From Candidatus Sungiibacteriota bacterium (GTDB lineage: Bacteria; Patescibacteriota; Minisyncoccia; Sungbacterales; HO2-52-23), in assembly GCA_016186095.1 (NCBI GenBank), contig JACPMG010000001.1, positions 1 to 44,782 on the forward strand: a stretch of DNA of 44,782 nucleotides, written 5' to 3'. This document shows, one piece after another, positions 1 through 44,782 of this stretch; position 1 is the first letter of the stretch, and the number at the start of each line of letters is the position of its first letter. The notes under the pieces are model-generated. The model saw only the letters and a list, made by a program, of their open reading frames with translations. It was not told where the DNA came from and ran no database searches. The position numbers and the translations under genes are program-made.

Positions 1-819
1 CTCGGAGAGTGCGCTATCAGTACCACGGCTTGCAAGCGAGGCCAGTTCAAATTTCAAAGGAACGTCCATCTTGATGGTGGCAAGCGCCTTGGAAAATTTA
101 GCTTCTTCCTCTCCTTCACGAAGACGTTCGGATACTGCGGCCGAAACCTTCTTAGAGGGTTTCTTAAGCGTTTTGTATAGCTTTTCTATGGACCTGAACT
201 TTTTAATAAGCTCGGTAGCCGTTTTTTCCCCGACACCTTTTACTCCGGGTATGTTGTCGGAAGGATCGCCCCGAAGCCCCTTGAAGTCTATGAGCTCTTT
301 AGGGCCGAATCCGTAACGCTCACGCACCGCCTTCTCATTATAAATAACGGTGTCGGATATTCCTTTTTTCATGGCATATACCCTAAGCCGAGGGCGCACG
401 AGCTGCAGAGCGTCCATGTCGCCAGTCACGACGATAATCTCCACATTTTTTTGCGGCTCCAGCTTTTTGGCGATGGTTCCAATTATGTCATCCGCTTCGT
501 ACCCCTCCTTTTCAAAAACAGGTATGCCGAATGAGGCCAGAAGCTCTTTGGTTTTGGAAAACTGGCTAGCCAAATCGCTTGGCGTCTCCGGCCTTTGCGC
601 CTTGTAACGCTCGTAGGCCACGTGACGGAAAGTCGGTCCGGGCAAATCATACGCGGCCGCGATATAATCGGGCTTCAGTTCGCGCAGAATCCTCATGAGA
701 ATCGTGGTAAATCCGTATACCGCGCCGGTGGGTTCGCCTGCGGGCGAGGTTAAGGGGGGAAGGGCATGATAGGCGCGATGGATTATGGCGTGGGAATCAA
801 TTAAAATAAGTCTCTTCAT
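1..819 (-). CDS. polA: DNA polymerase I, N-terminal 5'-3' exonuclease (flap endonuclease) region; gene truncated by window start
   Basis: Minus-strand translation from 819 reads MKRLILIDSHAIIHRAYHALPPLTSPAGEPTGAVYGF...VVTGDMDALQLV...DFKGLRGDPSDNIPGVKGVGEKTA, typical PolA 5'-nuclease motifs. ATGA overlap with the upstream tsaE stop. Confidence 0.93.
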   Translation of the reverse strand, partial: MKRLILIDSHAIIHRAYHALPPLTSPAGEPTGAVYGFTTILMRILRELKPDYIAAAYDLPGPTFRHVAYERYKAQRPETPSDLASQFSKTKELLASFGIPVFEKEGYEADDIIGTIAKKLEPQKNVEIIVVTGDMDALQLVRPRLRVYAMKKGISDTVIYNEKAVRERYGFGPKELIDFKGLRGDPSDNIPGVKGVGEKTATELIKKFRSIEKLYKTLKKPSKKVSAAVSERLREGEEEAKFSKALATIKMDVPLKFELASLASRGTDSALSE

Positions 820-1247
820 AATTTTAAAATTCTCTCCCGATGATTGCTGCCGTGTTTAAATCGAACCCAAACCGTATTTTTTGGTAAAAATTTACGGACG
901 CGATCGGCCCACTCGATTAGAATAATCGCGTCTTTGTCTTCCAATAAATTTTTAAGTCCCAGATGAATTAAAGCTTCTGCCGATTTAAGACGGTAACAAT
1001 CAATATGTATAAGGTGTCGTACCCGCCCTTTTTTGATTTTGTAGATCTTGAGCAACACGAATGTCGGGCTCTGGATTTTTTCTCTGATGCCGAGCGCCCC
1101 GGCAAACCCCTGAACGAAAGTTGTTTTTCCCGCTCCAAGCTCTCCTTCGAGCGCGATCGTATTGAAGTGAGACTTCAATAGCGTGCGGGCAAGCATTTGC
1201 GCGACTTTTTGCGTCTCTCTGGGGCTTTTGGTAACCACTTCCAACAT
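816..1247 (-). CDS. tsaE: tRNA threonylcarbamoyladenosine biosynthesis ATPase TsaE
   Basis: ALEGELGAGKTTFVQGFAGALG Walker A, SPTFVL, HIDCYRL, IEWADR motifs; length 143 aa. Confidence 0.93.
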   Translation of the reverse strand: MLEVVTKSPRETQKVAQMLARTLLKSHFNTIALEGELGAGKTTFVQGFAGALGIREKIQSPTFVLLKIYKIKKGRVRHLIHIDCYRLKSAEALIHLGLKNLLEDKDAIILIEWADRVRKFLPKNTVWVRFKHGSNHRERILKL

Positions 1248-1323
1248 GCTTCAAGCATATATGATTCGCGAATAAATTTCGAAGGCCCGGTGATGCGCGA
1301 AGCGCATCCCGGGCCTGAACTTG

Positions 1324-1566
1324 TCAGCGGCGGCGAGGTCCGATCTTCTCTGGACGGGTGCCGATACCCATCCAAGTTCCGGTGGGGCCGCCGCTGTAGA
1401 CGCCCACCCCGCTACCGGCTGAGATGGCATCGCCAGCCGGTACATACCTCACCGGCTTGTCACCCGACTCGTCGCGGGGGACCCGGACGCCCCACTCGAC
1501 GGTGAAAGCACATCCGGCGGCGGAAAGAAGCGCCGCCGCCAACAGAAACGCACGCACTCCATTCAT
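1324..1566 (-). CDS. small putative lipoprotein
   Basis: MNGVRAFLLAAALLSAAGC signal peptide with lipobox; AAGGAGG ribosome-binding site upstream; sigma70-like promoter at 1594-1622. Confidence 0.6.
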   Translation of the reverse strand: MNGVRAFLLAAALLSAAGCAFTVEWGVRVPRDESGDKPVRYVPAGDAISAGSGVGVYSGGPTGTWMGIGTRPEKIGPRRR

Positions 1567-1593
1567 AGCCGCCTCCTTGCGTAAGATGACCTT

Positions 1594-1622
1594 ATTATAC
1601 ACCAAATTCAACATAAAATCAA
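1594..1622 (-). promoter_or_regulatory. sigma70-type promoter (TTGATT-17-TATAAT) for the lipoprotein gene
   Basis: Minus strand TTGATT TTATGTTGAATTTGGTG TATAAT, 17-nt spacer. Confidence 0.7.
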
Positions 1623-1670
1623 GTTTTTAGCCTCCTTGACCGGCAGCCGGAAACAGGGTAAAAATATGAG

Positions 1671-1829
1671 GTGGCTCGTTCAATTCTTCCTAAATCAATC
1701 AGAAAATTCCTGCGGAAAGGAAAATCCCGCCTAAGGCGGGAGGTTTTAGATTCTGTAGAGGCGGAGGCGAGGATAAAAGAGCTTGTAAGCAAAATTTGGG
1801 AGGAGTATAGTAAGAAGGAAAAGGCCTAA
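1671..1829 (+). CDS. small basic hypothetical protein (52 aa)
   Basis: GTG-start frame: VARSILPKSIRKFLRKGKSRLRREVLDSVEAEARIKELVSKIWEEYSKKEKA, then TAA; below the ORF-track length cutoff. Confidence 0.4.
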   Translation: MARSILPKSIRKFLRKGKSRLRREVLDSVEAEARIKELVSKIWEEYSKKEKA

Positions 1830-1861
1830 GTTTACGATAATATAGATTAAACCATAAATTT

Positions 1862-2251
1862 ATGTTTGAATCTTTACTAAATCCTCTCCTGGCGCATTTT
1901 CTCCTGCGCGTAGTCTTGGGAGCGCTTTTCGTGGCCCACGGCTACCCAAAGCTTTTTAAAAATTTTTCCGGAGTAGCAGGATGGTTTGACTCCATCGGTC
2001 TTAAGCCGGGAAAATTTTGGGCGTTGGTTGTTGGCGCCGTGGAATTTTTTGGAGGACTTCTTCTTATCCTTGGGGTGTGGGTGCAGCTAGTCGGAATACT
2101 CCTGGCAGTCGTTATGTCGGTTGCGATGTGGAAGGCCAAATGGGGTAAGGTCGGATTAACCGACCAGGGCGGATGGGAACTTGACCTTATATATTTAACC
2201 GCCGCTCTGTCTCTGGTCTTCACGGGGGGAGGAATGTATTCGCTGTTGTAA
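1862..2251 (+). CDS. DoxX family membrane protein
   Basis: RVVLGALFVAHGYPKLF...GAVEFFGGLLLILGVW; four hydrophobic segments. Confidence 0.88.
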   Translation: MFESLLNPLLAHFLLRVVLGALFVAHGYPKLFKNFSGVAGWFDSIGLKPGKFWALVVGAVEFFGGLLLILGVWVQLVGILLAVVMSVAMWKAKWGKVGLTDQGGWELDLIYLTAALSLVFTGGGMYSLL

Positions 2252-2263
2252 TTAAATTTTTGC

Positions 2264-3667
2264 GTGTCCAAGTTCCGTATCATTATTTTGGGCAGCGTCT
2301 CTCTTTTCGCGCTTATCCTCGGCGCGATTTTCGCATTTCCCGTACCGCGGATGGAGTCCGTGGCAGTAAAATTCGACGGCGCCTCAATTCTTGCTGAGGT
2401 AGCGAAAGATCCGCCATCACGCGCCGCCGGCCTATCCGGGCGGAACTACTTGTCGGAGTTTGGCGGGATGTTATTTTTATTTGACGCTCCCGGGCGGCAT
2501 GGCATATGGATGAAGGGGATGAAATTCCCGTTGGATATCATCTGGATCAGGGGCGGCGTTGTGGCCGACATTGCGGAGAATGCTCTAGCGCCCGGGGAAA
2601 ACGCCAGCGATGCGTCTTTGCCGGTATTTACGCCTGACGTTGCGGGTGATTCGGTGCTGGAAGTGAATGCGGGATTTGTGCGCCGTTTCAATATAAAGAT
2701 AGGGGATAGAGCGGTGCTGGAAACTGGTTCCGCGGCTTCGGCCATATCTTTTGCATACGGTTCTGCTCAAGGCCCGGAGAGCTCCTCTGTTCCCATTGCG
2801 GGATCCGAGTATTTTATCGAGACGCTTCGGAAAAATGCTATCCGGGGAAAGGATTTTAAAATTGACAGGCTTCTTTCCAAAAATAGCGTCTACCGGAAAG
2901 TCGGCGTTTCCTATAAATCCGGGGATCTTAAAATAAGCGGCATCATGAATATACCGACAGGGAAAGTCCCGCCTGGCGGGTTTCCGATTTTGATTTTAAA
3001 TCACGGTCTTATACACCCCAGCGTATATTTCAGCGGCCGCGGGTCCAAACGCGAGCAGGACCTTTTCGCGCGTAAGGGTTACGTGACCATACATCCGGAT
3101 TATCGGGGGCTTGCGGACTCTAGTCCCAATTCTTACAAGCACCATGACTTCTACGTAGGATATAGCGAGGATGTGGCGGCCCTGGTGGATGCCATCAAGA
3201 TCTTGAAATCTCCGCTTCTTGATGCTTCACGTATCGGAATGTGGGGGCATTCCATGGGAGGAGGAATTGCGGCGCGAGTGATGGTGCTGCGCCCCGAAGT
3301 ACGCGCTTTCGTTTTGTTTGCTCCCATTAGCGCTGATGCGGAGGATAATTTTTACGAGTTGTCCAAAAAGGAAGTCGAATGGCTGCACAAAACCTATGGA
3401 GATGAGGGAAGCGAAGTATATAGGAAGATATCTCCGCTTGAATATTTTTCAGACGTATCAGCGCCCGTGCAGCTGCATCACGGCACTTCAGATACGGACG
3501 TGCCGATTGAATTTTCCGAAAAAATGTACGAGGCGCTTAAATCTTTTGGTAAAAAGGCGGAGTTTTTCAAATACCCGGGCGAGGCGCATGAATTTGGAGA
3601 TGCGTGGCTCCTGGCCGCGGAGCGCAGTTTGCAGTTTTTTGATAAATACGTCAAGAGTGCGCGCTGA
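2264..3667 (+). CDS. DUF192 domain fused to an alpha/beta hydrolase (prolyl oligopeptidase / S9-like)
   Basis: GTG start. N-terminus GLSGRNYLSEFGGMLFLFDAPGRHGIWMKGMKFPLDIIWI (DUF192); C-terminus LNHG...GMWGHSMGGGIAARV...HGTSDTDVPIEFSEKMYEAL...GEAHEF (S9-type hydrolase). Confidence 0.85.
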   Translation: MSKFRIIILGSVSLFALILGAIFAFPVPRMESVAVKFDGASILAEVAKDPPSRAAGLSGRNYLSEFGGMLFLFDAPGRHGIWMKGMKFPLDIIWIRGGVVADIAENALAPGENASDASLPVFTPDVAGDSVLEVNAGFVRRFNIKIGDRAVLETGSAASAISFAYGSAQGPESSSVPIAGSEYFIETLRKNAIRGKDFKIDRLLSKNSVYRKVGVSYKSGDLKISGIMNIPTGKVPPGGFPILILNHGLIHPSVYFSGRGSKREQDLFARKGYVTIHPDYRGLADSSPNSYKHHDFYVGYSEDVAALVDAIKILKSPLLDASRIGMWGHSMGGGIAARVMVLRPEVRAFVLFAPISADAEDNFYELSKKEVEWLHKTYGDEGSEVYRKISPLEYFSDVSAPVQLHHGTSDTDVPIEFSEKMYEALKSFGKKAEFFKYPGEAHEFGDAWLLAAERSLQFFDKYVKSAR

Positions 3668-3759
3668 TCGGGCGCGGCTTCTTGCCAAACGAATTACTCC
3701 TTGCGTCCTAGAGACTGCTGTTATAATATAGTGCTGGTTCTACTTAAGGAGGGCTTTCA

Positions 3760-4167
3760 ATGGCGCAGACGCCGATGGACGAACAGGCGAAGGGAAAAAA
3801 GGAAGTAGACACGAGAGACGGAAATAGGCAAGGCGCAGTCTGGTCGGTGCGCAGGTACATAGAACGTATGTGGGCGTATTACGGAAGTTTGAAGGTAAAG
3901 AGCATCTCTTGGAAAGACGAGATGATTGATTGCCCGAGATGCTATCGTCAGAGCATGAAGTACCATGAACGATGGAAGTGCGTAACGTTGGATTGTGGTA
4001 CCGTGTTGCCTGATGAGTTTGCTCCTCCCGGCCCCAGGGAATTAGAGAAAATGTTTGTTTTCATGAGGGAAGAGATGGAGCGGGAGAGGCTTTTGGCACT
4101 TTCCTTGCGTGTGGGCGCGACCCTATCCTTTACCGATGATCCTCAGGGGCATAAGTTTATTGGCTAG
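3760..4167 (+). CDS. hypothetical protein with zinc-ribbon-like CPRC...C...C
   Basis: IDCPRCYRQSMKYHERWKCVTLDCGTVLP; AAGGAGGG ribosome-binding site; TATAAT upstream. Confidence 0.6.
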   Translation: MAQTPMDEQAKGKKEVDTRDGNRQGAVWSVRRYIERMWAYYGSLKVKSISWKDEMIDCPRCYRQSMKYHERWKCVTLDCGTVLPDEFAPPGPRELEKMFVFMREEMERERLLALSLRVGATLSFTDDPQGHKFIG

Positions 4168-4190
4168 GCGGCTGAGCTTAGCTTTTTTTG

Positions 4191-4219
4191 TTGATTTTTT
4201 CTCGACCTTGGTGTATACT
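4191..4219 (+). promoter_or_regulatory. sigma70-type promoter (TTGATT-17-TATACT)
   Basis: TTGATT at 4191-4196, TATACT at 4214-4219, TTGGTG directly before the -10. Confidence 0.65.
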
Positions 4220-4260
4220 TTTTTTCACTAGCCCCGTTTAAAATTTAAAAATAACGGGGG

Positions 4261-5142
4261 ATGTTAGATAGAAATTTAAGGTCTGCCAAAATCGGCTACT
4301 GCCGAATAAGGCAGATTTCTACTGGGGTGCGCGATACGCTGGTAATAGATATTGAAACCAAAAAAGCGTTTGCCGAGGTGGGCGGCGAGCAGAATATAAA
4401 GGAACTCGGCATTTCTGTTGCGGGCGTCTATTCATATATGAAAGGCGCTTTTTTTGCGTTTGAGGAGCATGAACTATCGCAGCTCGGGGAAATGCTTAAA
4501 GACACGGAGCATGTTATAGGTTTCAACATAAACCATTTTGATATTCCGGTTATGGAGCCGTATCTTGGCGAAGCCTCGTTTGCTAATATCGCCGTCATTG
4601 ATCTTTTTGAACACGTTTTAAATTCTCTTGGCCACCGCGCGGGCTTGGGCGCTTTAGCCAAGGCGACGCTGGGGGAAGGGAAGTCAGGACACGGACTTGA
4701 GGCGTTGCAGTGGTTCCGAGAGGGGAGAGTGGAGGATGTAAAAAAATATTGTCTTGATGATGTGCGCCTCACGCGTGACCTTTATGAGTATGGGAAAAAA
4801 CACGGACATGTTCTTTTTGAGTCAAACATTGATGGGAAAACGCGCTCTGTTCCGGTGGCGTGGGGCCAGGCTGTAAAAAAACCCATTAGGGCAATAATTG
4901 AGGAAGCATTGGGATCGCGGAGGCGTCTTTCCATTGAGTATATTTCCTCGCAAGATAACGACGGCCTGGGCTTCAGAAAAACCCGCCTGGTTGACGTGTA
5001 TGCCATATACCATAACGACATTGAGGCCTACTGCCACCTACGCCAGGCCTTGAGAAAATTTCGGATTCCGCGCATAGTAAAAGCGGAGCTTACGAATGAT
5101 TCCTACTCCATTCCGCGCGATGTTCAGAGCTCCTTGTTTTAA
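4261..5142 (+). CDS. DEDD-type (YprB / RNase H-like) exonuclease domain with C-terminal WYL-like domain
   Basis: LVIDIETKKAF...GFNINHFDIPVMEPYL...YCLDDVRLTRDLYEYGKKHG followed by RRRLSIEYIS...AIYHNDIEAYCHLRQALRKFRIPRIVKAELT. Confidence 0.75.
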   Translation: MLDRNLRSAKIGYCRIRQISTGVRDTLVIDIETKKAFAEVGGEQNIKELGISVAGVYSYMKGAFFAFEEHELSQLGEMLKDTEHVIGFNINHFDIPVMEPYLGEASFANIAVIDLFEHVLNSLGHRAGLGALAKATLGEGKSGHGLEALQWFREGRVEDVKKYCLDDVRLTRDLYEYGKKHGHVLFESNIDGKTRSVPVAWGQAVKKPIRAIIEEALGSRRRLSIEYISSQDNDGLGFRKTRLVDVYAIYHNDIEAYCHLRQALRKFRIPRIVKAELTNDSYSIPRDVQSSLF

Positions 5143-5147
5143 TATCT

Positions 5148-5639
5148 ATGCCATACCAAGAAATAATTTTTTATAGCCAATCTCTCGGGAAAATATCCGT
5201 GGAGAAGGTTATGGAGGAGATAGCGGCGTTTGTTAAAAAAGAGCCGAAGAGATTTTATAAAATTATAATAGGTACAGATTCGGAGGCGTCCAGTCCCGTA
5301 TCGCTGGTTACGGCCGTAACTATTTGGCGGGTGGGGAATGGCGCAATACACTTCTGGACCAAATCCGAAGAAAGAAAATTTGCAACTCTGCGCGACCGCA
5401 TCTGGCAGGAAGCCATAAGTTCCATAACCTTGGCGCAGGAGATGCGCTCGCGTCTGCAACAAACTTTGGGCGATGAATTTTTCTGGGATGGAAATGAGGT
5501 CCACGTAGATATAGGCGAGAACGGCCCGACCAAAGAACTTATTGACAGCGTAGTCGGCATGATCAGGGGATACAATTTTCAGCCGGTGATAAAACCGGCG
5601 TCCTTTGGCGCGTCCATAGTGGCGGATCGGCATACTTAA
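5148..5639 (+). CDS. YkuK / DUF458 family RNase H-like protein
   Basis: YKIIIGTDSEAS...VTAVTIWRVGNGA...VHVDIGENGPTKELIDSVVGMIRGYNFQPVIKPASFGASIVADRHT. Confidence 0.8.
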   Translation: MPYQEIIFYSQSLGKISVEKVMEEIAAFVKKEPKRFYKIIIGTDSEASSPVSLVTAVTIWRVGNGAIHFWTKSEERKFATLRDRIWQEAISSITLAQEMRSRLQQTLGDEFFWDGNEVHVDIGENGPTKELIDSVVGMIRGYNFQPVIKPASFGASIVADRHT

Positions 5640-5646
5640 GCGAGCG

Positions 5647-5673
5647 CAACTTGGACGCTCCGCGTCCAAGTTG
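5647..5673. repeat. 12-bp perfect inverted repeat, terminator-like hairpin without U tract
   Basis: CAACTTGGACGC-TCC-GCGTCCAAGTTG just after the DUF458 stop codon. Confidence 0.75.
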
Positions 5674-5709
5674 GGTATAGGGCGATGTAGTGGAGAGGAA
5701 GTCAAGATA

Positions 5710-5738
5710 TTGACTTCTTTTTTGATTTGGTGTATAAT
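5710..5738 (+). promoter_or_regulatory. sigma70-type promoter (TTGACT-17-TATAAT)
   Basis: TTGACT 5710-5715, 17-nt spacer, TATAAT 5733-5738. Confidence 0.8.
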
Positions 5739-5744
5739 ATAAGT

Positions 5745-6118
5745 AAGTTAAGTTTGGGAGACCGTTCTTGAATTCGGGGCTCTGATTCCGCTTTTTGCGG
5801 GACTCCCATCCCTCCTTGGCGAGTTGCCCTCGTGGCTAAGGGGCCCCGAGTTCAAGAACGGTCAGCCGGGTGGGGGGGCGAGTGGGACACTCACTAAACC
5901 ACAAATTGGAGTGCATCTCACCGTCGTCCTCCGACCCGGCTCGTAGAACGCGTCCGAGAATCCCGTATTCTGCTGCAATCGCATAATTTCGGCTGCGGCA
6001 TCCAGCGGCTCGGACTCGACATATCAATTGATATGCCTCGTCCTCCGCCGGGACACCTCGCTCAAAATTCTGCGATTTCGCTACGAAAGAGGATTCTCGG
6101 ACGCGCTCTAAAGCAAAA
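5745..6118 (+). ncRNA. candidate large structured RNA or structured leader, three domains
   Basis: 20-bp stem 5761-5780/5843-5862 (one G-U); stem 5864-5871/5934-5941 extended by GGGGGGCGA/TCGTCCTCC; 15-bp stem 5949-5963/6091-6105 enclosing AATCGCA/TGCGATT and apical CATATCAATTGATATG; strong promoter directly upstream. Confidence 0.6.
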
Positions 6119-6120
6119 TT

Positions 6121-6309
6121 ATGATGCCATATATTCTCATAGTAATATTTACACTGATTGCCGGGGCATATGTATCGGCGGTTTTACAAAACTTTGGGTT
6201 TCCGCTTTTTGCGGCGCTGGGAGGGGGAGTTCTGGTCATCATTTTCGTGTCCACCATGCTGATGTACTTTGGGCGATCTGCGTCCAGAGGCACTGGTGGA
6301 GTTGTTTGA
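6121..6309 (+). CDS. small two-TM membrane protein (62 aa)
   Basis: MMPYILIVIFTLIAGAYVSAVLQNFGFPLFAALGGGVLVIIFVSTMLMYFG; follows the structured leader. Confidence 0.5.
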   Translation: MMPYILIVIFTLIAGAYVSAVLQNFGFPLFAALGGGVLVIIFVSTMLMYFGRSASRGTGGVV

Positions 6310-6361
6310 TTAAAACAGTATTGGGCTTCGGCCACGGTTTCAAATTTTGAGATCATGGCGG

Positions 6362-6436
6362 GGGCCCATAGCTCAATGGCAGAGCACTCGGCTCATAACC
6401 GAGCCGATCTCCGTTCGAGCCGGAGTGGGCCCACCA
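6362..6436 (+). tRNA. tRNA with CAT anticodon (Met, or Ile2 if lysidine-modified)
   Basis: GGGCCCA/TGGGCCC acceptor stem, CTCGG-CTCATAA-CCGAG anticodon arm, encoded CCA. Confidence 0.92.
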
Positions 6437-6451
6437 ATCTCTAGGCGATAT

Positions 6452-6530
6452 GACGGCGTCGTCTAGTATGGTCCAGGACGCCGCCCTTTCAAGGCGGAGA
6501 TCGCGGGTTCAAATCCCGCCGCCGTCACCA
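6452..6530 (+). tRNA. tRNA-Glu(TTC)
   Basis: GACGGCG/CGCCGTC acceptor stem, CCGCC-CTTTCAA-GGCGG anticodon arm, GGTTCAAATCC T-arm, encoded CCA. Confidence 0.93.
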
Positions 6531-6539
6531 GGTTCTGGC

Positions 6540-6614
6540 TGGGAGATCTGTCTAACGGCAGGACGCCGGACTTTGAATCCGGAAGCGGAGGTTCGAGTCC
6601 TCCTCTCCCAACCA
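6540..6614 (+). tRNA. tRNA-Gln(TTG)
   Basis: TGGGAGA/TCTCCCA acceptor stem, CCGGA-CTTTGAA-TCCGG anticodon arm, encoded CCA. Confidence 0.93.
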
Positions 6615-6671
6615 AACGCTCTTTCCAAGCCAACAGCCGCCACTGTTGGCAAACCGAGAGGAGGTGAGACA

Positions 6672-6818
6672 TTGGCGGACGAAGCCGACCGTAGTAAGTC
6701 GGCGCGAAAGGACCCCGAGCCAGTAGCGCAAGTTCTGGTTCTCGGGATCCACGTGGTCGTGGCCATCCGGGGCGAAGTTCCGGATTGGTGCGCCCGCGAC
6801 AAGAGCGAAAAGAAGTAG
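6672..6818 (+). CDS. possible 48-aa small protein (TTG start)
   Basis: Near-perfect Shine-Dalgarno AGGAGGTG 5 nt before TTG; MADEADRSKSARKDPEPVAQVLVLGIHVVVAIRGEVPDWCARDKSEKK. It overlaps the structured RNA candidate, so the two readings compete. Confidence 0.25.
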   Translation: MADEADRSKSARKDPEPVAQVLVLGIHVVVAIRGEVPDWCARDKSEKK

Positions 6819-7128
6819 CAGGGGACACGGCGCACGATCCGGCGACGAGTCGGAGTGCAACAGCCAAAGTCCCCAAAAACTCGGCCGCGTCAGACGCGGT
6901 CGGGGGGGAGCGGTGATCTGTGGCGCACGATCGGAGGGAGTAGCTAGCACTCCCAATGACGAATATGCGCCCACCGCTCCTTGCACCATCCGATTCCGCG
7001 AAAACCCCGCCAAAGTTTTCTCATGAAAATTTAGGCGGGCAAGTCGACGAATCGGTTTCTCCCGCAGATCTTTTTATAAAATTTTTATGGGAGGAGCCGT
7101 CCGACTTCGCGGAATCAGATGGTGTATC

Positions 7129-7172
7129 AAAGAAAATCGTTCAGCTCTTACGAGTTGAACGATTTTCTTTTT
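7129..7172 (+). terminator. Rho-independent terminator
   Basis: AAAGAAAATCGTTCAGCTC-TTAC-GAGTTGAACGATTTTCTTT followed by TT; 19-bp stem with one G-U. Confidence 0.88.
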
Positions 7173-7195
7173 AGCCATAAGATGAGCTTAATCCT

Positions 7196-7269
7196 GTCCT
7201 CGTAGCTCAGCGGATTAGAGCGCTTCCCTCCGAAGGAAGAGGCCAGAGGTTCAAATCCTCTCGAGGACG
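7196..7269 (+). tRNA. tRNA-Arg(CCG), CCA not encoded
   Basis: GTCCTCG/CGAGGAC acceptor stem, CTTCC-CTCCGAA-GGAAG anticodon arm, AGGTTCAAATCCT T-arm. Confidence 0.92.
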
Positions 7270-7274
7270 ATTTT

Positions 7275-8252
7275 ATGAATAAGATACTTTTTACTTTACT
7301 TCTAGCGCTTCTGCCGCTTTTCGCCTCCGCCCAATTTACCCGGGATCTTTATTTTGGCATGTATAATAATCCCGACGTCGTGCGTCTGCAGGAGTTTTTG
7401 CGCGGGCGGGGATTTTTCACCTATCCCGTATCAACGGGAAATTATTTTAGCGTGACACTGGATGCCGTGAGAAAATTCCAAAAAGCAAACGGTATTTCTC
7501 CGGTAGGAGGTTACTTCGGGACTCAGTCGCGCTTAGCGGCTAATCGGATGCTCGCTACCTCTCCGGCATTTACCGTATCCGGCTCATCCGCGGCTGGTTC
7601 TTCGCCCCTTCGGTCACCATACAAAGGGAAGATTGCGATCGGCTCGGTCTCCGGCACCAGTGAAACTCCGGAATCTGAATCCGTCAGTATGGAGAATAGA
7701 AGCCAGACCGAGAAAATTTCCATAACCGGATTTATTATTGAGAATTCGCGGGGCGAGCGTTTTATAATTCCTAAAGGTTACGACCTGCCGGGCTTTTCCG
7801 CGCCGGCCCAAGATTCCATAATCTTGAAACCAGGGGAGCGCGCGGTGATCACCGCAGGACGGCAGGAGAGGCGCATGGATTTCAGGGCCAATCTTTGTAC
7901 GGGATATTTTGATGAGTCCAGCAGCTTTACGCCCTATCTATATCATCAATGTCCGCGCCCGGACACCAGAAAGCTGATCAGTTTGTCCGACAGATGCCTG
8001 CGTATTATTGACTCTACTTCATCATGCCGTCAGGCAAAATTTGAAGGTTTTGTGGACTCCGACTGCTCCGTATATTTGAACGAGCATTTAAACTACGCCG
8101 GATGCGTCAGAGATTACCGTTCGCGCCAGGATTTCTATTCCAAAGAATGGTTTATCTGGATGCAGCGAGATAAAGAATTTTTCAGAAATGTACACGATAA
8201 AGTTATTTTGCGGGATACGATAGGCAAGGTGGTGGATGAGCATTCGTATTAA
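7275..8252 (+). CDS. secreted peptidoglycan-binding-domain protein
   Basis: Signal peptide MNKILFTLLLALLPLFASA; PDVVRLQEFLRGRGFF...YFSVTLDAVRKFQKANGISPVGGYFGTQSRLAANRML (PG_binding_1). Confidence 0.85.
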   Translation: MNKILFTLLLALLPLFASAQFTRDLYFGMYNNPDVVRLQEFLRGRGFFTYPVSTGNYFSVTLDAVRKFQKANGISPVGGYFGTQSRLAANRMLATSPAFTVSGSSAAGSSPLRSPYKGKIAIGSVSGTSETPESESVSMENRSQTEKISITGFIIENSRGERFIIPKGYDLPGFSAPAQDSIILKPGERAVITAGRQERRMDFRANLCTGYFDESSSFTPYLYHQCPRPDTRKLISLSDRCLRIIDSTSSCRQAKFEGFVDSDCSVYLNEHLNYAGCVRDYRSRQDFYSKEWFIWMQRDKEFFRNVHDKVILRDTIGKVVDEHSY

Positions 8253-8257
8253 CTATG

Positions 8258-8331
8258 TATCGCAAAACGTGTAACGTGTATCGCAAGAAATTTTATGCTT
8301 GCGTTACACGATATACGCTACACGTTATATG
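8258..8331. repeat. inverted pair of 7-bp-period degenerate tandem repeats
   Basis: Left arm ACGTGTA ACGTGTA TCGCAAG; right arm CTTGCGT TACACGA TATACGC TACACGT TATATGA. Confidence 0.8.
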
Positions 8332-9660
8332 AGGTTATCTTTTCACGGTGGCGCTCAAGAAGTAACTGGAGCTTGTTACTTGTTGGAGGCCTCAAAATTC
8401 AAAATTCTTATTGACTGTGGACTCTTCCAGGGATGTGACGAGTGCGCCGATTTAAATTTCGAAAAGTTTAAATTTAAACCCCGGGAAATAGACGCAGTTT
8501 TTATCACCCACGCCCATCTTGACCACGTGGGACGCCTCCCAAAATTAGTCCGCGAAGGTTTTTCCGGGAAAATTTATTCCACCGCTCCCACGCGCGAACT
8601 TGCGCGGCTGATTCTTGAGGATGCCCTGCATCTTGCCCGGCGCCAAAAAAATGAGCTTTATCGCGAGGAAGATTTGGAGAAAACATTTGCTCGCTGGGAA
8701 GATCTTCCATACGAAAAGGAAGTGGAGATAGACGGGATTAGAGTAAAATTCAATGACGCGGGACATATTTTGGGTTCAGCCACGGTTGAATTTTGGCTTG
8801 AAAAAAAGCATTTTCTTTTTACCGGGGACTTGGGCAATACGCCCTCGGCATTATTGCCTTCGCCGGACGTAGTTCGTGATATAGAGTATTTGATTATTGA
8901 ATCTACTTATGGAGGCCGGCTGCACGAGAAGCCGGAGGAACGGGTGCTGAATCTTGAGCGCGCGGTGGAAGATACGGCTGCTCGCAAAGGTGTTCTAATG
9001 ATTCCCGCTTTTGCCACCGAGCGCACACAGGACATATTGTTTTATCTTAATGAGATGCTGCTTTTCAGGCGCATTCCGGAGATGCCGGTTTTTGTGGATT
9101 CGCCCTTGGCTATTCGCGCCACGGAAGTTTACGAGCGCCACGTAATGTACTATAAGGAAGAGATCAAAGAGCTTTATCGCGAGCATCCGCATCTTTTCCA
9201 ATTTAAAAAACTTAAGTTTACCCAGACCGTTGAGGAATCAAAAAAAATAAATGATGTCCCGGCGCCCAAAGCCATCATCGCCGGATCGGGTATGATGCAG
9301 GGCGGAAGGATTCTGCATCATCTGCGCCGCTATTTGCTGGACGAAAAAAGCATTTTGTTGATCACCGGCTATCAGGCGGCCGGATCCCTGGGCCGGCGGC
9401 TCATTGATAAAGAAAAAATGGTTAAACTTTTTGGGGAAGAGGTTCCGGTCAACTGCGAGGTCAGAAAGATAAATGGGTTTTCGGCGCACGCGGATAATCC
9501 CCAGCTTTTTTCTTTTGTGGAGCGCACCCGCGACACGCTAAAGAAAGTCTTTGTGGTGCAGGGAGAGGAGGCACAGGCGCTTCACTTTATGCAGGAGATA
9601 AAGGATCGCCTTGGGGTAGAGGCCGTTGCGCCTACGCTTTATGAGTCGTTTAATATATAA
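8329..9660 (+). CDS. metallo-beta-lactamase / beta-CASP RNA exonuclease-like protein
   Basis: FITHAHLDHVGRLP, FTGDLGN, ESTYGGRLHE, IAGSGMMQGGRILHHLRRYL, NGFSAHADNPQL motifs. The ORF-track start 8299 lies inside the repeat; ATG at 8329 is likely real. Confidence 0.92.
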   Translation: MRLSFHGGAQEVTGACYLLEASKFKILIDCGLFQGCDECADLNFEKFKFKPREIDAVFITHAHLDHVGRLPKLVREGFSGKIYSTAPTRELARLILEDALHLARRQKNELYREEDLEKTFARWEDLPYEKEVEIDGIRVKFNDAGHILGSATVEFWLEKKHFLFTGDLGNTPSALLPSPDVVRDIEYLIIESTYGGRLHEKPEERVLNLERAVEDTAARKGVLMIPAFATERTQDILFYLNEMLLFRRIPEMPVFVDSPLAIRATEVYERHVMYYKEEIKELYREHPHLFQFKKLKFTQTVEESKKINDVPAPKAIIAGSGMMQGGRILHHLRRYLLDEKSILLITGYQAAGSLGRRLIDKEKMVKLFGEEVPVNCEVRKINGFSAHADNPQLFSFVERTRDTLKKVFVVQGEEAQALHFMQEIKDRLGVEAVAPTLYESFNI

Positions 9661-9669
9661 TGGAAGTGT

Positions 9670-10248
9670 ATGAAGCCGACTCCCCATACCCACTTAAAAT
9701 ACAAAATTTGTATCTCCGGAGCCGCAGAGACCGGGCATTGCAGCGAGGACGCGCTGGAAAAAACCAAAGAACTGGCGAGGCAGGTGATTTTACATAATGC
9801 CGTTTTAGTAACCGGAGCCACCACCGGCGCGCCTTTTTGGGCCGCGATTGGCGCCAAAGACGCCGGAGGATTTGTGATTGGGCTCTCTCCGGCCTCGTCC
9901 GAAGCTGAACACGTTAAAAAGTACCGGCTACCCGTTGATTATCATGACATTATAATATACACAGGCTTTGGGTATTCGGGCAGAAACCTTCTACTCACCA
10001 GGTCCGCCGATGCCGTGCTTTTTACCTGCGGACGCATTGGCACCGTCAACGAGTTTACTATTGCCTTTGAGGACAATAAACCCATAGGAGTTCTTACTAG
10101 TACCGGCTGGATGACTGACGATATTATTAAAAAAATAATTGAGGAGGGCCATCGCGGATCAGGAAAAGTTGTTTATGACGACGACCCCAAAACTTTGGTT
10201 GAGAAAGTCTTGGCATTAGTTAAAAAAGAAAAGGTCGTAGAAATTTAA
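9670..10248 (+). CDS. SLOG / LOG-like Rossmann-fold protein (TIGR00725-like)
   Basis: VTGATTGAPFWAAIGAKDAGGFVIGLSPASS...GRNLLLTRSADAVLFTCGRIGTVNEFTIAFEDNKPIGVL. Confidence 0.75.
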   Translation: MKPTPHTHLKYKICISGAAETGHCSEDALEKTKELARQVILHNAVLVTGATTGAPFWAAIGAKDAGGFVIGLSPASSEAEHVKKYRLPVDYHDIIIYTGFGYSGRNLLLTRSADAVLFTCGRIGTVNEFTIAFEDNKPIGVLTSTGWMTDDIIKKIIEEGHRGSGKVVYDDDPKTLVEKVLALVKKEKVVEI

Positions 10249-10250
10249 CC

Positions 10251-10328
10251 CCGATACAAATATACGAATGAATACCAATGCAACGAATAGTTATTAGTAT
10301 AATTAGTATGCATTAGTATATTGGTATC
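10251..10328. repeat. imperfect inverted repeat with ~39-nt arms built of ~9-10-bp repeat units
   Basis: Left CGATACAAATATACGAATGAATACCAATGCAACGAATAG; right TTATTAGTATAATTAGTATGCATTAGTATATTGGTATCG. Confidence 0.75.
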
Positions 10329-10334
10329 GCGTTT

Positions 10335-10580
10335 ATGGAGGAGCAAATAGGCAAAATTATTCATTATTACGATAAAATCGGCGTTGCTGTGGTGCGGCTG
10401 GAAGGGGGATTGAAAGCAGGAGATACGGTTCATGTAAAAGGGAAAGTGTCTGATTTTGAGCAGACGGTGGAGTCTATGCAGCTTGATCACAAAGACGTAA
10501 GCTCGGCCAAGAAGGGTGAAGAGGTGGCGGTGAAGTTGAGCGGGAAGGCGAAGGAAGGGGACATTGTTTACAAAAAGTAG
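10335..10580 (+). CDS. stand-alone translation elongation factor-like protein (EF-Tu domain 2-like beta barrel)
   Basis: GKIIHYYDKIGVAVVRLEGGLKAGDTVHVKGKVSDFEQTVESMQLDHKDVSSAKKGEEVAVKLSGKAKEGDIVYK. Confidence 0.8.
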   Translation: MEEQIGKIIHYYDKIGVAVVRLEGGLKAGDTVHVKGKVSDFEQTVESMQLDHKDVSSAKKGEEVAVKLSGKAKEGDIVYKK

Positions 10581-10583
10581 AGC

Positions 10584-11720
10584 ATGCCGAAGTTTTTGCA
10601 AGCTGTTTTAATATTGTCCGGCATGATCATCGGCGCGGGGATGTTCGGCATCCCTTTTTCTTTCGCGCGCGCCGGATTTTGGCTTGGTACGGCGGAGCTC
10701 GTGGTGCTTGCCGGTGCGACGTTGTTGATTCACACTCTTTACGGTGAAGTAGTTTTAAAAACCGGAGAATATCATCGTCTTCCTGGTTATGTAGCCGTCT
10801 ATCTTGGCGATCGGGCAAAGATATTGGCCCGCGCCTCCGCAATTTTTGGCCTCTCTGGAACTCTTCTTGCCTATGTGATTCTCGGAGCCGTGTTTTTGAA
10901 CGCCATTTTTAAGAATGTTTGGGGCGGGCCGGGCGAGCTGGGCTGGGCAGTGGCTATTATGATCGCCGGTGCGGGCGTAAATCTCTTCCCGCTAAAAAGA
11001 GAGGCGCTTCTTAACGGAATCCTTACCGCGCTCCTCATAGGATTTATTATAGTTCTTATTTTTCTTCTGTTTCCCGGCGCGTCCTTGGAAAATATTGGCG
11101 GGTGGGACGTTAAAAATATTTTTCTGCCTTATGGCATACTCCTTTTCGCGTTATCCGGCGGCGCGGTTGTGCCGGAAGTGGTAACGCTTCTGGGAAAGGA
11201 CCGGACTAGGGTGCGCGGGGCGATTTTTCTGGGAACACTCATGCCCGCGGTTCTTTACTTTTTTTTCGCGCTCGCGGTCGTAGGGGTTGCCGGGGCGGGC
11301 GTAAGTTCGGAGGCCATCTCCTCGCTCCTGCCTTTTGTCGGAGATCGCGTAGTGCTTTTGGGAAGCGTTATCGGATTTCTCGCGGTGTTTACTTCTTTTA
11401 TCGTGTTGAATTCCAACTTTCAGGCCATGCTTACTCTTGATTTTGGATTCAGGCCTTCGCGCGCCTGGGCGGCGGTCTCTTTGATTCCGCCGCTGCTTTA
11501 CTTTTTTGGATTTCAAAATTTTATTGTCGTTATCGGCGCGGTGGGGGCCTTGGGCGTGGGCGTGGACATGGCCCTGCTCATTGCCGTCTATCATAAGATA
11601 CAAAAAATTGCGGGAATAGTTTCCGCCCGCTCCTATTTATGGAAATTTCTGCTGTATACTATGATTGCCGCCGGAGCGGTGTATGCCTTATACGATTCTA
11701 TGGCGTATCGGTTTTTTTAA
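10584..11720 (+). CDS. amino acid permease (aromatic amino acid permease-like)
   Basis: AVLILSGMIIGAGMFGIPFSFARAGF, multiple TM helices, ALSGGAVVPEV. Confidence 0.82.
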   Translation: MPKFLQAVLILSGMIIGAGMFGIPFSFARAGFWLGTAELVVLAGATLLIHTLYGEVVLKTGEYHRLPGYVAVYLGDRAKILARASAIFGLSGTLLAYVILGAVFLNAIFKNVWGGPGELGWAVAIMIAGAGVNLFPLKREALLNGILTALLIGFIIVLIFLLFPGASLENIGGWDVKNIFLPYGILLFALSGGAVVPEVVTLLGKDRTRVRGAIFLGTLMPAVLYFFFALAVVGVAGAGVSSEAISSLLPFVGDRVVLLGSVIGFLAVFTSFIVLNSNFQAMLTLDFGFRPSRAWAAVSLIPPLLYFFGFQNFIVVIGAVGALGVGVDMALLIAVYHKIQKIAGIVSARSYLWKFLLYTMIAAGAVYALYDSMAYRFF

Positions 11721-13230
11721 GATCAGTCTGGTGCAGCTTAATGGCTTTTTCAAACAGGGCTACGTACTCCACGGCCGAGCGCTCCCACGAAAAATCTTTT
11801 TCCATGGCGCGGCGCTGCATTTTTTGCCATGGTTCTTGGTGGCGCCAGTTGACGAAGGCGCGTATGGTCGCGATGAGCAGAGCGGTGGAAGAGGGCTCTT
11901 TGAAAAGAAATCCGGTGCCGCGATCTTTTTCAGGGATAAAATCTTCAACGGTGTCGGCAAGCCCTCCCACGTTGTTGGCGACCGGTATTGCGCCAAAACG
12001 CATGGCTTCCATCTGCACGAGCCCTGCCGGTTCAAAAAGGGACGGGATAAGCAGGACATCGGTCCCGGCGTATATGAGCCGCGACAATTCGTCATCAAAC
12101 TGCAGGTGTACGCCGACCTGCTGGGGGAATTTTCCGGCGAGCTCGTGGAAGAATTGCATTATTTCCGGTTCTCCCTCGCCTAGAACAATCAGTTGGCCGG
12201 AGGTGGACTTAAGCAGAGAATCGATGATCGGGCGCAGGAGGTCGAAGCCCTTTTGTTTTTGCAGGCGCGATACGATTCCTAGCACGAAAGAATTTTTATT
12301 TTCCGGAAGGCCGAATCTTTTTTGTAGGGCCGTTTTATTTTCTATCCTGTCGTCCAAAGTTTGGGAGGAAAAATTTTTAGCAAGCAGGGGGTCGCGGCCC
12401 GGGTCGTTGGTCTCGTAATCTATGCCGTTGAGTATTCCGTAAAGCCTGCCGCGGCGTTCGCGGAGGAGCGAATCCAGCCCTTCGCCGAATTCTTCGGTCA
12501 TGATTTCTTGCGCGTAGGTGGGGGATACGGTATTTACTATATCGGCGTGGAGTATCCCCCGGCGCATGGAGTTTATGCTATTCATCCGCTCCCCGAAAAA
12601 ATCCGGGATCGGCGAGTGCCCATCATCCCGTTCCGTTTCGGGGACAAAACGATGATGCTGCAACGGCCCCTGGGAAGCCCGGTTGTGGATGGAGAAGACG
12701 GAAGCGATATTTTCCAGACGTGTGTATTTGGAGTAGTCGCGCCGGAGGAAATCCGGCAGGAAGCCGGTCATGCAGTCCGTGCTGGTGATCACGTCGGGCG
12801 TCCATTCGCGATAAAGATTTAAAAATTCCAAAGCGCCCCGTGAGAGCAGGGCGAAACGGATCCTATCGTCAATGTAGCCGTAAGCGTTGGAGCGCAATTC
12901 ATAGTACTCCTGATTTTCTAGAAGATAAGTCGGCGCCGGATCCGGGCCGGTACCGGATCCTTCGTGAGCGAGCACGTTGCAGGCGAGGCGAGGACCTTGG
13001 TTATCCGGAGACGTGGGCACCTCCAGCCCTCTTTGTATGACCCTAAGACCGTGGTTACGCGGAATGGTCCCGTACCGCGGTATCATTACTCGCGCGTCAT
13101 GCCCGAGTCTGCGAAGCGCCCGCGGCAGGGAAAACATCACTTCGCCCAAGCCGCCTACTTTAGCAAACGGCGACTCTTCGGTGGTGACGAAAAGGATTTT
13201 TAATTTTTCTGCGCTTGGCCAAAATTTCAT
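11698..13230 (-). CDS. glgA: glycogen/starch synthase (GT5)
   Basis: KILFVTTEESPFAKVGGLGEVMFSLPRALRRLGHDARVMIPRYGTI...GILNGIDYE...SRLQKQKGFDLL...SLFEPAGLVQMEAMRFGAIPVANNVGGLADTV. Start chosen at MKFWPSAEKL. Confidence 0.93.
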   Translation of the reverse strand: MKFWPSAEKLKILFVTTEESPFAKVGGLGEVMFSLPRALRRLGHDARVMIPRYGTIPRNHGLRVIQRGLEVPTSPDNQGPRLACNVLAHEGSGTGPDPAPTYLLENQEYYELRSNAYGYIDDRIRFALLSRGALEFLNLYREWTPDVITSTDCMTGFLPDFLRRDYSKYTRLENIASVFSIHNRASQGPLQHHRFVPETERDDGHSPIPDFFGERMNSINSMRRGILHADIVNTVSPTYAQEIMTEEFGEGLDSLLRERRGRLYGILNGIDYETNDPGRDPLLAKNFSSQTLDDRIENKTALQKRFGLPENKNSFVLGIVSRLQKQKGFDLLRPIIDSLLKSTSGQLIVLGEGEPEIMQFFHELAGKFPQQVGVHLQFDDELSRLIYAGTDVLLIPSLFEPAGLVQMEAMRFGAIPVANNVGGLADTVEDFIPEKDRGTGFLFKEPSSTALLIATIRAFVNWRHQEPWQKMQRRAMEKDFSWERSAVEYVALFEKAIKLHQTDLKKTDTP

Positions 13231-13270
13231 GTATTTTTGCGCTTCTGCAATTTTAGCATAGGATAGACAT

Positions 13271-14527
13271 ATGGGAAAGCTGGTTGAGGCACCCCGGGCG
13301 GTCTTGCGCCGCCAGACCATTTCCGATTACCGCGTTTTTACACCCCGTTTGGTTGAAGAAGTAGCGAGGCTGGCCCGACGCCTGGGGACGCTCTCGGTTT
13401 TGCACATAAATTCTACGCTATCCGGAGGAGGCGTGGCCGAACTTTTAAGAAGTCAGGTGCCTCTGGAGAGGTCTTTGGGGATAATAAGCCGATGGTTTTT
13501 TATTTCCGCGCCCCGCGATTTTTTTAAGGTAACCAAAAAACTGCATAATCTACTTCAGGGAAAGCCCGGCATGCTCGCCAAAGAGGAGCAGCAAACCTAT
13601 AAACGGGCAGCAAGGGATCTCGCGGGTTCACTGCGGGGCATACTTAGAAAAGCGGCGAGCACGAAGACGGTGGTTATACTGCACGACCCGCAGACGCTTC
13701 CTTTAATAAATGCGATTCCCCGGGAGATTCCGGTCATCGTTCGCCTGCACATTGACCTTTCCAGCCCCAACCGCCGTGCCCTAAGATTTATCCACCCCCT
13801 TCTTAGGAAAGCAAGATATGTAGTGATCTCGCATCGCGCTTATCATCTTTGGCGCGATGAGAGATTAAAAATTCGCGTGATGGCGCCGGCCATTGATCCT
13901 TTCACGGCAAAAAATAGGGAACTTTCCCCGCCCCGCGCCTTGCGGATTTTGTTTGACAACGGTCTTAACATCAATAAGCCAATACTTGCCCAGGTTTCTC
14001 GTTTTGACCCGTGGAAGGATCCTTTAGGAGCGATCAAGACCTACGGTCTTGCCAAAAATAAAATCCCCGCTCTGCAATTGATTCTGGCCGGTAAGTATGC
14101 GGCGGATGATCCCGAGGGCGCCGCTATATTTGAAGCCGTATCCAAACATGCCCGCGGGGATCCTGACATCTTTTTATTCACCGAACACGATGATACTTTT
14201 ATTAATGCGGTACAGCGCGCGTCTGACGTTATTTTGCAAAAATCGTTGAGGGAAGGTTTTGGGTTGACGGTGACCGAGGCTATGTGGAAGGGAAAGGCGG
14301 TGGTTGGCGGAAAAACCGCGGGAATCGGGTTGCAGATCCGGAACGGTAAGAATGGATTTTTCGCATCTTCTCCCGAGGAGGCGGCGCGCGCGGTCGTTCA
14401 TCTGCTGCGGGACGAGCGCTTGAGGACCAAAATCGGGAAAGCTGCGCGCGAAACCGTGAGGAGAGAATTCCTTTTTGCGCGCCTGATGCGCGATCATCTA
14501 AAGTTATACCAAGAAGTATATGAATGA
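13271..14527 (+). CDS. GT4 glycosyltransferase, trehalose synthase (TreT)-like
   Basis: VLHINSTLSGGGVAELLRSQVPL...VVILHDPQTLPLI...VQRASDVILQKSLREGFGLTVTEAMWKGKAVVGG. Confidence 0.85.
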   Translation: MGKLVEAPRAVLRRQTISDYRVFTPRLVEEVARLARRLGTLSVLHINSTLSGGGVAELLRSQVPLERSLGIISRWFFISAPRDFFKVTKKLHNLLQGKPGMLAKEEQQTYKRAARDLAGSLRGILRKAASTKTVVILHDPQTLPLINAIPREIPVIVRLHIDLSSPNRRALRFIHPLLRKARYVVISHRAYHLWRDERLKIRVMAPAIDPFTAKNRELSPPRALRILFDNGLNINKPILAQVSRFDPWKDPLGAIKTYGLAKNKIPALQLILAGKYAADDPEGAAIFEAVSKHARGDPDIFLFTEHDDTFINAVQRASDVILQKSLREGFGLTVTEAMWKGKAVVGGKTAGIGLQIRNGKNGFFASSPEEAARAVVHLLRDERLRTKIGKAARETVRREFLFARLMRDHLKLYQEVYE

Positions 14528-17141
14528 AGGTAAAAAAGCGGTCATTTCTCCGGAGTCCACGCGCCAGCCTTTTTGGGCGATGAAGATAGAGGAAGTATTC
14601 GGGGTTCTGGAATCAAATCCGGACGGCCTGGCCGAAAAAGAGGTTATTACCCGTACCGGTGTCTTCGGGAAAAATGAGATTTCTTATCGTGATCCTCTGG
14701 GCTGGGCGCGGATTGTTTTAAATCAGTTCCGCAGTCCGCTTATTTTAATTCTGGTCGCGGCCGGAGCGCTTACTTTATTTTTGCGGGAGTGGACGAATGC
14801 CGCGGTGATAGCGGCCGCGGTTTTGGTTAACACAGCTCTGGGATTCTATCAGGAGAACAAAGCCGAGACGGCGCTTGAGGCCTTGAAGTCGTATGTTCGT
14901 ACTAGGGCTAGGATCAAGCGGGCGGGCCGGGAGAGAGAAATTGACTCATCGGAACTTGTACCCGGGGATATCATTCGTATATCGCAGGGAGATCGGGTGC
15001 CGGCCGACGCCCGGATTTTTTTCTCCAACAGTTTGGAAATAGACGAATCGGTGCTTACCGGGGAATCCCTGCCGGTCGGCAAGGGGACGGACGAGCTTTC
15101 GGCCGGGACTGCCCTGCCGGAAAGGACGTGCATGGCTTACGGCGGCACCTTCGCAGTACAGGGGTTTGGCGACGCCATCGTTGTTAAGACCGGAAACGAA
15201 ACCGAATTCGGGCGGATCGCCGCGCTGGTTGAGGGCAAGGAGCGCGAGCCCACGCCGCTGCAGCGCGCTATGGCAAGATTTAGTTCCCGTGCCGGGATGG
15301 TTCTCGCGGTTATGGTCGCGGCTCTTTTCATACTGGGGGTTGCCTCCGGAAAAGATATTTTGGAAATGTTTCTGATAGCCGTTGCCGTTGCAGTTTCGGC
15401 CGTGCCGGAAGGACTTCCGGTGGCACTCACCGTAATTCTTGCCGTGGGGGTTGAGCGTCTTGCCGCGCGGCGAGGCGTGGTGCGCCGACTCTTGGCCGCA
15501 GAAACTCTGGGGTCGGTCAGCCTCATTTTAACTGACAAGACCGGAACTCTTACCCAGGGTAAAATGGAGCTATCCCTAGTTTTGCCGCAGCGTGAGAAAA
15601 ACCCCGATGCCGAAAAACACCTGCTTCTGGATGCCGTGTTAAATACGGACGTGATTATAGAAAATCCGGAGGATAGCCCTGCCGAGTGGAGAATGTTTGG
15701 CAGGGCCCTGGAAGTAGCGCTGGTACGGGGGGCGGCTGAACGCGGGGTTTCCTTTGCCGCAAGAAATGACCACCAAATTATTGACCGTCTTCCTTTCGGG
15801 TCCGAACATAAATTTTCCGCGGCTCTCGCCCATACCGAAGATCACGGTCACACCGTGCTTTTCGGGGCGCCAGACGTGCTTCTGGGCTTCACTAAACTTA
15901 CCGTTGAAGAACGTGATGTAATTTCGCGCCAGATTGAAGATTTGGCAAGGATAGGGGAGCGGGTTCTGGGCGTGGTGACCAAACGTGTTGCCAAAGATCA
16001 TCGTAAAATTTCTCTTTCTTCGCCGGCGGGATTTGAATTTGCCGGCCTTCTTACTTTTCGCGACCCGCTTCGCCCGACGGTAGCAGAAGCTGTCCGGCGG
16101 ATAAAAGACGCAGGAGTAAATACCATTATAGTAACGGGCGATCACAAAGGAACGGCCGAGGCGGTGGCGCGGGAGATCGGCCTGGTTAACGGAAAAGGAG
16201 CGGTGCTTACCGGGGACGACCTCAATTATCTTAAAGAAGACGAGCTTGAGGTACGAGCTAAAGAAGTCAGCGTGTACGCCCGGGTAACTCCGGAACAGAA
16301 GGTTTTGATCGCCAATCTTTATAAAAAGTTGGGCGCTACGGTGGCGGTTACCGGAGATGGGGTAAATGACGCGCCGGCATTGCAGGCCGCGGATATTGGA
16401 GTGGCCGTAGGTTCGGGCACGGATGTTGCCAAGAGTGCTGCCGATCTTATTGTTCTTGACGACAACTTTGAAACTATTGTGGCTGCGGTTGAGGAGGGGC
16501 GGAGGATTTTGGACAACATAAGAAAAGTGATCGTATATTTACTCTCCGATTCTCTGGACGAGCTTCTTTTGATCGGCGGGGCGGTACTCACCGGTTTGGC
16601 GCTGCCCCTTAATGCCCTGCAGATTCTTTTCGTGAATTTTTTTTCCGACAGTTTTCCGGCGGTTGCCCTCGCGTTTGAAAAAGGAATAGACGGCTTGAGC
16701 TCCCGTCCCCGCAGGCTTGACCGCAATCTGTTTGATCCGGAAGTCAGATTTCTTCTTCTGGCCATCGGAATTCCAACCTCGGCTCTGCTCTTTGGGCTTT
16801 ACTACGCCCTGCTTAAGTTGGGATTTGGACCGGAGCTAGTGAGGACTTTTACTTTTGCCGCTTTTGGAACGTATACGCTCCTGCTTTCTTTCTCCATCAG
16901 GAGTCTTGAAAAAAGCATTTTCTCTTACAATCCGTTTTCCAATAAGTATCTGGTCTTGGGAGTGTTGGCGGGAATTTTACTCACCGCCTTGGTAATTTAT
17001 GTCCCATACCTGCAGTCCATTTTTGAAACGGCGCCGCTTACTTGGCCGTGGGTTCTGGGGGTTTTGGGGGTAGGAGTTTTAAATATCTTGGCGGTTGAGT
17101 TTGGGAAATGGATTTTTAGGAGAGGCATTATAAAAATGTAG
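14520..17141 (+). CDS. P-type cation-transporting ATPase (Ca2+-ATPase-like)
   Basis: VLTGESLPVGK, AVPEGLPVALTVILA, LTDKTGTLTQGKM, VTGDGVNDAPALQAADIGVAVGSGTDVAK. Confidence 0.95.
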   Translation: MNEGKKAVISPESTRQPFWAMKIEEVFGVLESNPDGLAEKEVITRTGVFGKNEISYRDPLGWARIVLNQFRSPLILILVAAGALTLFLREWTNAAVIAAAVLVNTALGFYQENKAETALEALKSYVRTRARIKRAGREREIDSSELVPGDIIRISQGDRVPADARIFFSNSLEIDESVLTGESLPVGKGTDELSAGTALPERTCMAYGGTFAVQGFGDAIVVKTGNETEFGRIAALVEGKEREPTPLQRAMARFSSRAGMVLAVMVAALFILGVASGKDILEMFLIAVAVAVSAVPEGLPVALTVILAVGVERLAARRGVVRRLLAAETLGSVSLILTDKTGTLTQGKMELSLVLPQREKNPDAEKHLLLDAVLNTDVIIENPEDSPAEWRMFGRALEVALVRGAAERGVSFAARNDHQIIDRLPFGSEHKFSAALAHTEDHGHTVLFGAPDVLLGFTKLTVEERDVISRQIEDLARIGERVLGVVTKRVAKDHRKISLSSPAGFEFAGLLTFRDPLRPTVAEAVRRIKDAGVNTIIVTGDHKGTAEAVAREIGLVNGKGAVLTGDDLNYLKEDELEVRAKEVSVYARVTPEQKVLIANLYKKLGATVAVTGDGVNDAPALQAADIGVAVGSGTDVAKSAADLIVLDDNFETIVAAVEEGRRILDNIRKVIVYLLSDSLDELLLIGGAVLTGLALPLNALQILFVNFFSDSFPAVALAFEKGIDGLSSRPRRLDRNLFDPEVRFLLLAIGIPTSALLFGLYYALLKLGFGPELVRTFTFAAFGTYTLLLSFSIRSLEKSIFSYNPFSNKYLVLGVLAGILLTALVIYVPYLQSIFETAPLTWPWVLGVLGVGVLNILAVEFGKWIFRRGIIKM

Positions 17142-17144
17142 GGC

Positions 17145-18086
17145 ATGACTCTTTCGTTATTTCTTTTTTTTATCGGTTTCTACGTCCTGGTTAAAGGAGC
17201 AAATTGGCTTGTTGACGGCGCGTCTTCTCTGGCCCGCCGGCTCAACATCCCGGGTATTATTATAGGACTGGTTATCGCCGGAATCGGGACCTCCATTCCC
17301 GAATTTGCGGTTACTTTCTTTTCCAATCTTACCGGCGAGGGAGGGATCGGATTGGGGACTGTTGTTGGCTCTAACACCTTTAATATTCTTTTCATCCTCG
17401 GATTTACCGCGCTGGCGTTTCGTCTGCCTTTTCGAACGGAGTGGGTGGAGCGGGATTTATGGTGGAATATGCTCGCGGTGGCGATCGTCCTGGTATTCGC
17501 GCTGCCCGGAGCGAATGGGATATCGCGACTGGAGGGCGTTTTCATGCTCCTTATTTTTGGGGCCTGGATTTACGTGGTCATACGCCAGTCAAATCAGATG
17601 GAAGAAACGGCAGAGCCGGAAATCCGGCTTCTGACCTTTCCTATCGCTCTTGGATTTATTCTGGCTGGACTGGTAGGGGTGGTGATTGGCGGGAAGTGGG
17701 TGGTGGACGGGGCCGTAGTTTTTGCGCGGGCGCTGGGCACGAGCGAGCAGTTGATCGGCCTCACCATAGTTGGTATCGGCACCTCGCTTCCGGAGCTTGC
17801 GGTTACTTTTGTCGCGGCCTATAAAGGCAGAATGGGCATTGCCATAGGCAACATTATCGGATCAAACATTTTTGACTTTTTGATGATCTTGGGATTCGCC
17901 GCGCTTTTTAAGCCGATCTCCTTTCCGCAAGACGCGTTTTTTGACGGGATCGTCACTCTTTTTTCGGCGGCGCTTCTTTACGGCTCCATGTTCGTGGGAG
18001 AGCCTCTGGTTCTTAAACGCTGGCAGGGCTTGGTTTTTGTGTTTCTTTATGTGGTTTACCTGGTTTATATTTTAGGAAGGGGCTGA
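17145..18086 (+). CDS. CaCA-family calcium/sodium antiporter
   Basis: Two alpha repeats: GIGTSIPEFAVTFFSN...GSNTFNILFILG and GIGTSLPELAVTFVAA...GSNIFDFLMILG. Confidence 0.93.
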   Translation: MTLSLFLFFIGFYVLVKGANWLVDGASSLARRLNIPGIIIGLVIAGIGTSIPEFAVTFFSNLTGEGGIGLGTVVGSNTFNILFILGFTALAFRLPFRTEWVERDLWWNMLAVAIVLVFALPGANGISRLEGVFMLLIFGAWIYVVIRQSNQMEETAEPEIRLLTFPIALGFILAGLVGVVIGGKWVVDGAVVFARALGTSEQLIGLTIVGIGTSLPELAVTFVAAYKGRMGIAIGNIIGSNIFDFLMILGFAALFKPISFPQDAFFDGIVTLFSAALLYGSMFVGEPLVLKRWQGLVFVFLYVVYLVYILGRG

Positions 18087-18168
18087 CCGGCTTTCCGTCA
18101 AAAGAGTTTATGATTCGGGCTTCCCTTAGAATGTTTAAACTGATGTTATTTTGGGATAAAATAAAGGC

Positions 18169-18732
18169 ATGGCTTCAAAGCAGGAGAAAACCAAGTCAAT
18201 AAAAGAAAGGTATTCGTCCGGGGAACAAAAATCGCGCCACGCCATGGCGGAGTTTGGACCGGGGAAGAGGGAGTTTATTTTCTGCCCGCATGGCGAGGCG
18301 GTCTACTTCAAAAAATCCTGGCATCACATCGCTAAGTTTCTCCGATCTTACGAGACCAGGTCTCATAAGGTTTATGAGACCTGGTCTCGTAAAGATGTTA
18401 AGTTCAGGCTTTGCCCGGCGCACGAGATGATGAAAAATAAGCAGTACGAAGGTGAGGTTATTATTAAAAATGTCCCCGCCAAATTCCGCCGCGAACTGCT
18501 GAACTTAATCGAAAATATGGACGAGCGCGCGATGCGTAAAGATGTGCTGGATCGCGTACTTGGCATAAAAATGGCTGGTAACCGGTTACTAACTACGACC
18601 TCCGAAAACCAACTCGCCCAGCGAATTGCCAGTAAAATCGGGGAAGTGTTTAAGAAACAAGTCGCCATGAAGATTTCCCGCGCCAAAGGGGGAGATATAG
18701 TAAGAATAGAGATTGATTTCAACCAATTTTAA
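18169..18732 (+). CDS. NMD3-like / conserved hypothetical cysteine-containing protein with palindrome insertion
   Basis: FIFCPHGEAVYFKKSWHHIAKFLRS...KFRLCPAHEMMKNKQYEGEVIIKNVPAKFRRELLNLI...DVLDRVLG. Confidence 0.55.
   Translation: MASKQEKTKSIKERYSSGEQKSRHAMAEFGPGKREFIFCPHGEAVYFKKSWHHIAKFLRSYETRSHKVYETWSRKDVKFRLCPAHEMMKNKQYEGEVIIKNVPAKFRRELLNLIENMDERAMRKDVLDRVLGIKMAGNRLLTTTSENQLAQRIASKIGEVFKKQVAMKISRAKGGDIVRIEIDFNQF
18348..18392. repeat. 21-bp perfect inverted repeat inside CDS, 3-nt spacer
   Basis: TTACGAGACCAGGTCTCATAA-GGT-TTATGAGACCTGGTCTCGTAA. Confidence 0.95.
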
Positions 18733-18743
18733 AAGTAAAAAAT

Positions 18744-18768
18744 AATCGGTCGTCTAGACCGATTTTTT
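18744..18768. terminator. Rho-independent terminator between convergent genes
   Basis: AATCGGTC-GTCTA-GACCGATT then TTTT. Confidence 0.8.
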
Positions 18769-19296
18769 GTTCTCTATGCGCGCGACAATCTCCCAAAGCG
18801 CGGCAAGGGTGAAGGGAATGTTTAATAAAAGAAATGGAAGTGACCAGACAAGATATGAGTAATACGCCATAAATCCTCCACCCGCCACAAAAGATATGTT
18901 CCCGTATATTCCGGGAGAGAATACGACTCCAAATGTCAAACCGAGAAGAGCCGTAAGTCCAAGGATCGCCATCTCGGAGCTAAGGTCGCCGCGTCTGGCC
19001 ATGTTCACAAGTATCAGTACAGCAATGGCTGCGGTGAGTTTCCAGGAGTCGGGAGTATTTAGCACTCGCATAAGTGAGGCCGCGAGCACGATGCTTTGTG
19101 CTCCCATAAAGATAGGATTTCCTACGAAAACGGCAAATGCCCAAAGCAACATTACGCCCGTGAGAAAAAGATACGGCTGGCGCTTTTTGTCGAGAATGCC
19201 CCAAGTTGAGACAAGAAGCCCGATGTAGGCTAGCGTGTTGAAAGCTGCGCTCCAAAATGAAGTGAAGCCGAGTAATGTCTGCCAATCATGCGACAT
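18754..19296 (-). CDS. multi-pass membrane protein, hypothetical
   Basis: 180-aa strongly hydrophobic ORF with about six predicted TM segments. Confidence 0.6.
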   Translation of the reverse strand: MSHDWQTLLGFTSFWSAAFNTLAYIGLLVSTWGILDKKRQPYLFLTGVMLLWAFAVFVGNPIFMGAQSIVLAASLMRVLNTPDSWKLTAAIAVLILVNMARRGDLSSEMAILGLTALLGLTFGVVFSPGIYGNISFVAGGGFMAYYSYLVWSLPFLLLNIPFTLAALWEIVARIENKKSV

Positions 19297-19366
19297 TGTC
19301 GATCTCCCGGTTGTTTTGGTTCCGGATTTACTATATCGTGGGTGATGTAAAAGTCAAACCTTTTTT

Positions 19367-20632
19367 ATGCGTATCATCGCCGATTTTCATATCCATTCCC
19401 CATACGCCCGTGCCGTATCCAAAGAAATGACCTTGGAAAATCTGGATTACTGGGCGCGTCTCAAGGGAATCACCGTCATGGGCACGGGTGATTTTACGCA
19501 TCCTGCGTGGATTAAAGAAATAAAATCTAAACTGGAGCCGGCGGAACCAGGACTGTATAGAATCAAGAAGCAAGAAGCAAGAAGTAAGGACTCCGGAACG
19601 AGATTTATGCTAACGGTTGAGATCTCAAGTATTTACTCCAAGGGCGGAAAGGGGCGCAGGGTTCATAATTTAATTTTTTTCCCGTCCATAGAGTCCGCGG
19701 AGAAATTTAACGCGGCACTCGGCTGGCAGGGGAATTTAAAATCTGACGGCAGGCCGATTGTTGGGGTGGGCTCTAAAGAACTTCTTAAAATAGCGCTTGA
19801 TATTGATCCGCGCTGTTTCTTTGTGCCGGCTCATGTTTGGACTCCATGGTTCTCGCTTTTTGGTTCCATGTCGGGTTTTGACACGGTGGAGGAGTGTTTT
19901 GACGAGTATGCAAAATATATTTATGCGCTGGAGACGGGCTTATCCTCCGACCCGGCGATGAATTGGCGGCTATCGGCGCTTGATAAATACGCCCTAATCT
20001 CCAATTCGGACAGCCACTCTTTGAGAAGAATTGGCCGCGAAGCAAACATTTTTGACGCTGAACTTTCGTATGACGGCCTCGTCTCCGCGATAAAATCCAA
20101 AGACCCCCAAAAATTTCTTTCGACCATTGAATTTTTCCCGGAAGAGGGGATTTACCATTATGATGGACATAGAAACTGTAAAACTCGCCTGACCCCCAAG
20201 GAGACGCGAGAGCAAAAAAAACTCTGTCCGGTGTGCGGAAAACCGGTAACGGTAGGCGTGATGTATCGCGTGGAGGAGCTTGCGGATCGTCCGGAGGGAT
20301 TTCGGCCGCCGGACGCCATTCCCTACAAAAACATGGTGCCGCTTGATGAAATAATTGCCGAGGCATTTGGCGTGGCGTCGGCCACGACCAAAAGAGTGCA
20401 GGGGGAATATAAAAAATTAGTGCAAGAATTCGGAGGAGAGTTGCCGATTCTTTTTGACGTCACGGCGGGCGAGCTTGCCAGGCACGCGCGTCCGGAGGTT
20501 GCAGAGGGTATTATGCGCGTGCGCGAGGGGCGGCTGCATATTGAGCCCGGCTACGATGGTCTTTACGGCAAGGTAAAAATTTTCGAAGATGGCGAGCGTG
20601 AAGACATCTCCAAACAAAAAAGCCTTTTTTAG
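19367..20632 (+). CDS. PHP-domain protein, endonuclease Q-like
   Basis: MRIIADFHIHSPYARAVSKEMTLENLDYWARLKGITVMGTGDFTHPAWI...FFVPAHVWTPWFSLFGSMSGFD...ISNSDSHSL...C(x)nCPVCGKPVTVG. Confidence 0.8.
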   Translation: MRIIADFHIHSPYARAVSKEMTLENLDYWARLKGITVMGTGDFTHPAWIKEIKSKLEPAEPGLYRIKKQEARSKDSGTRFMLTVEISSIYSKGGKGRRVHNLIFFPSIESAEKFNAALGWQGNLKSDGRPIVGVGSKELLKIALDIDPRCFFVPAHVWTPWFSLFGSMSGFDTVEECFDEYAKYIYALETGLSSDPAMNWRLSALDKYALISNSDSHSLRRIGREANIFDAELSYDGLVSAIKSKDPQKFLSTIEFFPEEGIYHYDGHRNCKTRLTPKETREQKKLCPVCGKPVTVGVMYRVEELADRPEGFRPPDAIPYKNMVPLDEIIAEAFGVASATTKRVQGEYKKLVQEFGGELPILFDVTAGELARHARPEVAEGIMRVREGRLHIEPGYDGLYGKVKIFEDGEREDISKQKSLF

Positions 20633-20675
20633 GGCGACGCTGGAGTAGCGGGCATAATTTTGTTATGCTCTTATT

Positions 20676-21332
20676 ATGGACTGGCTTTTTAAACATTCGT
20701 GGATGCCGCAGATAAATCAGGTTATTCTGGTCATTGTGACCGCGGAATTTATTTTGACCGTTGCTTTCGGCCTGCTCGCGCCCTTTTTTGCGGTATTTGT
20801 CACCCAACAAATCATCGGCGGAAGCGTTGCCGTTATGGGCTTTGCCATTACTATTTATTGGGCCGTAAAATCGATATTACAGCTCGTTGTAGCCAAATAC
20901 ATTGATCGTAATCACGGCGAGATAGATGATTTTTATTTTTTCCTTGCCGGAGGGCTCCTAAACGCCCTTTTTATATCGCTCTATTTCTTTGCGACCCACG
21001 CGTGGCATATTTACGCCCTGCATTTTTTGATCGCCGTGGCCGACGCCATGCTGGTGCCGCCTTTTTACGCGATTTTCACGCGGCACGTGGATAAAGGCAA
21101 AGAAGGATTTGAGTGGTCTCTTTATTCCAGTTTTTCTATTGGAGCTGGAACCGCGCTGGGAAGCGCTACTGGGGGAATACTGGCCACTGTTGCCGGATTT
21201 CGCGTTGTTTTCCTTTTTACTGGAGCGCTTACTTTTATTTTTTCTATCATGCTTTTTTTCCTGCGTCCGTACATTAGGCCCAAAGTTACGCAGGATATGA
21301 TTAGGATCCCGGTGGATCGGAAAAAAATGTGA
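20676..21332 (+). CDS. half-length MFS-like membrane protein
   Basis: 218-aa ORF with about six TM segments and MFS-like GTALGSATGGILA. Confidence 0.6.
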   Translation: MDWLFKHSWMPQINQVILVIVTAEFILTVAFGLLAPFFAVFVTQQIIGGSVAVMGFAITIYWAVKSILQLVVAKYIDRNHGEIDDFYFFLAGGLLNALFISLYFFATHAWHIYALHFLIAVADAMLVPPFYAIFTRHVDKGKEGFEWSLYSSFSIGAGTALGSATGGILATVAGFRVVFLFTGALTFIFSIMLFFLRPYIRPKVTQDMIRIPVDRKKM

Positions 21333-23047
21333 CCAATCAGGAAATTGCCAAAGTTCTCTTCGAAATGGCGGCTCTCTACGAGATGGAGGGTGTTTTGTTC
21401 AAGCCGCGCGCCTATGAGAAGGCGGCTCTGGGGGTTGAGGCTCTCGATATGGAAGCGGAGGAAATTTATAAAAAGGGCGGCGTGAAATCGCTTGAGGAGA
21501 TTTCCGGGGTGGGCAAGGGGATTGCGTATCATATAGAGGCGCTCCTTAAAAAGGGCAGCTTTGCGGAATACGAGCGACTGAAGAAAAAGATTCCGGTAAA
21601 TATCTCGGAGCTCACCGCAGTGGAAGGAGTCGGACCCAAGATGATAAAAACGCTTTGGCAGAAATTAAGGGTCCGCAACCTTGCTGATCTGGAAAAAGCG
21701 GCGCGAGTGGGGAAAGTAAAGAAACTGCAGCATTTCGGCGAAAAATCCGAGCGGAAAATATTAAGAGGCATTGAATTTTTAAAAAAATCCGGCGGCAGGC
21801 AGGTTCTTGGATTCTTGCTGCCCGATGTTCGGAACCTCGAAAAAATTATTCGGTCTTTTCCAGAAGTAGAACAGGCAATAGTCTGCGGTTCTATACGCAG
21901 GCGTAAAGAAACCATAGGCGACATAGATATTTTAGCTACCTCCATCAAGCCCGAAAAAGTAATGGAACGATTTTTGGGCCTGCCCTTCATAGCCCATGTT
22001 TATGGCAGAGGCGTTACCAAGACCAATGTTAAGTTAAAAAATGGCCTGGACGCGGATATCCGAGTAGTTCCCAAAAAGTCATACGGCGCGGCAGTTAATT
22101 ATTTTACCGGATCCAAGGATCATAATATCGCCCTGCGAGAGCTTGCCATAAAGAAGGGCTGGAAGTTGAACGAGTATGGATTATTTCGCGGAAAGAAGTT
22201 GATCGCCGGTAGAGACGAGGAGGAAATTTATAAAGCGCTAGGCCTTCGCTATATTGAGCCGGAGATGCGGGAGAATACGGGGGAGATTAAAGCGGCACGA
22301 GCCAACAAGTTACCCCGACTTATCGGGTATGGCGACCTAAAAGGCGATCTACAAGTCCAAACCGACTGGACTGATGGCGAAAATTCTATCGAAGAGATGG
22401 CGCGTGCGGCAGAAAATTACGGGCTTGACTATATCGTTATCACCGATCATACTCGATCTTTGGCCATGACCGGAGGATCGGATGAAAAAAAACTTCTTAA
22501 GCAAATGTCCGAAATTGATAGACTCAACAGGAGTGGGAAATTTAAAAATTTCAAAATTTTGAAGGGCGCTGAGGTAAATATTGGAAAAGACGGGTTGTTG
22601 GATATTGATGATAAGACACTGGCCAAATTAGATGTGGTAGGTGCGGCTGTGCATAGCCATTTCAATTTGTCCAGACAAGAGCAAACCAAAAGGATTATCC
22701 GCGTCATGGAGAGCCCACACGTAGATATAATTTTTCATCTCACCGGCCGCATCATCAACCGCCGTGAGCCGATTGATGTAGATATTGGTGAGATTATAAA
22801 AGCCGCGAAACGCACCGGAACGATTCTGGAAATTGATGCCTACCCCGACCGGCTGGATATAAAAGATGAGTATATTCGAAAATGTGTAGAGGCCGGAGTG
22901 AAAATGTCCATTGATTCGGACGCGCATTCCAAAGAACATTTCAAAATGCTGGAGCATGGCATTGCGCAGGCGCGCAGAGGATGGGCTTCCAGTAGTGACA
23001 TTATAAATACTAGGCCAGCAGGTGAACTTGCTCGATTACTAAAATAA
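21329..23047 (+). CDS. polX: DNA polymerase X / PHP phosphoesterase (PolX)
   Basis: GTG start. N-terminal HhH repeats, VCGSIRRRKETIGDIDIL, NALRELAIKKG-like region, PHP domain DYIVITDHT...SIDSDAH. Confidence 0.93.
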   Translation: MTNQEIAKVLFEMAALYEMEGVLFKPRAYEKAALGVEALDMEAEEIYKKGGVKSLEEISGVGKGIAYHIEALLKKGSFAEYERLKKKIPVNISELTAVEGVGPKMIKTLWQKLRVRNLADLEKAARVGKVKKLQHFGEKSERKILRGIEFLKKSGGRQVLGFLLPDVRNLEKIIRSFPEVEQAIVCGSIRRRKETIGDIDILATSIKPEKVMERFLGLPFIAHVYGRGVTKTNVKLKNGLDADIRVVPKKSYGAAVNYFTGSKDHNIALRELAIKKGWKLNEYGLFRGKKLIAGRDEEEIYKALGLRYIEPEMRENTGEIKAARANKLPRLIGYGDLKGDLQVQTDWTDGENSIEEMARAAENYGLDYIVITDHTRSLAMTGGSDEKKLLKQMSEIDRLNRSGKFKNFKILKGAEVNIGKDGLLDIDDKTLAKLDVVGAAVHSHFNLSRQEQTKRIIRVMESPHVDIIFHLTGRIINRREPIDVDIGEIIKAAKRTGTILEIDAYPDRLDIKDEYIRKCVEAGVKMSIDSDAHSKEHFKMLEHGIAQARRGWASSSDIINTRPAGELARLLK

Positions 23048-23070
23048 AAAAGGGCGATGTGCCCCAGTGT

Positions 23071-23445
23071 TTATCGGAATATATCTAGACACGGCATCAA
23101 TACTAACCCCAGTAGTGGGAATTCGTCTTTGTCCCATGGTTTCGAGGTCCACACACCGCCGAGTTTGTCGAAAGCCACTCTGTCTTTAGGGATAAAAGCA
23201 GATGCCGATACACCGCTGCTGTAGATAAACAATACCTTGTCGCTCGCTTTGTAAGCCCTAACCTTAAGATTGCCGGAGGATAGATCGGAATCGTTGTAGG
23301 AATAACAATTGAGCTGTGCTACAAGAGTGGTGTCGCCGATGATGTAGCTACCAATTTTTGATGGTAGTTCTCCCGAGATGCCGTATGAAGGAAGAGACAA
23401 AATGGTTGTTGCTAACAGTACCGCTAAGAGCATCGGACGATTCAT
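23071..23445 (-). CDS. small secreted hypothetical protein
   Basis: Signal peptide MNRPMLLAVLLATTILSLPSYG; GGAGGAA ribosome-binding site. Confidence 0.55.
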   Translation of the reverse strand: MNRPMLLAVLLATTILSLPSYGISGELPSKIGSYIIGDTTLVAQLNCYSYNDSDLSSGNLKVRAYKASDKVLFIYSSGVSASAFIPKDRVAFDKLGGVWTSKPWDKDEFPLLGLVLMPCLDIFR

Positions 23446-23557
23446 GGCAAGTTCCTCCCGGGAAGTGCTAAGCTAAGTTATAGCAGACTTACTTTGTTTG
23501 TCAAGGCCTAGGGTAGTATAAGATTGTCTAGTAGCCCCCTATCAGGTATAAGTTAAT

Positions 23558-24130
23558 ATGCCCGTTGAACGCTCCGCAGGAATAATATTTTTTCGCAGTA
23601 CTCCGCAAGGCAGGAAGTATTTGGTGATACGCTCCTCGTATCACGGCGAGGATGGAAAACATAATTTTTGGGATTTTCCCAAAGGTCTTCTGGAAAAAGA
23701 TGAGGACGGCATGGCCGCGGCCAAACGCGAGGCAGTAGAGGAGGCGGGGATCAAAGACTATGAGATAATCTCCGATTTCAAAGAAACGGTTCGTTATTTT
23801 GTCCGCCGCCCATCTGGGCGAGCCTCGCTTTCGGCGGGCCGCGATCGCGATAAAAAAGCCGTATTAAAATTCGTGGCGATGTTTCTTGCCGAAACAAAAA
23901 CTGATACAGTGAAATTGTCTTGGGAGCACGATACTTACGAGTGGCTGCCATATGAGGAAGCCAAGGAGCGGCTTTCGCGAAAAGAAATGCAGACAGCGCT
24001 TCTTAAAGCGGAAGAATTTATTTTACCCAAAAAGTATACGCGACTGTTAAAAAAATACCGCGCGGAAGAGTTACAACCTATGCCAACATCGCGCGTTTGG
24101 CCGGAAAAGCGCATGCGGCGCGGGCGGTAG
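23558..24130 (+). CDS. NUDIX hydrolase with palindromic insertion
   Basis: FWDFPKGLLEKDEDGMAAAKREAVEEAGI Nudix box; RRPSGRASLSAGRDRDKK insertion; C-terminal reading overlaps MGMT-like frame. Confidence 0.85.
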   Translation: MPVERSAGIIFFRSTPQGRKYLVIRSSYHGEDGKHNFWDFPKGLLEKDEDGMAAAKREAVEEAGIKDYEIISDFKETVRYFVRRPSGRASLSAGRDRDKKAVLKFVAMFLAETKTDTVKLSWEHDTYEWLPYEEAKERLSRKEMQTALLKAEEFILPKKYTRLLKKYRAEELQPMPTSRVWPEKRMRRGR

Positions 24131-24324
24131 GCAATGCGCTAAACAAGAACGAGTTTACTGATGTGCCATGCCATCGCGTGGTGCGCTCGGACGGTGCCGT
24201 GGGCGGATACAACCAGGGAGCAAGAAGAAAAGTTAGTTTGCTGAAACAAGAAGGCATAAAAATGCTGCGTGATAGAGTATATTTAGGCAGGTATTTATGG
24301 AAAAAGACACCGTTCTTGAAGTAA
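24016..24324 (+). CDS. MGMT/Ogt-like DNA alkyltransferase, start uncertain (non-ATG), overlapping Nudix out of frame
   Basis: Frame reads IYFTQKVYATVKKIPRGRVTTYANIARLAGKAHAARAVGNALNKNEFTDVPCHRVVRSDGAVGGYNQGARRKVSLLKQEGI: full DNA-binding core plus PCHR active site. Confidence 0.8.
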   Translation: MYFTQKVYATVKKIPRGRVTTYANIARLAGKAHAARAVGNALNKNEFTDVPCHRVVRSDGAVGGYNQGARRKVSLLKQEGIKMLRDRVYLGRYLWKKTPFLK

Positions 24325-25019
24325 ATAACTTATCCGTTACGTTTGATTCCGAGGAAGTTCTTCGGGGGATTTCTTTTTCCGTAAAAAGGGGCGAGGCGCT
24401 GGCCATCATCGGTCCCAATGGTGCGGGCAAAACCGTGCTTTTCCGCGCTCTCTTGGGACTTATCCCGTATGAGGGAGAAATACGCTGGCAAGAAAAAATA
24501 CGTATAGGGTATGTGCCGCAAAAGTTTTTGCTGGATCGCTCCGTCCCTCTTACGGTGCAGGAGTTTTTCCTCCTTAAATCTCCCCATTTTTGGTTCCCGC
24601 CGGGATCTTTTCTTGAGCATCTGGAACATGAATTGAAACTGGTAGGGCTGTCACAGCAAATTCTATCACGGCCGCTGGGGGAGCTTTCCGGAGGCGAGCT
24701 TCAGCGTATTTTGGTTTCCTGGGCGATGCTCGACCACCCCGACGTTTTGCTGTTTGACGAGCCGACTGCGGGGATTGATCTTGGCGGAGAAGAGACGATT
24801 TATAACGTCATGCATCGTCTGCAGGATGAGCGCGGCACCACGGTGCTTTTGATCTCGCACGACTTGAATGTAGTGTATAGGCACGCGCAAAACGTGCTTT
24901 GCTTGAATAGGCGTATGGTGTGCCATGGCTCGCCGCAAGAGGTGTTGAATCCCGAAGAACTTATCAAAGTATATGGTGAAGGCGGATTTTACCACCATAT
25001 AGATACAAATTCGCACTAA
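24297..25019 (+). CDS. ABC transporter ATPase, metal-type (ZnuC-like)
   Basis: GPNGAGKTVLFRALLG, LSGGELQRILVSWAML, LLFDEPTAGID. Confidence 0.92.
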   Translation: MEKDTVLEVNNLSVTFDSEEVLRGISFSVKRGEALAIIGPNGAGKTVLFRALLGLIPYEGEIRWQEKIRIGYVPQKFLLDRSVPLTVQEFFLLKSPHFWFPPGSFLEHLEHELKLVGLSQQILSRPLGELSGGELQRILVSWAMLDHPDVLLFDEPTAGIDLGGEETIYNVMHRLQDERGTTVLLISHDLNVVYRHAQNVLCLNRRMVCHGSPQEVLNPEELIKVYGEGGFYHHIDTNSH

Positions 25020-25025
25020 TAATTT

Positions 25026-25790
25026 ATGGAAACGCCATTTATACAAACATTGCTTATGGCGCTTGTCGTGGGGATCGCCTCCGGCAGCGTGGGCGCTTTC
25101 ATCATTTTGAAGAGGATGGCACTTGTGGGAGATGCGCTCTCGCATGTAGCACTTCCCGGGATCGCTTTGGCTTTGGCTTATCGCGTGGATCCTTTCTGGG
25201 GAGTGCTTGTGTTTCTTCTGGGCGCGGCAGTACTTGTCTGGTGGCTTGAAGGAAAAACGAAACTTCCGGTTGAAGCGCTGGTAGGACTTCTTTTTACGGC
25301 GAGTCTTGCCGTGGGTATTTTAACCATTCCCGATACGGAAATTCTTGAGTCGCTTTTTGGAACTTTCCCGGCGTTTTCGCCTTATGTCTTGACCGCAGTA
25401 CTTGCTTTGGCTGTCATACTGGCGGGCGCTACGTTCCTTTGGGCCAAACGCTTTCTTTTTGCGGTCGTCTCGCCGGAGCTTGCCAAAGTTTCATCCGGGA
25501 AAAAGTGGGAGGGACTGATTCTTTTCATAGTTTTTGCCTTTGTAGTTGCGCTCGGCATTAAACTTGTGGGCACTCTTCTTATGGGCGCGCTGACAATTAT
25601 TCCCGCGTCCGTTGCCAAAAACATTTCGCGCAGCATGACGGGATTCATGGTTTTGAGCACTGCTTTGGGCGGGCTGATCGCGTTGGGAGGAGTTGTTATC
25701 GCAGGAGCTTTCGGGCTTCTGCCCGGCCCTACCATAATTCTTTTGGGCGTCGGGCTTTTTATAGTATCTCTGCTTTTGGGCAGAAAATAA
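25026..25790 (+). CDS. ABC-3 family metal permease (ZnuB-like)
   Basis: GSVGAFIILKRMALVGDALSHVALPGIALA, KLVGTLLMGALTIIPASVAKNI. Confidence 0.92.
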   Translation: METPFIQTLLMALVVGIASGSVGAFIILKRMALVGDALSHVALPGIALALAYRVDPFWGVLVFLLGAAVLVWWLEGKTKLPVEALVGLLFTASLAVGILTIPDTEILESLFGTFPAFSPYVLTAVLALAVILAGATFLWAKRFLFAVVSPELAKVSSGKKWEGLILFIVFAFVVALGIKLVGTLLMGALTIIPASVAKNISRSMTGFMVLSTALGGLIALGGVVIAGAFGLLPGPTIILLGVGLFIVSLLLGRK

Positions 25791-25820
25791 TTCATCCCGC
25801 TTTCAGCGGGATGAATTATT
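25786..25820. terminator. bidirectional terminator-like perfect hairpin between convergent genes
   Basis: AATAATTCATCCCGC-TTTCA-GCGGGATGAATTATT, 15-bp stem. Confidence 0.8.
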
Positions 25821-25831
25821 TTGGATACCAA

Positions 25832-26176
25832 TTATTTAATTGTCTCCGTAATCTTTTGAAATACAGGAGGGTGGCGCTGGGCAAGCTCGGCAAGGACTTT
25901 TCGATCAAGTTCTATTTTCTTTTTCTTCAAGCCCGACATCAGCGTGTTATACGAGAGGCCGTGCGCGTGGGCAGCCGCGCCTATTTTTGTCTGCCAAAGT
26001 TTTCGGAAATCACTCTTTCGGTGTCTCCTTCCGTGAAAAGAATAGGACCAGGCATGCAAAAGAGCCTCGCGGGCCAGCCGCTCCTTGGATTTTCTGCCCC
26101 AATGGAATCCTTTGGCATATTTGAGAAGTTTCTCTCTTTTTTTATGGGCGATAACGCCCCGTTTGACTCTAGTCAT
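25832..26176 (-). CDS. rplT: 50S ribosomal protein L20
   Basis: MTRVKRGVIAHKKREKLLKYAKGFHWGRKSKERLAREALLHAWSYSFHGRRHRKSDFRKLWQTKIGAAAHAHGLSYNTLM. Confidence 0.96.
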   Translation of the reverse strand: MTRVKRGVIAHKKREKLLKYAKGFHWGRKSKERLAREALLHAWSYSFHGRRHRKSDFRKLWQTKIGAAAHAHGLSYNTLMSGLKKKKIELDRKVLAELAQRHPPVFQKITETIK

Positions 26177-26181
26177 GTCAC

Positions 26182-26262
26182 AAGCTTGTAGGCATTAGCT
26201 TGTAGGTTGCAGGTTTTGCGACTAAATTTCCCTACAAGCTACCAGCTATAAGCTACAACCTC
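26182..26262. repeat. inverted pair of 7-bp-period tandem repeats between rpmI and rplT
   Basis: GCTTGTA GGCATTA GCTTGTA GGTTGCA ... CCTACAA GCTACCA GCTATAA GCTACAA CCTC. Confidence 0.82.
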
Positions 26263-26263
26263 T

Positions 26264-26437
26264 TTAAAGATATCGCCTCATCTTCTTCTCCATCGTTTTT
26301 GAGAATCCGGCAACTTGTTTTTGCCGCAGCTGAACTCGGCGGGAAGTTTTGGCATTAAAATGATTGTGTCCCGAGCGTCGGTGGAGAAGCTTTCCGGTTT
26401 TGGTGAATTTAATTCTTTTTAATACTGCCTTTCTCAT
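26264..26437 (-). CDS. rpmI: 50S ribosomal protein L35 (absent from ORF track because 57 aa)
   Basis: MRKAVLKRIKFTKTGKLLHRRSGHNHFNAKTSRRVQLRQKQVAGFSKTMEKKMRRYL. Confidence 0.93.
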   Translation of the reverse strand: MRKAVLKRIKFTKTGKLLHRRSGHNHFNAKTSRRVQLRQKQVAGFSKTMEKKMRRYL

Positions 26438-26942
26438 TATTGTTTTTTGAAATTATGGCTATAAACCCCTGCGGAAATCTTTTGGGCGGCATCTCCAAGT
26501 TGTACTCCCCGATCATCTCCAAAAATTCGTTCAATTTCTGAAAGGCGAGATTGCCATGCGCTTTTTCCCTTCCGTGCAGGCGCATATCTATGCGCACCTT
26601 ATCGCCCGCAGAAAGGAACTTCTGGGCCTGTCTGGCCCGTAGTTCCAGATCGTGTTTGCCCGTGGTAAATCCGACGCGAATACCCTTGACTTCAACCTCT
26701 TTCTGCTTTTTTCCGTGTTCCCGCTCGCCTTTTTCGCGATCATACTTGAATTTTCCAAAATCCATTATGCGGCATACGGGAGGATTGGCGGTTGGCGCTA
26801 TCTCAATTAAGTCAAGCCCGCGTTCTTGCGCAAGCCTGAGCGCCTCGGCGGTTTCCATGGTTCCGAGGTTTTTCCCGTCCTCGTCAATCACGCGGATGGG
26901 GGAGATGCGGATGTATTGATTTATGCGGTAGCGTTTTTGAAT
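26409..26942 (-). CDS. infC: translation initiation factor IF-3, non-canonical start (ATT/ATC/ATA)
   Basis: IQKRYRINQYIRISPIRVIDEDGKNLGTMETAEALRLAQERGLDLIEIAPTANPPVCRIMDFGKFKYD; conserved N-terminus lies upstream of the GTG in the ORF track and there is no ATG/GTG/TTG before the in-frame TAA at 26955-26957. Confidence 0.93.
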   Translation of the reverse strand: MQKRYRINQYIRISPIRVIDEDGKNLGTMETAEALRLAQERGLDLIEIAPTANPPVCRIMDFGKFKYDREKGEREHGKKQKEVEVKGIRVGFTTGKHDLELRARQAQKFLSAGDKVRIDMRLHGREKAHGNLAFQKLNEFLEMIGEYNLEMPPKRFPQGFIAIISKNNNEKGSIKKN

Positions 26943-26959
26943 GATTGCTATTGGTTATT

Positions 26960-27700
26960 CTATTCCATTTCAAAATATGTTTTGTTCTTTTTGTCCCAGA
27001 GCCAACCTTCCTTTCCCAGCGCTGCGTCAAGATGAAGAGCGACGTCTTGATGTTCGGTTCGCACTTTTTGCAGGAAACTTAAGATTTCTTTAATTACCTC
27101 CCTCTTGGAAACAGATGATTGAAATGCGATCTCATTTATCATTCGGCCCATTCTGGTTTCATCACCAGCCATTACTGCCGCGATAAGTTCCCCCCGTGCG
27201 ATATTGCCGGACATTCCTCTTAGGCGATTCTCCTTTCCATCGCTGGCATATCGTCGTATTCCTTCGCCCAGTTCCGTGCCCATCAATTCCAGTAGGGCCG
27301 CTTTATTGGAGGCCTGCCCTCCTCCAGAAAGCGTTTTTTCGACTAATAATTTTCCCATCTCTTCAAGTGCCCACTGCCAATTCTTAAGAAACGTAGGGTT
27401 GATAGCCTCTTTGTCGAATTTTCCAAAAGACGATTTTACATCCGCAGGAACATTCAGTGTCGCTAAGGTACGTTCTCGTAGGGTGCGTAGAGTAGGACTA
27501 TCTTTTTTGTCTTTCTCAAATTGGGCGATAGCCTTTTCCGCTTCTTGAGAAGCAATCCACTCCAGGGCTTTTTTCGCTTCTTCGGAAAGAGATTCTTTGT
27601 AGTCGGATATTGCGTCCCGAAATGGTTTTTCGGCATGGGCCGCTTCCCACGCGCCCTCGTCCATTTCTACGTATCCCTGTTTTGCCCCCTCTTTAGACAT
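26960..27700 (-). CDS. hypothetical protein
   Basis: MSKEGAKQGYVEMDEGAWEAAHAEKPF...; ATG at 27700 chosen because the longer ORF would run toward tmRNA. Confidence 0.65.
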   Translation of the reverse strand: MSKEGAKQGYVEMDEGAWEAAHAEKPFRDAISDYKESLSEEAKKALEWIASQEAEKAIAQFEKDKKDSPTLRTLRERTLATLNVPADVKSSFGKFDKEAINPTFLKNWQWALEEMGKLLVEKTLSGGGQASNKAALLELMGTELGEGIRRYASDGKENRLRGMSGNIARGELIAAVMAGDETRMGRMINEIAFQSSVSKREVIKEILSFLQKVRTEHQDVALHLDAALGKEGWLWDKKNKTYFEME

Positions 27701-27732
27701 AAAGTGTTTTAATTTAGTAATGATAATTATTA

Positions 27733-28079
27733 TGGAGATGGCGGGAATTGAACCCGCGTCTGGAAGATTCAACGGAGAAAATTTATACGGGCGTACTCGA
27801 ATTGCTTCGAGGATTTTGTCCGATTAATGTCGTCCCGACTATCGAACATCGTCGGGACCAAGCTTGATTGTATAACACCGGTGGTCAGCCGCACAAGCTT
27901 TAGCTGGTCGATGTCCCGCTGAAAGCGGGATAACCTCCGTTAGGCTACTGCCAAAGCAGGTTGCCGCGCAAAGGATTTAAATAAGTTTGCACTTATTTGT
28001 TTGCAGGAGTTTTACGAGTGTTCCCGCGTCCTCGGCCCGATCTTTTCCGCATCTTCCCCCATCGAAGCCGATCACCCCC
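27733..28079 (-). ncRNA. ssrA: transfer-messenger RNA; tag ANLFKSFARQPALAVA
   Basis: 5' GGGGGTGATCGGCTTCGATGGGGG, 3' GACGCGGGTTCAATTCCCGCCATCTCCA; 7-bp acceptor GGGGGUG/CAUCUCC; tag ORF 27990-27940 starts GCA AAC after AATAAGT; CCA not encoded. Confidence 0.95.
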
Positions 28080-28148
28080 TAAAATATTCACAAAGTGAAT
28101 GTCCTGGCGATCAGCCGATCACTAAAGCGATCTGTGCTGATTTAGCCC

Positions 28149-28601
28149 CTAAAATTCTTTCTTGGCTTCACGTTCAATCTCTCGTTGCGTTTCGCGTTTC
28201 TTAATCGTCTCGCGCTTGTCTTTGCTTTTTTTATGCCGCGCAAGACCGATCAAAACTTTTATGCGGTTATGTTTAGTATATACTTTCAAAGGCACTATTG
28301 TCAATCCTTTTTGTGCGGACTTTCCGATAAACTCTTTGATCTCGGATTTATGTAAAAGGAGACGGCGGGAGCGGGTCGGGTCGTAATCAGGCGGGGCGTT
28401 TTTGGGCTGATATGGCGGAATAGTTGCGTTGAGGAGCCAGGCCTCGCCATTTTTTATAACTGCGAAGGCGCCCGCCAAGTTTATACGTCCCGTCTTTATA
28501 GCTTTTGCCTCAAATCCGCGCAACTCAATTCCGGCCTCATGGGTTTCGAGGATTTCGTAGTCAAAATAGGCGCGGCGATTTAGGGCAAGATCGGACATCA
28601 A
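28149..28601 (-). CDS. smpB: SsrA-binding protein
   Basis: LALNRRAYFDYEILETHEAGIELRGFEAKAIKTGRINLAGAFAVIKNGEAWLLNATIPPYQ...LLLHKSEIKEF. Confidence 0.96.
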   Translation of the reverse strand: MMSDLALNRRAYFDYEILETHEAGIELRGFEAKAIKTGRINLAGAFAVIKNGEAWLLNATIPPYQPKNAPPDYDPTRSRRLLLHKSEIKEFIGKSAQKGLTIVPLKVYTKHNRIKVLIGLARHKKSKDKRETIKKRETQREIEREAKKEF

Positions 28602-28652
28602 TTATAAATTAACACACTTTCAATTTAGCCGCGATTTTATTAGAATTAGACC

Positions 28653-30299
28653 ATGATTCGTCAGGAAATCCGCCAAGCAATTGTAGCCGCGGCCAAACAG
28701 AGGTTTGGAAAAATTGAAGTCCCCGATTTTTCTGTTGAAGCCCCCGAAAATACGGGGTACGGCGACTATGCGACCAACATTGCGCTTATTTTGGCTAAAG
28801 TTTTGTCCGCCAGAGGCGGATCCGCCTTAGGCGGAAAAAAGCCGCCGATGGAAATCGCGCGCGATTTAGTCGCGCAACTTACGACTTACGACTTACAACT
28901 TACAACCAAAATTGAAGTTGCTACACCGGGCTTTATCAATTTTCATATTTCAGAGAAAGCGCTTTGGAGCGAGCTTGCCGAAATTCTAAAAAAGAAAGAT
29001 AAATACGGAGCGGGCGCGAAGAAGAAAGAAAAAATCCAGGTGGAATTTATCTCGGCGAATCCCACGGGTCCTCTTACGCTTGCCAACGGACGCGGCGGAT
29101 TTTTGGGCGACGTACTGGCCCGAGTTTTAAAATGTTCCGGATTTCAAGTTGAGAGGGAGTACTATATTAATGATGCCGGGAATCAAGTCCGGACGCTCGG
29201 CCTCTCCATGCTTGCCGCAGCGGAGCTGGCGCCCGAAGCGGAGGAGTACTACCGCGGTCCTCATATTGTGCGATGGGCAAAGCGAAACGAGGGGTTTCTT
29301 AAAAAAAATAAAGACGACCATGAGAAAATAGGCAGAAAGGCCGCGGATTATTTTTTGTCCGCGCTGATTCGCCCGGCAGTCGAAAAAAAGATGAAGATCA
29401 TTTTTGATCGCTGGACATCGGAGTATAAAGATATACGGGAGAAGAAATTTGTCGAAAAGGCGGTGAAAATTTTTCAAAAAAAGGGGTTGGCGTATGATAA
29501 GGAAGGAGCGGTATGGCTCAAAACAACGGAGTTCGGAGACGACAAAGATAGAGTGCTTATGACCTCGGACGGTTTTCCCACATATTTTTTGGTTGACGCG
29601 GGGCATTATTTGGCAACCCAAGAGCGCGGATTCTCTAAAATAAATATAGTAGGCGCGGATCATCACGGCTACGTATCCAGGATACAGGCGGTAGCAAAGA
29701 TTTTAGGGCTTAAAAAATCGGAAGTTATCGTAATGCAACTTGTGCGGCTTCTGCGCGCTGGAAAAGAAGTCAGGATGTCCAAGCGCAAGGGGCTTTTTGT
29801 GACCATAGATGAATTGATTGACGAGGTAGGCCTGGACGCGGCACGCTACTTCTTTTTGGAAAAATCCCCGGACACCCACATGGATTTTAACCTTGACCTT
29901 GCCAAAGAGAGGTCGGTGAAAAATCCGGTCTACTATATACAGTATGCGCATGCGAGAATGGCCAGCATCTTTAGAAAAATCAAAAATCAAAAATCAAAAG
30001 CCAAAAGTACAAGTCAAAAGTTGAAACTTCTTAAAGAAGCCGAAGAATCGACTCTGATAAAGAAATTGATCCAGTTTCCCGAAGTTGTGGACGATACCGC
30101 CCGCGACTATCAAGTTAATCGTCTTACCCGTTATGCCTACGAACTTGCCAGGGCTTTTAATAATTTCTATGAAAAGCAGAGGGTTATTACTGATGATAAA
30201 GAAATTACTGCATCGCGTCTGGCGTTAGTGGCGGCGTCGCAAATAGTGCTTCAAAAGACCTTAGGCTTTTTGGGCATTTCCGCGCCCGCTAAAATGTAG
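28653..30299 (+). CDS. argS: arginyl-tRNA synthetase
   Basis: VEFISANPTGPLTLANGRGGFLGDVLARVLK, YYINDAGNQVRTLG, GADHHGYVSRIQAVAKILG, DAARYFFLEKSPDTHMDFNLDLAKERSVKNPVYYIQYAHAR. Confidence 0.95.
   Translation: MIRQEIRQAIVAAAKQRFGKIEVPDFSVEAPENTGYGDYATNIALILAKVLSARGGSALGGKKPPMEIARDLVAQLTTYDLQLTTKIEVATPGFINFHISEKALWSELAEILKKKDKYGAGAKKKEKIQVEFISANPTGPLTLANGRGGFLGDVLARVLKCSGFQVEREYYINDAGNQVRTLGLSMLAAAELAPEAEEYYRGPHIVRWAKRNEGFLKKNKDDHEKIGRKAADYFLSALIRPAVEKKMKIIFDRWTSEYKDIREKKFVEKAVKIFQKKGLAYDKEGAVWLKTTEFGDDKDRVLMTSDGFPTYFLVDAGHYLATQERGFSKINIVGADHHGYVSRIQAVAKILGLKKSEVIVMQLVRLLRAGKEVRMSKRKGLFVTIDELIDEVGLDAARYFFLEKSPDTHMDFNLDLAKERSVKNPVYYIQYAHARMASIFRKIKNQKSKAKSTSQKLKLLKEAEESTLIKKLIQFPEVVDDTARDYQVNRLTRYAYELARAFNNFYEKQRVITDDKEITASRLALVAASQIVLQKTLGFLGISAPAKM
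28806..28835. repeat. tandem pair of 15-nt palindromes inside argS
   Basis: TCCGCCAGAGGCGGA TCCGCCTTAGGCGGA. Confidence 0.88.
28875..28907. repeat. 7-bp-period tandem tract in argS
   Basis: CAACTTA CGACTTA CGACTTA CAACTTA CAACC. Confidence 0.9.
29975..30020. repeat. 7-bp-period tandem tract in argS
   Basis: AAAAATC AAAAATC AAAAATC AAAAGCC AAAAGTA CAAGTC AAAAG. Confidence 0.85.
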
Positions 30300-30303
30300 T
30301 TTT

Positions 30304-33300
30304 ATGCCGGCAGATAAAACAAAAGCTAGCCTTCCGGAATTGGAAGAAAAAATTCTAGAATTCTGGGAGGATAATAAAATTTTTGAAAAAAGCATTCAGC
30401 AGCGCAAAAACGCTCGCCGCTTTGTTTTCTACGACGGGCCGCCTTTCGCTACCGGCCTCCCGCACTACGGGCATATTTTGGCAAGTACCATCAAAGACGT
30501 GGTGCCTCGCTACTGGACCATGCGAGGGTTTAGAGTGGATCGTCGATGGGGCTGGGACTGCCATGGGCTCCCGATTGAAACGTTGGTTGAACAGGAGCTG
30601 AATATCTCCGGGAAAAAATCGATCCAAAAGCACGGCATAAAGAAATTTAACGAAACCGCCAGGTCCAAGGTCCTTAGCTTTGCAGGCGAGTGGTATAAAA
30701 CTATCCGCAGAATTGGGCGTTTTGTTGATTTCAAAAACTATTATTCCACCATGGACCCTGCCTATATGGAGTCGGTGTGGTGGGCTTTCGCGACCCTTTA
30801 CCGCAAAGGATTAGTATATAAAGATTCCCGAACCGCTCTTTTTTGTCCGCGCTGCGAAACCCAACTTTCAAACTTTGAAATTGCCATGGATAACTCTTAT
30901 CGGGAGTTGGAGGATGATTCGGTATATGTAAAACTCCCGCTTAAAAACTCCCAGAATGAGTATCTCTTAATTTGGACCACTACCCCGTGGACTCTTCCCG
31001 GAAACGTGGCCGTGGCCGTGAATCCCAAAATTGAATACACAAAGTTTAGGGTCGGGAAAGAATATATTTGGTCCGCTACGCCTCCACCGCATGAAGCGGG
31101 TGTACAGGTTTCCGTCTCCGAAAAGATTTCCGGGAAATCATTGATGGGGAAAAGATACGAGCCGCTATTTTTTCTGTCAAAGGACCCCCAAGCATATCGC
31201 GTAGTTGGAGCGGAGTTTGTGGACACGCAGGAAGGAACGGGGCTAGTACATATTGCTCCTGCTTTCGGCGAGGAGGATTTTCTCATAGGGAAGCAAGAAA
31301 AGCTCCCCATACTTGCCACGCTTGATGATACGGGAACTTTTACCGGCGAATACGCTCCTCTGAAGTTTCTTGCTGGAAGAAAAACCGCTGAAGCCAATAA
31401 ACTTGTTATCTCTTGGCTCAAGGAAAACGACCGTCTTTGGAAAGTACAAAAAATATCCCACCGCTACCCCATCTGCTGGCGCTGCCAAACGCCGCTTATT
31501 TATAAAGTTGAACCGGCCTGGTTCGTGAAGATTTCGGCTATAAAGAAAAAGATGCTCGCGTTAAACGAAAAGATCGATTGGCACCCGGAGCATTTGAAGC
31601 ACGGACGTTTTGGTAATGGGCTGGAGACTGCGCCTGATTGGAATATCTCGCGCTCCCGCTTCTGGGGAACGCCGGTCCCGATTTGGGGGTGCGAAAAGTG
31701 CGACAAGATTCATGTCTTGGGAAGTAGGGACGAAATTCACCAAAGGAGCGCCGGAGCTAAAAATTATTATTTAATCATGCGTCACGGCGAAGCGGCCTCC
31801 AATGTTAAAAATATTGTTTCGTGCGCCCCGGATGGGCGGTTTGACCTGACTATTAGGGGGAGGACCGGTGTGGAGCGCGCGGCCAAGAAGTTTCGCAAAT
31901 CCGGCATAGATTTAATTTTTGCATCGGATATCCTGCGCACTAGGAAAACCGCCGCGATCGCCGCGAAAGTCTTGGGAGTTGAAAAAGTTATTTTTGACGC
32001 GCGCCTGCGGGAGATAAATACGGGTATTTTTGAAGGCCAGCACCCGCGGGAGTACCATAAATATTTTTCTTCGCGTCTGGAGAAATTTATCAAGCGTCCT
32101 CCGGAAGGGGAGACGCTAAGTGAAGTGAGGTCTCGAGTGTTGAGATTCCTTGAGGATATAGAAAAGAAGTACTCCGGTAAAACCATCTTGATTGTAAGTC
32201 ACGAGTATCCGCTTTGGATGCTATGGTCGGGCGCGGCTGGCCTCACCAATAAAGAGTCGGTGGCTCTGAAAGAGTCCAAGCCCAAGGAAGATTTTATCCG
32301 TTTTGCTGAAATTAGGGAGATGCCTTATAAAATTCTTCCGCGCAATGATTCGGGCGAGCTGGATTTTCACCTTCCTTATATTGATGAAATAAAGCTTTTC
32401 TGCGGCTGCGGAGGGGAACTCAAGCGTATTCCGGATGTTTTCGATTGCTGGTTTGAATCAGGCTCCATGCCTTACGCGGAGAAACATTATCCTTTTGAAA
32501 ACAAGGAGCTTTTTGAGAAAAATTTTCCGGCGGATTTCATTGCCGAATATATAGCGCAAACCCGCGGCTGGTTTTATAATCTCCATGTTCTCTCTACTGC
32601 TCTTTTCGGCAAGCCTAGTTTTCTGCATGCGGTTACCACCGGAACTATTATGGCGGAAAGCGGAGAAAAAATGTCTAAATCCAGAAAAAATTTTCCCGAT
32701 CCCAGGCTTCTTTTCGGAAAATACGGCATTGACGCACTGCGTTTCTACCTCATGGCCTCTCCGATAATGCTTGCCGATAATATAAATTTTTCGGAAAAGG
32801 ACGTTGCTGAAGTATATAAAAAGTATTCGCTCATTTCTTACAACGTGTTGAGCTTTTTCAAGCTTTATCGCGACCGTCTGAAGAGACTAAAAAATAAAAG
32901 GAAATTAAGCGGTCATGTTTTAGATCGTTGGATTATCTCGCGGTTGCATTCCACGATTAAAGAAATTACTTCCGGTTTTGATCGTTATGAAATTGTGGAA
33001 GCCACACGTCCGCTTTTGGGCTTTGTGCAAGATCTCTCCCTGTGGTATGTGCGAAGATCGCGTGAGCGCGTAAAAGCCGAAACTTCGGATGCGTTGAACG
33101 CTCTGACAACTTTGCAGGGAGTACTTTTGGAATGCGCGAAAATAATGGCGCCGGTCACGCCCTTTCTTGCCGAAATTTTGTATCAGGACCTTTTATATAA
33201 GAAGAAAATTTCCGTGCATCTTGAGGGCTGGCCGAAGTTTGACGCCAAAAAGATAAATAAAGATTTGGAAAAGAAAATGGACGAAGTCCGTGGGCTGGTA

Positions 33301-33738
33301 TCGGAGGCTTTACGCCTGAGAGCGGAGGCGGGGATTAGGGTGAGACAGCCGCTTGCCAGGCTGCAAATCGCAAATCGCAAATTGCGAAGAGAACTCATCG
33401 AACTGATCAAGGATGAAATTAATGTCAAAGAAGTTATTTTTGGGAGCGAATTGAAACTCGATACTGTCATTACGCCGGAACTTAAAGAGGAGGGGATGGC
33501 GCGCGAGGTTATGCGAAATATTCAGGAGATGCGAAAGGATTTGGGTCTTCAGCCGGGGCATAAGGTCAGAGTCCAGTTCTCCGGTGACCAGGAAATAGGA
33601 ACGATGCTTGAGAGGTGGAAAAAAATTATTATGCGAGAAACCGGCGCACATGCGTTTTCCATCGGCGGCAAAAAAATATTTAAGATCGAGCGGGAGCTGG
33701 TTTTGGATGGCCGCACACTTTGGGCGGGTATTTTCTGA
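30304..33738 (+). CDS. ileS: isoleucyl-tRNA synthetase with inserted histidine phosphatase domain
   Basis: YDGPPFATGLPHYGHILA, RYWTMRGFRVDRRWGWDCHGLPIE, WTTTPWTLPGNVAVAV, SRFWGTPVPIWGC, DCWFESGSMPYAEKHYPF, GEKMSKSRKNFPDP; insertion with LIMRHGEAASN and LIVSHEYP. Confidence 0.95.
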   Translation: MPADKTKASLPELEEKILEFWEDNKIFEKSIQQRKNARRFVFYDGPPFATGLPHYGHILASTIKDVVPRYWTMRGFRVDRRWGWDCHGLPIETLVEQELNISGKKSIQKHGIKKFNETARSKVLSFAGEWYKTIRRIGRFVDFKNYYSTMDPAYMESVWWAFATLYRKGLVYKDSRTALFCPRCETQLSNFEIAMDNSYRELEDDSVYVKLPLKNSQNEYLLIWTTTPWTLPGNVAVAVNPKIEYTKFRVGKEYIWSATPPPHEAGVQVSVSEKISGKSLMGKRYEPLFFLSKDPQAYRVVGAEFVDTQEGTGLVHIAPAFGEEDFLIGKQEKLPILATLDDTGTFTGEYAPLKFLAGRKTAEANKLVISWLKENDRLWKVQKISHRYPICWRCQTPLIYKVEPAWFVKISAIKKKMLALNEKIDWHPEHLKHGRFGNGLETAPDWNISRSRFWGTPVPIWGCEKCDKIHVLGSRDEIHQRSAGAKNYYLIMRHGEAASNVKNIVSCAPDGRFDLTIRGRTGVERAAKKFRKSGIDLIFASDILRTRKTAAIAAKVLGVEKVIFDARLREINTGIFEGQHPREYHKYFSSRLEKFIKRPPEGETLSEVRSRVLRFLEDIEKKYSGKTILIVSHEYPLWMLWSGAAGLTNKESVALKESKPKEDFIRFAEIREMPYKILPRNDSGELDFHLPYIDEIKLFCGCGGELKRIPDVFDCWFESGSMPYAEKHYPFENKELFEKNFPADFIAEYIAQTRGWFYNLHVLSTALFGKPSFLHAVTTGTIMAESGEKMSKSRKNFPDPRLLFGKYGIDALRFYLMASPIMLADNINFSEKDVAEVYKKYSLISYNVLSFFKLYRDRLKRLKNKRKLSGHVLDRWIISRLHSTIKEITSGFDRYEIVEATRPLLGFVQDLSLWYVRRSRERVKAETSDALNALTTLQGVLLECAKIMAPVTPFLAEILYQDLLYKKKISVHLEGWPKFDAKKINKDLEKKMDEVRGLVSEALRLRAEAGIRVRQPLARLQIANRKLRRELIELIKDEINVKEVIFGSELKLDTVITPELKEEGMAREVMRNIQEMRKDLGLQPGHKVRVQFSGDQEIGTMLERWKKIIMRETGAHAFSIGGKKIFKIERELVLDGRTLWAGIF
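31755..32340 (+). other. histidine phosphatase (RHG) domain inserted in IleRS
   Basis: YYLIMRHGEAASNVKNIVSC...FASDILRTRKTAAIAAKVLG...LREINTGIFEGQ...PPEGETLSEVRSRVLRFLEDIE...ILIVSHEYPLWML. Confidence 0.9.
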
Positions 33739-33769
33739 TCTTTGTCCTACCCTCACCGCGTTTTCTATA

Positions 33770-34249
33770 ATGTACGTAACAGACGCCATTATTTTAAAAA
33801 AGTCTGATTATGGAGAGACAGGCGCCCTCTTTACTTTATATACGAAAGAGTACGGGAAAATTCGTGCTTTGGCGCAAGGAGTAAAAAAAGAAGACGCGAA
33901 ACTCAAAGGACATCTTGAGCCGCTTTCTTTAAGTTCGGTAAGTTTTGTTTTGGGTAAAAATGGGGAGCGCCTGACGCACGCTTCTCTTATAAATTATTGG
34001 CCGGCGCTCCGGAGCGATTGGAGAAAACTTAAATTGACGCTGGAGGTTGCGGGCGCAGTGGATCAGAATTGTTTTCCGGGACAAAAAGACGAAACTTTGT
34101 GGAATGTCGTGCTAGACAGTTTCCATTCGCTGGAGGATTCGGACAATGATTTTGACGCGGGAAATTTTCTTCGTTCTTTCCAAAAACGCTTCTCTACGTC
34201 TTTGGGTTACGAAGAAGAATGGGGTATAATAAGGCCATGGGCAAGTTAG
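33770..34249 (+). CDS. recO: DNA repair protein RecO
   Basis: MYVTDAIILKKSDYGETGALFTLYTKEYGKIRALAQGVKKEDAKLKGHLEPLSLSSVSFV. Confidence 0.85.
   Translation: MYVTDAIILKKSDYGETGALFTLYTKEYGKIRALAQGVKKEDAKLKGHLEPLSLSSVSFVLGKNGERLTHASLINYWPALRSDWRKLKLTLEVAGAVDQNCFPGQKDETLWNVVLDSFHSLEDSDNDFDAGNFLRSFQKRFSTSLGYEEEWGIIRPWAS
34225..34230 (+). promoter_or_regulatory. -10 element TATAAT 6 nt upstream of ATG (possible leaderless promoter)
   Basis: TTGGGT at 34202-34207, 17-nt spacer, TATAAT at 34225-34230, ATG at 34237. Confidence 0.5.
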
Positions 34250-36132
34250 AGGAATTGGAGGAGGAGCTTTACGGAAAAGAGGAGGGCAAAGAGGTGACGC
34301 GCAGGATGGGAAAACGTGTGTTTTTTCCGGGAGCGCTTTCCAAAATTTCAACGCGATGGCCGGAGAACGGGCGTCCTAAAGATAAGGAGGGATACTCTAT
34401 CGATAGGCGTGTTTTTAGATTTTTTCTCTGGGGGTTGGCGGTTGTAGGAGCCGCTGGCGCGGCCCTTTTCCTTTTTTTATATCTTGGTACCCGCGGCCAG
34501 GAAGCGGAAATTGTAATTCATGGAAGGGAGCGCGTAGAGGCTGGTGAGGTCGTTAATATCCCTATTGTTATTCGTAACGTATCCGGCACCGTACTGCGGG
34601 AGGCGGAACTAGCCATAATTTTTCCCGAGGGATTTTTGATTTTGGACGATCAGGGGGAGCGACAAGCGCCCCCGCGTTTTACCAAAAATATTCCGGATAT
34701 CGCGCCGGACAAGGAAACGCAGGTGGAAATTACGGTGCGGATTTTTGGCCGGGAGTCAGAAGAAAAAAATCTTGAGGCTTCTCTGATCTATCGTCCGGAA
34801 AATCTTCGTGCGCGATTCTCGGCCAAAACTTCGTACACGTTTGTCGTCTCCCGCGTCCCTTTGGCAATTTCCTGGGAGATGCCGGAGGTACTTTCCGCCG
34901 GCCAGGATTTGGATTTTGAGGCGCGCTACAGCTCAACCGCGACTGGGCCTTTTAAGGATTTATCGCTCCGGCTGGATTACCCTCCTGGTTTTATCTTTAT
35001 CTCCGCTTCTCCCGAACCATCGGTAGGCACGGCTATTTGGGATATTGGGACTCTTGATCCTGATAGGCAGGGGTCCATTAAGGTGCGCGGTAAAATCAGC
35101 GGCGGAGGCGGGGAAGTGAAGACTTTTGTCGGCGGGTTGGGAAAGTTTGATGTCTTGACCAAGGAGTGGAAACCGTACAGCGAATCTTCGCGCGAGGCAA
35201 AGATTTTTCTCGCGCCTCTTTCTATTGATGTCTCGCTTGACGGAGCGCGCGAGCAGATAATTTCTCCGGGAGAGCGCCTGAATTTTACGCTTCGCTATCG
35301 AAATAACACCGATCTGACGTTAAAAAATGTATCCGTGGAGGCGCGTCTTGAAGGAACGATCGTGGAATTCGGAACAATCACGCCGGATGCGGGCGGGGTT
35401 TTTGACGGTTCCAGAAACGTCGTATTATGGGGGCCCGGAGGCACGCAGGAGTTGCGGGAGGTACAACCGGGCGGGGAGGGCACACTGCGTTTTGGCGTAT
35501 CTACCAAAGAGAGGCCGCCGGTACGCGGTAAAGCCGACCAGAATTTGACCGTGCGTTTGCGTTCGGTTATAGAAACGAAAACCGTCCCGCGTGAGCTTGT
35601 CGGGGCTCGCGTCGGATCAGAAACCGCTCTGGAGCTCAAGGTACGTTCTAAAATTATTTTTGCCGGCCGCGCGCTTTATCGCGGATCGGCGCTTAATACT
35701 TCCGGCCCGCTTCCTCCGAAAGTCGGGATAAAAACTTCTTATGCCGTTCTTTGGGAGATGAGAAATTTCACCAATAATCTTGAAAACGTGGAGGTCAAAG
35801 GATTTCTGCCGCCTAATGTCGTCTGGGAAAATATTTTTTCCAAGGACGCGCAGATCTCTTTCGACCAGCAATCCGGAGAAATTCGCTGGAGGATAAGGGA
35901 AGTGAAAGCTGGTACGGGCGTATTGTCGCCTGCCTTGACCTCTGCGTTTTTGGTCTCCATACTACCTTCTGAAGCGGACGTTGGGCAGACATTGACTCTG
36001 CTCAGAGACGTAAAGCTCACAGCCCGCGATACTTTTACCGGAGAAGATGTGGAAGTTCCGGGCGAGGCCTTAACGACGGAACTTAAGGATGATATCACCA
36101 CGACGAATAAGGACTGGGCCGTGGTCCGGTAA
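34237..36132 (+). CDS. membrane-anchored repetitive beta-domain surface protein (DUF11-like)
   Basis: Single TM FFLWGLAVVGAAGAALFLFLYLG followed by repeated beta-rich segments (NIPIVIRNVSGTVLREAELAIIFPEGF; LNFTLRYRNNTDLTLKNVSVEARLEG). Confidence 0.65.
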   Translation: MGKLEELEEELYGKEEGKEVTRRMGKRVFFPGALSKISTRWPENGRPKDKEGYSIDRRVFRFFLWGLAVVGAAGAALFLFLYLGTRGQEAEIVIHGRERVEAGEVVNIPIVIRNVSGTVLREAELAIIFPEGFLILDDQGERQAPPRFTKNIPDIAPDKETQVEITVRIFGRESEEKNLEASLIYRPENLRARFSAKTSYTFVVSRVPLAISWEMPEVLSAGQDLDFEARYSSTATGPFKDLSLRLDYPPGFIFISASPEPSVGTAIWDIGTLDPDRQGSIKVRGKISGGGGEVKTFVGGLGKFDVLTKEWKPYSESSREAKIFLAPLSIDVSLDGAREQIISPGERLNFTLRYRNNTDLTLKNVSVEARLEGTIVEFGTITPDAGGVFDGSRNVVLWGPGGTQELREVQPGGEGTLRFGVSTKERPPVRGKADQNLTVRLRSVIETKTVPRELVGARVGSETALELKVRSKIIFAGRALYRGSALNTSGPLPPKVGIKTSYAVLWEMRNFTNNLENVEVKGFLPPNVVWENIFSKDAQISFDQQSGEIRWRIREVKAGTGVLSPALTSAFLVSILPSEADVGQTLTLLRDVKLTARDTFTGEDVEVPGEALTTELKDDITTTNKDWAVVR

Positions 36133-36138
36133 AAATAT

Positions 36139-37455
36139 ATGGCAGAGGAAAATAAAATGGAAAAGATAGTTTCGCTTGCCAAAAGGCGGGGTTTTATTTT
36201 CCCCGGATCGGAGATTTACGGGGGGCTTTCGGGCATCTACGACTATGGCCCTTTAGGAGTAGAATTTAAGAATAACGTCAAACAATCGTGGCGCGAAGAA
36301 ATGTTCCGCCGAAAAGATGATATCTTTGAGTTGGACAGCAGTATCCTTATGCAAAGACAAGTTTGGGAGGCATCGGGACATACCTCCGCCGGCTTTACCG
36401 ACCCCCTAAGAGAGTGTAAAAAATGTCATCACAGATATAGGGCTGATCATTTAGAGGAAGAAGGTGTTGAGAAATGTCCGAACTGTGGCGGGGAACTAAC
36501 GGAGCCCAAAAAATTTAATTTATTGGTTGAAACACACCTGGGCCCGGTTAAAGATGACTCTTCCCTTACTTATTTGCGGGGCGAAACTACCCAGGGTATC
36601 TATGTGAATTATAAGAATGTAAAAATTGCTATGGCTGCAGAAATTCCTTTTGGCATAGGCCAGATCGGAAAGGCCTTTCGCAACGAGATAACGCCCAGCC
36701 ACTTCACTTATCGGATGCGCGAGTTCGAGCAGATGGAACAGCAATATTTTGTCAAACCCGCAGAAGCAGACATTTTTTTTACTTACTGGAAGAATGAGCG
36801 GATAAGATGGTATACGGATTTAGGCGTTAAAAAGGAAAGACTGCGATTTCGGCCTCACGCCAAAGATGAGTTGGCGCATTACGCCAAGGGCGCTGAAGAC
36901 ATTGAATACGAGTTTCCTTTCGGCTGGCACGAAGTGGAGGGCATCCATAACCGTGGCGACTGGGACTTATCCAGACATAGTAAATTTTCAGGGGAGGACT
37001 TGTCCGAAGTTGATGGGAAAACCGGAGAGAAATTTTATCCTTATATTATTGAGACCTCGGCCGGAGCTGATCGAGCTGCTTTGATGTTTTTAGCCGATGC
37101 TTATAGCGAAGACAAGGATAATAAAAGAGTTGTTCTCAAGCTGCACCCAAAATTGGCGCCGTATAAAGCCGCGGTTTTTCCGCTTTTAAGAAACAGGCCG
37201 GAGCTCGTGAAAAAGGCACGTGTGATATTTACCGATCTTAAAAAAACGGGCTTGAATGTCGCATGGGATGACCGCGGAAATATCGGCAAGCGTTATTACG
37301 CACAAGATGAGATCGGGACTCCTTGGTGCGTTACCGTGGATCATCAGACGTTGGAGGATGACACTGTTACCGTACGGGATCGGGATACGATGAAACAAGA
37401 AAGAGTGGCCGCAGCAGAATTAGGGCTATATTTTAATTCTAAACTCAATGTTTAA
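36139..37455 (+). CDS. glyS: glycyl-tRNA synthetase (homodimeric class II)
   Basis: RRGFIFPGSEIYGGLSGIYDYGPLGVEFKNNVKQSWREEM...VWEASGHTSAGFTDPL...TYLRGETTQGIYVNYKNV...PHVIETSAGADR-like region. Confidence 0.95.
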   Translation: MAEENKMEKIVSLAKRRGFIFPGSEIYGGLSGIYDYGPLGVEFKNNVKQSWREEMFRRKDDIFELDSSILMQRQVWEASGHTSAGFTDPLRECKKCHHRYRADHLEEEGVEKCPNCGGELTEPKKFNLLVETHLGPVKDDSSLTYLRGETTQGIYVNYKNVKIAMAAEIPFGIGQIGKAFRNEITPSHFTYRMREFEQMEQQYFVKPAEADIFFTYWKNERIRWYTDLGVKKERLRFRPHAKDELAHYAKGAEDIEYEFPFGWHEVEGIHNRGDWDLSRHSKFSGEDLSEVDGKTGEKFYPYIIETSAGADRAALMFLADAYSEDKDNKRVVLKLHPKLAPYKAAVFPLLRNRPELVKKARVIFTDLKKTGLNVAWDDRGNIGKRYYAQDEIGTPWCVTVDHQTLEDDTVTVRDRDTMKQERVAAAELGLYFNSKLNV

Positions 37456-38719
37456 GAAGGTTATTTTAGACAACGGCTTGCGGGTTTTAACCGTCCCTAT
37501 GCAAGGCACCAATACGGTGACTGTTTTGGTGCTTTGCGATACGGGGTCGGACTATGAAAAAAAAGAACAGAACGGCATCTCCCACTTTCTGGAGCACATG
37601 TTTTTCAAAGGAACGTCCCGCAGGCCGGGCGCGGATATTTTAGCGCAGGAGCTGGACGGTATGGGTTCGGTACACAACGCCTTTACCTCTCATGAACTAA
37701 CGGGGTATTTTATTAAGTCGGGCAAAACTTATCTCCAGAATTCTTTGGACGTCTTGGCCGATATTTACAAAAATTCATTGCTCAAAGCGGAGGAAATAGA
37801 AAAAGAGAAACAGGTTATAATAGAAGAGCTTCATAAAGACCGCGACAACCCCATGCGCCACATCTGGGATGTCTGGGAAAGACTTCTTTACGGTGATCAG
37901 CCGGCAGGATGGGATATCGGCGGAGACGAGAATACGGTTCGCGCCGTAACGAGGAGTAGTCTTCAAGATTATTTTAACCACCAGTATGTTTCTTTGAATA
38001 CGGCAGTGGTGGTAGCGGGCAATTTTGACGAGAAAGATACGATGGAAGCCGTACGTTCTCTTTTCGGCGATGTCCGCGACGGAAAGCCGGTTCGTCAGAA
38101 GCCGCAAGTCGCGGAGCGACAGGTTGGGCCGGCCGTAGACATTTTTGATAAAAAAATCGATCAGACGCATATTGTGGTGGGGTTTCGGGGGTATGGAGCC
38201 AACGACCCCAAGCGTTACGCGGCCGATGTCCTAGGTGTTTTATTGGGCGGAGGCATGTCTTCGCGTATGTTTGACCGCATCAGGGAGAAGCTCGGCCTGG
38301 CCTATGTGGTTTCGAGCGCCCACGAGTCATATTCCAATCGCGGCTTTCTTACGACTTATATAGGAGTTGATCACTCCAATGTAGAAAAAACAATCCGCGC
38401 CGCCCTGGAAGAATATAAAAAAATATGCGATGAGCAGATACCTCCAAAAGAGCTTCGGCGCGTTAAAGATTACATCCGCGGCACTACCCTGATCGGTCTT
38501 GAGCAATCCAATGCCATGGCCAGTTTTGTGGGAACGGAGGAGATGATAGGCGGAAAGCCCCTGACAGTTGATGAGGCTTTTGCTAAAATAGAGGCGGTAG
38601 GGGTTGATGACCTGTGTTCGGTGGCCCAAGAAGTCATGCGCCCGGAGCGTTTGAATCTAGCCATGATCGGGCCGTTTAAAGATAAAGAGAGGTTTGAAAA
38701 ATTGTTAAAAGAGTTTTAA
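37448..38719 (+). CDS. M16-family zinc peptidase
   Basis: NGISHFLEHMFFKGTSRRPG (HxxEH), IIEELHKDRDNPM. Confidence 0.95.
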   Translation: MFKKVILDNGLRVLTVPMQGTNTVTVLVLCDTGSDYEKKEQNGISHFLEHMFFKGTSRRPGADILAQELDGMGSVHNAFTSHELTGYFIKSGKTYLQNSLDVLADIYKNSLLKAEEIEKEKQVIIEELHKDRDNPMRHIWDVWERLLYGDQPAGWDIGGDENTVRAVTRSSLQDYFNHQYVSLNTAVVVAGNFDEKDTMEAVRSLFGDVRDGKPVRQKPQVAERQVGPAVDIFDKKIDQTHIVVGFRGYGANDPKRYAADVLGVLLGGGMSSRMFDRIREKLGLAYVVSSAHESYSNRGFLTTYIGVDHSNVEKTIRAALEEYKKICDEQIPPKELRRVKDYIRGTTLIGLEQSNAMASFVGTEEMIGGKPLTVDEAFAKIEAVGVDDLCSVAQEVMRPERLNLAMIGPFKDKERFEKLLKEF

Positions 38720-38734
38720 TCCCCAAGTGAGCTA

Positions 38735-38822
38735 GATGCGGTCGAGTCCCGCCCTTTGTCCCGCGAACTGAAGGAGAGGTTTCCTTTGTGAGCGGCAAAG
38801 GGCGGGGCGAGGTAACCGCATC
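38735..38822 (+). promoter_or_regulatory. candidate structured cis-regulatory RNA upstream of an AI-2E family gene
   Basis: GATGCGGT/ACCGCATC and CCCGCCCTTTG/CAAAGGGCGGG stems with CGAGT / GCGAGGTA internal loop and a branched inner hairpin; ends 11 nt before TTG start. Confidence 0.55.
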
Positions 38823-38833
38823 GGCGAATAAAA

Positions 38834-39877
38834 TTGCCCAGTAAAGACATCCAATATCTTCATGTTTCCACCTGGACGGTTATCCGTTTTTTTATGGTGG
38901 TCTTTGGAATTGTAGCGCTTTATCTTGTGAGCGATATTCTGGCCGCGCTCATTTTCGCTGTAATCGTCGCTTCCGCCATTGAGCCGGCCGTTGAATGGCT
39001 GAAAGAGCATAAAATCCCGCGGATTTTGGGGGTTATTTTGATCTATCTTGCCATCGCCCTCGCGCTGTTTTTTGTGGTTTATCTTATTTTCCCGCTTATT
39101 TTTGAAGAATCGCAAAATATCTCCCTTACCTACCCCGCGTTTCAAAAGCAGATTTTATCCGGCATCGGGAAGGTTGAGGCGCTTCCGTTTCCACCATTCT
39201 TTACGGAAAATCTTGAGGAAATTCTGCGCATACCGGCTACATATCTTGAGAAGCTCGGCGGCGGTATTTTTGATTTTGCCACGATAGTTTTTGGCGGCCT
39301 GTTATCTTTCATTCTCGTGGTGGTCTTCTCTTTTTATCTGGCTGCTCAAGAAAAGGGGATTGAAAGTTTTCTGCGGCTGGTAACGCCCCTCGCTTACGAA
39401 CCTTATGCGGTTGATCTTTGGGAAAGATCGCAAAGAAAATTGGGTCGTTGGTTGCGCGCGCAGATGCTTTTGGGCGCCATCGTGGGTGTGCTCATATTTT
39501 TCGGTCTCACTGTTTTGGGCGTTCGCCCGGCTTTATTTTTTGCCATACTCGCGGCGCTTTTTGAGATTATCCCGGTGGTCGGGCCGATTCTCGCCGCGGT
39601 CCCTGCGGTTGCCGCAGCGCTTCTCATCTCGCCGGTAGTGGGGGTATTTACCATAGTGCTTTATGTAGTGGTACAACAGACGGAGTCGCACGTGATCGTG
39701 CCCGTGGTTATGAAAAAGACTGTTGGACTAAGTCCTTTGGTGGTGGTGTTGGCACTTTTGGTAGGCGCGAAAATCGGCGGAATTTTTGGGATTTTACTCT
39801 CGGTGCCGATTACGGCGATTCTGGCCGAGTTTATAAACGACTGGGACAAAAAAAAGAGGGCCCTGCTTCCCGAATAA
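38834..39877 (+). CDS. AI-2E family transporter/permease
   Basis: TTG start; VSDILAALIFAVIVASAIEPAVEWLKEHKIPRILGVILIYLAI...FEIIPVVGPILAAVPAVAAAL...VPVVMKKTVGLSPLVVVLALLVGAKIGGIFGILLSVPITA. Confidence 0.92.
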   Translation: MPSKDIQYLHVSTWTVIRFFMVVFGIVALYLVSDILAALIFAVIVASAIEPAVEWLKEHKIPRILGVILIYLAIALALFFVVYLIFPLIFEESQNISLTYPAFQKQILSGIGKVEALPFPPFFTENLEEILRIPATYLEKLGGGIFDFATIVFGGLLSFILVVVFSFYLAAQEKGIESFLRLVTPLAYEPYAVDLWERSQRKLGRWLRAQMLLGAIVGVLIFFGLTVLGVRPALFFAILAALFEIIPVVGPILAAVPAVAAALLISPVVGVFTIVLYVVVQQTESHVIVPVVMKKTVGLSPLVVVLALLVGAKIGGIFGILLSVPITAILAEFINDWDKKKRALLPE

Positions 39878-39882
39878 AATTT

Positions 39883-40305
39883 GTGCCCGAGACTATACCA
39901 GCGAAGAAAATTTATTTTTTGTTATTAATTGGCGGCTTGATTGTGGCAGCCACTTTTGTTGTGGGTCTGGTTTTTGGAGTGTCGACATGGGAGGCGTGGT
40001 GGGTCTCCAATTTTTTTCATTTTCTGGGCGGGATGTACGCGTTCTTTTTTGTGCGGGCGGTTTTTTATTACACCAGACCGTACCACAAGATAACCGCCGC
40101 ATCATGGGCAGAGGTTTTTTTATTCGTGGCCGGAGCCTTGATACTCGGCGTACTTTGGGAGTGGTTTGAATTTGTTCTGGACCGGTATCGCGTTATTATC
40201 GCGGCGAAACCGAGCCTGATGACCTATGCCGATAATATCGGAGATTTGATTATTGACACGCTCGGCGCGTTTGTCGCCGCGTATATTTATGGCAGAAAAA
40301 AGTAA
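39883..40305 (+). CDS. small membrane protein (DUF2238-like)
   Basis: GTG start; LGVLWEWFEFVLDRY...YADNIGDLIIDTLGAFVAAYIY. Confidence 0.65.
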   Translation: MPETIPAKKIYFLLLIGGLIVAATFVVGLVFGVSTWEAWWVSNFFHFLGGMYAFFFVRAVFYYTRPYHKITAASWAEVFLFVAGALILGVLWEWFEFVLDRYRVIIAAKPSLMTYADNIGDLIIDTLGAFVAAYIYGRKK

Positions 40306-41770
40306 AAAATTCTATATTACCACCGCGATTCCTTATGTAAACGCGCGGCCGCATTTGGGGCATGCGCTTGAGTTTGTGCAGGCGGACGTGTTGGCGCGCT
40401 ACCACCGGACTCGAGGCGAGCGCGTTTTTTTGCTTTCCGGTAGCGACGATAACGCGCTAAAAAATGTTCAGGCCGCGGAAAAGGCCGGGAGCGGAATTCA
40501 GGAATTTGTGGATAAAAATGCGGCGCTGTTCTCTCAACTTTTTGAAGTCCTCGGGGTGCGGGTTGATGCATTTCAGAGAGGGAGTGATGAAAAATTGCAC
40601 TATCCTTCAAGCCAAAAACTTTGGAAACTCTGTGAAGAGGCGGGGGATATTTATAAAAAATCTTACACGGGGCTTTATTGCGTGGGGTGTGAAGCTTTTT
40701 ATACCAAAGACGAGTTGAACGAAAACGGCGAGTGTTTTGAGCATCTCGGAAGAAAACTGGATTTGGTTTCGGAGGAAAATTACTTTTTTCGCCTCTCCAA
40801 GTACCAGAAACAGCTTATTGATTTAATAAAAAGCGGTAAGCTCTGTATTTTACCCGGAACAAGAAAGAACGAAGTTTTATCTTTTCTTCGCGAGCCATTG
40901 CAGGATATAAGTATTTCACGCACCAACGAGCGCGCCAAAAATTGGGGGGTTCCCGTGCCGGGAGACGATAGCCAGAGAATCTATGTCTGGTTTGATGCTC
41001 TCAATATGTATCAATCGGGCATAGGGTTCGGTTGGGACGAGGATACGTATAAAAAATGGTGGCCGGCTGATATTCACCTCATCGGGAAGGGTATTCTGCG
41101 GTTTCATGCCGTTTATTGGCCGGCATTTCTGCTTTCGGCAAGGCTGGAGTTGCCCAAATCAATTTTTGTTCATGGCTACATCACTGTGGATGGGCAGAAG
41201 ATGTCTAAAACCATCGGCAATGTTTTGGATCCCTTCGAGATCATTAATAAATATGGTACGGACCCGGCGCGCTATTATTTGCTTCGCGAAATTCCTTCCG
41301 GTGAGGACGGGGACTTTTCATATCAAAAATTAGAAGACCGTTATAATGGAGACCTAGCCAATGGGTTGGGAAATTTAGTGGCACGGGTCGCGGCTCTCGG
41401 AGAAAAAATAAGCCCTATCCGTTTTGAATTCGGAAAAGATGTAGAGAAAGAAATTGATGCTACTTGCGATGATGTATTCGGGCAATATGAAAAACATATG
41501 CGAGAGTTTCGGCTGAACGAGGCGCTTGCCGATGTATGGCACCTTATATCGTCAGGGGATAAATATATAAATGAAAAAAAGCCGTGGAGCATTGAGAGCG
41601 AGGCGGAGTTGAAAAAAGTAATGGTGAACGCGGGTTACCTGGTAGGCGCCATTACTAATTTGATTGAGCCATTTTTGCCGGGGACTGCGGAGAAAATCCG
41701 CGAGCAGATTAGATTTGAGGATTCGGTGATGAAAATAAAAAAAGGCGGGAATTTATTTCCGCGGATATGA
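40289..41770 (+). CDS. metG: methionyl-tRNA synthetase
   Basis: YITTAIPYVNARPHLGHALEFVQADVLARYHR, GLYCVGCEAFYT, YVWFDALNMYQSG, DGQKMSKTIGNVLDP. Confidence 0.95.
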   Translation: MAEKSKKFYITTAIPYVNARPHLGHALEFVQADVLARYHRTRGERVFLLSGSDDNALKNVQAAEKAGSGIQEFVDKNAALFSQLFEVLGVRVDAFQRGSDEKLHYPSSQKLWKLCEEAGDIYKKSYTGLYCVGCEAFYTKDELNENGECFEHLGRKLDLVSEENYFFRLSKYQKQLIDLIKSGKLCILPGTRKNEVLSFLREPLQDISISRTNERAKNWGVPVPGDDSQRIYVWFDALNMYQSGIGFGWDEDTYKKWWPADIHLIGKGILRFHAVYWPAFLLSARLELPKSIFVHGYITVDGQKMSKTIGNVLDPFEIINKYGTDPARYYLLREIPSGEDGDFSYQKLEDRYNGDLANGLGNLVARVAALGEKISPIRFEFGKDVEKEIDATCDDVFGQYEKHMREFRLNEALADVWHLISSGDKYINEKKPWSIESEAELKKVMVNAGYLVGAITNLIEPFLPGTAEKIREQIRFEDSVMKIKKGGNLFPRI

Positions 41771-42603
41771 AGGCCGAGCTTTTTGATGTTCATACCCATG
41801 TCCAATTTGCGGCATTCAAGGATGACGCGGATTCGGTAATTCGGCGAGCGCTGGATGCGGGCGTGTGGTTGGTAAATGTAGGGACCCAAGCCGATACTTC
41901 GGCCAAAGCGATTGATTTGGCAGAAAAATACCCCGAAGGCGCATATGCCACAGTTGGGCTTCACCCGCTTCATACGGAAAAGTCGCACCACGACGCGCAA
42001 GAACTCGGGACGACAGAAAAAGCGCTTGAATTCACGAGCCGAGGAGAAGAATTTGATTATGAGTATTACAAAAAGCTTGCCGTGCACCCAAAGGTGGTGG
42101 CGATTGGCGAGTGCGGATTGGATTACTATCGCCTCGGAGAGGAAACGAAAGAGAAACAAATGTCCGTGTTTTTACGACAGATTGAACTTGCCCACGATGT
42201 TAAAAAACCTCTTATGATTCATTGCCGTCAGGCCTTCAGCGATCTTATAAAGATGTTACACGCTACACGTTATACGCTACACGATACACCGAGTGTTGTT
42301 CATTTCTTCTCCGGCACCCGAGATGACGCGCAAAAACTCCTTGATATGGGATTTTATTTTTCTTTTGGCGGCGTAGTTACCTTTACCCGAGACTATGACG
42401 AAGTAGTAAAATATATTCCGCTAGAGCAGATTTTGCTTGAAACCGACGCGCCATATTTGGCGCCCGTACCATATCGCGGGAAAAGAAATGAACCAGCGTA
42501 TGTGATCGAAGTTGCCAAGAAAATGGCGGAATTAAAAAGCACCTCCTTGGGGGAGGTGGCCATGAGAACGACTGCGAATGCCAAAACTATTTTTGTGGTA
42601 TAG
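41767..42603 (+). CDS. tatD: TatD-family hydrolase
   Basis: LFDVHTHVQFAAF, ATVGLHP, IGECGLDYYR, LMIHCRQAFSDL, LLETDAPYLAPVPYRGKRNEP. Confidence 0.93.
   Translation: MKAELFDVHTHVQFAAFKDDADSVIRRALDAGVWLVNVGTQADTSAKAIDLAEKYPEGAYATVGLHPLHTEKSHHDAQELGTTEKALEFTSRGEEFDYEYYKKLAVHPKVVAIGECGLDYYRLGEETKEKQMSVFLRQIELAHDVKKPLMIHCRQAFSDLIKMLHATRYTLHDTPSVVHFFSGTRDDAQKLLDMGFYFSFGGVVTFTRDYDEVVKYIPLEQILLETDAPYLAPVPYRGKRNEPAYVIEVAKKMAELKSTSLGEVAMRTTANAKTIFVV
42256..42290. repeat. 7-bp-period tandem tract in tatD
   Basis: TACACGC TACACGT TATACGC TACACGA TACACC. Confidence 0.9.
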
Positions 42604-42614
42604 ATACGGTTCTA

Positions 42615-43124
42615 TTACTTATACTTACCCTCCACGTCAAACCCCATTTTTCTAAGTAGCTCGTTAACCTTTTTCTGTTCTTCTTCGCTTACGGGCTCGT
42701 CATCGGGGCAACGAGGCGGCTGATCAACTTGTCCTAATTCATCGCTTTCTTCACGCATGGGCATGCATACGATCCGGATTGAGATGTTCCCCTTGCTTGG
42801 CACCGGATGTCCGCGTGTTCCGTCAATAATTAGCGCGACCGATACCTCGCAGTAGTATTTAGGCCCATCCGATTCATGGTCGACGAAACAGTAGTCGATG
42901 AGTTCGTGTTGGATCGTTACCATTGTTTTATCCGGGCGCACCACGATTCTTTCTTTGAATATGGCTATGTAGCAGTTCGAGCCTCCGAATAGATTCATTA
43001 TCGTCCGCAGCTGTTCCCTGAATTCTTCCGATGCTTGTCTCTGTCCGAACTCTACTGCCAACAGCATATCTTGTGTTACTTCGGCAAGCTCGAATAATCC
43101 CGTCTCAATTTCGTTAAGCTCCAT
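42615..43124 (-). CDS. hypothetical protein
   Basis: 169-aa ORF with GGAGGAAT ribosome-binding site and a TTGACA hexamer upstream. Confidence 0.55.
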   Translation of the reverse strand: MELNEIETGLFELAEVTQDMLLAVEFGQRQASEEFREQLRTIMNLFGGSNCYIAIFKERIVVRPDKTMVTIQHELIDYCFVDHESDGPKYYCEVSVALIIDGTRGHPVPSKGNISIRIVCMPMREESDELGQVDQPPRCPDDEPVSEEEQKKVNELLRKMGFDVEGKYK

Positions 43125-43217
43125 CGTATTCCTCCGAAGTATGGTGCTGTTTTGAACATTAAAGAAAAATGTCCGCTTGTCAAACGAGCGGAATGCAACT
43201 AAAATATTGGTATAATC

Positions 43218-44782
43218 ATGCGTTACGACCCCACAAAAATAGAAAAGAAATGGCAGAAGCGGTGGTTGAAAGAAGGAATTTATGAACCAGACCTCAAACG
43301 AGCCAAGAGGCCGTTTTATAATTTAATGATGTTCCCGTATCCTTCGGCCGAAGGATTACATATTGGGAGTGTGAGAACTTTTACCGGGATTGATATTTAT
43401 GGAAGGTTCAAAAGAATGCAGGGATACGACGTTTTTGAGCCGATCGGACTTGATGGGTTTGGGATTCATTCAGAAAACTATGCGTTAAAAGTGGGCAAGC
43501 ATCCGTTTCAGCACGCCAAAGATTCGGAGAAAAATTTTTACCGCCAACTCGGAGAAATCGGAAACGGGTTTGCCTGGCGCGAGAAACTGGAGACCTATGA
43601 TCCCGGATACTACAAGTGGACCCAATGGATTTTTACGCAGATGTTTAAGCGCGGACTTGCGTATCGCAAAAAATCACCGGTAAATTGGTGTCCTTCGTGT
43701 AAAACCGTACTCGCGGACGAACAAGTTTTGCAGGGAGAGTGCGAGCGTTGCCAGACGAAAGTCGTCAAAAAAGATTTGGAGCAATGGTTTTTTAAGATTA
43801 CGAATTATGCCGAGCGGCTTCTGAAAAATCTTGAAAAAATTGACTGGCCCGAGCCGATTAAAATCGCGCAAAGGAATTGGATCGGAAAATCGGAAGGAGC
43901 CTTGATACGGTTTCCGCTTGCTGGGAAATTTAATTTCGTGTTTCTGCACGCATATAAAGGGTTTCCTCAACAAGATTTTTGGCCTTGGCTTAAGGGGGTA
44001 CTCGAAAGACAGGGGGCGAGGGTTTTTGCTCCGCAGCTGCCCAGTCCTAGCGAACCGAATATTGAGGAACAGGTGAACTTTCTTTTGAAGAACTATAACT
44101 TTGATGAGAACACGATTATAGTAACCCACAGTTTAGGCGGAGTGGCCGCTATGAAACTTTTACCCAAACTACAGTTGTCAGTCGCAGGTCTTATTATGGT
44201 AGCGCCGCCGATTAGGACAGAGTTTCTGGACGGGAAGAAGCGTCCTGCGTTAGAGGCGGCTTGCGATTGGCAGTTCTCTTTTAGTTCCGTAAGAGAGAAA
44301 GCGGCCTCTATAACGGTAATTAGAGACCTAGGAGATGATATTGTACCCGCAGCCCACCCCAAAGAAATTGCAGAAGCTCTTGGGGCAAAGTTAGTTGATG
44401 TCGTAGCACAAAAGCCGCATTTTCACTCCTCCCAGGAGCCGGACATCCTCCTCAATCTGCCGACAAATATAGAAGTTTTCACCACCCGCCCCGACACGCT
44501 TTTTGGAGCGACCTATATGGTTTTGGGGCCGGAGCACCAGTTAGTTACCAGTTACCAGTTACCAGTTACAAACCGAAAAGAAGTTGACGAATATATTAAA
44601 AAAGCGAAAGCGAAGACGGACGAGGAACGAATTGCGGCGGGAAAGGAAAAAACAGGCGTTGAGTTGAAGGGGATAAAGGCGATCAATCCGGCCAATGGGG
44701 AAAAAATTCCCATCTGGGTCGCGGATTATGTGCTGGGTAATGTCGGAACCGGAGCGATTATGGCGGTGCCGGCGCATGATGA
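43218..44782 (+). CDS. leuS: leucyl-tRNA synthetase, 3'-truncated by window, with inserted RBBP9-like hydrolase
   Basis: Open frame to the window end: MRYDPTKIEKKWQKRWLKEGIYEPDLKRAKRPFYNLMMFPYPSAEGLHIGSVRTFTGIDIYGRFKRMQGYDVFEPIGLDGFGIHSENYA...VNWCPSCKTVLADEQV...IEVFTTRPDTLFGATYMVLGPEH...IPIWVADYVLGNVGTGAIMAVPAHD. Confidence 0.95.
   Translation, partial: MRYDPTKIEKKWQKRWLKEGIYEPDLKRAKRPFYNLMMFPYPSAEGLHIGSVRTFTGIDIYGRFKRMQGYDVFEPIGLDGFGIHSENYALKVGKHPFQHAKDSEKNFYRQLGEIGNGFAWREKLETYDPGYYKWTQWIFTQMFKRGLAYRKKSPVNWCPSCKTVLADEQVLQGECERCQTKVVKKDLEQWFFKITNYAERLLKNLEKIDWPEPIKIAQRNWIGKSEGALIRFPLAGKFNFVFLHAYKGFPQQDFWPWLKGVLERQGARVFAPQLPSPSEPNIEEQVNFLLKNYNFDENTIIVTHSLGGVAAMKLLPKLQLSVAGLIMVAPPIRTEFLDGKKRPALEAACDWQFSFSSVREKAASITVIRDLGDDIVPAAHPKEIAEALGAKLVDVVAQKPHFHSSQEPDILLNLPTNIEVFTTRPDTLFGATYMVLGPEHQLVTSYQLPVTNRKEVDEYIKKAKAKTDEERIAAGKEKTGVELKGIKAINPANGEKIPIWVADYVLGNVGTGAIMAVPAHD
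43920..44463 (+). other. RBBP9/YdeN-like alpha/beta serine hydrolase domain inserted in LeuRS editing region
   Basis: FNFVFLHAYKGFPQQDFWPWLKGVLERQGARVFAPQLPSPSEPNIEEQVNFL...TIIVTHSLGGVAAMKLL...LIMVAPP...VIRDLGDDIVP...QKPHFHSSQEPDILLNLP. Confidence 0.88.
44544..44573. repeat. 7-bp-period tandem tract in leuS
   Basis: GTTACCA GTTACCA GTTACCA GTTACAA ACC. Confidence 0.9.

Follow-up and report, generated by a model that had tools for sequence, protein, structure and literature searches.

The window analysed here, 44,782 nucleotides in length, is the whole of contig C9 in the 32-contig assembly of a 0.68-Mb Patescibacteria genome, and its named relatives are Jorgensenbacteria, Colwellbacteria and other Parcubacteria. 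The contig stops within the gene for leucyl-tRNA synthetase (leuS, LeuRS), whose frame runs uninterrupted on the forward strand from 43218 to 44780; the remainder, the C-terminal half, was not found elsewhere in the 32 contigs. A preliminary description had read this frame as open to the end of the window and placed an insert of about 180 residues at 43920-44463. Both statements hold, as the insert has 177 residues and those coordinates were correct to within about 10 bases (Table 1). LeuRS sequence accounts for residues 1-237 and 415-521 of the window protein. In the alignment with Thermus LeuRS, window residues 2-237 pair with 3-239 and residues 417-521 with 242-344, so that host homology ends at residue 237 and restarts at 416-417. 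The TIGR00396 model is matched at positions 1-240 and again at 238-339, with the N-terminal catalytic part and the CP1 editing domain both present, and the total of 429 bits compares with a cut-off of 548 for a gene that is truncated at the contig end. The KMSK motif is present in insert-bearing LeuRS relatives. A short tandem of AGTTACC units, read as SYQLPVTN, also lies in leuS at about 44539-44571.

Table 1. Features of the window that bear on the inserted enzymes, and the numbering of the LeuRS insertion loops
Feature	Position	Strand	Evidence
ileS with inserted histidine phosphatase (residues 490-651, 31771-32256), second case in the window	30304..33738	+	PF00300, 4.6e-35
leuS N-terminal part, catalytic domain to first CP1 strand (residues 1-237)	43218..43928	+	TIGR00396 positions 1-240, 316 bits
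RBBP9/YdeN-type serine hydrolase insert, 177 residues (238-414), loop site A	43929..44459	+	PF06821; 1uxo by sequence and fold; AlphaFold pLDDT 87.7
Nucleophile elbow THSLGG, catalytic Ser (insert residue 68)	44124..44141	+	Ser in 43/43 synthetase inserts
Acid region LGDDIVP, catalytic Asp	44328..44348	+	Asp in the column in 35/43 inserts
KPHFHS, catalytic His (insert residue 164)	44412..44429	+	His in 43/43 inserts
leuS resumed: CP1 editing domain, TTRPDT and VPAHD intact, runs off contig end	44460..44780	+	PF13603, 3e-41
Insertion loops in the numbering of LeuRS L171: A 243-249, B 372-379, C 454-457, D 502, E 216, F 658-663			

The insert matches PF06821 with 37-39.6 bits against a curated cut-off of 22 (E-values of 4e-9 by hmmscan and 1.8e-10 in a search of its own genome, where it is the sole PF06821 protein), and its similarity by sequence to YdeN (1uxo), at 7e-14, is far beyond chance. 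Modeled alone by AlphaFold, it adopts an alpha/beta-hydrolase fold, for which the best solved structures found by Foldseek are 1uxo (YdeN), 2qs9 and 7oex, RBBP9 with bound phenylalanine included, with TM scores of 0.81-0.85, the value being 0.85 for YdeN and for RBBP9-Phe. When the whole 521-residue fragment was modeled, elements of the hydrolase reappeared between the CP1 strands, but the pTM of 0.50 leaves the relative placement of the domains unresolved. The profile match and the predicted fold, closest to YdeN and RBBP9, thus bear out the earlier assignment to the RBBP9/YdeN family with a complete triad, and the motifs picked out at that time line up with the catalytic positions in every relative. 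The Ser-Asp-His triad is complete by alignment with those relatives, while its distances in the model have not been measured. That a hydrolase of this type is nested in LeuRS we regard as nearly certain.

Whether the inserted domain still works as an enzyme can be judged from the 43 inserts of LeuRS and ValRS in the triad alignment. In eight of these the acid column is not Asp, which could suggest a non-catalytic regulatory or structural module acting as a dimer contact or as a sensor of tRNA or ligand. We find this improbable given that the serine and the histidine are invariant, the first-strand His is kept in 42 of the 43, and several of the eight are acidic in or beside the column. The dN/dS values of 0.09-0.23 in pairs with finite dS are only rough, many pairs being saturated, yet where it can be measured the insert appears on these values to be under purifying selection. 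No biochemistry exists, but the insert is very probably catalytically active.

Two trivial explanations can be set aside. An assembly chimera could be suspected since the contig terminates 321 bases past the insert and there are no reads to map. However, the GC content is smooth across host, insert and host (0.45, 0.48 and 0.49) and many relatives have a hydrolase at the same site, which rules out a chimera for the architecture and leaves it a negligible prospect here, although this copy is without junction-spanning reads. An in-frame insert within a conserved essential gene might also be a self-removing element, either an intein or an intron. Such an element is practically excluded and was rejected: there is no intein Pfam match, no Hint domain and no Rfam match, the insert is hydrolase from end to end, and it closes with ...LNLPTN/IEVF where splice-junction residues would call for His-Asn before Cys, Ser or Thr.

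The architecture is not confined to this genome. With a hydrolase profile built from eight LeuRS inserts and searched over 380 Patescibacteria genomes, the 29 best matches (145-272 bits) all fall inside LeuRS ORFs, and the scores then fall clearly, from 145 to 122 bits, to the best stand-alone enzyme of about 190 aa; L185-L212 were verified as LeuRS by sequence. Within the class of the window, 7 of 384 genomes have the LeuRS-type hydrolase, after which the scores drop from 167 to 113 bits. Further down, both rankings contain lower-scoring matches, among them hydrolases of other types in LeuRS and ValRS. A separate search with LeuRS turned up an insertion at this same site in genomes named as Parcubacteria, Peregrinibacteria, Taylorbacteria and Gracilibacteria, the Gracilibacteria case being L009 from a genome read with code 25. 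Site A holds the hydrolase in L002, L009, L010, L013, L130, L138, L139 and many more, so the expectation that related genomes would share the insertion was met in number. As a control, the profile gave no match in 32 genomes outside the CPR, a small set chosen via LeuRS similarity. Built-in hydrolases recur across the phylum at a few fixed LeuRS positions, and their distribution is patchy even within one family.

The insert proved to be not only real but part of a wider phenomenon than first described, one that involves several loops, several enzyme families and also ValRS and IleRS. Alignment to insert-free LeuRS of the phylum places inserts at six loops. The idea of a single fixed site was rejected, as the serine hydrolase is seen at loops B, C and E as well as A. 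The recognised LeuRS inserts are Nudix, HAM1/ITPase, HAD, ASCH and serine hydrolase, with some domains unrecognised, and site A alone can host serine hydrolase, Nudix, HAD or HAM1. In the class sample at least 26 of 120 LeuRS bear one or more inserts; L150 (G096) was not parsed for them.

Several further observations concern these loops. HAM1, ASCH, HAD and Nudix inserts occur in the LeuRS of L127, L128, L162, L163, L178, L143, L013, L032, L164, L215 and L219, some of which have three or more enzyme domains, and the frame of L013 reaches 1,735 residues. The LeuRS of L149, L153 and L154 (site B) and of L156 have inserts of 113-158 residues, and a Pfam scan of the inserts of L153 and L156 gave no match. 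In L017 the CP1 domain is followed by a nucleotidyltransferase-like segment and then the end of the frame, which could reflect a further insert or a frameshift. Repeat-like peptides, for example VIPAKAGIQ...SGMT, are found at insertion sites in the relatives L185, L198, L200 and L145.

In IleRS the inserted enzyme is a histidine phosphatase. A PF00300 match lies inside a frame of 1,100-1,330 residues in 39 of 64 genomes of the class, so most IleRS of the class appear to hold this domain. The positions compared lie in the interval that separates two IleRS segments, but not every one of the 39 was examined. The ValRS of four genomes (L131-L133 and L179) contains a serine hydrolase, adjoined in L131 by a histidine phosphatase. 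A histidine phosphatase match is also contained in the ValRS frame of G062:C13.

This variety raises the possibility that the hydrolase is a functional passenger, in which case the loops would simply tolerate compact enzymes and an unrelated housekeeping hydrolase would ride in an essential, well-expressed gene of a tiny genome. The occupation of the same loops by Nudix, HAM1, HAD, ASCH and unrecognised domains, the VIPAKAGIQ-type repeat-like peptides that are also found at site A, the spread of the hydrolases over loops A, B, C and E and their patchy distribution would all fit with this, as would a glycosyltransferase ORF (L220) that also houses a hydrolase. In L220 one open frame has the serine hydrolase flanked by two glycosyltransferase-like parts, and an exclusive habit of living in synthetases is rejected as a strict rule. 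A passenger is less easily reconciled with LeuRS hydrolases that form their own lineages, with a switch between sites A and C inside LeuRS rather than repeated stand-alone origin, or with an insert that is kept throughout a 16-row LeuRS clade, although that clade was sampled by insert presence. We consider the passenger explanation a serious contender that falls short of even odds.

The hydrolase tree gives some insight into how the domain came to its present hosts. The inserts of sites A and C share one side of a 100/99 branch, on the other side of which are 37 stand-alone enzymes, the ValRS inserts and a second LeuRS (B) type. This second type occurs at sites A and B in L002, L137 and L169, together with L127/L128. 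Judging by this tree, the LeuRS hydrolases are lineages apart from the stand-alone enzymes. The stand-alone enzymes used were mostly the top PF06821 scorers of one class and closer ones could exist, but none was found in the profile search of 380 genomes. L178_LeuRSC, a row that is in fact a HAM1 insert, was disregarded, and L203, a site C insert, is absent from the tree. The tree built from LeuRS cores calls for 13 changes of the site-A state, at least 8 of them forced by starred branches, which implies that transfers or losses happened repeatedly. The window LeuRS core clusters with its own family, its nearest core being that of G003 (79% identity), which is without the insert, whereas the window hydrolase is nearest to that of G693 from another class. 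Likewise, L206 and L211 share 94% on the N-terminal side of the host but 51% in the insert. These observations suggest that the domain was transferred or replaced in situ, with losses as well, the two not having been formally separated. The hydrolases thus appear to have been exchanged between lineages. As for phage as a vector, tblastn against 50,697 phage records found nothing, and viral contigs yielded a single weak, partial match.

To our knowledge most members of the RBBP9/YdeN family have no known substrate. Human RBBP9 is an aminopeptidase that requires a free alpha-amine; it forms conjugates with Leu/Ile, Phe, Tyr and Trp, and it was concluded to cut amide, ester or thioester linkages that involve hydrophobic amino acids (PMC8866121). 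The presence of an RBBP9-family domain on LeuRS and ValRS, taken with this amino-acid chemistry, suggests hydrolysis of aminoacyl bonds. RBBP9 prefers aromatic residues, which counts against this reading. An aminoacyl substrate, argued by analogy, is only a tentative inference to which we give less than even odds, and the extra ester-hydrolysing role proposed in the preliminary description remains an inference as well.

Our best explanation as a whole is that the gene encodes a LeuRS with intact CP1, as far as it is sequenced, and an autonomous RBBP9/YdeN-type hydrolase as one polypeptide, that the hydrolase occupies a permissive hairpin where CP1 begins and is very probably active, and that it may act on an aminoacyl-type substrate. 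We give this explanation a probability of about 0.5. Like human RBBP9, the hydrolase may cleave ester or amide linkages to hydrophobic amino acids, and could serve as accessory editing by removing misformed or stray aminoacyl conjugates in the vicinity of the synthetase. Alternatively, it could release leucine from peptides for LeuRS. Between an aminoacyl hydrolase and a passenger we slightly prefer the former.

The relation of the hydrolase to CP1 editing is less clear. CP1 motifs are intact in the window LeuRS and in 40 of 44 hydrolase-bearing LeuRS, and therefore the hydrolase is not a general replacement for editing. A degenerate CP1 editing motif without TTRxDT is seen in L191 and L217, both with a serine hydrolase elsewhere in LeuRS, compared with none of the 108 LeuRS that lack the hydrolase. 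The association has a Fisher p of 0.08, or 0.006 when conservative D-to-E changes are counted, but there are just two clear cases, and sampling differed between the groups. That the hydrolase makes up for lost CP1 editing is then no more than a lead drawn from sequence comparison. A more general proposal is that patescibacterial LeuRS, IleRS and ValRS may be scaffolds with defined slots, that exchangeable hydrolase modules may pass from slot to slot between lineages, and that the LeuRS serine hydrolase may be a CP1-independent proofreading site able to replace a decayed CP1. We think this proposal unlikely as it stands.

Aminoacyl-tRNA synthetases are usually viewed as acquiring additional domains slowly. 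In this case a single essential enzyme takes in whole catalytic domains from several unrelated families at a small set of shared loops, and it appears that these domains have passed between hosts that are only distantly related. If the hydrolase acts on aminoacyl bonds, this would mean that proofreading or amino-acid salvage is built into the synthetase of minimal-genome organisms. If it is a passenger, the loops would provide a natural map of LeuRS sites where foreign enzymes can be grafted. Inserted domains in synthetases were already known (PMC13114784), as were polyphyletic insertions in universal enzymes (PMC11515920). We found no description of a hydrolase in LeuRS in open-access full text, though databases may already list the domain pair.

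Compared with the RBBP9/YdeN family (PF06821; 1uxo, 2qs9 and 7oex), the insert has the fold (TM 0.85), triad, length and profile in common, but the known members stand alone as proteins of about 190 aa, whereas the window domain is embedded in LeuRS and falls in a lineage of its own. The window protein shares the catalytic and CP1 domains and the editing motifs with bacterial LeuRS (TIGR00396, CP1 PF13603) and differs in having a whole enzyme in the first CP1 hairpin, its C-terminal half not being in the assembly. The NCBIfam entry NF040702, an IleRS with an N-acetyltransferase domain, is likewise a class I synthetase with a second enzyme; its match to the window protein was confined to synthetase residues 1-101, and the enzyme, host and site differ. 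The lineage-specific insertional domains of RNA polymerase (BEAN/HABAS, PMC11515920) are likewise polyphyletic insertions in a universal enzyme, but those are of other domain types, whereas the LeuRS insertions are complete catalytic domains.
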